A stretch of 64,000 nucleotides of DNA, taken from NCBI RefSeq assembly GCF_009753715.1, contig NZ_WQMS01000006.1, forward strand, positions 124,001 through 188,000, read 5' to 3'. Made by a program: the position numbers and the translations under genes. Source of the stretch: Sphingomonas horti (GTDB taxonomy: Bacteria > Pseudomonadota > Alphaproteobacteria > Sphingomonadales > Sphingomonadaceae). Position 1 is the first letter of the stretch. Each line of letters begins with the position of its first letter. The notes beneath the pieces are model-generated. The model searched no databases. It saw nothing but the letters and a program-made list of their open reading frames with translations, and was not told where the DNA came from. Positions 1-64,000 of the stretch are shown one piece after another.

Positions 1-1
1 C

Positions 2-409
2 GCGTCCCACTCGCTCCGACGTCCCGAAGTATACGAAGCGCGAAAAGCACGGCGGGAAATGAGCCTGCCCGAAGTGCTCCTCTGGCAGCGCCTGAAGGGC
101 TCGCCGCAAGGCATCGCCTTCCGCAAGCAACACCCGATCGGCCCTTACCGCGCCGACTTCTACTGCGCCGCCACCAAGCTGATCATCGAGGTGGACGGCA
201 TCGGTCACGACCTGGGCGATCGGCCAGAACATGATGTATACCGAACCGAGAAGCTGGAGAGGCAAGGGTTTAGCGTAGTTCGCGTACTCGCCAGTGACGT
301 TCTGCATGACCCTGATGCAGTGGCTGATAGCTTGGTCGTGCTCGCGTCCAGCCCCCCTCCACCACCGCTTCGCGGTGGTCCCCCTCCCCGTGAACGGGGA
401 GGATCGTAG
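2..409 (+). CDS. DUF559 family endonuclease-like protein, 5' end outside window
   Basis: The frame is open from the first bases of the window. The first ATG is at 59, but residues before it (ending AREMSLPEVLLW) fit the family N-terminus, so the true start probably lies upstream. DUF559 proteins resemble very-short-patch-repair (Vsr-type) nucleases; the core is visible as RADFYC, LIIEVDGIGH and a later RVLASDVLHD segment. Substrate and role are unknown. The last ~19 residues are a Pro/Gly/Arg tail encoded entirely by a palindromic repeat (351-404) and look acquired. The TAG stop overlaps the GTG start of glyS by one base, so the two are translationally close. The usual neighbour of glyS is glyQ, which is not in the window. 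Confidence 0.75.
   Translation, partial: ASHSLRRPEVYEARKARREMSLPEVLLWQRLKGSPQGIAFRKQHPIGPYRADFYCAATKLIIEVDGIGHDLGDRPEHDVYRTEKLERQGFSVVRVLASDVLHDPDAVADSLVVLASSPPPPPLRGGPPPRERGGS
351..404 (+). repeat. Family A palindromic repeat, copy A1 (right half only)
   Basis: Right half of the family A element: a CCCCTCCACC-type arm, a small hairpin (ACCGC-TTCG-CGGT), GGTCCCCCTCCCC, and the terminal hairpin CCCCGT-GAAC-GGGGAGGA. It is read as the proline-rich C-terminus of the DUF559 protein and ends just before the glyS start. Confidence 0.85.
396..402 (+). promoter_or_regulatory. Shine-Dalgarno of glyS supplied by a repeat
   Basis: GGGGAGG lies six bases before the GTG start of glyS and is the terminal arm of repeat copy A1. 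This site and the family-typical N-terminus (PDFLLELLSEEIPARM) fix the start at the GTG. Confidence 0.7.
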
Positions 410-3051
410 TGCCTGATTTTCTCCTGGAGCTCCTCAGCGAAGAAATCCCCGCCCGCATGCAGCCACGGGCGCGGAACGACCTAGCCCGCCTGTTCGAGGC
501 CGAGATCGCCAAAGCCGGCCTGAAGGCCGAACGCATCGAGACCTTCTCGACGCCCCGCCGCCTCGCGCTGATCGCCCGCGGCCTGCCCGACCAGACCGAT
601 GCCGTCCGCGACGAGCTGAAAGGCCCGCGCACGTCTGCTCCCCCCCAGGCGCTCGAAGGCTTTCTGCGCAAGACCGGCCTGACCCAGGACCAGCTCACCG
701 AACGTGATGGCGTGTATTACGCGGTCATCGACAAGCCCGGCCGCGCCACCGCCTCGGTGCTGGCCGAGGCCATCCCGGCGATCGTCCGCGCCTTCCCCTG
801 GCCCAAGTCGATGCGCTGGGGCGCCGCCTCGCAATCGACCGAGAGTCTCCGCTGGGTCCGCCCGCTGCACGGTATCGTCGCGCTCTTGGGCGGCGAGATC
901 GTGCCTTTCGAGATCGACGGCATCGCGTCCGGAGCCGAAACCGTCGGCCACCGCTTCCACCACCCCGGCCGCATCACCATCGGCAGTGCCGACGATTACG
1001 CGGCGAAGCTGCGCGCCTGCCACGTCCTCGTCGACCATGAGGAACGCGAGGCCATCATCGCCACCGGCGCGACGACAGTGGCCGCCCAGGCCGGCCTCAC
1101 CCTCGTCCGCGACGAAGCGCTGCTGCGCGAAAATGCCGGCCTGACCGAATGGCCGGTGCCGCTGCTCGGCAGCTTCGACCCCGCCTTCCTGGAGGTCCCA
1201 CCCGAGGTGATCCAGCTCACCATGGCGACCAACCAGAAATATTTCGCCCTCCTCCAATCCTCCCCTGCATTTGCAGGGGAGGGGGACCGCTCGCCGCAGG
1301 CGAGTGGTGGAGGGGCGGACCCCGGCCTTGAGCCGGGGGACGAGCTCAGTCCTCCGCTTCGCTCCGGCCCCTCCACCGCGTTCGGCGGTCCCCCTCCCCA
1401 AGCAGAGCTTGGGGAGGACTTGAACCTCGCCCCCGCCTTCATCTGCACCGCGAACGTCGAGCCGCGCGACGGCGGGGCGACAATCGTCGCAGGCAACCAG
1501 AAAGTTCTCGCCGCCCGCCTGTCCGACGCGAAATTCTTCTGGGAACAGGACCTGAAGGTCCCGCTGGAGGAGCAGGCGAAAAAGCTCGACCAGATCGTCT
1601 TCCACGAAAAGCTCGGGACGATGGCCGACAAGGTCGCGCGCGTCGCCAAGCTCGCGCGCTGGCTGTGCGAGGAAGGCATAATCAAATCCTCCCCTGCGAA
1701 TGCAGGGGAGGGGGACCATGCGAAGCATGGTGGAGGGGCCCGGAGCGAAGCGGAGGGTGTTTCCGCCCGCTCCGCGGCCGGCCCCTCCACCGCCGGGCTG
1801 GCGCCCGGCGGTCCCCCTCCCCTCGACAAGCGAGGGGAGGACTTGGCGCAGTTGGCCTATGATGCCGCCCGCCTCTGCAAGGCCGACCTCGTCACCGGCA
1901 TGGTCGGCGAGTTTCCCGAGCTGCAGGGCGTGATGGGCGGCTACTACGCGCGCGCCCAGGGCCATCCCGACGCCGTCGCCGACGCGATCCGCGACCACTA
2001 CAAGCCCGTCGGCCAGGGCGACGACGTGCCCACCGCCCCGGTGACGGTCGCTGTCAGCCTGGCGGACAAGCTGGATACTCTAGCAGCGTATTTCTTCTTA
2101 GAAGAGACCCCCACCGGCTCGCGAGATCCGTATGCTCTTCGTAGAGCTGCCCTCTCCCTGATCCGTCTGATCACCGATAACTGGGCTCGCCTTGAGCTCC
2201 TGCCTGTCATCGAACGGCAACTCGATCTAGTGCAATCCTCCTTCGAGGAGGCGGAGCGCAGGCGGACAGCTAGATTGAAGGAACAGGCAGGAGTCGATCC
2301 GGACACCATCGTCATAACCCTAGGTCGTACGACAAGGCCGCACCCTAAGTCAGGCGTGCCATACGACAGCTCTGCATGGCTTCTCCTCGACTTCTTCGCC
2401 GACCGCCTCAAAGTCCAGCAGCGCGAAGCCGGCGTCCGCCATGACCTGATCGACGCGGTGTTCGCATTGGGTGGGGAGGACGATCTTGTCCGCCTGCTCG
2501 CCCGTGTCCGCGCGCTTCAGGCGTTCGTCGAGACGGCCGAGGGCGCCGACCTGCTCGCCGGCTATAAGCGCGCGGCGAATATTTTGAAGAAGGAAGGGTG
2601 GACCGCCACCACCAGTGCTCCTGCGAAAGCAGGAGCCCAGCAGGGCGCGGTACAGGGTGACCTTGGGCTCCTGCTTTCGCAGGAGCACGCGGGAGATATC
2701 CAAGGCATCCCCCAGACCGGCGAGGAAGACCCGTTCGTGATGGCCGAGGATCTGCGCGATGCGATCATGGGCCATGAGAAAACGCTGTCCTACACGCCCG
2801 CACCTGAGGAACAGTCGCTGATCGCGGCGCTCGATTCGGCCGAGCCGCGCGCGCGGGCGGCTGTGGAGGCGGAGGATTTCGAGGCGGCGATGGCGGCATT
2901 GGCGACCCTGCGCGGACCGGTGGATGCGTTCTTTGAGCACGTGACGGTCAACGACCCGGACCCGGCCAAACGGGCTGCGCGGCTGAACCTGCTCGCACGC
3001 ATGCGCGATGCCGTCCACCAGGTCGCCGATTTCTCGCGGATAGAAGGGTGA
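409..3051 (+). CDS. glyS: Glycine--tRNA ligase beta subunit carrying three in-frame repeat insertions
   Basis: Beta subunit of the alpha2-beta2 glycyl-tRNA synthetase, needed with GlyQ to charge tRNA-Gly. Family landmarks: N-terminal PDFLLELLSEEIPARM; LTMATNQKYFAL (~270-281); VLAARLSDAKFFWEQDL (~366-382); LVTGMVGEFPELQGVMGGYY (~495-514); DPYALRRAAL (~571-580); a C-terminal domain ending in a conserved-looking LNLLARMRDAV. At 880 aa it is much longer than usual. Three low-complexity stretches absent from the family account for ~140 residues: ~284-337 and ~427-478 (family A repeats) and ~736-760 plus flanks (family C). Residues ~557-660 also use codons rare in the neighbours (CTA, TTA, AGA, AGG, ATA). 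The frame is intact, so I infer a functional protein. Confidence 0.95.
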   Translation: MPDFLLELLSEEIPARMQPRARNDLARLFEAEIAKAGLKAERIETFSTPRRLALIARGLPDQTDAVRDELKGPRTSAPPQALEGFLRKTGLTQDQLTERDGVYYAVIDKPGRATASVLAEAIPAIVRAFPWPKSMRWGAASQSTESLRWVRPLHGIVALLGGEIVPFEIDGIASGAETVGHRFHHPGRITIGSADDYAAKLRACHVLVDHEEREAIIATGATTVAAQAGLTLVRDEALLRENAGLTEWPVPLLGSFDPAFLEVPPEVIQLTMATNQKYFALLQSSPAFAGEGDRSPQASGGGADPGLEPGDELSPPLRSGPSTAFGGPPPQAELGEDLNLAPAFICTANVEPRDGGATIVAGNQKVLAARLSDAKFFWEQDLKVPLEEQAKKLDQIVFHEKLGTMADKVARVAKLARWLCEEGIIKSSPANAGEGDHAKHGGGARSEAEGVSARSAAGPSTAGLAPGGPPPLDKRGEDLAQLAYDAARLCKADLVTGMVGEFPELQGVMGGYYARAQGHPDAVADAIRDHYKPVGQGDDVPTAPVTVAVSLADKLDTLAAYFFLEETPTGSRDPYALRRAALSLIRLITDNWARLELLPVIERQLDLVQSSFEEAERRRTARLKEQAGVDPDTIVITLGRTTRPHPKSGVPYDSSAWLLLDFFADRLKVQQREAGVRHDLIDAVFALGGEDDLVRLLARVRALQAFVETAEGADLLAGYKRAANILKKEGWTATTSAPAKAGAQQGAVQGDLGLLLSQEHAGDIQGIPQTGEEDPFVMAEDLRDAIMGHEKTLSYTPAPEEQSLIAALDSAEPRARAAVEAEDFEAAMAALATLRGPVDAFFEHVTVNDPDPAKRAARLNLLARMRDAVHQVADFSRIEG
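1258..1418 (+). repeat. Family A palindromic repeat, copy A2, inside glyS
   Basis: Complete element. In order: TCCTCCCC hairpin closing on GGGGAGG, GGGGACC, a short hairpin (CTCGCCGCAGGCGAG), GGTGGAGGGGC, a variable centre, GGCCCCTCCACC, a second short hairpin, GGTCCCCCTCCCC, and a terminal hairpin ending GGGGAGGA. It is translated without a stop (starting SSPAFAGEGD) and sits between YFALLQ and the APAFICTANVE segment, which are normally almost adjacent in GlyS. Confidence 0.9.
1687..1841 (+). repeat. Family A palindromic repeat, copy A3, inside glyS
   Basis: Second complete family A element in glyS, with the same nested-arm order as A2 and read in the same frame (starting SSPANAGEGD, ending LDKRGED). 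It interrupts the segment between LARWLCEEGI and AARLCKADLVTGMVGEF. Confidence 0.9.
2615..2688 (+). repeat. Family C palindromic repeat, copy C1, inside glyS
   Basis: Two perfect hairpins, GCTCCTGC-GAAA-GCAGGAGC (2617-2636) and GCTCCTGC-TTTC-GCAGGAGC (2667-2686). They are reverse complements of each other around a short spacer. Translated in frame between ANILKKEGW and EEDPFVMAE of GlyS. Confidence 0.9.
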
Positions 3052-3116
3052 CTGCCCTCGCGCGCGTATGAGTGCGACCTTTCGTGAACATTCGGGCCGC
3101 TGAACAGGGAATGGGA

Positions 3117-5777
<2,661 letters not shown>

Positions 5778-6038
5778 TCAGGGCCGGCGAAGGTCCAGAT
5801 TGTCGATCGCGGAAGCCGGGCGGTCGCGCGGCGGTAGGTCGGCGCGGTAGCGGGCGTTCTCGCGCTCCAGCTCGCCGATCCGGGCCTCGGCGTCCCGGCG
5901 ATAGGTCGCGTGGGCTTCTCGCTCGGCGGCCAGCTCGCGCTTCCATCGCCCGCCGCCGGAGCGGGACATCAGCCCCAGCACCCAGCCGAGCACCAAGGTC
6001 AGGCCCAGGATCAGCCAGAATTCGGGCGTGAAGCTCAC
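5778..6038 (-). CDS. Small single-pass membrane protein with C-terminal coiled coil
   Basis: 86 aa, GTG start behind a GGGAGAG ribosome site. Residues ~5-25 form one hydrophobic segment (FWLILGLTLVLGWVLGLM). The rest is charged and helical (RELAAEREAHATYRRDAEARIGELERENARY broken into heptad-like units), which suggests a membrane-anchored coiled coil. No family is recognised. It ends at the base after the ppdK stop (convergent) and lies just downstream of tadC in the same orientation, so it could be read with the pilus operon. Nothing in its sequence ties it to pilus function. Confidence 0.6.
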   Translation of the reverse strand: MSFTPEFWLILGLTLVLGWVLGLMSRSGGGRWKRELAAEREAHATYRRDAEARIGELERENARYRADLPPRDRPASAIDNLDLRRP

Positions 6039-6093
6039 GGCGTCTCTCCCTTACGTTGCGAGGGAGAAACGACCGAAGTCCTGCTGCCGTTCC

Positions 6094-7077
6094 TTACTTG
6101 AAGTTGTCGGCGATCGAGCAGGCCGCGGGGCCCAGGATGACGATGAACAGCACCGGCAGGATGAAGCAGATCAGCGGCACCGTCATGATCGCCGGCAGCC
6201 GCGCCGCCTTCTCTTCGGCGCGCATCATCCGCTCGTTGCGGAACTCGGCCGACAGCACCCGCAAGGCCGAGGCGAGCGGCGTGCCGTATTTCTCGGTCTG
6301 GATCATGGTCGTGACCACGCCCCGCACCGCGTCCAGGTCGACTCGGGTGGCGAGGTTCTCGAACGCCTGGCGACGCTCGGTCAGGAAGCCCAGCTCGATC
6401 GACGTCAGCATGAACTCGTCGCCAAGCTCGGGATAACCCTTGCCCAGCTCCTTCGCGACGCGACCGAAGGCGGCGTCGACGGTCAATCCGGCCTCGGCGC
6501 AGATCACCAGCAGGTCGAGCGCGTCGGGCAGGCCCTTGCGGATCGCGTGGCTGCGCTTCGTGATCTTGTTCTTGAGGTAGATGTCAGGCGCCTTGTAGCT
6601 GCCGATCAGCGCGGCCGCGGTCACGCCGAAGCGCTTGAACGGGCTCCAGTCGGGCCAGAAGTCGATGCCGTAGATCAGCAGGACCGCGCCCAGGCCGAAC
6701 ACGATCGGCAGCATCATGCGGCCGAAGATCACCGCCACCGCGGCGTCCTTGGAGCGGATGCCGGCCTGCATCAGCTTGATCTGCGCGGCCTTCAGCTGCT
6801 CGTCCTGAAGCACCTTCAGCGAGCCCAGGAACGAGCGCATCCGGTCCGTCGTCTCGTTGCGCGCGTTGAGCTTGGCGCGGCGCTTGGTCGAGGCGGTGAT
6901 GCCCGCCTTCAGCTGCTCGCGCCGGTCGTTCAGCGCCTTGACGCGGCGCGCCATCGGGTCGCGCACGGTCATGATCGCATACAGCGCGACCAGCACCATG
7001 AAGGTCGCGACCGCCGAGAGCAGGGTCGCCACCCAGAGGACGTCAACGCCGAGAAGAGTGGGTCCGGTCGATTCCAT
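6094..7077 (-). CDS. tadC: Tad pilus inner-membrane platform protein TadC
   Basis: 327 aa type II secretion F-domain protein of the Flp/Tad pilus machine; with TadB it forms the inner-membrane platform on which the assembly ATPase acts. Hydrophobic segments occur near the N-terminus (VLWVATLLSAVATFMVLVAL), mid-protein (MMLPIVFGLGAVLLIYGI) and C-terminus (IMTVPLICFILPVLFIVIL). The F-domain signature is around KGLPDALDLLVICAEAGLTV, with the conserved LPxALDxLV and glutamate-containing loop. It starts three bases after the tadB stop, so coupled translation is likely. It is the last recognisable pilus gene; no tadD-type TPR gene follows. Confidence 0.92.
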   Translation of the reverse strand: MESTGPTLLGVDVLWVATLLSAVATFMVLVALYAIMTVRDPMARRVKALNDRREQLKAGITASTKRRAKLNARNETTDRMRSFLGSLKVLQDEQLKAAQIKLMQAGIRSKDAAVAVIFGRMMLPIVFGLGAVLLIYGIDFWPDWSPFKRFGVTAAALIGSYKAPDIYLKNKITKRSHAIRKGLPDALDLLVICAEAGLTVDAAFGRVAKELGKGYPELGDEFMLTSIELGFLTERRQAFENLATRVDLDAVRGVVTTMIQTEKYGTPLASALRVLSAEFRNERMMRAEEKAARLPAIMTVPLICFILPVLFIVILGPAACSIADNFK

Positions 7078-7080
7078 GGC

Positions 7081-8049
7081 TCAAATCTCGAAATTGACCA
7101 TCTTGGCCATGATGAACGCGCCGATGCTCATCCAGATGAGCCCGCCCAGGCCGGCGATCATCAGGCGTTCGTCCTGGAAGAAATTGGCCATGTACTTGTT
7201 GTTGATGAACCAGATCAGCCCGAACACGATGAACGGCAGCGAGCCGACGATATAGGCGGACGCCTTGGACTCCGACGACATCGCCTTGATCTTCAGCTTC
7301 ATCTGCGCGCGCTTCCTGAGCACATCGGCGAGGTTGCCGAGCGTCTCGGCCAGGTTGCCCCCGGTCTCCTTCTGGATCGCGAGCGTGATGCAGAAGAACT
7401 GGAATTCGGGAATGCCGAGGCGGTCGGCTGTTTCCTGGAGCGCGACCTCCATTGTCCGCCCGATCTTCATCTTGTCGGTGATGATCCGGAATTCCTCGCC
7501 GACCGGGCCCGGAATCTCTGACGCGACCACGCCCAGCGTCTCGGAGATCGGCAGGCCCGCGCGCAGGCCGCGCACCAGCAGGTCGATCGCATCTGGAAAG
7601 CGGACGTTGAAGTTCTGGATGCGCTTCTTGATCTTCATGCCGACGATCATGTGCGGCAGGCCGAGCCCGACCATAAGGCCGCCGAACACGCCCAGCAGCG
7701 CCGGCGCGCCTTTGCTCAGCAGCAGCGTGCCGACCGCGAAGGCGACGCCGAGGTTCACCAGCACATATTGGCCGACCGACCAGTCCTTGCCGGTCATCGC
7801 CAGCCGCTTCTTCAGCAGCGCCGGATTGGGCAGCAGCCGGCCGGCCATGCTGTCCATCCTGGTGTCCTGCGCCGTCGTGATGCGGCGAAGCTTGTCTTCG
7901 GCGCTGAGCGCCTTCGGGCCGCCATGGCGCTCGCGCAGTCCTTCCAGCCGCCGCTTCTGCGCCTTCGCGCCGGACGGGCCGGAAAAGGCGAGCAGCAGCA
8001 TCGCCAGGGTCAGCACCCCGCCGAGCAGCGGAAAGAAGAGCTGCGCCAT
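7081..8049 (-). CDS. tadB: Tad pilus inner-membrane platform protein TadB
   Basis: 322 aa type II secretion F-domain paralogue of TadC. It has an N-terminal hydrophobic segment (FFPLLGGVLTLAMLLLAF), two central ones (VLVNLGVAFAVGTLLL and ALLGVFGGLMVGLGLP) and C-terminal membrane segments. The signature FPDAIDLLVRGLRAGLPISE marks the F domain, followed by the ETGGNLAETLGNLADVLR motif typical of these platforms. It starts 15 bases after cpaE. In most Tad loci tadA (cpaF) lies between cpaE and tadB; there is no room for it here. Confidence 0.92.
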   Translation of the reverse strand: MAQLFFPLLGGVLTLAMLLLAFSGPSGAKAQKRRLEGLRERHGGPKALSAEDKLRRITTAQDTRMDSMAGRLLPNPALLKKRLAMTGKDWSVGQYVLVNLGVAFAVGTLLLSKGAPALLGVFGGLMVGLGLPHMIVGMKIKKRIQNFNVRFPDAIDLLVRGLRAGLPISETLGVVASEIPGPVGEEFRIITDKMKIGRTMEVALQETADRLGIPEFQFFCITLAIQKETGGNLAETLGNLADVLRKRAQMKLKIKAMSSESKASAYIVGSLPFIVFGLIWFINNKYMANFFQDERLMIAGLGGLIWMSIGAFIMAKMVNFEI

Positions 8050-8064
8050 CGCTACCGCCGCTCC

Positions 8065-9339
8065 TTAGGCCTTCGCCGGCTTGCCGAGCTTCAGCTTGAA
8101 CTCGCCGAGCTTGCCGAGCAGCGACTTGCCGGCTTCGCCGGCCGTCTTTTCGGCGTCGTCGGCGGAGGCCGAGATCAGCCGGCCGGCAAGGCCGTGCAGC
8201 GCCTGGCCGAGCTTCGCGCCCTTGCCGACCTCGGCAAGCGGCTTGCCGAGCTTGGCCGCCTGCGCCGCCAGCTTCTGGTCATAGGGGATCACGAAGTCGA
8301 GCTTGCGCTCGATCGACGCCTCGAAATCCTTCCGGCTGAGTTCGGGCACGCCTGAGGCGGCGACCTTGTTCGCGACCAGGATCACGCTCGCCTGCGGCGC
8401 ATGGCTCTTGAACCAGGCCAGGAAGCGGATGCAGTCGCGCGCCGCCGCCAGGGTGATCTCGGTGACCAGCACCACGGAGTTCAGGTCCTGGACCAGCATC
8501 GGGTGCTGCACCAGCATGTGGCGCGGCAGGTCGATCACGGTGCATTCGAAGCCGGCGCGGATCTCCTCCTGAAGCTGGTAGAAGGCGGAGCCGTCGGTCA
8601 GCAGCGGCTGGTTGATCGGCGCTTCGGCCGACAGCACGGCCAGCTTCTCATTCACCCGCACCAGCGCGCGTTCGAGGAACAGCCCGTCGATGCGGCTTGG
8701 ATTCTCGATTGCGTCGGTCAGACCGCGGCCGGGCTCGAGATCGAGCGCCAGCGCATCGGTGCCGAAATGCACGTCGAGATCGAGAAGCGCCGCCGAGCGT
8801 TTGTCCTTCTCGCCGAACAACCAGGCGAGCGAAGCGGCGACGGTCGACGCGCCCGCGCCGCCGCGCGACCCCATCACCGCCATCATCAGGTGCGGCCGAT
8901 CCTGCTGCGGCTCGAAGCTCTTGGGCGCGTTGAAGACCGCCTGCGCACCGGCGAAAGCGTCGCGCAGCTGGTCCGGATGCAGCGGCTTCAGCAGATAGTC
9001 CTGGATGCCGCTGGCGATCAGGTCGCGGTACAGCCGGACATCGTTGGTGACACCGGTTGCGATCACGACCGTGCCCGGTTCGCAGACCTCGGCAAGCGCA
9101 TTGATGTCGTTCAGCGGGTCGGATGCGTCGGACAGATCGACCAGCAGCACGTTCGGGCTGGCGGCGACCGCCAGGTTCTGGATCGCCGCGCGCAGGCCGC
9201 CGCGCACGACCTTTTCCGGCGACCAGCCCATCTCGACGGCGATCGGGCGGATCGCGTCGGCGGCGCTGTCGTCGCTGACATAGGCGACGAACGGATCCCG
9301 CAGCGCTGCGGAACGGGTGGGGCTCCAGGGTGCGTTCAT
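8065..9339 (-). CDS. cpaE: Tad pilus ATPase-like localisation protein CpaE/TadZ
   Basis: 424 aa. The N-terminal ~130 residues look like a degenerate receiver domain (VLLVDLSDASDPL; a DYLLKPLHPDQL segment). The C-terminal part is a ParA/MinD-like domain with a deviant Walker A loop GSRGGAGASTVAASLAW: the usual lysine before the Thr/Ser is replaced by Ala, as seen in some CpaE/TadZ proteins. A Walker B-like strand, SAALLDLDVHFGTDALALDL, follows. The family places the pilus machine at the cell pole. The C-terminus ends in a Lys/Ala-rich tail. It sits two bases after cpaD in the operon. Confidence 0.9.
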   Translation of the reverse strand: MNAPWSPTRSAALRDPFVAYVSDDSAADAIRPIAVEMGWSPEKVVRGGLRAAIQNLAVAASPNVLLVDLSDASDPLNDINALAEVCEPGTVVIATGVTNDVRLYRDLIASGIQDYLLKPLHPDQLRDAFAGAQAVFNAPKSFEPQQDRPHLMMAVMGSRGGAGASTVAASLAWLFGEKDKRSAALLDLDVHFGTDALALDLEPGRGLTDAIENPSRIDGLFLERALVRVNEKLAVLSAEAPINQPLLTDGSAFYQLQEEIRAGFECTVIDLPRHMLVQHPMLVQDLNSVVLVTEITLAAARDCIRFLAWFKSHAPQASVILVANKVAASGVPELSRKDFEASIERKLDFVIPYDQKLAAQAAKLGKPLAEVGKGAKLGQALHGLAGRLISASADDAEKTAGEAGKSLLGKLGEFKLKLGKPAKA

Positions 9340-9341
9340 GA

Positions 9342-9965
9342 TCAGTTTCCGCCCTTCGTGCTCTCGTTCTTCAGGCCCTTGGTCCCGGTCGGCGCGGTGT
9401 CGCGATAGGCGCGGATCGCCTTGCTGGCGGTGGCCGTATCGCCCGCGGCGCCGGCCTCGCGGCCCTGGATCAGGTCCATCGGATCGGCGACCATCGCCGC
9501 CAGCGCCGCGTTGCTGGCGCAGCCGTAGTTCGACATCGTCGAGCCGACGAATTCGGGCGACGAGGAGCGGCTCCAGTCCGGGCAGCCCGGCACGCTTGCG
9601 CTCGCGCGGCTGACCACGACGCGAACGGTGCCCGCCGCGATCGCGCCCGGCGTGACCGGTGCATTGGCAAGGCTCGACATGCCGCGGCGGCCGAGCAGGG
9701 AGTCGACATCGCTGCGCACGCCGATCGCGCCGCTCGGATCGTCGACCGAAACGCGGTCGCCATAGGCAAGGTCGATCGAGCGGAACCAGCCTTCAAGCCG
9801 TTCGCGCTCGCCCTGCGCGAGCCGGTCGCCCGCCGAGGCCAGGTCGATCACGTAATCGGTCCGCTGCACGACCGGCTGGTGCACCGATTCGACGCCGCGG
9901 TTGACGGTCCCGCAGGCCGACAGCGCCAGCGCGAGGCCGATCAGGGGAAGGGATTTGCGAACCAT
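9342..9965 (-). CDS. cpaD: Tad pilus lipoprotein CpaD
   Basis: About 207 aa secretion-associated lipoprotein. The N-terminus MVRKSLPLIGLALALSACG is a lipoprotein signal with a lipobox ending in the first Cys, so the mature protein should be lipid-anchored, probably in the outer membrane near the CpaC secretin. The downstream pattern (HQPVVQRTDYVIDL, then a C-terminal NYGCASNAALAAMVADPMDLIQGR) matches CpaD. I chose ATG 9965 because an AAGGAG ribosome site lies six bases upstream; ATG 9971 is immediately adjacent to that site and unlikely. It lies between cpaC and cpaE, as in Caulobacter-type loci. Confidence 0.88.
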   Translation of the reverse strand: MVRKSLPLIGLALALSACGTVNRGVESVHQPVVQRTDYVIDLASAGDRLAQGERERLEGWFRSIDLAYGDRVSVDDPSGAIGVRSDVDSLLGRRGMSSLANAPVTPGAIAAGTVRVVVSRASASVPGCPDWSRSSSPEFVGSTMSNYGCASNAALAAMVADPMDLIQGREAGAAGDTATASKAIRAYRDTAPTGTKGLKNESTKGGN

Positions 9966-9988
9966 CGTCATCTCCTTGGCCGGGCGCA

Positions 9989-11656
9989 TCACTTGAGGGA
10001 GAAGCCGGGGGCGGGCGCCGCGTCCGGCTTGCGCTCGGCAGATTTGGTCGGCGCCTGCAGCAGCGGCGTCGTCTGCGACACCGGCTGGCCGGCGGGCTGC
10101 ACCTGCGGCGCCGCCATCGTCGGCACCGGGCGCTGGGCGCCGCTGTCGCCGGTGAAGGTCTTGCCCATCAGCACGCGCGCGGCGTCGGTCGCCGACTTGT
10201 AGCCGTCGGTCGGCAGCGGGATCGGCCCATTGGTCGGCTTCACCAGATAGGGCGTGATGATGATCACCAGCTCGGTCTCGCTGTGGCGGAACCGGGTCGA
10301 GCGGAACAGCGAACCCAGGATCGGGATGTCGCCGACGCCCGGCGCCTTGTCGATCTGGTCGAAATGCTTGTTCTGCAGCAGGCCGCCGATCATGAAGCTC
10401 TGGCCTGAGCCGAGCTCCACCGTCGTTTCGGCGCGCCGGGTGGTCAGCGCCGGGATCTGGAAGCCGTTCAGCGTCACCGATCCGGTCGAGCTCAGCTCCG
10501 AGACTTCCGGGCGCACGCGCATCGATATGCGGCCATCGCCCAGCACCGTCGGCGTGAACGCCAGGCTGACGCCGTACTGCTTGTACTCGACGCCGATCTG
10601 GCCGAGGCCCTGCGCCAGCGGGATCGGGATTTCACCGCCGGCAAGGAAGCTTGCCGTCTCGCCCGAAAGGGCAGTCAGGTTCGGATTGGCGAGCGTCGTC
10701 ACCAGCCCTTCGGTTTCGGCAAGGTCGAGCGCAGAGGCGACATCGATCCCGAACAGCCGCCCGGCCATCGCGATCGCGGTCTTGCCGGCGCCGGGGCCGA
10801 GCTTGTCGTAGTTGAAGGCCGTGCCCGGATTGGCAGGATTGACGGGCAGGCCCGTCGCCGGGTTGATCGGGATCGTGCCGGTCGCGCCCGGGAAGAAGGT
10901 CGATGCCGGAACGGTCGGGAATTTCGAGATGTCGACATCGCCGATCGAGCCGAAGTTGCGGCCCTGCGCCACGCCGAACAGGAAGCCGCCGGTCTGGTCG
11001 CGCGTCAGCAGGTTGCTGCCGATTTCCTTGACCAGGTCGCGGCTGACCTCTGCAATCCGCACCTGCAGATTGACCTGCAGCGGCGTCGCCGTTTTCAGCC
11101 GGTTGATTACGCCCATCTTCAGCGGCGCGTTCGGCTCCGACACGTTCACGCCGGGGTTGAGCGCGGTCAGCACCAGCCGCTCCGCGGCGGCGCTGTCCTC
11201 GGGTGAGCCGATCGTGCCGGTCAGCACGGCCAGCTGACCCGCCGTGTTGACGGCGATGTCGGCGTCGGGGAAGGCCAGCTTCAACATCTTGTCGAGCGAC
11301 GTGATGTTCTGGTTCACCCGCACGTTGGTCGCATAGACGACCTGCCCGTTCGCGGTGGTCGCGAACACGGTCGCCTCGCCGGCGTCCTTGCCGAACAGAT
11401 GGATCTGCCGCGCGTTGCTGACATAGACGTCGGCGACGTTCGGGTTGGAGGTCCAGACGTTGGCGATGCCGGTCGGCAGCGTCACCAGTTGGCCCTGGCC
11501 GATCGACAGCAGCACTTCGCTGGTCGGGCGCTGGGTACCGGCCGGCAGATTGCCGACCCGCACGGGCTGTGCCTGGCTCGCCGCCGGAATGGCTGCGGCG
11601 AGGACCGTGGCGAGCGCCGCGGCGGCCGTCCGCATCAGAACAGTGGATTTGCGCAT
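9989..11656 (-). CDS. cpaC: Tad pilus outer-membrane secretin CpaC (RcpA)
   Basis: 555 aa. It has a cleavable signal peptide (hydrophobic ALATVLAAAIPAASQA near the N-terminus), a BON/secretin N-terminal region (SIGQGQLVTLPTGIANVWTSNPNVADVYV) and the C-terminal secretin domain (ETASFLAGGEIPIPLAQ; VRPEVSELS; ETTVELGSGQSFMIGGLLQ; DIPILGSLFRS; ELVIIITPYLVKP). Secretins form the multimeric outer-membrane pore through which the Flp pilus leaves. A Pro/Ala/Gln-rich tail follows the secretin domain. It starts just after the cpaB stop (one base apart). Confidence 0.94.
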   Translation of the reverse strand: MRKSTVLMRTAAAALATVLAAAIPAASQAQPVRVGNLPAGTQRPTSEVLLSIGQGQLVTLPTGIANVWTSNPNVADVYVSNARQIHLFGKDAGEATVFATTANGQVVYATNVRVNQNITSLDKMLKLAFPDADIAVNTAGQLAVLTGTIGSPEDSAAAERLVLTALNPGVNVSEPNAPLKMGVINRLKTATPLQVNLQVRIAEVSRDLVKEIGSNLLTRDQTGGFLFGVAQGRNFGSIGDVDISKFPTVPASTFFPGATGTIPINPATGLPVNPANPGTAFNYDKLGPGAGKTAIAMAGRLFGIDVASALDLAETEGLVTTLANPNLTALSGETASFLAGGEIPIPLAQGLGQIGVEYKQYGVSLAFTPTVLGDGRISMRVRPEVSELSSTGSVTLNGFQIPALTTRRAETTVELGSGQSFMIGGLLQNKHFDQIDKAPGVGDIPILGSLFRSTRFRHSETELVIIITPYLVKPTNGPIPLPTDGYKSATDAARVLMGKTFTGDSGAQRPVPTMAAPQVQPAGQPVSQTTPLLQAPTKSAERKPDAAPAPGFSLK

Positions 11657-11657
11657 C

Positions 11658-12665
11658 TTATTTACCCTTGACCGGGACTTCGGTCTCCGCGTTGCCGCGG
11701 GCGATCTTGACGACGGGCCCGGTGGGGACCGTCACGGGCGCGCCGGATGAGCCGGCTCCCATCGGGGCTGCCGGCGCGGCCGTCGCTCTCGGCACCGTGC
11801 GGCGCGCGAAGCGGGACACGTCGCCGCCGGTCACGAAGGTCGTGTCGGTGTCGACGGGGCGCGATGCGACCTGGAGCAGCATCTGACGCTCGGCCTTCGG
11901 ATCCTTGCTGTCGTCGACGCTGACTTCGCCGGCGGCGATCGCGCGCTCCAGCTCGGCATTGTTGTCGGCGATCGAGCGCAGCGACAGCGACAGCTGGCCC
12001 AAGGCCTGGGCGACCGCGATCTTCTCGGCGATCCGGGGCGTCGCCTCCAGCGTCACGGTCGAGAAGGTCTTGACCTCGGTCTTGCCGTCCTTGGTCTCAT
12101 TGTCGGTGCGCTGGTCGGTCGCGAGCACGCGGATGTTGCGCACGAACGTCTCGGACGCCTTCAGGGGCGGGCCATCGCCGCCGCCGACCACGTCCTGCGT
12201 CAGCACCAGGTCGACCCGGTCGCCCGGGAAGATGAAGCCGGCAACACCGCTCTGCGCCGACACCGGCACGGTGACGGCGCGCATGCCGGGTCCCAGCGCG
12301 GCGGCAAGGAAGCCGCTGTCGCCGGGCTTGACCAGTGCGCCCTGGGTGATCGGCTGGCCCGCGGTGATCGCGTAGCGCACGACCGTGCCCGGCTGCGGCG
12401 GCTGGGTGTCGCCCTTGATGTAATAGGCTTCCTGGACCAGCTCCTTGGGCCAGGGCTGGTAGCGGAAGCTGTCCGCCTGAAGGATGGTGCCGACCGGCAG
12501 CGCCCGCGTGGCGACCAGCACCTGCGGGCCATCGGGCTGCGGCGCGCTGACGGCGGCCGCCTGGGCCGGCGTCTCAGCGCTGCTGAACAGGCTGCGGGCC
12601 ATCACCGCGGTGACGGCCGCCACCAGCAAAGCCCCGACAAGCAAAGCGATTTTTCTTACATCCAC
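11658..12665 (-). CDS. cpaB: Tad pilus assembly protein CpaB (RcpC)
   Basis: 335 aa. An N-terminal membrane anchor (IALLVGALLVAAVTAVMA) is followed by an SAF-like domain beginning VLVATRALPVGTILQADSFRYQPWP and an RcpC region (MRAVTVPVSAQSGVAGFIFPGDRVDLVL), the standard CpaB order. The family acts in the periplasm with the secretin, and its SAF domain may bind a carbohydrate or peptidoglycan-like ligand. It precedes cpaC by one base. The C-terminal ~60 residues are Pro/Ala/Gly-rich and probably flexible. Confidence 0.92.
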   Translation of the reverse strand: MDVRKIALLVGALLVAAVTAVMARSLFSSAETPAQAAAVSAPQPDGPQVLVATRALPVGTILQADSFRYQPWPKELVQEAYYIKGDTQPPQPGTVVRYAITAGQPITQGALVKPGDSGFLAAALGPGMRAVTVPVSAQSGVAGFIFPGDRVDLVLTQDVVGGGDGPPLKASETFVRNIRVLATDQRTDNETKDGKTEVKTFSTVTLEATPRIAEKIAVAQALGQLSLSLRSIADNNAELERAIAAGEVSVDDSKDPKAERQMLLQVASRPVDTDTTFVTGGDVSRFARRTVPRATAAPAAPMGAGSSGAPVTVPTGPVVKIARGNAETEVPVKGK

Positions 12666-12710
12666 GACCGACGACTCCTGGACCGGGTCGATGACCCTTG
12701 CCGATCGTCA

Positions 12711-13172
12711 TCAAGCAAACTGGTTAAGATACAGTTCGCCGATGACCCACAATCCCGCAGACGCGATGGCGACGCCGTAGGGCACTTCCGGACTTGTCTT
12801 GACCCTGCGCAGCCGGTGCACCGCGACGACGATCAGCGTCAGGACGCCGCCCAGCAGCGACATCGCGAACAGCATCCGCATCAACGGCACCAGCGGCAGC
12901 CAGAGCGCCAGCGCACCGAGTAATTTGACGTCCCCGCCGCCCATCCATCCCATCGCGAACAGGCCGGCGAAAACCGCGAACACGGCCACGCCCAGTGCCG
13001 CCTGCAAGGCCATGTCGGGCCAGGGCGAAAGGCCGCTCGCCCACCAATAGGCAGGGGCAAGCAGCGCGATAGCCAGATTCAGGCGATTCGCGATAATTCG
13101 TGCTTTCAGGTCCGTTACCGCCGCAATCAGCAGCAACAGGGCGAGAATCGCGAGCAGAGCATGGGCAGCCAT
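12711..13172 (-). CDS. cpaA: Prepilin peptidase CpaA/TadV
   Basis: About 153 aa A24-family aspartic peptidase that processes Flp prepilin in the inner membrane. Both catalytic aspartates are visible: one in VTDLKARIIANRLN near the N-terminus and one in the diagnostic GGGDVKLLGAL segment. Four or five hydrophobic helices cover most of the chain. The start is ATG 13172 (MAAHALLAIL). It is the first gene of the minus-strand pilus operon. The 48-bp gap to the divergent hydrolase gene must hold both promoters. No flp/pilA pilin gene precedes it, although the peptidase implies one elsewhere. Confidence 0.9.
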   Translation of the reverse strand: MAAHALLAILALLLLIAAVTDLKARIIANRLNLAIALLAPAYWWASGLSPWPDMALQAALGVAVFAVFAGLFAMGWMGGGDVKLLGALALWLPLVPLMRMLFAMSLLGGVLTLIVVAVHRLRRVKTSPEVPYGVAIASAGLWVIGELYLNQFA

Positions 13173-13220
13173 GCCTGCGCCATCTAGACGCCAAGCCTTG
13201 CAAACCCGTAACCAGATTCG

Positions 13221-14156
13221 ATGACCATCAACAGGCGCGTCGTTCCCGCCGGCGCGGATATCGGAAGCTGGCGCGCCGCGGACGAGTGGCCGCTCCGCAC
13301 CTTCACCTGGCCGGGCGGCGAGCGCGGCTCGCTGCTGTTCCTCGGCGGCCGCGGCGACGTGTTCGAGAAATATTATGAGGCGTTCGACCACTGGCACCGC
13401 GCCGGCTGGCGAATCGTAAGCTTCGACTGGCGCGGGCAGGGCGGCTCCGGCCGGCTGTCGGACGATACGCTCGTCGGCCATGCAAGCGACTTTGCGCCGT
13501 GGATCGAGGACTTGGCCGCATTCTTCGCGGAGTGGTCGGCGCGGACGGCGGGGCCGCATGTGGTCGTTGCTCATTCGATGGGTGGGCACCTGACGCTCCG
13601 CGCATTGTCGGAGCGGCGGATCGCCCCCGATGCCGCGGTGCTGGTCGCGCCGATGCTGGGCCTCAGGAGCGCGCCGTTCGGCCCACGCCTCGGTGCCAGG
13701 ATCGCGTGGCTGATGACGAAGATCGGCCGGCCCGAGCGGCAGGCGTGGAAGAGCAACGAGCGGCCGGGCGTGCCGATGAAGAAGCGCCAGTCGCTGCTGA
13801 CGCACGATGTCGCCCGCTACGAGGACGAGCTGTGGTGGAAGCGGGAAAAGCCGGAAATCGAGGTCGGCCCGCCCAGCTGGGCCTGGGTCGCGGAGGCCTA
13901 TCGTTCGACGCTTGCCCTGCAGGGCCAGGGCCGTCTCGAATCGGTCACGACGCCGCTCCTGCTGCTGGCGGCCGGCCATGACCGGCTCGTCGATCCGGCG
14001 GCGATACGGCGCGCGGCGGCGCGCCTGCCGGACGCGAGGCTGCGCATCTGGGGCCCCGAATCGGCGCACGAGATCCTGCGCGAGGCCGATTTGGTTCGTG
14101 ATGCCGCGCTGGCCGAGATCGATAGCTTTCTCGACGCGCGCGCGCAGGCGCGATGA
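13221..14156 (+). CDS. Alpha/beta hydrolase (lysophospholipase/serine-aminopeptidase-like)
   Basis: 311 aa. Alpha/beta-hydrolase fold with nucleophile elbow VVVAHSMGGHL (Ser119), an acid in LLAAGHDRLVDP and a His in ESAHEIL near the end. The oxyanion strand region LLFLGGRGDVFEKYYE and the DWRGQGGSG loop resemble the serine aminopeptidase S33 / monoacylglycerol lipase-like group. No signal peptide, so cytosolic; the substrate is unknown. Its TGA overlaps the ATG of the FAD oxidoreductase (ATGA), and a GST follows, suggesting a small catabolic or detoxifying operon. Confidence 0.85.
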   Translation: MTINRRVVPAGADIGSWRAADEWPLRTFTWPGGERGSLLFLGGRGDVFEKYYEAFDHWHRAGWRIVSFDWRGQGGSGRLSDDTLVGHASDFAPWIEDLAAFFAEWSARTAGPHVVVAHSMGGHLTLRALSERRIAPDAAVLVAPMLGLRSAPFGPRLGARIAWLMTKIGRPERQAWKSNERPGVPMKKRQSLLTHDVARYEDELWWKREKPEIEVGPPSWAWVAEAYRSTLALQGQGRLESVTTPLLLLAAGHDRLVDPAAIRRAAARLPDARLRIWGPESAHEILREADLVRDAALAEIDSFLDARAQAR

Positions 14157-15232
14157 GCCGCTTCGATGTCGCGATCGTCGGCGCCGGGATCGCCGGCGCC
14201 GGCCTAGCCGCCGAGCTTGCGCCGCACGCGTCGGTGCTGCTGCTCGAGGCGGAGGACCAGCCCGGCTACCACGCAACCGGCCGTTCGGCTGCCTTCTGGT
14301 CGGAGACCTATGGCGGCCCTTTCGTCCAGCCGCTGACCTCAGCTTCCGGGCCGTGGCTGCGCGCGCATGACCTGCTGAAGCCGCGCGGCGAGCTTCATAT
14401 CGCGCGCGCGCACGAGGTAGAGCAGCTCGACCGTCTTGCCGATGAATTCGAAGGTCGCGTCGCGCTGGAGCGCTGGCCCGCGGAGCGCGTGCGCCATTGG
14501 CTGCCCGATCTTTCCGCCGAATGGGTCGCGGCGCTCTGGATGCCGAGTTGCACCGACATCGATGTCGCGGGCGCGCACCAGCTGTTCCTGAAGACGGCGC
14601 GGCAAGGCGGGGCGGTGCTGCGCTGCTCGGCGCCGCTCACCAGCGCCGAGCGAGCCGGCGATCGCTGGCGACTCCAGGCCGGCAGCGAATCGATCGAGGC
14701 GGCGGTCCTCGTCGACGCCGCCGGGGCTTGGGCCGATCCGGTCGCCGTGCTTGCCGGCGCGCCGCCGATCGGCATTCAGCCCTATCGCCGCACCGTCGTG
14801 CAGGTGGAGGCGGAGCCGCCCGCGCCAACGGACCTTCCGGTCGTATTGGCGGCCGACGGGAGCTTCTATTTCAAGCCGGAGGCCGGCGGTCGGCTGTGGA
14901 TCAGCCCGCACGACGAGACTCCGGCAGAACCCGGCGACGCCCAGCCCGAGGAAATCGACGTCGCGATCGCGATCGACCGATTCGAGCAGGCGACGCACTG
15001 GCGGATCCGGCACGTCGAGCGGCGCTGGGCGGGCCTGCGCTCCTTCACGCCGGACCGGCTGCCCGTCTATGGCTTCGATCCGGCGGCGCCCGGCCTGTTC
15101 TGGTGCGCGGGCCAGGGCGGCTTCGGCATCCAGACCGCGCCTGCCGCCTCGCGCATGGCCGCCCGGCTGCTGCTCGGCCGCCCGGTGGCGGAGATCGATC
15201 CCGCTCCCTATCTGCCGGATCGGTTCAGATAG
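14153..15232 (+). CDS. FAD-dependent oxidoreductase (DAO/DadA-like)
   Basis: 359 aa. The N-terminal dinucleotide-binding motif VAIVGAGIAGAGLAAELA is followed by an acidic residue after the second strand (LLLEAEDQPGYHATGRS). The C-terminal FAD contact is RRWAGLRSFTPDRLPVYGFD and GLFWCAGQGGFGIQTAPA. This is the DAO family, which oxidises amine or hydroxy-acid substrates; the specific substrate cannot be read. It is clearly paralogous to the enzyme at 26850-27983 (shared GYH.(T/S)GRS, AAGAWAD, GDAQP(E/D)E(I/L)D and the C-terminal motif). It is translationally coupled to the hydrolase upstream. Confidence 0.88.
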   Translation: MSRFDVAIVGAGIAGAGLAAELAPHASVLLLEAEDQPGYHATGRSAAFWSETYGGPFVQPLTSASGPWLRAHDLLKPRGELHIARAHEVEQLDRLADEFEGRVALERWPAERVRHWLPDLSAEWVAALWMPSCTDIDVAGAHQLFLKTARQGGAVLRCSAPLTSAERAGDRWRLQAGSESIEAAVLVDAAGAWADPVAVLAGAPPIGIQPYRRTVVQVEAEPPAPTDLPVVLAADGSFYFKPEAGGRLWISPHDETPAEPGDAQPEEIDVAIAIDRFEQATHWRIRHVERRWAGLRSFTPDRLPVYGFDPAAPGLFWCAGQGGFGIQTAPAASRMAARLLLGRPVAEIDPAPYLPDRFR

Positions 15233-15245
15233 TCGGGAGCACGCG

Positions 15246-15878
15246 ATGATCACGCTCTACACCTGGAAGACGCCAAACGGTCGCAAGCCGGCGATCATGC
15301 TGGAAGAGCTAGGGTGGGACTATCAGGCGAAGGGTGTCGATATCGGCAAGGACGAGCAATTCGCGCCCGGTTTCCTGAAGGTCAGTCCGAACAACAAGAT
15401 CCCGGCGATCGTCGATGACGAAGCGGACGGCGGGCCGCTTTCGATTTTCGAAAGCGGCGCGATCCTGACCTACTTGGCGGAACGGAGCGGACGCCTGCTC
15501 GCGCCGTCCGGGCACGCGCGGTTCAAGGCGCTGGAATGGCTGTATTGGCAGGTCGGCGGGCTGGGGCCGATGCTCGGCCAGCTCGGCTATTTCGCGAATC
15601 GCGCGCCCGAACAGGTCCCGCACGCGATTGAGCGCTTCAAGGACGAATGCGGGCGGCTGATCCGGGTGATGAACGGCCGGCTTTCGGAGGCCGACTATCT
15701 GGCTGGCGACTATTCGATCGCCGACATCGCCTGCTACCCTTGGATGGTCACGGCTACGACGATGCTGCAGGTGCCGCTGGCGAGCGCGCTAGAGCATGCG
15801 CCCGCGGTGCAGAGCTGGCTCGACCGCGTCGGCGAACGCCCGGCGGTGCAGCGCGGGATGGCCGTGCTGCAGCACTGA
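15246..15878 (+). CDS. Glutathione S-transferase family protein
   Basis: 210 aa. The N-terminal thioredoxin-like domain begins MITLYTWKTPNGRKPAIMLEE, with the cis-Pro segment NNKIPAIVDD and the Glu-Ser pair FESGAILTYLAE that binds the gamma-glutamyl end of glutathione. The C-terminal helical domain carries YLAGDYSIADIACYPW. This resembles the YfcG/Ure2-like disulfide-bond oxidoreductase branch of GSTs (TPNGRK motif). Start ATG 15246, 13 bases after the oxidoreductase; probably same operon. It ends five bases before the convergent ruvX. Confidence 0.9.
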   Translation: MITLYTWKTPNGRKPAIMLEELGWDYQAKGVDIGKDEQFAPGFLKVSPNNKIPAIVDDEADGGPLSIFESGAILTYLAERSGRLLAPSGHARFKALEWLYWQVGGLGPMLGQLGYFANRAPEQVPHAIERFKDECGRLIRVMNGRLSEADYLAGDYSIADIACYPWMVTATTMLQVPLASALEHAPAVQSWLDRVGERPAVQRGMAVLQH

Positions 15879-15883
15879 TCGGG

Positions 15884-16345
15884 TCAGCCCATCATCATCG
15901 CGTCGATCGCGCCCTGGAGGATGTAAGCGGCCGCCATCTTATCGACGAGTTCCGCCCGCCGCGCGCGGCTCGTATCGGCGTCGAGCAGCGTGCGCGTGAC
16001 CGCCTGGGTGGACCAGCGCTCGTCCCACAGGAGGATCGGCAGCCCGATGCCTTCCAAGTTGCGGGCAAAGGCACGGACCGACTGGGTGCGCGGCGAATCG
16101 GAGCCGTCGAGATTCAGCGGCAGTCCGATCACCAGCCCGCGCACCGCCTGCGCCGCGATGAGTCCTTCCAGCGCCGCCTTGTCCGCAGCGAATTTCGTGC
16201 GCCGGATCAGCTCGGCGGGGCTGGCGATCGACCAGCCGGCGTCGCACAGGGCGGTGCCGATCGTCTTGGTCCCGACGTCCAGCCCCAGCAGCCGCCCGCC
16301 ATCGGGCAGCGCGGCGAGTAAATCCTGCTTTGAGGCTGTGATCAT
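15884..16345 (-). CDS. ruvX: Putative pre-16S rRNA nuclease / Holliday junction resolvase-like RuvX (YqgF)
   Basis: About 153 aa. RNase H-like fold with first-strand motif [17 protein letters not shown], the [21 protein letters not shown] loop, [12 protein letters not shown] and the C-terminal [14 protein letters not shown]. These carry the conserved acidic residues. The family matures the 16S rRNA 5' end. ATG 16345 is preferred; a frame extension upstream runs into a palindromic repeat and would add residues foreign to the family. Confidence 0.92.
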
Positions 16346-16353
16346 GCCGTCTT

Positions 16354-16409
16354 GTGCTCCGGCGAAGGCCGGAGCCTTGCCCACAACGCTCCGGCCTCCG
16401 CCGGAACAC
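16354..16409 (+). repeat. Family C palindromic repeat, copy C2
   Basis: Hairpin GCTCCGGC-GAAG-GCCGGAGC (16356-16375) and a partner GCTCCGGC-CTCC-GCCGGAAC (16388-16403) with the same paired design as the copy inside glyS. It fills most of the 66-bp gap between ruvX and the DUF3089 gene, both on the minus strand. Confidence 0.85.
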
Positions 16410-16411
16410 TG

Positions 16412-17521
16412 CTATTGTTTCTCATAGCTCGCCAATCTCCGCGCCGCATCGGCGCGGACGTTTGCCCAGAACAGGCTGATGTCGAACACGTGGTAGTTGT
16501 TGCCCGGCAGCACATAGGGCGCAAGCTTCGGCCCCTCGCCGATCAGAAGGATGCCGCGTCCGGCGCAGCGCGCCGGCACCTGTCCCGCCTTGATCTCGGC
16601 CGCCGACAGATCCTCCGAGGGATAAAGCGTCCCGAGATTAGCCGAAGCCGGCGCAGCGCCGTCTTGGGTGCCGGTGATCGGGTTCACGCAGAGGAAGGGC
16701 GTACCCTTGCGCGGCTGGCCATCAAAGCCGGTGCTCGCGTCATAAGTGTCGGTGATCAGGTCGGGATCGGCCGGCTCGGCAAAGCTCATCCAGGACAGGA
16801 CGCAGCCGGCCTGGTCGGCGCGCGTGCAGGCGGGCAGGCCCAATGCGGGCAGATCGGTCGTCAGCGAGATCGGCCAGCCGACGACATAGGCCGCGACGAT
16901 CCGCTTCGCGAGCGGCGTGCCGGCGACCCGCTCGCGAAGCAGCCGCTCCAGGTGCAGCGCGCCCTGGCTGTGCCCGGCCAGGAAAATCGGCCGGTCCTTC
17001 GGCACCATCGCCAGGAACGTATCGAATGCCGCCAGCACGTCGCGATAGGCGAGGTCCAGCGCCTTCTGCGCATCCGCCTTGTTGGTCAGGAACGCGCCGA
17101 ACGTCGCCTGCCGGTATTTGGGTGCCCAGACCGCCGCGACGTCGTTCCACGCGCTCGCCTGGCCGCGGATGAACAGTCGCGCGCGCTGGTTCGCCTCGAC
17201 ATTATCGAGCGCCATGTTCCAGGCGTCGCGGTCGAGAAAGCTGGTCGGGTGCACGAAGAACAGGGCGGCGGGCGGATTCGGGTTCGGCTGGTAGCCGGCC
17301 GGCGCCCACAGCGCCGGATCGCTGTGACCCTTGCCCGGGCGCGAATACCACATGGCGGGGTCCGCATAGGCGCCCCGCGCCTGTGGCGGTTCTGCCGTGA
17401 AAGCGACGCTCGGCACGAAGACACGGCGAAACAGGTCGGTCCCGAACAGCTGGTATGCGATCCCCGCCCCCAGCACGAGCACGATCAGCGCGGCGATCAC
17501 ATAGAGGAATTTGCGGTCCAC
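16412..17521 (-). CDS. DUF3089 domain-containing alpha/beta-hydrolase-like protein
   Basis: About 369 aa from GTG 17521, chosen because it places a single membrane anchor or signal segment ([19 protein letters not shown]) at the very N-terminus. The DUF3089 body shows [17 protein letters not shown], a Ser-containing elbow [17 protein letters not shown] and [12 protein letters not shown]. The GHSQG motif suggests a serine hydrolase; substrate unknown. The chain is probably inner-membrane-anchored, facing the periplasm. It is divergent from gatC (78 bp between starts) and separated from ruvX by a family C repeat. Confidence 0.85.
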
Positions 17522-17599
17522 TGGCGGGCAGGTAGTCGATTCGTCCGCGCTCGCAAGCCTGCCTTGCCGCCCCGCCTTCGCGATGCTAGCCGCGCCGCC

Positions 17600-17887
17600 A
17601 TGTCCGTCGACACCGCAACCGTCCGCAAAGTCGCCGGCCTCGCGCGTATCGCGATCAGCGATGGCGAGGCCGAGGCGCTCGTGCCCGAGCTCAACAACAT
17701 TCTTGGCTGGATCGAGCAATTGCAGGAAGTCGACACCTCGTCGGTCGAGCCGATGACGGCGGTGATTCCGAGCCAGCTGCGCCTGCGCGACGATCTCGTC
17801 ACCGAAGGCGATATCCGCGACCAGGTGCTGGCCAACGCGCCTCAGGCCGAGCATGGCTTCTTCGCCGTGCCGAAAGTGATCGAATAA
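17600..17887 (+). CDS. gatC: Asp/Glu-tRNA amidotransferase subunit C
   Basis: 95 aa. Small subunit of GatCAB, which converts misacylated Asp-tRNA(Asn) and Glu-tRNA(Gln) to the amidated forms. Family features: [35 protein letters not shown] and SVEPMTAV near the middle, then [10 protein letters not shown]. It ends TAATG, overlapping the gatA start by one base, so GatC and GatA are translationally coupled. Confidence 0.95.
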
Positions 17888-19371
17888 TGACGGCGCTCAC
17901 CGACCTCACCGTCGCGGAGCTGCGCGACGGCTTCCGTGCCGGCGACTTCTCCGCGCGCGAAGCGGCCGAGGCGTTCAACGGCGCGGTCGCGTCCGCCAAG
18001 GGCCTGAACGCGTTCATCGTCGAGACGCCGGAGCACGCGCTCGCCGCCGCCGACGCCGCCGACAAGGCCCGCGCGGCGGGCGAGGCGGCGAAGCCGCTTG
18101 CCGGCGTGCCGCTCGCCATAAAGGACCTGTTCTGCACGAAGGGCGTGCAGACCACCGCCGCCAGCCACATCCTCGGCGGGTTCAAGCCGGTCTATGAATC
18201 GACGATCACGGCAAAGCTGTGGGACGCGGGCGCCGGCATGCTCGGCAAGCTCAACATGGACCAGTTCGCGATGGGTTCGTCCAACGAGACCAGCGCGTTC
18301 GGCAACGTGATCTCGCCTTGGCGGCGGAGCGACGGCGGCAATGCGCCGCTTGCGCCGGGGGGATCGTCGGGCGGCAGCTCGGCGGCTGTGGCGGCACGGA
18401 TCGCGCCGGCGGCGACCGGCACCGATACCGGCGGCTCGATCCGCCAGCCGGCTGCCTTTACGGGCATCTGCGGCATCAAGCCGACCTATGGCCGCTGCTC
18501 GCGCTGGGGTGTGGTCGCCTTCGCTTCGTCGCTCGACCAGGCCGGGCCGATGGCGCGCACGGTCAAGGACTGCGCGATCATGCTGGAGGCGATGAGCGGC
18601 TTCGACCCGAAGGACGCGACCTCCCTCGACATGCCCGTGCCCGCCTGGGAAGCGGGCCTGTCCGCCGACCTGAAGGGCAAGCGCATCGGCATCCCGAAGG
18701 AATACCGGGTCGACAACATGCCCGCCGAGATCGATGCGCTGTGGCGGCAGGGCATCGAGTGGGTGAAGGATGCCGGTGCGGAGGTGGTCGAGGTGTCGCT
18801 GCCGCACACCAAATACGCGCTGCCCGCCTACTACATCATCGCGCCGGCCGAGGCGTCGTCGAACCTCGCCCGCTATGACGGCGTGCGCTATGGCCTGCGC
18901 GAGCTGCCCGAAGGCGCCGGCCTGCAGGACATGTACGCGGCCACACGCGCCGCCGGCTTCGGCAAGGAAGTGAAGCGCCGCATCCTGATCGGCACCTATG
19001 TGCTGTCGGCCGGCTTTTACGACGCCTATTACAACCAGGCGCAGAAGGTGCGGGCACTGATCGCGCGCGATTTCGACAATGCCTGGGAACAGTGCGACCT
19101 GCTGCTGACGCCGACCGCGCCGTCCGCCGCCTTTGCGCTCGGCGAAAAATCGGCCGATCCCATTGCGATGTACCTAAACGATGTGTTCACGGTGCCGTCT
19201 TCACTGGCTGGGCTGCCGGCGATGTCGGTGCCGGCCGGTCTCGACGGGCAGGGGCTTCCGCTCGGCCTGCAGGTCATCGGCAAGGCGTTCGACGAGCAGG
19301 GCGTGCTGAACGCGGGCCTCGCGCTCGAACAGCGCGCCGGGTTTATGAGGCGTCCGGAGCGCTGGTGGTAG
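17887..19371 (+). CDS. gatA: Asp/Glu-tRNA amidotransferase subunit A
   Basis: 494 aa amidase-signature enzyme that releases ammonia from glutamine for GatCAB. The Ser-cisSer-Lys triad can be placed at Lys79 (PLAIKDLF), Ser160 ([15 protein letters not shown]) and Ser184 ([13 protein letters not shown]). The later region [12 protein letters not shown] and the C-terminal [16 protein letters not shown] complete the family pattern. gatB would normally follow; here it lies 3.2 kb downstream behind three glycan-related genes. Confidence 0.97.
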
Positions 19372-19402
19372 CGCGTCTGACGACGACCGATTGGAGTGTG
19401 GC

Positions 19403-20635
19403 GTGACCGTGCAGAAGCTCAGGGTGGCCCTTGTTTCCGCGTCCGACCCGAGCAGCACGGCGGGCTTTTCCGGCACATTGCTGTCCGCCTATCGCGCGCT
19501 CCAGCCGCAGTTCGAGGCGCTGGTGCCGATCCATGTCGACCTGCTGCTCAAGGTCAGCGCGAAGCTGAGCGGGCTGCGCCGCCGGCTCACCGGGCGTCAC
19601 GCCAATTATTATTTCCACCCGCTGTTTTCGGCGGTCGCGGCCCGCCTGGTCGGCAGGGCCGTTCGTGCCGCCAGGCCCGACGTGATCGTCTGCGTCGCCG
19701 CCTCCTCGGTGCTCTCGCGGCTGAAGACGGACGTGCCGATCGTCTATTGCACCGACGGCACCTTCCAGTCGCTGACGCGGCTTTATCCGAAATGGCGGGG
19801 CCTGCCGCGCTGGAATGTCGAGAACGGCAACACCGCCGAGGCGCGGTCGCTCGATCGCGCCTCGGCGATCGTCGTCTCGTCCAACTGGGCGCGCGATTCG
19901 GCGGTGGACGATTACGGCATCGATCCGGCGAAGATCGCCATCCTTCCCTACGGCCCCAATTTGCGCGCGGACCTGCTGCCGCCGGCCGAGCCGCCGGTCA
20001 TCGGCGACCCGGCGCGGGAGCTGCAGCTGCTCTATGTCGGGCTGGATTGGCAGCGGAAGGGGGGCGACTTCGCGGTCGATGTCGTCCGCCTGCTGAACGA
20101 GATGGGCTGCGCGACCCGCCTTAACCTGGTCGGCCGCGTGCCCGACCGGGTCGCCGCGTTGCCGTTCGTCACCTGGCACGGATCGCTGAACAAGGACGTA
20201 CCCGCAGAGGCCGAGCGGATGGCGGACATCTATCGCCACGCCCACATGTTCATCCTGCCGACGATCGCCGACGCGACGCCGGTCGTGTTCAGCGAAGCAG
20301 CCGCCTTCGCGCTGCCGGCGATCACCTTCGACGTGGGCGGCGTCGCCTCGGCGGTGCCGCATGGCCGCAGCGGGCTGGTGTTCCCGATGGGCACCGACCC
20401 GGCGACCGTCGCGCGCGACATCGCGGACATCGTCGCCCGTGGCGATCGGCTGGCCGCGCTGCGCGCCTCGTCCTATTCCTGGTCTCGCGACGTGGCGAAT
20501 TGGTCGCACTGGGGCGCGGCGGTGGCGGAGCTCGCGCTCGAGGCGTATCGTCGCGCGAGGCCCGGCGAAGCCGTGTCGGGCGAAGACGAGGACGAGAGGC
20601 CGTCGGCCGCGGCTTTCGCGCTGGCCCGAAAATAG
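19403..20635 (+). CDS. GT4-type glycosyltransferase
   Basis: About 410 aa, GT-B fold. The N-terminal Rossmann half begins LRVALVSASDPSSTAGFSG; the acceptor side contains PIVYCTDGTFQSL. The C-terminal half shows LQLLYVGLDWQRKGGDFAVDVV and the nucleotide-sugar motif FILPTIADATPVVFSEAAAFALPAI, an E-x7-E-like arrangement typical of family 4. Donor and acceptor are unknown. GTG 19403 has GGAG six bases upstream; a TTG at 19391 is the alternative. It lies directly after gatA and is followed by FkbM at 17 bp, presumably one transcript. Confidence 0.85.
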   Translation: MTVQKLRVALVSASDPSSTAGFSGTLLSAYRALQPQFEALVPIHVDLLLKVSAKLSGLRRRLTGRHANYYFHPLFSAVAARLVGRAVRAARPDVIVCVAASSVLSRLKTDVPIVYCTDGTFQSLTRLYPKWRGLPRWNVENGNTAEARSLDRASAIVVSSNWARDSAVDDYGIDPAKIAILPYGPNLRADLLPPAEPPVIGDPARELQLLYVGLDWQRKGGDFAVDVVRLLNEMGCATRLNLVGRVPDRVAALPFVTWHGSLNKDVPAEAERMADIYRHAHMFILPTIADATPVVFSEAAAFALPAITFDVGGVASAVPHGRSGLVFPMGTDPATVARDIADIVARGDRLAALRASSYSWSRDVANWSHWGAAVAELALEAYRRARPGEAVSGEDEDERPSAAAFALARK

Positions 20636-20652
20636 CGCCTGAGGGGGAAGAA

Positions 20653-21444
20653 ATGTTCGCAAGCTTCACCAGGCGAGTGGCCCATATTGCGGGCGACCTG
20701 GCGGCCTTCGGCCCCGGCTTCGTCGTCAAGTCCAACCTGGCGAGGCTGCGGCCCGGCACAACCGCGGCGGTCCACGTGCCCGGCATCGGGCCGGTTCATG
20801 TGCGCGGCGGCAACAGCGACGTCGCGGTGCTCCGCCAGGTATTCGGCAAGCATGAATATGATCTGGTCAATCCCGCGGGCATGCGGGCGCGGATCCAGGC
20901 GCGCTACGAGGAAATCCTCGCCGCCGGACGCAAGCCGATCATCGTCGATGCCGGCGCGAACATCGGCGCGTCCGCGCTCTATTTCGAGCAGCAATTCCCT
21001 GCCGCCCGGATCGTCTCGGTGGAGCCGGACCCGGCCAATCTGGAAGTGCTGCGGAAGAATGTCGGCCACCGGCCCAACCATGTGATCATGCCCGCCGCGA
21101 TCGGCTCCAGCCCCGGCTTCGTCAGCCTCAGCGGCACCGATGTGGGCTGGGCCGTGCAGACCGAGCGCGCGGATCAGGGCCTGCCGATCGTCACCATCGA
21201 GGATGCGTTCGCCGCCTCGGGCGGGGACGATCCGCTGCTCGTCAAGATCGATATCGAAGGCTTCGAATCGGACCTGTTCGAGGCCAATTGCGACTGGGTC
21301 GCCAAGCCGTATGCGATCGTGATCGAGCCGCACGACTGGATGCTGCCCGGCAAGATGACCTCGGCCAATTTCCAGAAGGCGCTCAGCACCCAGGCGATGG
21401 AGCTCTACATCAAGGGCGAGAATCTGCTCTACGTCCGCGCCTGA
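20653..21444 (+). CDS. FkbM family methyltransferase
   Basis: 263 aa. SAM-binding motif I is IIVDAGANIGASALYFEQQF, followed by acidic strand-2 end IVSVEPDPANLEVL. The FkbM C-terminal block PLLVKIDIEGFESDLFE is also clear. FkbM enzymes O-methylate sugars or polyketides, and in glycan clusters they usually cap or decorate sugars. A GAGGGGG ribosome site precedes ATG 20653. The pairing with a GT4 upstream and a convergent GT2 downstream suggests cell-surface glycan modification; the acceptor is not identifiable. Confidence 0.88.
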   Translation: MFASFTRRVAHIAGDLAAFGPGFVVKSNLARLRPGTTAAVHVPGIGPVHVRGGNSDVAVLRQVFGKHEYDLVNPAGMRARIQARYEEILAAGRKPIIVDAGANIGASALYFEQQFPAARIVSVEPDPANLEVLRKNVGHRPNHVIMPAAIGSSPGFVSLSGTDVGWAVQTERADQGLPIVTIEDAFAASGGDDPLLVKIDIEGFESDLFEANCDWVAKPYAIVIEPHDWMLPGKMTSANFQKALSTQAMELYIKGENLLYVRA

Positions 21445-21452
21445 CGACGATC

Positions 21453-22415
21453 TCAGGCGCCCGGCGGCCGCAGTCCCAGATAGGCCAGCCGCTTCACTTC
21501 GCGGCGGCCGCGCGTCACCGTGTCCAGGATCAGCCCGCACGACAGGCTGACGATGCCGAGCAGCACCAGGCCGGTCGACAGCACCGCGGTCGGCAGGCGC
21601 GGGACCAGGCCGGTCTTCAGATACGTCGCGAACAGGTCCAGCGACAGGCCCAGCGCGAGCGCCATGAACAGCACCGAGACCAGGCCGAAAAAGGCAATCG
21701 GCTTCTCGATCCGATAAAGGTTCAGGATCAGCCGCAGGATGCGCCAGCCGTCGCGATAGGTGGAAAGCTTCGATTCCGATCCCTCCGGCCGCGCGGCATA
21801 GCTGGTCGGCACTTCGGCGACCGGCATCTTCAGCTCCAGCGCGTGAACGCTGATCTCGGTCTCGATCTCGAAGCCTTCGGACAGCGCCGGGAAGGACTTC
21901 ACGAAGCGGTTCGAGAACACCCGGTAGCCGGACAGGATATCGCTGAAGGTCTGGCCGAAAATCCAGGTGACGCAGCCGGTCAGCATCCGGTTGCCGAAGC
22001 GGTGCCCGCGCCGATAGGCTTCTTGCGCGTCGCTCTCGCGGGTGCCGACGACCATGTCGAGCTGCTCGGCCACCAGCCGCTCGATCATCGCCGGGGCTGC
22101 GGTCGCGTCATAGGTCGCGTCGCCGTCGGCCAGCACATAGATGTCGGCTTCCACGTCTGCGAACATGCGGCGGACGACATTGCCCTTGCCTTGGGTCCGT
22201 TCCGTGCGGACGACGGCCCCCGCCTCGCCCGCGACGCGGACCGTGTCGTCCTTCGAATTATTGTCGTAGACATAGATCGTCGCGTTCGGCAGCGCGCGCC
22301 GGAATCCGTTGACCGTCTGGGCGATCGCCTTGGCTTCGTTATAGCAGGGCAGCAGCACCGCCACCCGCGCGCGCGTCTGCGCCTCGTTTGCCGCCAGCCG
22401 TTCGACCATGTTCAT
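21453..22415 (-). CDS. GT2 family membrane glycosyltransferase (polyprenyl-phosphate-type)
   Basis: About 320 aa. GT-A fold: ARVAVLLPCYNEAKAIAQ, VYDNNSKDDTVRVA, VLADGDATYDA (DxD) and the FSDILSGYRVFSNRFVKSFP segment seen in dolichyl/undecaprenyl-phosphate sugar transferases. Two C-terminal hydrophobic stretches (IAFFGLVSVLFMALALGL and VLSTGLVLLGIVSLSCGL) anchor it in the inner membrane, as in GtrB-like enzymes. ATG 22415 has a GGGAG ribosome site; ATG 22409 is an internal alternative. It is convergent with FkbM and divergent from gatB, with repeat D1 in the shared upstream region. Confidence 0.88.
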   Translation of the reverse strand: MNMVERLAANEAQTRARVAVLLPCYNEAKAIAQTVNGFRRALPNATIYVYDNNSKDDTVRVAGEAGAVVRTERTQGKGNVVRRMFADVEADIYVLADGDATYDATAAPAMIERLVAEQLDMVVGTRESDAQEAYRRGHRFGNRMLTGCVTWIFGQTFSDILSGYRVFSNRFVKSFPALSEGFEIETEISVHALELKMPVAEVPTSYAARPEGSESKLSTYRDGWRILRLILNLYRIEKPIAFFGLVSVLFMALALGLSLDLFATYLKTGLVPRLPTAVLSTGLVLLGIVSLSCGLILDTVTRGRREVKRLAYLGLRPPGA

Positions 22416-22423
22416 ACGCTCCC

Positions 22424-22497
22424 ATACTCGCTCGTCCCGAGCGTAGTCGAGGGGCGCTTCTCCGACGCTTTGCCGCCGCTCCTCGGCTTCGCTCGGA
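22424..22497 (+). repeat. Family D inverted repeat, copy D1
   Basis: Left arm CGCTCGTCCCGAGCGTAGTC(GAGG) and imperfect right arm CCTCGGCTTCGCTCGGAACG(AGCG) around a ~25-bp centre. It occupies over half of the 133-bp divergent gap between the GT2 gene and gatB, so any promoters there must overlap or abut it. Confidence 0.75.
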
Positions 22498-22548
22498 ACG
22501 AGCGGAACGGGGTTGCAATGCTTGCCGTCCGTGGCGAAGGAGGCGCGC

Positions 22549-24033
22549 ATGGCAACCGCAGCAACCAGCAGCTACCGCATCCAGGGCGCGACCGGCGAAT
22601 GGGAAGTCGTGATCGGCCTTGAGGTCCATGCCCAGATCACCGCGTCCAAGGCCAAGCTCTTTTCCGGCGCGGCGACCGCGTTCGGGGCCGAGCCCAATGC
22701 GCAGGTGTCGCTGATCGACGCCGCGATGCCGGGAATGCTGCCGGTGCCGAACCGCGAGTGCATCCGCCAGGCGGTGCGCACCGGCATGGCGCTCGATGCG
22801 CGGATCAACCGCTGGTCGCGGTTCGACCGCAAGAATTACTTCTACGCCGACCTGCCGCAGGGATACCAGATTTCGCAGCTCTACCATCCGCTCGTCGGCG
22901 AAGGCGCGGTCACGATCGAGCCGGCCGAGGGCGAGGAAAAAACCATCGGCATAGAGCGAATCCATGTCGAGCAGGACGCCGGCAAGCTGATGCATGACCA
23001 GCATCCGACCCGTTCGTATGTCGACCTCAACCGATCGGGCGTCGCGCTGATGGAGATCGTGTCGCGGCCCGATATGCGCTCGCCGGCCGAAGCCGGGGCT
23101 TACCTGCGCAAGCTCCGCTCGATCCTGCGCTATGTCGGCAGCTGCGACGGCAATATGGAAGAAGGCTCGATGCGCGCCGACGTGAACGTGTCGGTGAGGA
23201 AGCCGGGCGAGGAATTCGGCACCCGCACCGAGACCAAGAACGTCAACTCGGTCCGCTTCGTGATGGCGGCGATCGAGCATGAGGCGAACCGTCAGGTCGA
23301 CGTGCTGGAAAGCGGCGGCCGCATCGTGCAGGAAACGCGGCTGTTCGATCCGGACAAAGGCGAGACGCGGTCGATGCGCTCGAAGGAAGACGCGCACGAT
23401 TATCGCTATTTCCCCGATCCCGACCTGCTGCCGCTGGAGCTGGACGAGGAATTCATCGCCGAGTGCCGCGCGAGTCTCCCCGAGCTGCCGGACGCCAAGC
23501 GACGGCGCTATGAAAGCGAACTCGGCATCAGCGCCTACAATGCCGCTGTCCTGACCGCCGAGGTGGAGACCGCGCGCTGGTTCGAGGCGCTGCTGGCCGC
23601 CGGCGGCGACAGAGTGACGGCCAAGGCCGCGTCTAATTGGGTCATCTCCGACTTGTTCGGCGCGCTCAATCGCCTCGGCCTGTCGGTCGACGAAAGCCCG
23701 GTCGGCCCGGAACAGGGCGCCGAGCTGCTGGCGCTGGTCGCGGACGGCACGCTGTCGGGCACGCTTGCCAAGCAGGTGTTCGAGATCATGCTGGAAACGC
23801 GCGAGGATCCGGCCGCCATCGTCGAGGCGCGCGGCCTCAAGCAGACCAGCGACACCGGCGCGATCGAGGCGGAAATCGCCAAGGTCCTCGCAGCCAATGC
23901 CGACAAGGTCGAGCAGTACAAGGCCGGCAAGCAGGCCCTGTTCGGCTTCTTCGTCGGCCAGACGATGAAGGCAATGGGCGGCAAGGCCAACCCGCAGGTC
24001 GTCAATGAACTGCTGAAGAAGGCGCTGGGCTAA
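22549..24033 (+). CDS. gatB: Asp/Glu-tRNA amidotransferase subunit B
   Basis: 494 aa tRNA-binding/kinase subunit of GatCAB. Family motifs: [74 protein letters not shown], a [12 protein letters not shown] segment and the C-terminal YqeY-like tail ending [15 protein letters not shown]. The ATG at 22549 has a near-ideal AAGGAGG at 22537-22543. gatB is detached from gatCA by three unrelated genes and therefore needs its own promoter. Its last four bases overlap the end of the convergent parE-like toxin gene. Confidence 0.97.
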
Positions 24034-24335
24034 CCCTGGTCGTTCGCGAACTGGGCGGCAATATCGCGCGCTGTGCGGATCAGGCGCAGGATCAGGACTC
24101 GTTCCTTTTCGACGCGATAGACGATGAGGATCCGACGCTCGAACGTGATCGTCCGTAAGCCCCATTCGATGTCGTTTCTTGGGGTCCCATGACGCGGAAA
24201 ATCCGACAGCTTGAGGCATGAAGCGCGCAGTCGAGCGAGATAGACTTCAGCCGTTGCACGGCCGGCTCGTTCTGCGATCCAGATGCCGAGTTCGCTCAAA
24301 TCGTCGCTGGCATCCTCCGAGAAACTGACCTTCAA
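24030..24335 (-). CDS. parE: ParE/RelE-family toxin
   Basis: 101 aa. ParE/RelE fold: N-terminal [23 protein letters not shown], a helix-rich stretch and the C-terminal strands [32 protein letters not shown], with the conserved Arg residues. ParE toxins usually target DNA gyrase, RelE toxins mRNA on the ribosome; the ParD-like partner favours ParE. The ATG overlaps the antitoxin stop, and the 3' end overlaps gatB by four bases. Confidence 0.85.
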
Positions 24336-24601
24336 TCCAGGCCATCCCGTTCCGCCAATCTCGCATAGGCGCGCTGGAACGCTTCTTCCATCGGGATCGG
24401 AGGCCGCGGGTCGGCAAGCGCTTCCGCCACTTTCGCCTTGATCAGCTCGTCGAGCGCGGCTTCCTCGCGTTCCAGGGCGCGGAGGCCCGCGCGCATGACT
24501 TCGCTGACCGAGGCGTAGCGGCCTTCTTCAACGAGCCGCCGCGCGAGACCGCCCAACCTGCCAAGCGTAACGGTGACGGGTTTTTCCGCAGCGACTGGCA
24601 T
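24332..24601 (-). CDS. parD: ParD-like ribbon-helix-helix antitoxin
   Basis: 89 aa. N-terminal RHH-type DNA-binding segment (KPVTVTLGRLGGLARRLVEEGRYASVSEVMRAGLRALEREE, shown in family form) followed by an acidic/hydrophobic toxin-binding tail ([21 protein letters not shown]). The gene precedes its toxin with an overlapping ATGA, the usual order for ParDE modules. A perfect inverted repeat lies 11 bases upstream of the start and is the likely autoregulatory operator. Confidence 0.85.
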   Translation of the reverse strand: MPVAAEKPVTVTLGRLGGLARRLVEEGRYASVSEVMRAGLRALEREEAALDELIKAKVAEALADPRPPIPMEEAFQRAYARLAERDGLD

Positions 24602-24612
24602 GGGACCTCCTA

Positions 24613-24627
24613 TATGATTTCATCATA
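24613..24627 (-). promoter_or_regulatory. Candidate operator of the parDE pair
   Basis: TATGAT-TTC-ATCATA, perfect 6-bp arms with a 3-bp spacer, in an AT-rich patch just upstream of the antitoxin start. Short palindromes in this position are typical RHH antitoxin operators. Confidence 0.6.
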
Positions 24628-24645
24628 GTCGCTGCGCCAGCGGGT

Positions 24646-25653
24646 TCAAGCGGAGACAACGGAAGCGAGCTCCGCCGGGCGCAGCTCCCGCGCGAGCTGG
24701 TCCATCCGGCATTGCTTCGGCGCCTTGTCCGGACGCCAGCGCAGGAAGCGGGTGGCGTGGCGGAAGCGCTGGCCGGTCACCTGGTCGTACTTGACCTCCG
24801 CGATCAGCTCCCAGCGCAGCGGCTGCCATTCGCCGGAGCGTTCGGTCGACCAGCGGCTCGGGCCGCCGGGCGCGTCGCCGGTGAAGCCGGGCGGTCCCAC
24901 CATGTCTTCCAGCTGTTTCGTCAGCGCCGCCTTGTCGCCCGGCGGCAGGCAGAAGCCGACATGGTCGAGCCTGTCCTGCTCGTCGAACAGGCCGAGCAGC
25001 AGCGAGCCGACCTCGTTCTTGCCGGACGCATAGCGGAAGCCGCCGACCACGCAGTCGGCGGAGCGGATCTGCTTCACTTTCAGCATCGCCCGTTCGCCCG
25101 GCTGGTACGGCTCATCCAGTCGCTTGGCGACCACACCGTCCAGCGCGCCGCCGGTGCTGGCGAGCCACGCCTCGGCCTGCGCGCGATCGGTCGTCGCCGG
25201 CGACAGCAGCAGCGACGCCGAACCGTGCTTCGAGTGGAATCGCTCCAGCTTCTTGCGCCGGGCGGACAGAGGCTCCGCCGCCAGCATGTCGCCGTCCAGC
25301 GCCAGCAGGTCGAACAGCATATACTGTGCCGGAGTCTCGGCGGCGAGCTTGCGCACGCGGCTCTCGGCCGGATGCAGCCGCAGTTGCAGCGCCTCGAACG
25401 AGAGGCAGTCGCCGACCGGAATGATCAGCTCGCCGTCGAGGATGAAGCGATCGGCCTTCAGCGCGGTCAGCATCGCCACGACTTCGGGGAAGTAGCGGCC
25501 GAGCGGCTTGCCGGACTTGGAGATCAGCTGGACGTCGCCGCCATCGCGCACAGCGATGCAGCGGAACCCGTCCCATTTCGGCTCGAACTGCCATCCGGGG
25601 CCGGCCGGCAGGGCTTCGACCAGCTTCGCTTCCATCGGGGCAAGGGCGCGCAT
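24646..25653 (-). CDS. ATP-dependent DNA ligase (LigC-type, stand-alone)
   Basis: 335 aa. Nucleotidyltransferase motif I is FEPKWDGFRCIAV with the AMP-accepting Lys26. Motif III/IIIa lies around ILDGELIIP and QYMLFDLLALDG, motif IV at GALDGVVAKRLDEPY and motif V at MLKVKQIRSADCVVGG, followed by an OB-fold domain. It lacks the primase and nuclease domains of full LigD and no ku gene is nearby, so it is a stand-alone LigC-like ligase, probably for repair. MRALAPMEAK gives two possible starts (Met1 or Met7). It follows glpX with a complete family A repeat between them. Confidence 0.9.
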   Translation of the reverse strand: MRALAPMEAKLVEALPAGPGWQFEPKWDGFRCIAVRDGGDVQLISKSGKPLGRYFPEVVAMLTALKADRFILDGELIIPVGDCLSFEALQLRLHPAESRVRKLAAETPAQYMLFDLLALDGDMLAAEPLSARRKKLERFHSKHGSASLLLSPATTDRAQAEAWLASTGGALDGVVAKRLDEPYQPGERAMLKVKQIRSADCVVGGFRYASGKNEVGSLLLGLFDEQDRLDHVGFCLPPGDKAALTKQLEDMVGPPGFTGDAPGGPSRWSTERSGEWQPLRWELIAEVKYDQVTGQRFRHATRFLRWRPDKAPKQCRMDQLARELRPAELASVVSA

Positions 25654-25680
25654 GGAAGCGGGAACGCACGAAGTCCTAAA

Positions 25681-25833
25681 TCCTCCCTCGCTTGCGAGGG
25701 GAGGGGGACCGCGCGAAGCGCGGTGGAGGGGCCCGGAGCGAAGCGGAGGGTGGCTTCCGTCGGCTCCGCCGCCGGCCCCTCCACCACTCGCCTCCGGCGA
25801 GCGTTCCCCCTCCCCGAGCCAGCTCGGGGAGGA
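25681..25833 (+). repeat. Family A palindromic repeat, copy A4
   Basis: Complete element: TCCTCCCTCG hairpin, GGGGGACC, GCGCGAAGCGCG hairpin, GGTGGAGGGGCC, centre, GGCCCCTCCACC, a CTCGCC-TCC-GGCGAG hairpin, CCCCCTCCCC, and a terminal hairpin ending GGGGAGGATTT. It fills the gap between the ligase gene and glpX; its terminal Ts overlap the glpX stop codon. Confidence 0.9.
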
Positions 25834-25834
25834 T

Positions 25835-26800
25835 TTAGAATGCCTTGTGATGCTCCGCCTTGACCCAGCGGACGGTACCGGTGCTGGCGCGCATGACGAC
25901 GCTTTCGGTGGTCATCATGCCGCCCTTGCGGCGCTTGACGCCTTCGAGCAGCGAACCGTCGGTGACGCCGGTCGCCGCGAAGATGCAGTCGCCCTGGGCG
26001 AGCTCTGTCAGATCATAGACCTTGTTCAGGTCCTCGATGCCCCATTTCCGCGCGCGGGCGCGTTCGTCGTCGTTGCGGAACAGGAGCCGCCCTTTGAACT
26101 GGCCACCGACGCAGCGCAGCGCCGCCGCCGCCAGCACACCCTCCGGCGCGCCGCCCGATCCCATATAGACGTCGATCGTCGTGTCGGGATTGGTGGTCGC
26201 GATCACGCCCGCCACGTCGCCGTCCGGGATCAGCATGATGCCGCAGCCGACCGCGCGCAGCTCAGCGATCAGCTTCTCGTGGCGCGGCCGGTCGAGCACG
26301 CACGCGATGACCTCGTTCGGCTTGACGCCCTTGGCGGCGGCGATCGCGCGGACATTGTCGGCCGGGCTCTTGTCAAGGTCGATCACGCCGTCGGGATAGC
26401 CGGGGCCGACCGCGATTTTTTCCATGTACACGTCGGGCGCGTTCAGCAGGCAGCCCTTCTCCGCGATCGCCAGCACCGCAAGCGCGTTCGGGCCGGCCTT
26501 GGCGGTGATCGTGGTGCCTTCCAGCGGATCGAGCGCGATGTCGATCGCCGGGCCAGTGCCGGAGCCGACCTTCTCGCCGATATAGAGCATCGGCGCTTCG
26601 TCGCGCTCGCCCTCGCCGATCACGACGGTGCCTTCGATGTCGAGCGTATTGAGCGCGGCGCGCATCGCCTCGACGGCAGCGGCGTCCGCTTCCTTTTCGT
26701 TGCCCCGGCCGATCAGCTTCGACGCGGCGATTGCCGCCGCCTCGGTCACGCGGACCATCTCCAGCACCAGCACGCGATCGAGATTGTGGCTAGCCGTCAT
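25835..26800 (-). CDS. glpX: Class II fructose-1,6-bisphosphatase
   Basis: 321 aa GlpX-type phosphatase, converting fructose-1,6-bisphosphate to fructose-6-phosphate in gluconeogenesis. Motifs: GRGNEKEADAAAVEAMR, VVIGEGERDEAPMLYIGE (metal ligands), DIALDPLEGTTITAKAGPNA and GSGGAPEGVLAAAALRCVGG. ATG 26800 is preceded by GGGAGAG. Two bases of the TAA stop lie in the terminal TTT of repeat A4. Neighbours on the same strand (FAD oxidoreductase upstream, ligase downstream) are not obviously related in function. Confidence 0.95.
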   Translation of the reverse strand: MTASHNLDRVLVLEMVRVTEAAAIAASKLIGRGNEKEADAAAVEAMRAALNTLDIEGTVVIGEGERDEAPMLYIGEKVGSGTGPAIDIALDPLEGTTITAKAGPNALAVLAIAEKGCLLNAPDVYMEKIAVGPGYPDGVIDLDKSPADNVRAIAAAKGVKPNEVIACVLDRPRHEKLIAELRAVGCGIMLIPDGDVAGVIATTNPDTTIDVYMGSGGAPEGVLAAAALRCVGGQFKGRLLFRNDDERARARKWGIEDLNKVYDLTELAQGDCIFAATGVTDGSLLEGVKRRKGGMMTTESVVMRASTGTVRWVKAEHHKAF

Positions 26801-26849
26801 TGAAATCGTCTCTCCCTGAACCTGGCGCGGCGATAGGGGAGCGGGACTA

Positions 26850-27983
26850 TTATGTCGAGAAGGCCGGCAGCCGTTCGGGCCTGATCTGCTCCGGCACCAG
26901 GCCCGCGGCGGCGAGCGCGTCCGGCCATGCCGCGCCGAGCGCCAGCGCCTCGGCAATCTCCGCCATTGCCGGCGCCGTCTGCAGCCCGTATCCGCCCTGG
27001 CCCGCCAGCCAGAAGAAGCCGTCCGCATCGGGCGCATAGCCGGCGACCGGCACGCGGTCGGCGGCGAAAGTGCGCAGGCCGGCCCAGCGGTGGGTGATGC
27101 GGCGGACTTCCAGCGTCGTGAACTCGCTCACCCGGTGCGCGGCGACGGCCATGTCGAGCTCGTCGGGCTGGGCATCGCCCGGATCGTCCGGATTCTCGTC
27201 GACCGGCGAGGCGAGGAGGCGACCGGAATCGGGCATCATGTACATATAGTCGACGGCGGTCTTCACGAACGGCCAATCCCGCACGTCCATTTCCGCCGGC
27301 GGGTCGAAGACGATGATCGTCCGGCGGAGCGGCGTCAGGCCGAGCGGGCGGACGCCGGCCATTTCGGCGACGCGGTCGGCCCAGGCTCCGGCGGCATTGA
27401 CCAGCACCGGCGCTTCGTAGGTCTCGCCGCTCTCGGCCTGCACCCGCCAGCGTGGGCCGATCGCCACGGCGCGGGCGCCGGTGACGACCTCGCCGCCCGC
27501 GGCACGGATCGTCCGCGCGAATCCCTGCAGGAGCGCGTGCGGATCGAGCTTCAGCCCCTCGCGATGCACGAAGGCGGCGACCACGGCGTCGGGCGCCCAG
27601 CGCAGTGCCGGGCAATAATGCGCGGCCGCTTGCGCATCGAGCCGCTCGACCGCGTCGGCATGGGCGCGGGTAATCCGCTCCAGCTCGTCGAGCGCGGGCA
27701 GCATCGCCTGGTTGGCGATGAACAGCGCCGGCCGGACCGCGGCGAGCGCGTCGAAGCCGTCTGGAGGGGACTGGAAGAATGCGCGGCTATAGGCGGTGAG
27801 CGCGCGGACCGTCGCGCCGCCGATGCCGAAGTGCGAAAAGGTCACGCTGCGCCCGGAGCTGTGATAGCCGACGGCATCCTCCGCCTCGATCAGCACGACC
27901 TTGCCGTGCTGCGCGAGCCGGGCGCCGACGGACAGCCCGGCGACGCCGCCGCCGATGATCAGGAAATCCGCAGTCTTGGTCAT
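26850..27983 (-). CDS. FAD-dependent oxidoreductase (DAO/DadA-like), paralogue of 14153-15232
   Basis: 377 aa. N-terminal FLIIGGGVAGLSVGARLA dinucleotide fold with VVLIEAEDAVGYHSSGRS, a central NAAGAWADRVAEM and the C-terminal HRWAGLRTFAADRVPVAGYA and FFWLAGQGGYGLQTAPA. All these blocks are shared with the 359-aa enzyme at 14 kb, so they are paralogues that have diverged mainly in the substrate domain. Likely an amino-acid or amine oxidoreductase; the substrate is unknown. It lies 38 bases after the ArsR-type regulator and may be co-transcribed with it. Confidence 0.88.
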   Translation of the reverse strand: MTKTADFLIIGGGVAGLSVGARLAQHGKVVLIEAEDAVGYHSSGRSVTFSHFGIGGATVRALTAYSRAFFQSPPDGFDALAAVRPALFIANQAMLPALDELERITRAHADAVERLDAQAAAHYCPALRWAPDAVVAAFVHREGLKLDPHALLQGFARTIRAAGGEVVTGARAVAIGPRWRVQAESGETYEAPVLVNAAGAWADRVAEMAGVRPLGLTPLRRTIIVFDPPAEMDVRDWPFVKTAVDYMYMMPDSGRLLASPVDENPDDPGDAQPDELDMAVAAHRVSEFTTLEVRRITHRWAGLRTFAADRVPVAGYAPDADGFFWLAGQGGYGLQTAPAMAEIAEALALGAAWPDALAAAGLVPEQIRPERLPAFST

Positions 27984-28021
27984 TTGTAGCGTCGTAGAGG
28001 GGAAGGTCGGGCTTCGACAAG

Positions 28022-28702
28022 CTATGGCAGGCGCACGCCGAAGCCGGCGGCGAAGGCGCGGGTGCCGGTGGGCGTCACGTCCAGCGCGCGCGAACCGTGC
28101 CGGCGACGCACCCAGCCGCGGGCGAGCGCGGCCGTGCAGATCGCGGCCCCGGCCTGCCCCGCCAGGTGATGGCGGCGCTCGCTCCAGTCCAGGCAGGGCC
28201 GGCAGGTCGGGCGCCGGCGTGCGGGGACCTCGATGTCCAGCGATCCGAGCAGGGCGGTGCCGCTGTCGCTGAGCGCGGCGCCGTCGGCGGAAAGACGCAG
28301 ATGGCCCGCTCCGGCGAGCGCGGCGAACAGCGCGACGCCGAGCTCGCCGGCCAGATGGTCGTAGCAGATGCGGGCCTTGCGCAAGGCCGCGTCGCGCGGC
28401 CCGGGGCGCGGCAGGCGGCCGATCCGATCGGCGGTAACGAGTTGCAGCCCTTCGAGGATGGCGCCGATCTCCGCGGACGCGATGCGGAAATAGCGGTGCC
28501 GCCCCTGCGCCTCGACCGCGAGCATCCCGGCGGCGACTAGTTGGGCAAGATGGCCGCTCGCCGTCTGCGGCGTGACGCCGGCGGCCTCCGCCAGCTCGCC
28601 GGCAGTAAAGGCGCGGCCGTCCATCAGCGCGTACAGCATTGCCGCGCGGGTGGGGTCACCGATCAGCGATGCGGTTTCTGCCAGCCGGATGATCGTGGTC
28701 AT
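28022..28702 (-). CDS. ArsR-family transcriptional regulator
   Basis: 226 aa. The first ~90 residues are a winged helix (LIGDPTRAAMLYALMDGRAFTAGELAEAAGVTPQTASGHLAQL, then GMLAVEAQGRHRYFRIAS). The longer C-terminal half has CLDWSERRHHLAGQAG and other Cys/His positions but no recognised sensor fold. It is divergent from the NIPSNAP/ABM pair across 96 bp, the likely regulatory target, and upstream of the FAD oxidoreductase on its own strand. The ligand is unknown. Confidence 0.87.
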   Translation of the reverse strand: MTTIIRLAETASLIGDPTRAAMLYALMDGRAFTAGELAEAAGVTPQTASGHLAQLVAAGMLAVEAQGRHRYFRIASAEIGAILEGLQLVTADRIGRLPRPGPRDAALRKARICYDHLAGELGVALFAALAGAGHLRLSADGAALSDSGTALLGSLDIEVPARRRPTCRPCLDWSERRHHLAGQAGAAICTAALARGWVRRRHGSRALDVTPTGTRAFAAGFGVRLP

Positions 28703-28798
28703 CGCGCCACCCTAGCATGGCGGCGGCCCCGATGCTTCGGACGAGAGCGAAACATCGAGGCGGCCCGCCGCCTACCAGCGGCGCGAGGAGGACGGCCC

Positions 28799-29113
28799 AT
28801 GATCACCTGCTTCATCCGCTACGAGTTGGACCCGTTCAAGGTCGAGGAATTTGAGCGCGACGCCGCCGTCTGGGGCGAGGCGATTCCGGCGTGCGGCGCC
28901 GATCTGATCGGCTATTTCGCGCCGCACGAAGGGTCGGCGACCGTCGGCTATGGGGTTTACACGATCGAGAGCCTCGCCGCGTACGAAGCCTATCGCGCGC
29001 GGTTGCGGGAACATGCCGCGGCGCGCGACAATTTCGCCTTCGCGAAGGCGGAGCAGTTCATCCGGCGCGAGGACCGGCTGTTCCTGCGGCCGATTGCGGG
29101 GCCCCGCGCATGA
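28799..29113 (+). CDS. NIPSNAP family protein
   Basis: 104 aa, start ATG 28799 behind GCGAGGAGG. Opening ITCFIRYELDPFKVEEFERDAAVWGEAIPACGADLIGYFAPHEG has the NIPSNAP dimeric alpha-beta barrel pattern, followed by YTIESLAAYEAYRARLREH. Biochemical role unknown. Its ATGA overlap with the next gene implies co-translation with an ABM-domain protein, and it is divergent from an ArsR regulator. Confidence 0.85.
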   Translation: MITCFIRYELDPFKVEEFERDAAVWGEAIPACGADLIGYFAPHEGSATVGYGVYTIESLAAYEAYRARLREHAAARDNFAFAKAEQFIRREDRLFLRPIAGPRA

Positions 29114-29460
29114 TCGCGGTGATGTCCGAGGGATGGACCGCCCCGGCGCACGGCTCTGAATATCTCGACCTGGCCGCGCGGCTCCGCCCGCTGCTGGACG
29201 GCGTACCGGGCTTCATTTCGGTCGAACGGTTCCGCAGCCTCTCCGACCCGGAAAAGCTGTTGTCGCTGTCGTTCTGGGAGGACGAAGGGGCAGTCGCCGC
29301 CTGGCGCAACCGGCCCGAGCACCGCGCCGGCCAGGCCCGCGGACGCAGCGGCGTGTTTCGCGACTACCGCATTCGAATCGCGGACGTTTCCCGGGACTAC
29401 ACGCTCCGGGATCGCGCGCAGGCGCCGGCGGATAGCGACGGCGGCCGCCCGCAAGCCTGA
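29110..29460 (+). CDS. Antibiotic biosynthesis monooxygenase (ABM) domain protein
   Basis: 116 aa. Ferredoxin-like ABM pattern: IAVMSEGWTAPAHGSEYLDLAARLRPLLDGVPGFISVERF, LLSLSFWEDEGAVAAWRNRPEH, with a charged C-terminal tail. Proteins of this type act on haem, quinones or reactive electrophiles; here the substrate cannot be inferred. It overlaps the NIPSNAP gene by four bases (ATGA), so the two form a unit likely controlled by the divergent ArsR protein. Confidence 0.82.
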   Translation: MIAVMSEGWTAPAHGSEYLDLAARLRPLLDGVPGFISVERFRSLSDPEKLLSLSFWEDEGAVAAWRNRPEHRAGQARGRSGVFRDYRIRIADVSRDYTLRDRAQAPADSDGGRPQA

Positions 29461-29530
29461 TCGAAATCAGGAACCGCCGCTTGCGCCCGGTCGTTTTGCG
29501 GCCCGGCTTCAACAAGTCGGGAGTAGAGTA

Positions 29531-30181
29531 ATGACACGCATTCAGAATCTGGCGCGAAGCATCGCGCTCTCGGGGTTGCTGATTGCGGCGGCGACGCCGG
29601 CGCTGGCCGGCGAGAAGGATCGGGCGCGTCAGACGATCGCCGAGGCCGATGCCAAGATAAGCGCCATGCTGCAGACCGGCGGCGCCGGCGTGGACGCATC
29701 GCTTTCCACCGAGGCGCAGGCGTCGCTGCGCGACGCGCGGGAGCAACTGGGACGGGGCCATGAGCGCCAGGCGATCAACGCGGCCCTGAAGGCGTCGGAA
29801 CTGGCTGACCGCGCGCTGGCCAAGACGCAGCAGGCGGAAAGCGCTGCCAGCGCCGCGCAGCAGATGCAGGCCCAGGCCGCGATCGGCGCGGCCCAGGACC
29901 AGGCGGCCGCGGCGAACGCCCGCGCCGACGCGGCGCAGGATGCGGCGCAAAGGGCCGCGGCCGATGCCGCCGCCGCGCGCGCGGCCGCAGCTACCGCAGC
30001 CGCCACGCCGCCGGCGCAGACGACGGTGACCACCTCGACGGAGACGAGCGGGGCGACCGTCACCTCTGGATCGGGCACCGTCCGCAAGGCGCCCGTGCAC
30101 AAGCGCCGCACGATCACGACGCGCACGGTGAAGACGACGCCGAAGGTCAAGACGACCACCACCGTCACCGAGCATCATTGA
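29531..30181 (+). CDS. Exported alanine-rich coiled-coil protein, unknown function
   Basis: 216 aa. Signal peptide with a clear hydrophobic core (SIALSGLLIAAATPALA) and an AxA-type cleavage site before GEKDRARQ. The mature part is helical: residues ~27-100 contain KDRARQTIAEADAKIS and LREAREQLGRG-like segments, then an Ala/Gln-rich coiled coil (~100-160) and a Thr/Lys/Arg-rich basic tail ending in EHH. No family is recognised. The composition suggests a periplasmic filament or envelope-binding protein, but this is a guess. Confidence 0.7.
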   Translation: MTRIQNLARSIALSGLLIAAATPALAGEKDRARQTIAEADAKISAMLQTGGAGVDASLSTEAQASLRDAREQLGRGHERQAINAALKASELADRALAKTQQAESAASAAQQMQAQAAIGAAQDQAAAANARADAAQDAAQRAAADAAAARAAAATAAATPPAQTTVTTSTETSGATVTSGSGTVRKAPVHKRRTITTRTVKTTPKVKTTTTVTEHH

Positions 30182-30289
30182 TTCGGCGGACCAGGGGCGC
30201 GGCCGGGCAAGGTCGCGCCCCTTCTTCATGCGCGCTTGCCATTGCGCGCAAAAGCCTGAAAGCTGGCCTTTGATAAGAGGGGGTCCAGC

Positions 30290-31603
30290 TTGGCGACGTT
30301 GATCAAGGAAGAAGCGGCTCACCGCGACGCAGGGCTCGTCCGGGAAATCGGCGTCTGGAGTTTTGCCGCGACCATCATCAACGTCGTGGTCGGCGGCGGC
30401 ATCTTCGCGGCGCCGGCGGCGCTGGCAGGATCGGTCGGGGCCTGGGCGCCCTTTGCCCTGCTCGCCTGCGGAGTGGCGATGGGTGCGATCGTGCTCTGCT
30501 GCGCGGAAGCCGGGAGCCGCGTCCCCTCGAGCGGGGGCACCTATGCCTATGTCGAAGCGGCCTTCGGTCCAGCGCTCGGCTTCATCGCCGGCATGATGCT
30601 GTGGCTGAGCTGCGTGCTGGCCGCGGGCGGGATCGCGGCGGCCTTCGCGGATGCGATCGTCGCGCTCTACCCGGTCGGATCCCCGGCCGTGCAGCGCGTG
30701 GTGCTGATCGTCGCCGTGATGGCGCTGGTCACCGGGATCAACCTGCGCGGCGCGCGGGAAGGCGCCCGTTTCGCCGGCATCGCCACCGTCGTGAAGCTGG
30801 TGCCGCTGCTGCTGTTCGTCGTTGTCGGCGCCTTCTGGGTCGATCCCGCCAATCTGAAGCCCACCGGCAGCATCGATCCGGGCTCTTTCGGGGCGGCGAT
30901 CATCCTGTCGATCTTCACCTTTTCCGGCATGGAAACGATGTTGAGCGCGAGCGGCGAAGTCTCGCGGCCGGAGCGCACCGTGCCCCGGGCGCTGATGCTG
31001 GCGATGGGCGGCGTGCTGTTGCTGTACATCGCGATCCAGGTGGTCGCGCAGGGACTGCTCGGGCCGCAGCTCGCTACGTCGAAGGAGCCGCTCGCCGAGG
31101 CGCTGGGCGTGGTCCATCCCGGGCTGGTGCTGGTCATCGCGCTGGGAGCCGCGATCTCGCGCGGTGCCTGGCTGGGCAGCGACGTGCTCGGCGCACCGCG
31201 CATCCTGTTCGCCTTTGCGCGCGACGGCTTTCTGCCGGCCCCGCTGGGCCGCATCAGCCAGCGCACCCAGGTGCCGACAGTGGCGATCCTGGTCCATTCC
31301 GTTATCGGTACCGCACTGGCCCTGATCGGCGAGTTCGACTGGCTGGTCCTGCTCTCCGCCCTTGCCACGGCGCCGATCTATATCGGCGCGTGCCTCGCCG
31401 CGGTGAAGCTGCGGCGCGACAATGTGCAGCTGCTGGGCACCGCTTTCCGCGTGCCCGGCCTGAAGGTGGCCGCGACCGTCGGGGTGCTCAGCATGGTGGC
31501 GCTGATCGCGCTCGGCCAGCCGAACGAAATCATCGGCTTGTTTGCGGCGATCGGGATCAGCGCGATTCTCTATCTCGCCCGGCGTTCGGTCGCGAGACGC
31601 TGA
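30290..31603 (+). CDS. APC-superfamily amino acid permease
   Basis: 437 aa with about 12 membrane segments. The first (FAATIINVVVGGGIFAAPAAL) carries the APC GGGIF loop; CCAEAGSRVPSSGGTYAYVEAAFG is the second conserved block, and FTFSGMETMLSASGEVSRPERTVPRAL matches the APC family. The start is TTG 30290 with AGAGGGGG six bases upstream. It imports or exchanges an amino acid or polyamine across the inner membrane; the substrate is unknown. It is probably transcribed alone, with a GC-rich palindrome just after the stop. Confidence 0.88.
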   Translation: MATLIKEEAAHRDAGLVREIGVWSFAATIINVVVGGGIFAAPAALAGSVGAWAPFALLACGVAMGAIVLCCAEAGSRVPSSGGTYAYVEAAFGPALGFIAGMMLWLSCVLAAGGIAAAFADAIVALYPVGSPAVQRVVLIVAVMALVTGINLRGAREGARFAGIATVVKLVPLLLFVVVGAFWVDPANLKPTGSIDPGSFGAAIILSIFTFSGMETMLSASGEVSRPERTVPRALMLAMGGVLLLYIAIQVVAQGLLGPQLATSKEPLAEALGVVHPGLVLVIALGAAISRGAWLGSDVLGAPRILFAFARDGFLPAPLGRISQRTQVPTVAILVHSVIGTALALIGEFDWLVLLSALATAPIYIGACLAAVKLRRDNVQLLGTAFRVPGLKVAATVGVLSMVALIALGQPNEIIGLFAAIGISAILYLARRSVARR

Positions 31604-31615
31604 GGCCGACGGCCT

Positions 31616-31632
31616 GACGCTCGTCGAGCGTC
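31616..31632 (+). other. GC-rich palindrome after the APC permease gene
   Basis: GACGCTCG-T-CGAGCGTC, 8-bp arms with a single central base, 12 bases after the stop. A second hairpin GTCGGT-TCGC-ACCGAC follows at 31644-31659. There is no T-run, so Rho-independent termination is not assured. Confidence 0.45.
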
Positions 31633-31832
31633 ATTCTCCATTCGTCGGTTCGCACCGACCTTCGCCGAACCCATGCCCTTGCCGGTCGAAGCAAGGCTGC
31701 ATGGGCAGAGGCCCGGGCGTAACCCAAGAGTGCGCGGCGGGGCGGTCGAGCTCCCCGGCCCCAACCGGCCCGCCGCCAAATGGCTCCGCCCCCTTCGGAG
31801 CCGCCCGGACGCACTCGAAGGAAGGACACGCC

Positions 31833-32168
31833 ATGTTTACCCGTCAACTTGCCAAGGCCCTGTTGGCCTCCGTTACCGCCGGTCTGGTCACGTTCGCGGT
31901 CAGCCCCGCCCAGGCCGAACTCAACGCGCCGCGCTCCGTGCTGGTCCGCTACAGCGACCTCGACCTGAAGTCGGATGCCGGCCGCACCACGCTCAACAAG
32001 CGGATCGCCTTCGCCGCCGGCACCGTCTGCGGGCCGGCCGACGCGCTCTCCTACGCGTCGCGCCACGCCATCGCGGCCTGCGAGGAGCGGGCGATCGCCA
32101 ATGCCAGCCGCGGCCTGGTCGAGGTGTTCGCCAGCGCGCAGGGCGAGATTCGCGTCGCCGCCAACTGA
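31833..32168 (+). CDS. UrcA family protein
   Basis: 111 aa. Signal peptide (LAKALLASVTAGLVTFAVSPAQA, cleavage before ELNAPRSV) followed by the UrcA pattern VRYSDLDLKSDAGRTTLNKRIAFAAGTVCG and a second Cys in HAIAACEERAIANA; the pair may form a disulfide. Small exported proteins of unknown function common in sphingomonads. The ATG at 31833 follows GAAGGA. A ~230-nt upstream region with two strong inverted repeats could be a structured leader, and a strong terminator follows. Confidence 0.88.
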   Translation: MFTRQLAKALLASVTAGLVTFAVSPAQAELNAPRSVLVRYSDLDLKSDAGRTTLNKRIAFAAGTVCGPADALSYASRHAIAACEERAIANASRGLVEVFASAQGEIRVAAN

Positions 32169-32222
32169 GCGGTCGTTTCCCCAGGCCCGGGTGCTTCCCC
32201 ATTTCCCCGGGCCGCAACGGAG

Positions 32223-32251
32223 CCCCGGCCCGCAAGGGCCGGGGTTTTTTT
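32223..32251 (+). terminator. Rho-independent terminator of the UrcA gene
   Basis: Perfect 9-bp stem CCCCGGCCC / GGGCCGGGG with a GCAA loop, followed by seven Ts. Confidence 0.92.
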
Positions 32252-32257
32252 CATTCC

Positions 32258-32408
32258 TCTCCTCGGCGGTGCCGGGGGGGCGCGCCGCGGAGCAGCGTGG
32301 TGGAGGGGCTGAGCGCGCAGCGCGAAGTAAGGGCCCTCCCTTCGCGACGGCCCCTCCACCACTCGCCTTCGGCGAGCGGCCTCCCTCCCCTGCAAAAGCA
32401 GGGGAAGA
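32258..32408 (+). repeat. Family A palindromic repeat, copy A5
   Basis: Nearly full element with a degenerate left end. GGTGGAGGGGC, centre, GGCCCCTCCACC, CTCGCC-TTC-GGCGAG hairpin, CTCCCTCCCC and the terminal hairpin ending GGGGAAGATTT are clear. It lies after the UrcA terminator and stops two bases short of the lytTR regulator stop codon. Confidence 0.85.
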
Positions 32409-32413
32409 TTTGA

Positions 32414-33160
32414 TTACCGCCCCGCCATTGCCTTGGCGTGATCGAGATAGGTGCGGCCGATCCGCACTTCCTCGCCATTGCCGAGATCGGCCGACCAAAC
32501 CCCACCGCCGTCATGCTTCAGGCCCTTGATCCGGTCGCGGCGGACGATCGTCGACCGATGGAGGCGGATGAACCGCTCGGGATCCAGCCGCGCTTCCAGC
32601 GCGCTGATGGTCTGGTGCAGCAGATAGCTGCGCTGGCCGATGTGAAGCCGCATATAGTCGCGCTCGGCGTCGATCCGCTCGATGTCCTCGGCCGCAATGC
32701 GGATCAGCTCGGATCGGTGGGGGACCCAGAACTCCGTCACGTAATTATTTGCCGGCGCGCCTGTCTCGACGCTGCCGCGCCGTTCGACGACGCGTTGCAG
32801 CGCGCGTGCCAGCCGGTCCGGCGAGACCGGCTTCAGCAGATAGTCGACCGCGGCGACGTTGAAGGCTTCGACGGCAAAGCTGTCGAACGCGGTCACGAAC
32901 ACGACCGCCGGTCGGTGCTTTGCCTGGCCCAGCGCGCGCGCGACGCCCATGCCGTCCAGCTCCGGCATCGAAATGTCGAGCAGCAGCGCTTCCGGCTCCA
33001 GCGCCTCGGTCAGCCGCAGGGCGGAATGACCATCCGACGCGGTGCCGACCAGCTCCACCAGCGGTTCCCGCGCGCACAGCACCTGCAGCCGCTCGACCGC
33101 AAGTGGCTCGTCGTCGACAATCAGGGTACGAACAGGCTTACCAATCGACTCAACAACCAT
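32414..33160 (-). CDS. LytTR-family DNA-binding response regulator
   Basis: 248 aa. Receiver domain with acidic pocket LIVDDEPLAV (Asp16/17), phosphoacceptor Asp62 (LLLDISMPELDG) and the conserved Lys in VDYLLKPVSPDRLARALQ. The C-terminal LytTR domain spans ~140-245 (ELIRIAAEDIERIDAERDYMRLHIGQRSYLLHQTISALE, FIRLHRSTIVRRDRIKGL). It overlaps the end of the upstream histidine kinase by 11 bases, so they form a two-component operon. Targets are unknown. Confidence 0.93.
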   Translation of the reverse strand: MVVESIGKPVRTLIVDDEPLAVERLQVLCAREPLVELVGTASDGHSALRLTEALEPEALLLDISMPELDGMGVARALGQAKHRPAVVFVTAFDSFAVEAFNVAAVDYLLKPVSPDRLARALQRVVERRGSVETGAPANNYVTEFWVPHRSELIRIAAEDIERIDAERDYMRLHIGQRSYLLHQTISALEARLDPERFIRLHRSTIVRRDRIKGLKHDGGGVWSADLGNGEEVRIGRTYLDHAKAMAGR

Positions 33161-34400
33161 CCCTCACCTCAGGCATCGCCAGGGTCACGACGAAGCCCCC
33201 GCCTTGCGGCGCGTGAGTCACCAGCCCCGCCTTGCTCCCGAAGCGTGCTTGGAGCCGATCGCGGACATTCGCAAGCCCGACCCCGGTGCCATGTTCGGCC
33301 GCGTCCCCCGGGCCCTTGCCGTCATCGGAGACGGTCAGCACCAATTTGCCGCGTTCGCTGCGGGCGGAAATCGAAATTTTCACCGGCCGGTTCGCCTTCG
33401 ACACGCCGTATTTGATCGCGTTTTCGACCAGCGGCTGGAGAATCAGGCCGGGCACGCACAGCCGCATCAGGTCTTCGGGAATATCGATGTCGGTCTCCAG
33501 CCGGTCCGGGAAGCGCACCGCCTCGATCGCCAGATAGAGACGCTGCAGCCGCACTTCCTCGGACAAGGGGACGTCGTCCATCGGATCGCCGGACAGGCTG
33601 GTCCGGTAGAAGGTCGACAGGTTCATGATCATCGCTTCCGCCTCGTCGTTGCGGCCGGTCATCACCAGCGACGAGAGCGAGTTCAGCGTGTTGAACAGGA
33701 AATGCGGATTGACCTGGTAGCGGAGTGCCCGGATCTCCGCTTCCTTCGCGGTCTGCTGATAGGCGGCGACGCGCCGCTCCGCCTCGCGCGTCTCGCTGGC
33801 GTATGAAATCGCGAGATACAGCGCCGCCCAGGCGGTCAGGAAGAAATAGCGGGAGACCGCGATCTCGGCGACGTTCTTCGCCAGGTACGGATGCCGGATC
33901 ATCTCCCGCAGCATCTCCGGATCGCGATAGATCACTTCCGGCTTGTAGGCGTTGAAGAAGAAGTAGTTGGCAAGGCCGATGCCGATCGCGCACGGGATCG
34001 CCGCGATGAACGCCACCGCGATGCGTTCGCCGAACGAGCGCTCGTCCACCTTGCGCAGGATGCCGTAGAGCAGGAAGGTCAGCGCGATGCCGGCGATGGT
34101 CACGCCGATGCGGCGCTGGACCAGCTCGAACTGATTGTCCCAGCCGACGATCAGCGACTGCGTCGACGCGATCACCACGTAGAACAGCCAGAAGCCGAGG
34201 ATCGAATATGTGGCGACCTCGAGCGCGACGCGGCTGCGCCGGCGATCGCCGGTGTCTTCCATCATTGTGCCCGTCCTAACGCTCCACAGGCTGGAAGGCG
34301 ACTGGGCGGCGCGCCCCCGGTCGAACCGCAGGGCGGGTTCATCGAACGGCAGCAGGAAACCGACGTCGGGCTCGTTCGTTACGGGAGCGTCAGAAGACAT
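33150..34400 (-). CDS. LytS/YpdA-type membrane sensor histidine kinase
   Basis: About 416 aa. Four hydrophobic segments in the N-terminal half (ILGFWLFYVVIASTQSLIVG, VTIAGIALTFLLYGIL, IAVAFIAAIPCAIGIGLANYFF, FFLTAWAALYLAISY). The His_kinase domain has its phospho-His in YQVNPHFLFNTLNSLSSL, the N box LILQPLVENAIKYG and a G box GTGVGLANVRDRL. It phosphorylates the overlapping LytTR regulator. The start is uncertain: ATG 34400 leaves only 16 bp to the divergent gene, whereas ATG 34265 (MMEDTGDRRR) would leave 151 bp for promoters. The intervening residues look plausibly coding. Confidence 0.88.
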   Translation of the reverse strand: MSSDAPVTNEPDVGFLLPFDEPALRFDRGRAAQSPSSLWSVRTGTMMEDTGDRRRSRVALEVATYSILGFWLFYVVIASTQSLIVGWDNQFELVQRRIGVTIAGIALTFLLYGILRKVDERSFGERIAVAFIAAIPCAIGIGLANYFFFNAYKPEVIYRDPEMLREMIRHPYLAKNVAEIAVSRYFFLTAWAALYLAISYASETREAERRVAAYQQTAKEAEIRALRYQVNPHFLFNTLNSLSSLVMTGRNDEAEAMIMNLSTFYRTSLSGDPMDDVPLSEEVRLQRLYLAIEAVRFPDRLETDIDIPEDLMRLCVPGLILQPLVENAIKYGVSKANRPVKISISARSERGKLVLTVSDDGKGPGDAAEHGTGVGLANVRDRLQARFGSKAGLVTHAPQGGGFVVTLAMPEVRDGC

Positions 34401-34416
34401 GACCTGGAGTGATCCC

Positions 34417-34665
34417 ATGGCCGACACCGGAACTCAAGACACGCCGCGCGACCCGCGCCAGGATGCCGGCCGCGATCCCTCGATCGAGAAGCGGCTGAAG
34501 CGGGACCCGTTCGATGCCGACGCGAAGGTCGATGCGGGGTCGGACGAATCGATGGACGCGTCCGACCCGCCCGCGGCTGCCGCGCCCGGCAGCCAGGACC
34601 CGGCGCCTTCCTCCGGCTATGACGAGGAGGCCGAGGCCGAAGCCGAGCGCGCCAACAGCCAGTGA
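34417..34665 (+). CDS. Small acidic, probably disordered protein
   Basis: 82 aa, ATG 34417 with GGAG seven bases upstream. Composition is Asp/Glu/Pro/Ala-rich (DAGSDESMDASDPPAAAAPG, YDEEAEAEAERANSQ) with no hydrophobic core, which suggests an intrinsically disordered cytosolic protein. No family is recognised. It is divergent from the sensor kinase. Confidence 0.55.
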   Translation: MADTGTQDTPRDPRQDAGRDPSIEKRLKRDPFDADAKVDAGSDESMDASDPPAAAAPGSQDPAPSSGYDEEAEAEAERANSQ

Positions 34666-34710
34666 AGGCGGGTTATCCACGGCTTTGATGCGACGGCGGC
34701 GGCGTTCGTC

Positions 34711-34732
34711 GCAACCTATGTTGCTTTGCAAC
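34711..34732 (+). promoter_or_regulatory. Overlapping GCAAC/GTTGC inverted repeats
   Basis: GCAAC-CTAT-GTTGC (34711-34724, with one unpaired base in the spacer) shares its GTTGC with GTTGC-TTT-GCAAC (34720-34732), giving three alternating half-sites ~100 bp upstream of the 34834 gene. It is either an operator or a switchable hairpin. Confidence 0.4.
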
Positions 34733-34833
34733 ACCCTTTCTGATTCGATCTTCGCGGGGACCGCGTGCGGTTAACGGGCCGGAAAGCACCGTGGGCGCAT
34801 AAGGTTAACGGCAAAAGGTCGGAGTACGAAGTG

Positions 34834-35385
34834 ATGGCGAGCAAGGTCGGACCCGCCGCTGGCGCGATGGCCCTGGTGGAGATGAAGGAATTTGCGAGCT
34901 TCCCCGCGGGGACGCAGCGCTATATCCGCCGCTCCCTCGATATCGGCCTGGATCGCGAGGACGCGATCAAGATCTGGTCGCGCGACATGGTCGAGGCCGC
35001 GAGCATCAAGGCGCAGACCAAGATGTACGAGCGGCTCGATGAAATCCGCGCGCTGGTGCCGGACGACAGCGGCCTCGACGCGGTCGAGCCGTTCATGACG
35101 CCGCTGGTGACGCTCAGCGCGTTCGACCTGGGGCAGGATCGCCTGGGCAGCTTTTCGGCCTATCGCTTTCTCTACGAGCGGCTGATCGGCCCGGGCGTGC
35201 GCCCGTGGCTGCCGAGCTCTTTCTGCGCGGCGGCCGCTCTGCCGCACCTGCATCCTGAGAAGCGGCGCAAGCTGCTCCAGTCGATCAGCGAAGCCGCGGC
35301 GACCGCGCCGGGCTGGTCGAGCCGGTCGCCCGCCTTCTACCCGCAATGGGTCGACAAGGTCGACACGACCTCGCTTCCCAACTGA
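34834..35385 (+). CDS. Conserved-looking hypothetical protein
   Basis: 183 aa from ATG 34834 (GTG 34831 also possible; GGAG lies 6-9 bases upstream). No recognised domain. It looks like a globular cytosolic protein: helical N-terminal half (FASFPAGTQRYIRRSLDIGLDREDAIKIWSRDMVEAA) and a Trp/Pro-rich end (APGWSSRSPAFYPQWVDKVD). No signal peptide or membrane segment. It is probably transcribed alone; the 168-bp upstream region carries the GCAAC repeats and two GGTTAACGG motifs. Confidence 0.6.
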   Translation: MASKVGPAAGAMALVEMKEFASFPAGTQRYIRRSLDIGLDREDAIKIWSRDMVEAASIKAQTKMYERLDEIRALVPDDSGLDAVEPFMTPLVTLSAFDLGQDRLGSFSAYRFLYERLIGPGVRPWLPSSFCAAAALPHLHPEKRRKLLQSISEAAATAPGWSSRSPAFYPQWVDKVDTTSLPN

Positions 35386-35528
35386 TTTCGTCGCGGCATC
35401 GGCGGCCTTGGTCGCCCCGCCTCTCGAGGCGGCTGCTTCGTCGAACGCCTCGTTCCCCCCGATGTGGCTTCTGTCACAGCGCGCCTCCGGCAGCCCGTTT
35501 ATGCAGGGCTGAAGTCACGGAGACGTTC

Positions 35529-36008
35529 ATGCTGTTCCACCTGTCGTTCGAAGCCGATGATCCGAAGCGCGTGGCCGAAGTGCTCGCCGAAATCTGGGGC
35601 GGCACCGCGCTGCCCTTTCCGCCGGTCGGCATCGGCTCGTGGATGGCGTTCCACGGCGCCGACAACGGCACGATGATCGAGGTCTATCCGCGCGGTACCA
35701 CGCTGACGGAAACCGGCGACGACGCGGTCGGCGTGATGGGTGAGCCGCGGCGGCACAACGGCGTCCATTTCGCGATGTCGACCGACCTGCCGCTCGATCG
35801 CGTGCTGGCGATCGCGGCCCGCGAAGGCTGGAGTGCGAAACATTGCCGTCGCGGCGGCAAATTCGGCGTCATCGAGGTCTGGATCGACGGCTGCCAGATG
35901 ATCGAGGTGCTGACGCCACAGATGCAGCGCGAATATCTCGACTGCGTGACCGTCGCCAACTGGACGCAGATGCTGGCAGCGGGCGCCCCGCAACCGCTCG
36001 CCGCCTGA
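35529..36008 (+). CDS. Hypothetical protein, VOC/glyoxalase-like fold suspected
   Basis: 159 aa from ATG 35529. Two repeated beta-alpha-beta units can be seen: LFHLSFEADDPKRVAEVLAEIWGG ... TMIEVYPRG and HFAMSTDLPLDRVLAIAAREG ... CQMIEVLTPQ. His and Glu sit at the positions used for metal in vicinal-oxygen-chelate proteins. The fold assignment is inference from this pattern; no enzyme activity can be named. No signal peptide. Confidence 0.6.
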   Translation: MLFHLSFEADDPKRVAEVLAEIWGGTALPFPPVGIGSWMAFHGADNGTMIEVYPRGTTLTETGDDAVGVMGEPRRHNGVHFAMSTDLPLDRVLAIAAREGWSAKHCRRGGKFGVIEVWIDGCQMIEVLTPQMQREYLDCVTVANWTQMLAAGAPQPLAA

Positions 36009-36101
36009 GAGCTTCCTCGCGCCGTGCCGGACCTCCCCGGCCGGCATCCGCCTCCCACTCTCCCCGACCCGCAAGGAGGCGGTCCCCGGTCCTGAATCCC
36101 C

Positions 36102-37259
36102 TTAGGCCCGGGGCGGCGCGGGGGGGACGGCGCCTGCGGCGCCGACCCCGGCCACTTTCTGCACTTCGGGGTAAGGCATGATCAGCCGCCCGTCGGGCGC
36201 GGCAGTGAACGTCGTCTGGCTCGGATAGGCGAGGCCGATCTTCTCTTCGTTGAAGCGCCTCAGGATCGCCATGCCGATCGCATGGCGGGCGCCGTAGAAC
36301 GCTTCATAGTCGGCGCTCAGCACGTCGAACTCGACTTCGAAATCGAGCGTGCTGGGCCCGAAATTGACGAACCCCGCCCGTACGAACTGCTGGCCTTCCG
36401 CCTCGACGATCTCGCGCAGCAGGCCCGGCAGGGCGGCGGCGCGGTCCGGTGCGAGCTGGCAGACGACGCCGAGAGCGAACTTCCCGCGGCGATGATCCAG
36501 CCGCGTATTGTTGCGGATTTCCTTGTCGAGCAGGTTCTTGTTGGAAATGATCCGCTGCTCGCCGCTGGTCGCGCGCAGGCGCGTCGACTTGAGGCCGATC
36601 GCCTCCACCGTCGCGCTGGTCGTGTCATAGGCGATCGAATCGCCGCGGCGGAACGGGCGGTCGAACAGGATCGACAGCGCCGCGAACAGGTCCGCGAAGA
36701 TGCCCTGCGCCGCAAGGCCGATCGCGATGCCGCCGATGCCGAGGCCGGCGACCAGTCCGGTGACGTTGACGCCCAGATTGTCGAGGATGACGACGGCCGC
36801 GATCGCGAACAGGGCGACGCTGACCAGCAGGCGGATGATGCCGATCGCGCTGCCCAGCGCGTCATGCTCGCCGGCGACGGTGCGGTGCTCGATGAAGCCG
36901 AGGATGATCTCGCGCACCCAGACCGCGACCTGGATCACGCTCGCGATCACAAAGATGAAGTCGATCGTCTGCCTGAACAGCGCCGGCGGGTCGGCATAGC
37001 CGTCGACCAGCTTGGCCGCGAGCGCGAGGATGAAGATGCTGCCGGTCCGGTCGATGGCGCGGCCGAAGATCGTCGCCCATCCGGTCCCCGAGCGATCGCG
37101 GCGGCAGAGTTTCACGCCGAGTCCGCGCAGCATGTGCAGCACGATCACGATCAGCGCGCCGGCACCTGCGCCGATCAGGATCTGCAGGAAATGCTGGTGC
37201 AGCCACAGCGAGGTGTCGGAATAAAACTGGGTCAGTTGCCGGCTGGCGGAGTCGAACAT
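36102..37259 (-). CDS. Mechanosensitive ion channel, MscS family
   Basis: 385 aa. N-terminal membrane helices (FLQILIGAGAGALIVIVLHM, IFILALAAKLV, IDFIFVIASVIQVAVWV, LLVSVALFAIAAVVIL), then the pore-lining MscS segment VAGLGIGGIAIGLAAQGIFADLFAALSILFDRPFRRGD and a cytosolic beta domain (VEAIGLKSTRLRATSGEQRIISNKNLLDK). It releases small solutes on hypo-osmotic shock. The C-terminal tail is Ala/Pro/Gly-rich. Its promoter must lie in the 39 bp before the topoisomerase gene end or further upstream. Confidence 0.9.
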   Translation of the reverse strand: MFDSASRQLTQFYSDTSLWLHQHFLQILIGAGAGALIVIVLHMLRGLGVKLCRRDRSGTGWATIFGRAIDRTGSIFILALAAKLVDGYADPPALFRQTIDFIFVIASVIQVAVWVREIILGFIEHRTVAGEHDALGSAIGIIRLLVSVALFAIAAVVILDNLGVNVTGLVAGLGIGGIAIGLAAQGIFADLFAALSILFDRPFRRGDSIAYDTTSATVEAIGLKSTRLRATSGEQRIISNKNLLDKEIRNNTRLDHRRGKFALGVVCQLAPDRAAALPGLLREIVEAEGQQFVRAGFVNFGPSTLDFEVEFDVLSADYEAFYGARHAIGMAILRRFNEEKIGLAYPSQTTFTAAPDGRLIMPYPEVQKVAGVGAAGAVPPAPPRA

Positions 37260-37298
37260 GCCGGCGGGACGTTCGGTAGCGATAGTCTCCCTCCCTGG

Positions 37299-38327
37299 TC
37301 AGGCGGCCGCGCGCCGGTCGGCCGCAGCGTCGTCGAGCTGGTTCAGAAATGCAATCAGGCCGCGCTCGTAACGATGCAGATAGCGGGTCGAGCGCGGCAG
37401 CTTCATCTCCGGATCCCAATGGGCGCCGGACTTGGCGAGGTCGATCAGGGCCGGATGGACATAGGATTTGCGGGCGATGGCCGGCGTGTTGCCGAGCTCG
37501 TCGGACACCGCCGCGAGCATCGCCTTCAGGCTGATGTCGCCCCTGGCATCGAACAGCTCGCGAAAGGCGACCACGGACGCGCCCCAGGTGCGGAAATGCT
37601 TGGCGGTGAAATCCGCGTCCATCGCCTCCCGGATATAGGCGTTGACGTCGGTCGACGTGACCGGATTCGGAGTGCCCTCATCGTCGATCCATCGGAACAG
37701 GTGCTGGCCGCGCAGGTCCTGCATCCGCTTGACGAAGCGCAGCAGCGAGGCGTCGCTCAGCCGGATCCGGCAAATCTTGCCGGACTTGGCTCGGAATTCG
37801 AGCTTCAGCGTCCGCCCCTTCACGTCGACGTGACGCTTGCGCAGCGTCGTCGCCCCGAAGCTGCGATTGTCCTGCGCATAGGCTTCATTGCCGATCCGGA
37901 CCTTTGACAGGTCGAGCAGCCGCACCACCGCCGCGCACGCCTTCTCCTTGCCGAGCCCGGGGCGCTTCAGGTCCTTCTCGACGCGGGCGCGCAGGCGCGG
38001 CAGCTTTTCGCCGAACGCGGCGCAGCGGTCATATTTGGCGGCATCCTGCGCGGCACGGAAGTCGGGGTGGTATCGGTACTGCTTGCGCCCGCGCTCGTCC
38101 CAGCCGATCGCCTGGATATGCCCGTGCGGGTCGGGGCAGAACCAGGCGTCGGTGTAGGCGGGGGGAAGGCCGATGCCGTTCAGCCGGTCGATCTCGTCGC
38201 GATCGGTGATCCGCTGTCCCTCCGGCGAAAAATAGCCGAACGCGCGGCCGATCCGGCGGCGGGTGATCCCCGGCATCTCGTCATCGACAAAACTGAGGTG
38301 CGAGGTGCTGAGGTCCGCCACGCGCAT
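37299..38327 (-). CDS. DNA topoisomerase IB (poxvirus-like)
   Basis: 342 aa from ATG 38327 (TTG 38330 also in frame). N-terminal DNA-binding domain (GITRRRIGRAFGYFSPEGQRITDRDEIDRLNGIGLPPAYTDAW, in parts) and C-terminal catalytic domain with KVRIGNEAYAQDNRSFGATTLRKRHV, KHFRTWGASVVAF and the active-site Tyr289 in RKSYVHPALID. It relaxes supercoils by transient 3'-phosphotyrosine linkage. It follows two small genes in the same direction, all divergent from the S24 repressor. Confidence 0.93.
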   Translation of the reverse strand: MRVADLSTSHLSFVDDEMPGITRRRIGRAFGYFSPEGQRITDRDEIDRLNGIGLPPAYTDAWFCPDPHGHIQAIGWDERGRKQYRYHPDFRAAQDAAKYDRCAAFGEKLPRLRARVEKDLKRPGLGKEKACAAVVRLLDLSKVRIGNEAYAQDNRSFGATTLRKRHVDVKGRTLKLEFRAKSGKICRIRLSDASLLRFVKRMQDLRGQHLFRWIDDEGTPNPVTSTDVNAYIREAMDADFTAKHFRTWGASVVAFRELFDARGDISLKAMLAAVSDELGNTPAIARKSYVHPALIDLAKSGAHWDPEMKLPRSTRYLHRYERGLIAFLNQLDDAAADRRAAA

Positions 38328-38361
38328 CAAATGCGCGAGCGCTCGGCGCCGTTCCGAAAGC

Positions 38362-38628
38362 TTACGCGTCCTCGATCGTCAGCGCGTCGACGATCACCCG
38401 GGCGCCCGTGCGTCGCGCGGCAATGTCGACGACGACATGGCCGGGCAGAGCGAACTCTTCCTCTTCAATGCCATCCAGGTCGGGACCGGCCGCGCAAGTG
38501 AGCGTGTGCCGCTCGCCGGTAAAGGTGGCGCTGGCCCATGACTCGCTCCTCCCCGCAAGCACCATCAGCCCCGGATAGCGCGCGAGCAGCGCGCGGATCA
38601 GCGCGCGGTACGGATCGGCGCGCCTCAT
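38362..38628 (-). CDS. Hypothetical protein in the topoisomerase IB operon
   Basis: 88 aa. Opening MRRADPYRALIRALLARYPG, then WASATFTGERHTLTCAAG and EFALPGHVVVDIAARRTGARVIVDALTIEDA: a mixed alpha/beta protein with no recognised family. The start overlaps the stop of the upstream 56-aa gene (ATGA) and the stop is 34 bp before the topoisomerase gene, which supports a three-gene unit. Confidence 0.6.
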   Translation of the reverse strand: MRRADPYRALIRALLARYPGLMVLAGRSESWASATFTGERHTLTCAAGPDLDGIEEEEFALPGHVVVDIAARRTGARVIVDALTIEDA

Positions 38629-38795
38629 CGGCCGTCCTCGATAAAAGCCCGGACGCGCTGGCGCAGCCGCTGCCCGAGCTCGCGGCCGCGGCGCAGGTCA
38701 TGCACCAGCCGCGGGTCCCGCGCCACCTGCCGGCCGAAGGTCGTCGCCGACATGCCGCTGCGCCGCAGATACAGTTCGATTTGCCTCAAGATCAT
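38625..38795 (-). CDS. Small helix-turn-helix-like protein (56 aa)
   Basis: Reads MILRQIELYLRRSGMSATTF then GRQVARDPRLVHDLRRGREL and GQRLRQRVRAFIEDGR. The pattern (helix, S-x-TxFGRxxxxDPRLV, basic helix) matches a widespread small alphaproteobacterial protein resembling the XRE/YdaS HTH. It probably binds DNA. GGGGAG precedes ATG 38795 and the stop overlaps the next gene. The three operator-like sites for the divergent repressor lie immediately upstream (38822-38876), so it is probably controlled by them. Confidence 0.75.
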   Translation of the reverse strand: MILRQIELYLRRSGMSATTFGRQVARDPRLVHDLRRGRELGQRLRQRVRAFIEDGR

Positions 38796-38821
38796 CCACT
38801 CCCCTCCGCGACTCGCGTTCG

Positions 38822-38876
38822 ATAGGAGTTTTCCTATTTCATAGGCATTTTCCTATTTGTCTAGGATAATTCCTAT
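38822..38876 (+). promoter_or_regulatory. Triple operator array between the S24 repressor and the small HTH gene
   Basis: Three 16-bp sites of form ATAGGA-N4-TCCTAT: 38822-38837 (perfect arms), 38841-38856 (ATAGGC...TCCTAT) and 38861-38876 (CTAGGA...TCCTAT). Starts are 19 and 20 bp apart, about two helical turns. The last ends 11 bp before the repressor start. The AT-rich character contrasts with the surroundings. Confidence 0.75.
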
Positions 38877-38887
38877 GGTAGAAGGAA

Positions 38888-39526
38888 ATGATGGATGCGG
38901 ACGCTCGTGGCGCGCTTGAGGCGCTGATCCGGGAGAGGCGGGAGGATTATGCCTCGCTGTCCCGGTTGCTCGGCCGCAATTCCGCCTATGTGCAGCAATT
39001 CATCAAGCGCGGCGTGCCCAAGAAGCTGGACGAAGAGGACCGTCGCACGCTCGCCCGATATTTCGGCGTCAGCGAGGCGCTGCTCGGCGGACGCGACGAG
39101 GAAGGAGAGACGCTGATCTCGGTCCCGGTACTCGACGTCCGGGCATCGGCCGGCCCCGGGGCCTTCGCCGACGACGAGCGGACGCGGTCGCGGATGCGCT
39201 TCGATCCGAGCTGGCTGCGAGGGCTGAGGCTCGATCCCGCGCAGCTGTCGGTGATCCAGGTGGTCGGCGATTCCATGTCCCCGACGCTGGACGACGGCGA
39301 CGACATCTTGGTCGACCGCGGCGACGCGGCGCCGGGATTGCGCGACGGCATATACGTGCTGCGGCTGGACGGAGCGCTGAACGTCAAGCGCCTGATCGTC
39401 GACCGCGCGCGCGGGCGGGTTTCGGTGAAGAGCGACAATCCCGCCTATACCAGCTGGCCGACGCTTGAGCTGTCGCGGCTGGACGTGATCGGACGCGTCG
39501 TCTGGGCCGGACGCCGGCTGGCGTAG
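38888..39526 (+). CDS. S24-family (LexA/CI-like) transcriptional repressor
   Basis: 212 aa. N-terminal HTH (~residues 8-65: LIRERREDYASLSRLLGRNSAYVQQFIKRG...ARYFGVSEALL). The C-terminal S24 peptidase domain has Ser129 (VVGDSMSPTL) and Lys167 (LNVKRLIV), the Ser-Lys dyad of LexA and phage repressors, and an Ala-Gly pair at 88-89 (RASAGPGAF) where self-cleavage would be expected. Two ATGs (38888, 38891); AGAAGGA at 38880 suits the second better. It most likely binds the three sites upstream and represses itself and the divergent HTH/topoisomerase unit. It is not canonical LexA. Confidence 0.88.
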   Translation: MMDADARGALEALIRERREDYASLSRLLGRNSAYVQQFIKRGVPKKLDEEDRRTLARYFGVSEALLGGRDEEGETLISVPVLDVRASAGPGAFADDERTRSRMRFDPSWLRGLRLDPAQLSVIQVVGDSMSPTLDDGDDILVDRGDAAPGLRDGIYVLRLDGALNVKRLIVDRARGRVSVKSDNPAYTSWPTLELSRLDVIGRVVWAGRRLA

Positions 39527-39541
39527 ATTTCCGAACCGGGC

Positions 39542-41659
39542 TCAGCAGCGGCGAGGCTGGGCGGGGCGGTAGGCGCAGACGATATTCGGGGCGAGTTCAT
39601 CCTCCCGGAACCAGGCGGGCTTGAGCAGCCCGCGCGCGAACAGCGGCGCCTGGTCGGCAAAGTGTGGGGAATCGGGGCGAGAGGTCGCGGCACCGAATTG
39701 GTGGATGCTCTGCGCGCGGACCTTCCCGCTCGCGTCCCAGGTGACGAGCATGATGAAGCTGTCGCCCAGGTCGCCGACCAGCCGCCCGTCCTGATCATAG
39801 TGGGTATAGATCGCCCGCAGCGCGCCGGGTCCGCCGGTCAGCGGCAAGTCGCGGCTGCTCCGGCGCAGGCGAACGAGGTCGCCCAGCGGCGGATCGAGCC
39901 GTCCGAACGAGCCGGTGAGCCGCTTCACCGCGTCGGCAAGCGCCTCGCGAGGCGGCGGCGGCGGCTCGTTGTGGTAGATCGCGCGCAGCCCGAATTTGAT
40001 CACGATGAACGCCAGCGCATCGGCGGCGCCCTTGCCGTCGAGCGTGCCGTCCCAGCCGCGGAGCAGCGTCTGCGCCCGTGCAAGATCGGGGCTGCCGTGC
40101 AGATCGAGCCGCAGGACCTGCTCGAGATACTGCCGCTCGGCCGAGCGCGGATCGAAGCCGGTGTCCATCTTCACCCGCCACAGATCGGCGGCACCGAGCT
40201 TCGGCATGGCCGAAAGCAGCGTAACGGCGCGAAGTGCGCGGTTGGTCACATTCTCCTCGACGCCGAGCAGCGGTGAATAGGCGGTGCGCTTCAGGTTCGA
40301 TCCCTCCTGCGTCGCCAGCCAGGGCGCATTGTTGGCATTGACGAGGAACCCGCTCGGCGGCGCCACCAATTGCGGTGCGGAGTCGAAGGGGAGCTGGCGG
40401 CGCCACAGGTCGCGGCTGGTGTCGCCGGGCAGGATGCCGCGCCAGTTGAAGCCCGGAGCGCGCTCAGGGAAACGGGCATTGTAGAAGAAGGCGATCCGCC
40501 CGGTCCTGTCGGCATAGACGAAGTTGGTGGCGGGGATGGCCGCCATGCGCATCGCGGCGATCCACTCGCCATAGTCGCGCGCCTTCGCCAGCCGGTAATA
40601 TTGCTCGACCTGCCGGATCTCGCCGATGCTGCCGTAGCGGATCGCGAAGGCGCCGGCCTTGTTGACGATCACCGGCCCCTGGATCGCGCGATAGACCGTC
40701 TTCGGGACCGGCAGCACGAACGGGCCGAAACGCACCCACAGCCACACGCGCTGTCGGCCGAGCGGGCGAGTGCCGCCGTCGAAGCGATAGGCTTTGCCGC
40801 CATCGGCCAGCGTCAGGCGATAGACGTCGACCAGGTCCGGTCGATTGACGGTGTTCGCCCAGCCGAGATCGCGGTTGTGGCCGGTCAGCGGGAACGGCGC
40901 AATCGGGAACAGGCCGCCGGCCATGTCGAGGCCCTCGCCGCTGGTCACATGCGCTTCGTACCAGGCGACCGGCCCGGTCCAGGGCTGGTGCGAGTTCAGG
41001 ATCAGCCGAGTCGCGCCGTCGGTCGACCGGCTCGGCGCGACCGCGAAGGCGTTCGATCCCTTTTCGGTGCCCAGGTTGGAGTCATCCGGCAGCGGCTTGT
41101 CGCCGGCCAGCGCTCCCAGCGTGTGATCGAGCCCGAAGAACAAGGGAGAGGTCAGCGCGAAACCGGAAACGATGTCCCGGCCGGTGACCGGGAACAGGCC
41201 CGGAAGATGCCGTTCCTCCGGATGGCGCGCGGCATAGAGATTGATGCCGTCGGCATAGGCCTCGACCACCCTCCGGACCTGGGGCGACAGCTTCGCGTCA
41301 TAGCCGCGATCGACATCGGCGCGGATGCGGAGCAGGTGATAAGCATAGTCCTGCGCCGCCCCCTTGGCGCCGGTCAGCTCGCCCAGCCGGCCGCGCGTGC
41401 CTGCCAGCACCTGCTCCAGCGTGGCGAAGTCATCCTCCGATTGCGCCCAGGCGAGGCCGAAGGCGGCGTCGGCGTCGGTGCGGCCCTTCACGTGCGGCAC
41501 GCCCCAGCGGTCGCGCCGGATCACCACGTCGCGCGCGGCAGCCGGTTCGGGCACGCTTTCGAGCCGCGCGCGGAGCGGCGAGAAGGCGGCTACATCCACC
41601 GCCGCCAGCACGGCCAGCAAACCGGCGATGCCCAGAGTCCATTTCGCCCAGCGCTTCAT
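39542..41659 (-). CDS. Penicillin acylase family (Ntn-hydrolase) protein, exported
   Basis: 705 aa from ATG 41659. N-terminal hydrophobic segment (WTLGIAGLLAVLAAVDVAAF) then an alpha chain (VVIRRDRWGVPHVKGRTDADAAFGLAWAQSEDD, in parts). The autocatalytic Ser202 in TEKGSNAFAVAPSR would become the N-terminal nucleophile of the beta chain, with oxyanion/Asn partners in LILNSHQPW and NANNAPW. Relatives act on penicillins, aculeacin or acyl-homoserine lactones; the substrate here cannot be assigned, and quorum quenching is one option. Periplasmic after export. It is convergent with the S24 gene across 15 bp. Confidence 0.9.
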   Translation of the reverse strand: MKRWAKWTLGIAGLLAVLAAVDVAAFSPLRARLESVPEPAAARDVVIRRDRWGVPHVKGRTDADAAFGLAWAQSEDDFATLEQVLAGTRGRLGELTGAKGAAQDYAYHLLRIRADVDRGYDAKLSPQVRRVVEAYADGINLYAARHPEERHLPGLFPVTGRDIVSGFALTSPLFFGLDHTLGALAGDKPLPDDSNLGTEKGSNAFAVAPSRSTDGATRLILNSHQPWTGPVAWYEAHVTSGEGLDMAGGLFPIAPFPLTGHNRDLGWANTVNRPDLVDVYRLTLADGGKAYRFDGGTRPLGRQRVWLWVRFGPFVLPVPKTVYRAIQGPVIVNKAGAFAIRYGSIGEIRQVEQYYRLAKARDYGEWIAAMRMAAIPATNFVYADRTGRIAFFYNARFPERAPGFNWRGILPGDTSRDLWRRQLPFDSAPQLVAPPSGFLVNANNAPWLATQEGSNLKRTAYSPLLGVEENVTNRALRAVTLLSAMPKLGAADLWRVKMDTGFDPRSAERQYLEQVLRLDLHGSPDLARAQTLLRGWDGTLDGKGAADALAFIVIKFGLRAIYHNEPPPPPREALADAVKRLTGSFGRLDPPLGDLVRLRRSSRDLPLTGGPGALRAIYTHYDQDGRLVGDLGDSFIMLVTWDASGKVRAQSIHQFGAATSRPDSPHFADQAPLFARGLLKPAWFREDELAPNIVCAYRPAQPRRC

Positions 41660-41846
41660 GGCCGCTCCCCCGGCTCGGCATAAGAGGGGAAACGGGCGGT
41701 TTCGGCAAGGCGGCGGCTGAAGGAGCACGCCGTCCGCGGCCCTCACGGTCGGCGCCGCGCCGGTCCGCGACCGGCCAAGGCAACGGGGCGGCTGATTTTT
41801 TCCTGTCATTCCGGCAGGCGATCTGCTGTTTCGCTGACGCAGACGA

Positions 41847-41862
41847 TCCGATTCCAATCGGA
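41847..41862 (+). promoter_or_regulatory. Inverted repeat upstream of the BNR-repeat protein
   Basis: TCCGATT-CC-AATCGGA, perfect 7-bp arms, ending 16 bases before the ATG. Candidate operator or a hairpin near the ribosome site. Confidence 0.5.
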
Positions 41863-41878
41863 CGACCCGGGAGATCGC

Positions 41879-45045
<3,167 letters not shown>

Positions 45046-45049
<4 letters not shown>

Positions 45050-45294
45050 GCGCGCGCCATCCTGACCAGCGCGAACAGGGCGATGCCGGCCCAGACCACG
45101 TTCAGCGCCGACGACGGCACCGCGCCGTGCCAGCCGCTGTTGATCGCAAAGGCAATGGCGCCCAGCAGGTTCGCACCCTGATAGGCGATGGATCGGGCCG
45201 GCAGCCGCCCGGCGCTCAGCAGCAGGTAGGCAAGCAGGATCAGCGCCGCACCGGTCCAGCCGATGACTTCGATCGACAGGTCGAGCGGGCTCAT
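45046..45294 (-). CDS. CBU_0592-like small membrane protein
   Basis: 82 aa, almost entirely three hydrophobic helices: VIGWTGAALILLAYLLLSAG, YQGANLLGAIAFAINS and ALNVVWAGIALFALVRM. The GWTGAxLILxAYxLxS and YQxxNLxGA patterns match the CBU_0592 family of inner-membrane proteins of unknown function. It overlaps the end of the convergent BNR gene by four bases and follows the GFA gene by one base. Confidence 0.8.
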
Positions 45295-45295
45295 C

Positions 45296-45645
45296 CTACC
45301 AGCTGCGGCCGTCCACCTGGCGGATTTCGATGCCGTCCAGCGCGCCCGGCTCGAAGAGCTGCGCGTTCACGCCCGCCCGCGGCGGCTCGTAGGGCCGGAT
45401 CAGCCGCCAATGCGTGACGCAGCCGCAGGTCGCGCACCGGAAGGTGCGAAGGTAAGCCTCGGCCAGGTCCGACCGCACGAAACTGTCCAGCCCATTTTCG
45501 TCGACGATCACGTCTTCCGGAGCGTAATAGACCCAGGTCGTCCCGAGCTTGGTGCACAGGCTGCAATTGCAGTCGGTGATGTAATCGGGACGCCTGGGGA
45601 CGGAGACCGTCACCGCCCCGCAGGCGCACGATGCGGTGAGTCCGC

Positions 45646-45649
<4 letters not shown>
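45296..45649 (-). CDS. GFA family (glutathione-dependent formaldehyde-activating-like) protein
   Basis: 117 aa. Zinc-binding cysteines in the family order: [16 protein letters not shown] and [12 protein letters not shown], followed by [22 protein letters not shown]. Members bind two zinc ions; several are annotated as formaldehyde-activating, though most have no proven activity. The start overlaps the acnA stop by four bases, so it may be read on the acnA transcript. Confidence 0.88.
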
Positions 45650-48405
<2,756 letters not shown>

Positions 48406-48591
48406 GGGGGTTCCCCTTCTGGTTGATGGGCGGCGCTCAAGCCACGCGAGCGGCCGTATGTTGAGCGCGCTCTAGCAAGCGCACGCGCGGGCGGGAAGGG
48501 CGGTTTGCCGCGGCCCCGGGGTGCCCGCGAAAATCCATGCACCCCGAATCCGGATCGTGCGTTGTGAGGGCCGCACCAGGAGGAGTTGGGC

Positions 48592-48795
48592 ATGGCCAAG
48601 GCACTTTCGCGGTTTACGATCGAGCGGGGCGGCGACGACTATGTCATTCATATCGAGGATGAGGACGGGGACACGCTGGAGCTGACGGCGAGCTTCGAGC
48701 AGCTCGACCTGATCAGCGAATCGCTGGAGGAGCACCTCGCCTTCGACGCCGACGATCCCGATCTGCTCGACGAGGACGAGGACGAGGAGGAATAG
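48592..48795 (+). CDS. Small acidic protein of unknown function
   Basis: 67 aa, ATG 48592 with AGGAGG 7 bases upstream. Reads as a small beta-rich unit (ALSRFTIERGGDDYVIHIEDEDGDTLELTASFEQLDLISESLEEHL, in parts) followed by an extremely acidic tail (DDPDLLDEDEDEEE). The pattern is plausible for a conserved small cytosolic protein. Divergent from acnA across 186 bp; followed by repeat D2. Confidence 0.65.
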   Translation: MAKALSRFTIERGGDDYVIHIEDEDGDTLELTASFEQLDLISESLEEHLAFDADDPDLLDEDEDEEE

Positions 48796-48815
48796 GACCA
48801 GGGGGCCTTAAGAGC

Positions 48816-48892
48816 CCGTTCGGGCTGAGCCTGTCGAAGCCCTCCCTTTCTTCGCCCAAGAAGAAAGCCTTCGATAAGCTCAGGCCGAACGG
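48816..48892 (+). repeat. Family D inverted repeat, copy D2
   Basis: Arms CCGTTCGGGCTGAGCCTGTC(GAAG) and CTTCGATAAGCTCAGGCCGA(ACGG) enclose a perfect inner hairpin CTTTCTTC-GCCCAA-GAAGAAAG (48846-48867). It lies between the convergent 48592 gene and glpK and could act as a bidirectional terminator. Confidence 0.8.
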
Positions 48893-48911
48893 TGCGGGGC
48901 AGATCGCAGAC

Positions 48912-50375
48912 TCAGCTGTCCAGCACTGCCTTCACCGCCGTCGCCCAGCCGTCCAGCCGCACCTGCCGCTTTTGGCTGTCCATGGCGGGCCTGAACACCT
49001 GGGTCTCGCCCCGTAGCGCCGCCGCCTCGGCGAGCGTCGCGAACAGCCCCGCGCCGACGCCCGCCAGCATCGCGGCACCGATCGCGGTCGTTTCGACGAA
49101 GGCGGGCCGCTCGACCTCGATGCCGAGCATGTCGGCAAGGTCCTGCGCCAGCCAGTCGTTCGCCGCCATGCCGCCATCGATGCGCAGCCGGGTCCAGTCG
49201 CAGCCGTCGCCGGCGAACGCGGTCTTCAGGTCGTGGGTCTGGTGCGCCTGCGCTTCGAGCGCGGCGCGGATCACATGCGCCCGCTTGGCGGAAAAGCTGA
49301 GGCCTGAGATCGCTGCGCGCGCGTCCGGCCGCCACCAGGGCGCGCCGAGGCCGGACAGGGCAGGCACCAGAAAAACGCCGCCATTGTCGGTGACCGAGCG
49401 TGCGATGGCTTCGCTCTCCGCTGCGCTCGCGAGCAGCCCGAGATCGTCGCGCAGCCATTTGATCAGGCTGCCGGCGACGAACACGCTGCCTTCCAGCGCA
49501 TAGTGCCGCTGGCCATCGAGTTGCCAGGCCACCGTCGCCAGCAGCCGGTGGCGCGAGCTCGGCAGGGCGGTACCGGTCGCGGTCAGCACGAAGGCGCCGG
49601 TGCCATACGTCGCCTTGGTGTCGCCGGGTTCAAGGCACGCCTGGCCGATGGTCGCCGCCTGCTGGTCGCCGACCAGCCCGCAGATCGGTATCGGGGCGCC
49701 GAACAGCCGCGTCTCGCCGAAGCGCCCGGCGCAGTCGACGATCTCGGGCAGGATCGCGCGCGGTACGCCGAACAGCGCGAGCAAGCCATCGTCCCAGCCG
49801 CCGCTGCCGATCGCCATCAGCGCAGTGCGCGAAGCATTGGTCGCATCGGTGACGTGCCGTCCGCCGGTCAGCTTCCACACCAGCCACGATTCGACGGTGC
49901 CGACCGCAAGCCGGTGGCCTGCCTCCCGCAGCTGCGGCCAGTTCGCGAGCGCCCAGCCGATCTTCGAGGCCGAGAAATAAGGATCGAGCAACAGGCCGGT
50001 CTTGGCCTGCACGGCCGCCTCGTGGCCCTGTTCCTTGAGGGCGGCGCACAGCTCGGCCGTGCGCCGGTCCTGCCAGACGATCGCGGGCGCGAGCGGTTCG
50101 CCCGTGGTCTTGTCCCAGAAGACGATCGTCTCGCGCTGGTTGGTGATGCCGATCGCGGCGACCCGCTCCGCGCCGCCGGCGCGTTCGACCATCTCGCGCG
50201 CGCATTCGAGCGTCCGCTGCCAGATCTCTGCCGCATCGTGCTCGACAAGGCCAGGTGCCGGGTAGTGCTGGGTCAGCTCCCGCTGCGCCGAGCCCAGGCA
50301 ATGCCCGTCCAGCGCGAACAGCATCGCCCGCGTGGACGTCGTGCCTTCGTCGATCACCAGAATGGTTCCGGCCAA
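48912..50375 (-). CDS. glpK: Glycerol kinase
   Basis: 487 aa, phosphorylates glycerol to glycerol-3-phosphate. FGGY-family motifs: AGTILVIDEGTTSTRAMLF, VAAIGITNQRETIVFWDK, AIVWQDRRTAELC, DATNASRTALMAI, ATYGTGAFVL and LRIDGGMAANDWLAQDLAD. The start is TTG 50375: it places AGTILVIDEGTTSTR exactly at the family N-terminus, and GGAGG seven bases upstream is the terminal arm of repeat A6. No glpD, glpF or glpR is nearby. Confidence 0.95.
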   Translation of the reverse strand: MAGTILVIDEGTTSTRAMLFALDGHCLGSAQRELTQHYPAPGLVEHDAAEIWQRTLECAREMVERAGGAERVAAIGITNQRETIVFWDKTTGEPLAPAIVWQDRRTAELCAALKEQGHEAAVQAKTGLLLDPYFSASKIGWALANWPQLREAGHRLAVGTVESWLVWKLTGGRHVTDATNASRTALMAIGSGGWDDGLLALFGVPRAILPEIVDCAGRFGETRLFGAPIPICGLVGDQQAATIGQACLEPGDTKATYGTGAFVLTATGTALPSSRHRLLATVAWQLDGQRHYALEGSVFVAGSLIKWLRDDLGLLASAAESEAIARSVTDNGGVFLVPALSGLGAPWWRPDARAAISGLSFSAKRAHVIRAALEAQAHQTHDLKTAFAGDGCDWTRLRIDGGMAANDWLAQDLADMLGIEVERPAFVETTAIGAAMLAGVGAGLFATLAEAAALRGETQVFRPAMDSQKRQVRLDGWATAVKAVLDS

Positions 50376-50381
50376 TTCAAA

Positions 50382-50525
50382 TCCTCCCCCAGCTCGCCGG
50401 GGATAGGTCGCGCATCGCGCGCGGTGGAGGGGCGTCGCGAAAGCGACGAACCCAAACCTCCGCTTCGCTCCGGCCCCTCCACCAGGCTTCGCTTGGCCCC
50501 CGTCCCCTGCTAGCGCAGGCGAGGA
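50382..50525 (+). repeat. Family A palindromic repeat, copy A6
   Basis: Full-length but diverged element: AAATCCTCCCCC end, GGTGGAGGGGC, centre containing CTCCGCTTCGCTCCGG, GGCCCCTCCACC, GGCCCCCGTCCCC, and a terminal arm ending GAGGATTT. It separates glpK (minus) from the AI-2E transporter (plus), and its left arm forms the glpK ribosome site. Confidence 0.88.
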
Positions 50526-50546
50526 TTTTCTGCGCATAACGCCGGC

Positions 50547-51737
50547 ATGCGCGTCGAACAATCCGAGCGGGTGGAACCGCGGCCGCGGCCGGCCCCGCTG
50601 GATCGCATCCGGCGCGTGGCGGAGCCGAGCCTTGAGCGGCAGCGAGTACGGCTGCTCGCCGGGCTGACGCTGATGGCCGGCATCGGCCTGCTGCTGGGCC
50701 TGCCGTTCGCGCTGCGGGCGGCATCGGAGTTCCTGCTGCCGGTCACCGCCGCGATGGTGATCGCGATCGCGCTGGTGCCGCTGCTCGAATGGCTGGAGCG
50801 GCGGCGGGTGCCGTCGGGAATCGCCGCGTTTCTGTGCCTGTTCTTTTTCCTGGTGATCGCGAACGCCGCGCTCGCCTCGATCGTGGTGCCGGCGACCGAA
50901 TGGTTCCAGGCGCTGCCGCAGCGCATCCCGCAGATCCAGGCGAATCTGGCGCCCGTGATCGACTTCTATTCCAACCTGCAGAAATTCGTCGACGACACGG
51001 TGCAGATGCTGGCGAAGGGGCCGGTCGCCGCCGCCCAGGCGTCGGCGGTGCAGGCGCCGAGCTCGATCATGGACTATGTCTCGTCCGCGCCGCACGCGGC
51101 GATCCAGCTCTTTTTCGGCATCCTCGTCGTCTATTTCTTCCTGTGCGGCTGGACGCGCCTTCGCGAGCGGACGATCACTTCGCGCGGCAGTTTCGGTGGG
51201 GCGCTGGCGACGGCGCGGGTGATCCAGGACGTGGTCGATTCGACCTCGGCCTATCTGGGCACGATCACGCTGATCAACGTGACCCTGGGCCTGCTGGTCT
51301 CGGCCGCCCTTTGGCTGATCGGCATGCCGTCGCCGCTGATGTGGGGCGGCATCGTCGCTTTGCTCAATTACATCCCCTATATCGGCCCGATCCTCGCCGC
51401 GATCCTGCTCGCGCTCGGCGGGCTGATGACCTTTTCGGACGTGTGGCTGGCGCTGACCCCGGCCGCGATCCAGATCGGCCTGCACATGGTCGAGGCGAAC
51501 GCGGTGACGCCCGCGGTCCTCGGCAAGCGGCTGACGATCAACCCGCTTCTGATCCTGCTGTCGCTGAGCTTCTGGGGCTGGGTGTGGGGCACGCCGGGCG
51601 CGCTGCTGGCGGTGCCGCTGCTGATCATCATCCAGACGATCGCGGGCGCCGCGGGCAAGCCGGACATCGCCGGTTTCCTGTTCGAGGAAGGGACGCTGGT
51701 CGCCGGCACGCCCGATCCCGGCGATCCCGACGACTGA
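50547..51737 (+). CDS. AI-2E family transporter (PerM-like permease)
   Basis: 396 aa. Basic N-terminal tail, then ~8 membrane segments (LLAGLTLMAGIGLLLGLPFA, FLLPVTAAMVIAIALVPLLEW, AFLCLFFFLVIANAALASIV, AAIQLFFGILVVYFFLCGW, LGTITLINVTLGLLVSAALW, LMWGGIVALLNYIPYIGPIL and others). The conserved GGIVALLNYIPYIGPILAAI and the C-terminal GWVWGTPGALLAVPLLI identify the family. Members export small molecules or act as sodium/proton antiporters; AI-2 transport is proven for few. Starts 21 bp after repeat A6; followed by tRNA-Asp. Confidence 0.9.
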   Translation: MRVEQSERVEPRPRPAPLDRIRRVAEPSLERQRVRLLAGLTLMAGIGLLLGLPFALRAASEFLLPVTAAMVIAIALVPLLEWLERRRVPSGIAAFLCLFFFLVIANAALASIVVPATEWFQALPQRIPQIQANLAPVIDFYSNLQKFVDDTVQMLAKGPVAAAQASAVQAPSSIMDYVSSAPHAAIQLFFGILVVYFFLCGWTRLRERTITSRGSFGGALATARVIQDVVDSTSAYLGTITLINVTLGLLVSAALWLIGMPSPLMWGGIVALLNYIPYIGPILAAILLALGGLMTFSDVWLALTPAAIQIGLHMVEANAVTPAVLGKRLTINPLLILLSLSFWGWVWGTPGALLAVPLLIIIQTIAGAAGKPDIAGFLFEEGTLVAGTPDPGDPDD

Positions 51738-51751
51738 CCGACGATTGAGCG

Positions 51752-51780
51752 TTGACAGCGTGGGGCGGCTCCCCTAACCG
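51752..51780 (+). promoter_or_regulatory. Promoter of tRNA-Asp
   Basis: TTGACA (51752-51757), 17-bp spacer, then TAACCG (51775-51780), with the tRNA 5' end 19 bases further on. A perfect -35 hexamer at correct spacing for a sigma-70-type promoter. Confidence 0.65.
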
Positions 51781-51798
51781 GCCCGCCTCAACCGAAGC

Positions 51799-51875
<77 letters not shown>

Positions 51876-51886
51876 TTTTCCATGAA

Positions 51887-52099
51887 TCAGCGCCGCCAGC
51901 GCCCGGTCGCGACCCAGCGCATGATCGGCATTGCGGGGAAGATCCACGCGACGCCCGCGGCGAGGTAGATCAGCAGCTGCAGCGGACCCCAGAGCCGCGC
52001 GATTTCGGCGCTGAAGCTCGCGACGAGAATCGCCCAGCCGGCGATCAGCGCCAGCACCGCGAAAATGCCGATCACGCTCCGGGCGGGCGGGTCGATCAC
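51887..52099 (-). CDS. DUF2842-type small membrane protein
   Basis: About 70 aa from GTG 52099. Two hydrophobic helices (VIGIFAVLALIAGWAILVAS and LQLLIYLAAGVAWIFPAM), then PIMRWVATGRWRR. The end WIFPAMPIMRWM-type motif is characteristic of DUF2842. The GTG overlaps the stop of the folate cyclo-ligase by four bases, a neighbourhood often seen in alphaproteobacteria. Confidence 0.82.
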   Translation of the reverse strand: MIDPPARSVIGIFAVLALIAGWAILVASFSAEIARLWGPLQLLIYLAAGVAWIFPAMPIMRWVATGRWRR

Positions 52100-52665
52100 C
52101 GGATCCACTCCCGCTCGGTCAGCACGGCGTGAAGAGGCACGTCCCAGGGATCGTCCGGGACCACATCGACTTCCTGCACGTGCCAGGCGATGCCGACCCG
52201 CATCGCGTCCGGGTAGCGAGCGAAGGCGCGGTCGTAGAAGCCCGCGCCTTGCCCGAGCCGGTGCAGCCGGCGGTCGAATCCCAGCAGTGGCGCCAGGAAC
52301 AGGTCCGGCGCGACTTCGGGCGCCGTCGCCGGATCGGGCTGCTCCAGCCCCCATTGGCCCGCGACCAGCGGATCGCCCGGGCGCCAGGCAAGAAAGCGCA
52401 TCGGAACGGAGCGCCGTTCGACATAGGGCAGGGCAATGGTCTTGCCCGCCTTCGCCGCGTAATCGAGCAGGGCTGCCGGGTCGGCCTCGCTTCCCTGCGG
52501 GTGATAAGCCGCGATGCGGTTCGCGCCCGCGATCAGCTCCTTCAGCGGAGTCGGGGCGGCGTGGAAGGCGAACAGCCGCGCCGCCGAGTCGAGCGTGGCG
52601 ACCATCGCGTCGCGCCGCGCCCTGAGCTCGGTGCGCAGCTGCGCCTTCAAGTCGGTCGAATCCAT
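52096..52665 (-). CDS. 5-formyltetrahydrofolate cyclo-ligase
   Basis: 189 aa. Converts 5-formyl-THF to 5,10-methenyl-THF using ATP. N-terminal KAQLRTELRARRDAM, IALPYVERRSVPMRFLAW, and the ATP/substrate loop LGFDRRLHRLGQGAGFYDRAFA (family GxLGxGxGxYDR). Functionally linked to metF and metH further along, though not in the same operon. Divergent from acpP (117 bp). The gap is too short for a 6S RNA, which sits beside this gene in many proteobacteria. Confidence 0.93.
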   Translation of the reverse strand: MDSTDLKAQLRTELRARRDAMVATLDSAARLFAFHAAPTPLKELIAGANRIAAYHPQGSEADPAALLDYAAKAGKTIALPYVERRSVPMRFLAWRPGDPLVAGQWGLEQPDPATAPEVAPDLFLAPLLGFDRRLHRLGQGAGFYDRAFARYPDAMRVGIAWHVQEVDVVPDDPWDVPLHAVLTEREWIR

Positions 52666-52782
52666 TCAGCGCGCCTTAAGAGACGGCGCGGCGACAAGCC
52701 ACCCTGTTGGAGCGGCGCGGGGCTTGCCAGCGTTCAGGTGGCGGATTAGGTGCGGATCAAAGATCAACACAAAGGATACTCC

Positions 52783-53019
52783 ATGAGCGAGACTGCCGAC
52801 CGGGTGAAGAAGATCGTCGTCGAGCACCTCGGCGTCGAAGCGGACAAGGTCACCGAGGACGCCAGCTTCATCGATGATCTCGGCGCCGACAGCCTCGACA
52901 TCGTCGAGCTCGTGATGGCTTTCGAGGAGGAATTCGGGGTGGAGATTCCCGATGATGCCGCGGAAAAGATCACGACCGTCAAGGACGCGATCAACTATAT
53001 CGACAGCAACAAGGGCTGA
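52783..53019 (+). CDS. acpP: Acyl carrier protein
   Basis: 78 aa. Carries growing acyl chains in fatty-acid synthesis on a 4'-phosphopantetheine attached at Ser37 ([22 protein letters not shown]). The small acidic helical bundle is of canonical length. AAAGGA lies upstream of ATG 52783. Followed by fabF in the usual order; a possible promoter is TTGCCA-N17-TAGGTG at 52724-52752. Confidence 0.98.
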
Positions 53020-53116
53020 GCCCGCGGGCGGGTTCACTCGCCCAGCTTGATCGAACGGCTCTCCGGCCCACATGCGGGCAGGGGGGCCGTTTCGCTTTAC
53101 GCACTGGAGTTTGCGC

Positions 53117-54376
53117 ATGCGCCGTGTCGTCGTCACCGGAATCGGCCTTGTCACCCCGCTGGGCGGGGACGTCGAGACCAGCTGGTCCAACATCAAGGCG
53201 TCGAAGTCGGGCGCGGGCACGATCACCCGCTTCGACGCGACCGACTTTCAATGCCGCATCGCCTGCGAGGTGAAGCCGGCCGGCCACGAATATGGCTTCG
53301 ACCCCAACAAGCGCGTCGACCACAAGGTCCAGCGCCAGGTCGACCCGTTCATCATCTACGGCATCGACGCCGCCGGCCAGGCGCTGGAAGACGCCGGCCT
53401 GACCGACATGAGCGAGGAAGAGCGGTTCCGCGCCGGCTGCTCGATCGGCGCCGGCATCGGCGGCCTCCCCGGCATCGAAAGCGAATCGCTGGTGCTGGAG
53501 CACAAGGGTCCGCGCCGCGTCTCCCCGCACTTCGTCCATGGCAGGCTGATCAACCTGATCTCCGGCCAGGTCTCGATCAAATACGGCCTGATGGGGCCGA
53601 ATCACGCGGTCGTGACCGCCTGCTCGACCGGCGCCCATTCGATCGGCGACGCGGGCCGGATGATCCAGCTCGGCGACGCGGACGTGATGGTGGCGGGTGG
53701 CGCGGAAGGCGCGATCTGCCCGATCGGCATCGCCGGCTTCGCCCAAGCGCGCGCGCTGTCGACCAACTTCAACGACGAGCCGCAGCGCGCCTCGCGCCCG
53801 TACGACAAAGACCGCGACGGCTTCGTGATGGGCGAAGGCGCCGGCGTCGTCGTGCTCGAGGAATATGAGCGTGCGAAGAAGCGCGGCGCGAAAATCTACG
53901 GCGAGCTGATCGGCTATGGCATGTCGGGCGACGCCTATCATGTGACCGCGCCGCATCCGGAAGGCGCGGGGGCATTCCGCGCGATGAAGGTCGCGATGGA
54001 GCGCTCCGGCCTCGATCTCAGCGACATCGATTATATCAACGCGCACGGCACCTCGACGCCGCTGGGCGACGAGCTGGAGCTGGGCGCGGTGCGGCGGCTG
54101 TTCGGCAACAACATCGCTAATCTGTCGATGTCGTCGACTAAGTCGGCGATCGGCCATTTGCTGGGCGGCGCCGGCGCGGTCGAGACGATCTTCTGCATCC
54201 TTGCGATGCGCGACCAGATCGTGCCGCCGACGCTGAACCTCGACAATCCGAGCGAAGGCGTCGAGGGCGTCGATCTGGTCCCGCACACGGCCAAGGAGCG
54301 CAAGGTCAAGGCGGTGCTCAACAACAGCTTCGGCTTCGGCGGCACCAATGCCAGCCTGGTGCTGAAGGCGGTCTAG
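53117..54376 (+). CDS. fabF: Beta-ketoacyl-ACP synthase II
   Basis: 419 aa condensing enzyme of fatty-acid elongation. Start ATG 53117 (MRRVVVTGIGLVTPLG) with GGAG eight bases upstream. The Cys-His-His triad is visible: VTACSTGAHSIGDA, INAHGTSTPLGD and KSAIGHLLGGAGAVE; the C-terminal FGFGGTNASLVL completes the thiolase fold. It follows acpP by 97 bp and precedes mltG by 10 bp, the common acpP-fabF-mltG order. Confidence 0.97.
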   Translation: MRRVVVTGIGLVTPLGGDVETSWSNIKASKSGAGTITRFDATDFQCRIACEVKPAGHEYGFDPNKRVDHKVQRQVDPFIIYGIDAAGQALEDAGLTDMSEEERFRAGCSIGAGIGGLPGIESESLVLEHKGPRRVSPHFVHGRLINLISGQVSIKYGLMGPNHAVVTACSTGAHSIGDAGRMIQLGDADVMVAGGAEGAICPIGIAGFAQARALSTNFNDEPQRASRPYDKDRDGFVMGEGAGVVVLEEYERAKKRGAKIYGELIGYGMSGDAYHVTAPHPEGAGAFRAMKVAMERSGLDLSDIDYINAHGTSTPLGDELELGAVRRLFGNNIANLSMSSTKSAIGHLLGGAGAVETIFCILAMRDQIVPPTLNLDNPSEGVEGVDLVPHTAKERKVKAVLNNSFGFGGTNASLVLKAV

Positions 54377-54386
54377 TCCAACCTCC

Positions 54387-55346
54387 ATGCGCCGCCTGGT
54401 TGTCTTCGCGCTCGCGTTGCTCGTCATCGCGGGCGGCGCGGCATTTTACGCGTGGAATGGCCCCGGCCCGGCGCCCAAGGCTTTGAGCGTGGTCGTGCCG
54501 GAAGGCGGCACGCTGCGCACTGCTGCGCGGGAGCTGGAAAAGGCGGGGGCGATCGGGTCGTCGCAACGCTTCCTGCTTCTCGCGCGCGTGTTCGGCGGGC
54601 AGGGCGTGATCCGCGCCGGCGAATACGAAGTGCCGAAGGGCGCCAGCGCGCGTGCGATCCTGGACCTGCTGCAATCAGGCAAGACGATGCAGCGCTTCGT
54701 CGCCGTGCCCGAGGGCATGCCGTCGATCCTCGTTTACGAGAAGCTGATCGCCAATCCGCTGCTGACGGGCCCGATTCCGATGCCGGCGGAAGGCTCGGTG
54801 CTGCCCGACAGCTACAGCTACACGCGCGGCGAACCGCGTGCCGCCGTGCTGAAGCGAATGACGGCGGCGATGGACAAAACGCTCGCCAGGCTCTGGGCCG
54901 CGCGCAAGCCATCGACCGTCGCGCGCACGCCCGAGGAGGCTGTCACGCTCGCCTCGATCGTCGAGAAGGAAACCGGCGTGCCCGCCGAGCGGCGGATGAT
55001 CGCCGGCGTTTATTCGAACCGGCTGCGCATCGGCATGCCGCTTCAGGCCGATCCGACCGTCATCTACCCGGTCACCAAGGGCAAGCCGCTCGGCCGCCGC
55101 ATCCTCCAATCGGAGCTGCGCGCGGACAATGGCTATAACACCTACGCCCGTCCCGGCCTGCCCGAAGGCCCGATCGCCAATCCCGGCCGCGCGTCGATCG
55201 CGGCGGTGCTCGATCCGGCACCGACCAATGCGCTCTATTTCGTCGCCAACGGCCAGGGTGGCCACGTCTTCGCCGACACGCTGGCCGAGCATAATGCCAA
55301 CGTCGCGAAGTGGTACGCACTCAGGCGCGCGCGCGGCGAGATGTAG
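54387..55346 (+). CDS. mltG: Endolytic peptidoglycan transglycosylase MltG
   Basis: 319 aa YceG-family protein. N-terminal membrane anchor (LVVFALALLVIAGGAAFYAW), a LysM-like region (LSVVVPEGGTLRTAARELEKAG) and the catalytic domain with the active Glu in TLASIVEKETGVPAERRMIAGVYSNRL-type block, LQADPTVIYPVTKG and YNTYARPGLPEGPIANPGRASI. It cleaves nascent glycan strands at the inner membrane and limits their length. Ends 10 bp before repeat D3. Confidence 0.95.
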   Translation: MRRLVVFALALLVIAGGAAFYAWNGPGPAPKALSVVVPEGGTLRTAARELEKAGAIGSSQRFLLLARVFGGQGVIRAGEYEVPKGASARAILDLLQSGKTMQRFVAVPEGMPSILVYEKLIANPLLTGPIPMPAEGSVLPDSYSYTRGEPRAAVLKRMTAAMDKTLARLWAARKPSTVARTPEEAVTLASIVEKETGVPAERRMIAGVYSNRLRIGMPLQADPTVIYPVTKGKPLGRRILQSELRADNGYNTYARPGLPEGPIANPGRASIAAVLDPAPTNALYFVANGQGGHVFADTLAEHNANVAKWYALRRARGEM

Positions 55347-55356
55347 GTCAAAGAGG

Positions 55357-55412
55357 AGCCGTTCGTGTCGAGCAAAGTCGAGACACGCTTCTCGACTTCG
55401 CTCGACGCGAAC
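55357..55412 (+). repeat. Family D inverted repeat, copy D3
   Basis: Arms CCGTTCGTGTCGAGCAAAGT(CGAGA) and TCTCGACTTCGCTCGACGCG(AACGG) are near-perfect complements, forming a ~25-bp stem between the convergent mltG and the 55422 gene. Possible bidirectional terminator. Confidence 0.85.
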
Positions 55413-55421
55413 GGATTCTTG

Positions 55422-55829
55422 CTATCTCAGCCACCCCCGCTTCATCGCCAGCTCACCCATCAGGGCCAGCAGCAGCGCGATCAGCAGCACGCAGATACCG
55501 AGCGGCTGGATGCCCGCGCCGCTCATGAAGAACACCCACGCCCAGTCGACGATCAGCGCCGCCAGCGCGACCCACAGCAGCAGGCGCGCCCAGCGCGCAC
55601 GCATCAGCAGGCCTATCATCGCCGCCACGCTGCCCCACACGCCGATCGCATAGCCGGCCGTCGCCCAGACCGGCATCGCCGGCATCCCCGGCGGCGGCGC
55701 GAACGGCCCGCCGAGCACGCCGACGGACCCCAGATAAAACGCCGCCCCGATCGCATTCCAGACGAGGCCCAGCCCCGCCACGATCCAGAACCACGCAGGC
55801 ACGCGATTGTCGTAAGTGGTCGCCATCAT
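55422..55829 (-). CDS. Four-helix integral membrane protein, unknown function
   Basis: 135 aa with four hydrophobic stretches: FWIVAGLGLVWNAIGAAFYL, WATAGYAIGVWGSVAAMIGL, WARLLLWVALAALIVDWAW and GICVLLIALLLALMGELAM, and short charged ends. The start WFWIVAGLGLVWNxxGA resembles small sphingomonad membrane proteins of undefined role. No catalytic motif. MM start at 55829. Confidence 0.72.
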   Translation of the reverse strand: MMATTYDNRVPAWFWIVAGLGLVWNAIGAAFYLGSVGVLGGPFAPPPGMPAMPVWATAGYAIGVWGSVAAMIGLLMRARWARLLLWVALAALIVDWAWVFFMSGAGIQPLGICVLLIALLLALMGELAMKRGWLR

Positions 55830-55936
55830 AACCCTCCCCGTTTATGGCGGCGGAAAGATGCGCTGTTGGGCCAGGCTTGGCAAATTCCGGGCGAGCGAAA
55901 GCACCGATGCCCGGGAAGGGTGGCAAGCGGCTGTTT

Positions 55937-56095
55937 CCCCTCTCCCCTTGCGGGAGAGGGCGACTCGCCCCGGACTTGATCCGGGGCGAGCGGGGAGAGG
56001 GGGGCGAGCCGCAGGCTCGCGCGGCGCAAAGCGCCGCACCCCTCTCTAAGCTTTGCTAGGCAGCAAGCTGCCAACCAAAGCTATTCTCTCCCGCA
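55937..56095 (+). repeat. Family B multi-hairpin repeat
   Basis: Successive perfect hairpins: CTCTCCC-CTTGC-GGGAGAG (55940-55958), CTCGCCCCGGA-CTTGA-TCCGGGGCGAG (55964-55990), GCGAGCC-GCA-GGCTCGC (56004-56020) and GCGGCGC-AAA-GCGCCGC (56021-56037). Outer arms CCCCTCTCCCC / GGGGAGAGGGG enclose the second. Weaker pairing continues to a TCTCTCCCGCAAGTGG end. Confidence 0.85.
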
Positions 56096-56200
56096 AGTGG
56101 ACAGAAGCTCAGGTCCGCTACCGGTCGTTTCCGGACATAGCCGCGATGATCCTGCCGAATGTCCGACAGGTGGAAAGCGGATGTCGTCGCTCCCTCATCT

Positions 56201-56297
56201 CCGTTCGTCCCGAGTAGCCGTCGAGTAGCTCGCGACGCGAGCGTATCGAGACGGCGTATCGAGGGGGCCACATCCCTCGATACGAGCCCTCGAACGG
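56201..56297 (+). repeat. Family D inverted repeat, copy D4
   Basis: CCGTTCGTCCCGAGTAGCCG(TCGAG) on the left and CCCTCGATACGAGCCCTCGA(ACGG) on the right, with internal TATCGAG repeats. Longer and less symmetrical than D2 and D3; possibly a composite of two copies. Confidence 0.75.
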
Positions 56298-56503
56298 ACA
56301 ATGGCGGGAACCAGTCGAAAGCAGACGTCCCGCTGTCCTACACGCCTGGTCATCTGATACGCCCGACTCGGCCGCACGCACCGGCTTATTTGAATCGTTC
56401 AGAACTTGTGCAAGCCGGGGCGAGCCGATCGGCGGAGGGTGACAAAAGGGACAGTGACGTGCTGGCACCTTTGTTACCTTTGTCTCGCTGTGAAGCGAGC
56501 TGG

Positions 56504-57652
56504 TCAGAGCAATCCCGCCCCCGCGGCTGGCCGGCAGGCGTGGATCATGACCGGCTTGCCGTTGGGCGGGCGATAGTCGCGGCGGATGGCTGCGGTCACG
56601 GCCGCCACCCGTTCGGCCGGAAGCAGGGCGATGACGCAGCCGCCGAAGCCGCCGCCGGTCATGCGGGCGCCGCCCTCAGTACCGATCTCGCGCTGGAGGA
56701 TCGCGACAAGCTCGTCGATCGCGGGGACGGTGATCTCGAAATCGTCGCGCATCGAGGCGTGGGAGTCGGCCATCAGGCGCCCCAGCCGCGCCATGTCGCC
56801 GGCCGCGAGCGCTTCGGCGGCGTCGAGGGTGCGGGCGTTTTCCGTCACCACATGGCGAGCGCGCATCCGGGCGAGTTCGCCCAGATCCTCGGCGCTGGCA
56901 AGCTGTGCTTCCTCGGCATCGCGCAACGCGAGCACGCCGAAGTGGCCGGCCGCCTCCTCGCATTGCCGGCGGCGCTCATTGTAGGCGCTGTCGACCAGGC
57001 CACGCTCGACGCCTGAATGGACAATCAGCACGGCCGCATGCTCCGGCAGCGGCATCGGGCGGCATTCGAGCGAGCGGCAGTCGATCAGCAGCGCCTGCTC
57101 GGGCTCGGCGCGGGCGGAGACGAGCTGGTCCATGATCCCGCACGCGCAGCCGGCGAACTCATTCTCGGCTCGCTGGGCGAGTTGGGCGAGCAGGGTCGGG
57201 TCGATCTCGGCGCCCGCGAGGCTGGCGACGGCCAAGCCGACCGCGACTTCCAGCGAGGCGGAGGAGGAGAGGCCCGCGCCCTGCGGCACGTCGCCGGCGA
57301 TCGCGAGCTCCATGCCTTGCGGCGCCATTTCGAGTTCCACCAGCATCGCGATCATGCCGCGGACATAGTTGCGCCAGTCGCCGGGCCCGGCATCGTCGAC
57401 TCGCTCGGCGAAAGTGAAGCGGTCCTCGGCGGCGAAATCGGCGGCATAGACCACGATTTCCGATCCCGCCCGGCGCGCCGCGACGACGGTGCCCCGGTCG
57501 ATCGCCAGCGGCAGCACGAAGCCGTCATTATAGTCGGTATGCTCGCCGATCAGGTTCACGCGGCCGGGCGCCTGCGCGATCAGGTCGGGCGCGCCGCCGA
57601 AACGCTGGGCGAACACGCGCTTCACCCGTTCGATTGTCGCCTGCTCAGCCAT
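56504..57652 (-). CDS. galK: Galactokinase
   Basis: 382 aa GHMP kinase, phosphorylates galactose in the Leloir pathway. Motifs: [25 protein letters not shown] (galactokinase signature), [20 protein letters not shown] (ATP loop) and [19 protein letters not shown] near the C-terminus. Its start overlaps the galT stop by eight bases, so translation is coupled. No galE or galM is in the window. Confidence 0.96.
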
Positions 57653-58685
57653 TCGTGTCGTCCAGATAGTGCGTCGTGCTCACGTCGCGCAAACGCGCGG
57701 CGGCCTGTTCGGGCGTCAGGTCGCGCTGCGCTTCGGCGAGCAACTCGAAGCCGACCATGAACTTGCGCACCGTCGCGGACCGCAGCAGCGGCGGGTAGAA
57801 ATGGGCGTGGAGCTGCCAGCCGCTGGTGTCCCGCCCGTCATAGGGCGCGCCGTGCCAGCCCATCGAATAGGGGAAAGAGCAGCGGAACAGATTGTCGTAG
57901 CGGGTCGTGAGCTCCTTCAGCACGCGCGCCAGGCCGTCGCGGTCCGCGGGCGCAAGCTCCTCGAGCCGTGCGACCGGGAAGCGCGGCAGCAGCAGCGTCT
58001 CGAACGGCCAGCTCGCCCAGAACGGCACGATCGCAAGCCAGCGCTCGGTCTGCACCACGACGCGCGGGCCGTCCGCCTCGCGCTCCGCCACCTCCACCAG
58101 CATCGGTTGCCCATGTTCCGCGATCCAGGCGCGCTGGCGCTCGTCCTCGCGCCCCGGCTCCTCGGGCAACCAGCTTGTCGCCCAGACCTGCCCATGCGGA
58201 TGCGGGTTGGAGCAGCCCATCATGGCGCCCTTGTTCTCGAATAACTGCACCCAGGCGTGGCTGCGGCCCAGTTCCTCCGCCTGCGCCACCCAGGCATCAA
58301 CAACTGCTCGGATCTGCTCCACCGACAGCAGGGGCAGGCTGGCCCCGTGATCGGGCGAGAAGCAGATCACCCGCGCCGTTCCCCGCGCCGGCTCGGCCGC
58401 GAACAGCGCGTCGTGCGATTCCGGTGCCGGCGTGTCGGGCAGCAGCGCCGCGAAGTCGTTCGGGAAGATGTGGACGCCCTGGTAATCCGGGTTGTGCTCG
58501 CCGGTGACGCGCGCGTTGCCGGGGCAGAGATAGCAGCACGGATCGTGCGCGGCGCCGCGCGCCTCGCAGGCTTGGTCGGTCTGGCCGAGCCAGGGCCGCT
58601 TCATCCGGTGCGGCGACACCAGCACTTCGCCGCCGTTCAGCGGATTGCGCCTGCGGTGCGGATGGTCGGCCGGGTCGAACGCCAC
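57645..58685 (-). CDS. galT: Galactose-1-phosphate uridylyltransferase
   Basis: 346 aa from GTG 58685 ([16 protein letters not shown]), with GGAGAG 7-8 bases upstream. Active-site HPH motif in [17 protein letters not shown]; zinc-binding region [18 protein letters not shown]; substrate loops [11 protein letters not shown] and WHGAPYD. Exchanges UMP between UDP-glucose and galactose-1-phosphate. First gene of a galT-galK operon that starts after the metH terminator. Confidence 0.95.
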
Positions 58686-58734
58686 TGATTGCTCTCCGGA
58701 ATGGGGCCGTAGAGGAACGGGCCGGACAAGCAAA

Positions 58735-58764
58735 GAGCCCCGTCGCTTGTCGGCGGCGGGGCTC
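58735..58764 (-). terminator. Terminator-like hairpin after the metF-metH operon
   Basis: Stem GAGCCCCGTCGC / GCGGCGGGGCTC (one G-T pair) with a 6-base loop, followed on the minus strand by CTTTGCTTG. The T-run is short, so its strength is uncertain. Confidence 0.55.
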
Positions 58765-58869
58765 CGTTTGAGATCTCCGCCCTCGGATCGAGAGCGAAGA
58801 ACTCATCCTCCCGGTTTTTCAGGCCGGTCGGAAATCATAGAACGCGTGGAACGGCGGCGGGGTTCCCGA

Positions 58870-61491
<2,622 letters not shown>

Positions 61492-61498
61492 AATCGGG

Positions 61499-62554
61499 TC
61501 AGGCGGCGATGCGCATCGGGTCAAGGCCGGCCAGGAAGGTCTGGCGCCGGGCTGACGGGATCGCGCGCGGCACCTTGCCCGCGACCGCGTCCGCCATCGC
61601 GCGGATGTGATCGGGGGTGGTGCCGCAGCAGCCGCCGACGATGTTGATCAGCCCTTCGTCCGCCCAGCCGCGCATGAAGCCGGCGGTCGTGTCCGGCGAT
61701 TCGTCATAGGCGCCGAGGTCGTTGGGCAGGCCGGCATTGGGATAGACCATCAGCAGCGTGTCGGCGATCGGCGACAGCGAAGCGACGCTCGGCCGAAGCT
61801 GCGGCGCGCCGAATGAGCAATTGAGGCCGATCGTCAGCGGCCGCGCGTGGCGCACCGAGGCCCAGAAGCTCTCGATCGAATGGCCGGACAGGTTACGGCC
61901 CGACATGTCGGTGATCGTGAAGCTGATCATCAGGGGCACTTCGCGCCCGCGCGCCTCGCCCGCCTCGATCGCAGCCATGATGCCGGCCTTGGCGTTCAGC
62001 GTGTCGAAGATGGTTTCGATCAGGATGAAGTCGACGCCGCCGTCCAGCAGCGCGTCGGCCTGCTCGCGATAGACGGCCTTCAGCTCGTCGAACGAGATCG
62101 CGCGATAGCCGGGATCGTTGACGTCCGGCGACAATGACAGCGTCTTGTTGGTCGGGCCGATCGCGCCGGCGACGAAGCGCGGGCGCCCGTCGGCGGCTTC
62201 GGCGGCGCTGGCGGCCTCGCGCGCGATCCGCGCCGAAGCGAGGTTGATGTCGCGGACCAGATGCTCGGCGCCGTAATCGGCCTGACTCACCGCATTGGCG
62301 TTGAACGTATTGGTCGAGACGATGTCCGACCCGGCATCCAGATACGCCTCGGTGATCTTCGCGACCACCTGCGGCTGGGTGAGCGCCAGCAGGTCGTTAT
62401 TGCCCTTCTGGTCGTGGCCGAGATCGAGCGATCCGCGATAGTCCGCCTCGGTCAGCCGGTATGACTGGATCATCGTCCCGAACGCGCCGTCGGTCAGCAG
62501 GATGCGCTTCGCGGCTTCGGCGCGCAGGCGCCGGGCGGCTTCGGATGTGATCAT
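61499..62554 (-). CDS. Methionine synthase, homocysteine-binding part
   Basis: 351 aa. Homocysteine S-methyltransferase barrel: [51 protein letters not shown], and the zinc cysteines in [12 protein letters not shown] and [13 protein letters not shown]. It is the first module of MetH as a separate chain, to act with the 873-aa cobalamin subunit encoded next. Start ATG 62554 overlaps the metF stop (ATGA), giving a tightly coupled metF-metH unit. Confidence 0.94.
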
Positions 62555-63492
62555 GCGGCCTTCTCCTGTGCCGTCGCGACCGGCCGTAGCCCGAGCAGAT
62601 GGCAGATCGCGTAGGCGAGCTCGGCGCGGTTCAAGGTGTAGAAATGGAAATGGCGAACGCCGCCGGCATAGAGCTTGCGGCAGAGCTCGGCGGCTAGCGT
62701 CGCGGCGACCAGCTGGCGCGCGGCCGGGCGGTCGTCCAGCCCCTCGAACAGCCGATCCATCCAGCCCGGGATTTCCGCGCCGCACAGCCCCGCGAACTTG
62801 CGGGTCTGCGCGACGTTCGAGACAGGCAGGATGCCCGGCACGATCTCCGACTCGATCCCCGCCGCCGCTGCCGCGTCGCGGAAGCGGAAGAAACAGTCCG
62901 GCGAGAAGAAGAATTGGGTGATCGCCCGTGTCGCGCCGGAATCGAGCTTGCGCTTCAGATTATCGAGATCCGCGACCTGTGTGCCCGAATCCGGGTGGCA
63001 TTCGGGATAGGCGGCGACCGAGATTTCGAACGGGTGCAGGCTGCGCAGGCCGGCGACCAGTTCGGCCGCATTGGCATAGCCGCCCGGGTGTGCGCGAAAC
63101 GGTTCGCCCGCCACCGGCGGATCGCCGCGGAGCGCGACGATGTGGCGCACGCCGGCCGCCCAATATTCCTCGGCAACAGCATCGATTTCGGCCCGGCTGG
63201 CCTCGACGCAAGTCAGGTGCGCGGCGGCGGCAAGGCTGGTCTCGCGCTGGATGCGGGCGACGGTCGCGTGCGTGCGCTCGCGGGTCGACCCGCCCGCGCC
63301 ATAGGTGACGGAGACGAAGCGCGGCCCGAGCGGCGCCAGCGTCTGGACCGACTCCCAGAGCTGGGCTTCCATTTTTTCGGTCTTGGGCGGGAAGAATTCG
63401 AACGACACGCCGATATCGCCCGGCAGGCCGGCGAACAGCGGGGCGTCGAGCGCGCGCCGCGCTTCCTCCATCTGCGAAAGCGAGAGCGTCAT
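62551..63492 (-). CDS. metF: 5,10-methylenetetrahydrofolate reductase
   Basis: 313 aa TIM-barrel flavoprotein producing 5-methyl-THF for MetH. Motifs: VSFEFFPPKTEKMEAQLWE, FVSVTYGAGGSTRERTHATV, AHLTCVEASRAEID, HIVALRGDPP, ATRAITQFFFSPDCFFRF, and GVRHFHFYTLNRAELAYAI at the C-terminus. Overlaps the upstream methyltransferase gene and the downstream homocysteine-domain gene by four bases each. Confidence 0.96.
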   Translation of the reverse strand: MTLSLSQMEEARRALDAPLFAGLPGDIGVSFEFFPPKTEKMEAQLWESVQTLAPLGPRFVSVTYGAGGSTRERTHATVARIQRETSLAAAAHLTCVEASRAEIDAVAEEYWAAGVRHIVALRGDPPVAGEPFRAHPGGYANAAELVAGLRSLHPFEISVAAYPECHPDSGTQVADLDNLKRKLDSGATRAITQFFFSPDCFFRFRDAAAAAGIESEIVPGILPVSNVAQTRKFAGLCGAEIPGWMDRLFEGLDDRPAARQLVAATLAAELCRKLYAGGVRHFHFYTLNRAELAYAICHLLGLRPVATAQEKAA

Positions 63493-64000
63493 GCGGCTTT
63501 CTCCCGGACTGCGCTCGGCCGTTCGGCGAGCCAGAGCTTCACGGTCAGTTCGCCCCCTTCGAGTTCGCGGATCGCGCTGAGTTCGAGTCCGGCCGCGTTC
63601 AGCCAGCCCTCGATCTGTCCGTCGGAAAAGCCGAGCCGCTGATGCGCGTCGCGGGTGCGCAGCTCCTCGCGCTCGTGCGGCGCGAAGTCGACGATCAGCA
63701 TCCGCCCGCCATCGGCGACCAGCCGCGCTGCTTCGCCGAGCGCGGTGCCGGGCTGCGGCACGAAGTGCAGCACCTGGTGCAGGATCACGGTATCGGCCAG
63801 CCCATCGGCCAGCGGCAGGGCGGTCAAATCGCCCTGGCGCAGCTCGGCGGCGGGCACCGCCTCGGCCAGCTTGGCGCGGGCGAGGCGCAGCATTTCCGGC
63901 GACCGGTCGACGCCCAGCGCGCGCGTCGAGGAGGCGCCGAACAGCTCGATCATCCGGCCAGTGCCGGTGCCGAGATCGACCAGCCGGCCGACCGGCCGCT
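63489..64000 (-). CDS. SAM-dependent methyltransferase region of a probable ArsR-methyltransferase fusion, 5' end outside window
   Basis: The frame is open to the window edge. Visible are SAM motif I (VDLGTGTGRMIELFG), ALGVDRSPEMLRLARAKL, LRQGDLTALPLADGLADTVILHQVLHF and VADGGRMLIVDFAPHE, a class I methyltransferase. In alphaproteobacteria a gene directly before metF with this domain usually has an N-terminal ArsR winged helix of ~100 residues; that part would lie beyond base 64000, so the fusion is inferred. It probably regulates the metF-metH operon. Confidence 0.82.
   Translation of the reverse strand, partial: RPVGRLVDLGTGTGRMIELFGASSTRALGVDRSPEMLRLARAKLAEAVPAAELRQGDLTALPLADGLADTVILHQVLHFVPQPGTALGEAARLVADGGRMLIVDFAPHEREELRTRDAHQRLGFSDGQIEGWLNAAGLELSAIRELEGGELTVKLWLAERPSAVREKAA

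Follow-up and report, generated by a model that had tools for sequence, protein, structure and literature searches.

Palindromic elements read in frame within glyS of Sphingomonas horti and other Sphingomonadaceae, and their association with DUF559 nuclease genes

Palindromic repeats that are read as part of protein genes are known from Rickettsia. The Rickettsia palindromic elements (RPEs) are about 150 bp long, fall into several families and lie in frame in unrelated protein genes (PMC10969869); those of R. conorii end with CGTC (PMC3733652). REPs of the GTAG and CGTC types have likewise been found in frame in named genes, and recB of two Xanthomonas species carries differing REPs at about the same site (PMC3733652). 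In REPINs, a short spacer separates two inverted palindromes and the target is not duplicated, one RAYT enzyme gene is found beside the same repeats, and differing repeats go with differing enzymes (PMC3116915). A 2013 survey of REPs assigned no dedicated transposase to the CGTC repeats of Alphaproteobacteria (PMC3733652). The glyS locus of Sphingomonas horti shares traits with each of these systems: palindromic elements are read in frame in the gene, and an element of one of the same families, with a DUF559 gene between its halves, lies directly upstream.

The window analysed here is a stretch of 64,000 nucleotides (C22:124001-188000 of genome G000, which comprises 3.35 Mb in 25 contigs). glyS, encoding the beta subunit of glycyl-tRNA synthetase (880 aa; PF02092, 1e-175), occupies positions 409-3051 on the + strand and starts with GTG. 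The earlier note had described three palindromic repeats translated within this gene without a stop or frameshift, and its coordinates prove exact to the base: 409-3051 is a single open frame, with A elements at 1258-1418 (161 bp, +) and 1687-1841 (155 bp, +) and a third element at 2615-2688 (+), all in frame. The A copies are bounded by TCCTCCCC...GGGGAGGA and, as had been claimed, share a frame, giving the peptides SSPAFAGEGD and SSPANAGEGD. The third element, assigned to a family C in that note and called K here, contains GTGCTCCTGCGAAAGCAGGAGC and its inverse. K is rare in this genome (three places); in the relative G033 it is dispersed, and glyS of G033 carries K at a different site. The statement that two unrelated repeat families occur in one gene holds, as does the statement that the inserts split segments that are normally adjacent: in an alignment with the solved GlyS beta chains 7yse, 7eiv and 8ie2, the segments flanking the inserts adjoin.

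Several simpler accounts of the inserts fail. That they are conserved GlyS sequence is rejected by alignment with related GlyS, from which the insert segments are absent as conserved sequence. The genome has neither a second glyS nor a dimeric glycyl-tRNA synthetase that could be the copy expressed instead. Assembly error as a general explanation is ruled out by the presence of in-frame GlyS inserts in 35 separate genomes. Residues ~605-650, which lie beside the insert sites, were considered as a fourth insert and rejected, their folding energy being ordinary; this segment is non-palindromic and highly variable in length, from 0 to ~90 residues.

Numbered on the insert-free GlyS of G002, the three inserts occupy a beta-turn after residue 283 (site 1), a loop between helices of the HD domain after residue 377 (site 2), and a linker after residue 579 (site 3). 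The earlier note had proposed structure modelling to see whether the inserts fall in surface loops. In an AlphaFold2 model of GlyS built with 45 homologues (mean pLDDT 82), pLDDT falls below 50 at residues 296-335 (site 1), between strands E279-283 and E340-348; at residues 430-468 (site 2), between helices H405-421 and H474-489; and at residues 736-789 (site 3), between helices H710-728 and H799-820. The flanking strands and helices are well predicted in all three cases, and the top Foldseek matches of the model are GlyRS structures. In the model, all three inserts are thus disordered loops. The HD domain of E. coli GlyS comprises residues 341-540 (PMC8464048), and these limits, together with the alignment to the solved chains, place site 2 within it.

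The A family is found throughout the genome. Forty-eight copies could be delimited, with boundaries TCCTCCCC...GGGGAGGA, and the core pattern of the family has 38 forward and 38 reverse matches, against 0 for a control pattern. Each element is built of two inverted halves around a short middle, and each half consists of a terminal palindrome and an inner hairpin. The sequence of the inner hairpin varies but its pairing is kept: 40 distinct sequences occur over 72 half-elements, of which 68-69 are closed, mostly with a three-base GNA loop. A G-T mismatch at the fourth pair, seen in 25 of the 72 hairpins, could hint at a Vsr-like enzyme; it is not counted as evidence because, among 22 arms from other genomes, it recurs in only 2. 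Direct repeats indicative of target-site duplication are absent from the flanks of the 48 copies. Elsewhere in the window, A or A-like copies lie at 25697-25815, 32274-32413 and 50376-50477. Rfam matches in four loci were to miRNA and sRNA models, with scores far below gathering thresholds and on the palindromes.

Seven genes of G000 contain A elements as part of their reading frame: glyS (twice), valS, murD, rnr, ligD, a phaC-like hydrolase gene and the terminase large-subunit gene terL (the last six at L280, L286, L294, L287, L008 and L275, respectively). Pfam confirms the families of the proteins except the phaC-like one, which Pfam does not match and whose name rests on its sequence. The remaining copies are intergenic or at gene ends. 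A stop-free reading is not rare by itself, since no stop interrupts 199 of the 270 readings of A copies; what is rare is that all eight insertions in these seven genes are free of stops and keep the phase of the flanking gene. This result bears on the idea that the inserts are not translated at all, being skipped by the ribosome or removed in the manner of bypassed segments. The strong mRNA hairpins would suit bypassing, yet bypassing would not require a frame, and the GlyS inserts examined, like all eight A insertions here, are stop-free and in frame. We regard bypassing as very improbable.

The earlier note was correct that glyS is a carrier of such elements, but the picture was incomplete: besides the six other genes with in-frame A, glyS itself is a recurrent landing site across Sphingomonadaceae. 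In an alignment of 75 GlyS sequences or fragments, inserts recur at three sites. A tree of 70 of these rows, obtained by a quick search on insert-free columns, has a site-2 insert in 35 rows (32 full inserts and 3 remnants). With family labels assigned by hand-made patterns, no fewer than eight palindromic families are represented at site 2 (A, B, C, D, P, V, K and H). On the tree, the families do not cluster: A occurs in 7 rows with 7 changes, P in 6 with 6, and V in 6 with 6. At site 2, the loops of the close relatives L112 and L130 are filled by different families. Because the families are unclustered, this loop has been invaded many times independently. Site 1 can be followed through several states, from the ancestral turn DAGGKL (G001) to a full A element (G000), a shorter A (G004) and a bare terminal hairpin (G005). 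A strict caller found 22 elements in 35 glyS genes, although it missed 25 further ones in the glyS interval, against one in-gene element in ~305 kb of neighbouring genes plus the window, glyS excluded.

These data weigh against one ancient insertion per site that was inherited and diverged, the families being old variants of a single insert. What speaks for such descent is that A-type site-2 inserts of several genera share SSP...GED ends. However, the families show no sequence relationship to one another and correspond to different dispersed repeats, the close pair just mentioned differs at the same loop, and the GlyS tree rejects common descent of a single insertion. It is accordingly disfavoured, and we give it hardly any weight.

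The inserts could also be functional, as an added loop that binds tRNA or other RNA or as mRNA hairpins that control translation, in which case recurrence would reflect selection and not tolerance. About half of the genomes have a site-2 insert of one family or another, and the mRNA of the inserts folds very stably (about -0.4 to -0.8 kcal/nt), which speaks for such a role. But the other half has none, closely related pairs differ, the peptides of different families have no sequence in common, and the same A elements occur in unrelated proteins. A function for the inserts therefore seems improbable, and landing in permissive loops accounts better for the pattern.

A few further observations concern the GlyS sequences. 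Four site-2 inserts (L064, L094, L134 and L141, from G004, G034 and two relatives) open with a sequence that resembles a tRNA or tmRNA 3' end (GGGGGTTCAAATCCCTCCAGCGCTACCA or a close variant); the in-frame reading is GGSNPSSAT, and two of them have weak Rfam tmRNA matches. The draft assembly of G005 (L066/L132) breaks within glyS at site 2, so that repeats at this point may conceal or divide the gene in drafts. A literature search of open PMC papers found no report of palindromic inserts in sphingomonad glyS.

Directly upstream of glyS lies an A element of another kind. Its whole length is 457 bp (C22:123948-124403, +); the left half lies outside the window, upstream of position 1, and positions 1-403 are the part within it. 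The order is left A half, DUF559 gene, right A half, and the element separates glyS from glyQ, a gene identified by its C-terminal sequence. The DUF559 (PF04480) domain covers 35-334 (+), and its frame continues through the right A half (347-403, +, the inverse of the left half) to a stop TAG at 407-409. Positions 396-411 (+) hold the element end GGGGAGGA, then TCGTA, then the glyS GTG. The element therefore ends five bases before the glyS start, the DUF559 stop and the GTG overlap by one base (TAGTG), and the Shine-Dalgarno-like GGAGG of glyS is provided by the terminal GGGGAGGA. In G033, which belongs to another genus, two high-copy repeats lie directly upstream of glyS (C1:1790830-1791048; L093, 3831-4048), and the glyQ-glyS spacer may be a landing zone too.

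The arrangement of a DUF559 gene between inverted palindromic arms recurs at other loci. All five DUF559 genes of G000 have it, with four arm families; at L104 and L105 the arms are of the same repeat family. Among sphingomonads (53 genomes), inverted arms within 400 bp at E <1e-4 flank 89 of 127 DUF559 loci; the controls gave 1 in 63 (small genes) and 3 in 300 (random intervals). Across Alphaproteobacteria, 18 of 29 loci are armed. Arms are not detectable at 38 of the 127 loci, of which eight form a conserved chromosomal subfamily (L267-L274); none of these eight is armed and their flanking sequence is common between genera, making the subfamily an internal control. Of two loci at contig edges, L198 is armed and L203 is not.

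The arm family follows the nuclease clade. In a DUF559 tree of 122 rows and 108 columns (quick search), a single clade of 36 rows (SH-aLRT 99) takes in all 21 A-armed and all six A2-armed genes and has no B-, C- or D-armed member, and the arm labels require 41 changes against a mean of 73.5 when shuffled. Of the 26 genomes with A-clade DUF559, 23 have A elements; of the 35 without it, 10 do (P=5e-6). Three 447-bp DUF559-A elements of G076 are 89-98% alike and 0.6-2 Mb apart; as they also share ~40 bp of flank, they may have inserted into a repeat of the host or been duplicated along with it. The link extends to GlyS, where 33 of 76 segments tested match DUF559 arms, in six genomes those of the same genome; P, V, H and K inserts had no arm match among the segments tested. 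In the open PMC papers searched, none was found that links DUF559 to palindromic repeats.

DUF559 has the sequence features of a nuclease. A profile of 30 domains has E13, E52, D54 and H58 invariant and D41 and D67 nearly so. Against the PDB, it matches 3hrl at 5e-35, the 'mobile intron protein' 3r3p at 1.7e-5, and Vsr (1cw0) at only 0.12. We take 3r3p to be I-Bth0305I, a homing endonuclease of Vsr-like fold. The conserved acidic and histidine residues, together with a structural relative of known fold, agree with a PD-(D/E)XK or Vsr-like assignment, as described for VsrA of Caulobacter, which is a DUF559 protein (PMC12907096). No RAYT or Y1 transposase (PF01797) candidate is found in G000, and a RAYT is rejected as mobiliser there; 13 of 61 relatives are positive. 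DUF559 is the likely mobiliser of A elements, as the co-distribution of nuclease and arms suggests.

DUF559 could instead be a passenger, a homing-type gene that inserts in the middle of palindromes already there, which another enzyme moves or which originate in some other way, the GlyS inserts then being ordinary REP-like repeats. The position of the gene in the centre of the element, the similarity to a homing endonuclease, which fits insertion into a fixed target, and the A-rich genomes in which no A-clade DUF559 was found (G017, G018 and G006) are all compatible with this idea. However, a single nuclease clade goes with a single arm family across 26 genomes and other clades go with other arms, A copy number follows the presence of the clade, and no other mobiliser candidate was found in G000. 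A passenger role is unlikely on these grounds, if the most serious competitor to mobilisation by the nuclease.

We favour, with a probability of about 0.7, the reading that the GlyS inserts are mobile palindromic elements without a gene of their own in permissive loops, and that A is the short form of a DUF559 element mobilised by the nuclease. In such a scheme, the full version would consist of left half, DUF559 gene and right half, and A would be its gene-less form. The nuclease, of Vsr/homing-endonuclease fold, may act on the hairpin-forming arms or on the target, making a break whose repair would copy the full or the short element without target duplication, by analogy with REPINs and their RAYT, an unrelated enzyme. 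Short elements would in this way have landed in permissive loops of an essential protein, and would persist there thanks to junctions that, by chance, left the frame open. Translation would turn them into disordered loops, ~25-55 residues long and with a high content of Gly, Pro, Ser, Asp and Glu. Most insertions in genes would be lost, and those that are in frame, stop-free and loop-sited would remain, as the frame, loop and recurrence data suggest. glyS probably owes its place as a favoured survivor to several exposed loops that lie away from the active site; it may have been struck so often because these loops tolerate inserts and, once occupied, allow replacement. More broadly, DUF559 genes with matched arms would be mobile elements spread by a Vsr/homing-type nuclease in place of a transposase and widespread in Alphaproteobacteria, their gene-less forms being the short palindromic repeats found in these genomes and an ongoing source of new protein loops, with glyS as the main site; we incline to this wider proposal, at little better than even odds.

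Rickettsia is not alone in writing palindromic repeats into essential proteins: in free-living sphingomonads the process continues. With its many independent insertions, glyS is a natural experiment in how proteins gain loops. DUF559 becomes a testable candidate for the mobiliser of palindromic repeats in genomes that lack RAYT; the arm families tied to it are A, B, C and D, and any role for it with the alphaproteobacterial CGTC repeats would be hypothetical.

The comparison with RPEs, drawn in the earlier note, stands as an analogy. Both are sets of palindromes (~100-150 bp for the trait that A shares) in several families, read in frame in unrelated protein genes. However, the sphingomonad elements are high in GC, their hosts are free-living, and the A, B, C and D families are tied to DUF559 genes; one gene, glyS, is struck repeatedly at the same loops across genera; and the 48 A copies end in TCCTCCCC/GGGGAGGA and not in CGTC. 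Host lineage and base composition also differ. The inserts work like RPEs but, by these traits, are probably not RPEs. With REPINs, A shares the inverted pair of palindromes with a short spacer and the pairing of enzyme and repeat, but the enzyme is DUF559 and not a Y1 tyrosine transposase, its gene lies inside the repeat pair, and GTAG-type REP ends are lacking. Intragenic REPs resemble the present elements in being read in frame, and P-type GlyS inserts have CGTC/GACG at their ends; here, however, one loop of one gene has received at least eight families in many genera. The nuclease resembles Vsr-like and I-Bth0305I-type mobile-intron endonucleases through its match to 3r3p, but is flanked by palindromic arms and does not reside in an intron or intein. 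Like MITEs, A is a short element with terminal inverted repeats and a longer relative that bears a gene; unlike them, it has no target duplication, and no classical transposase was found in the longer form. The proposed DUF559-armed element fits the locus, with inverted arms of one family around the gene and an arm family that follows the nuclease clade.
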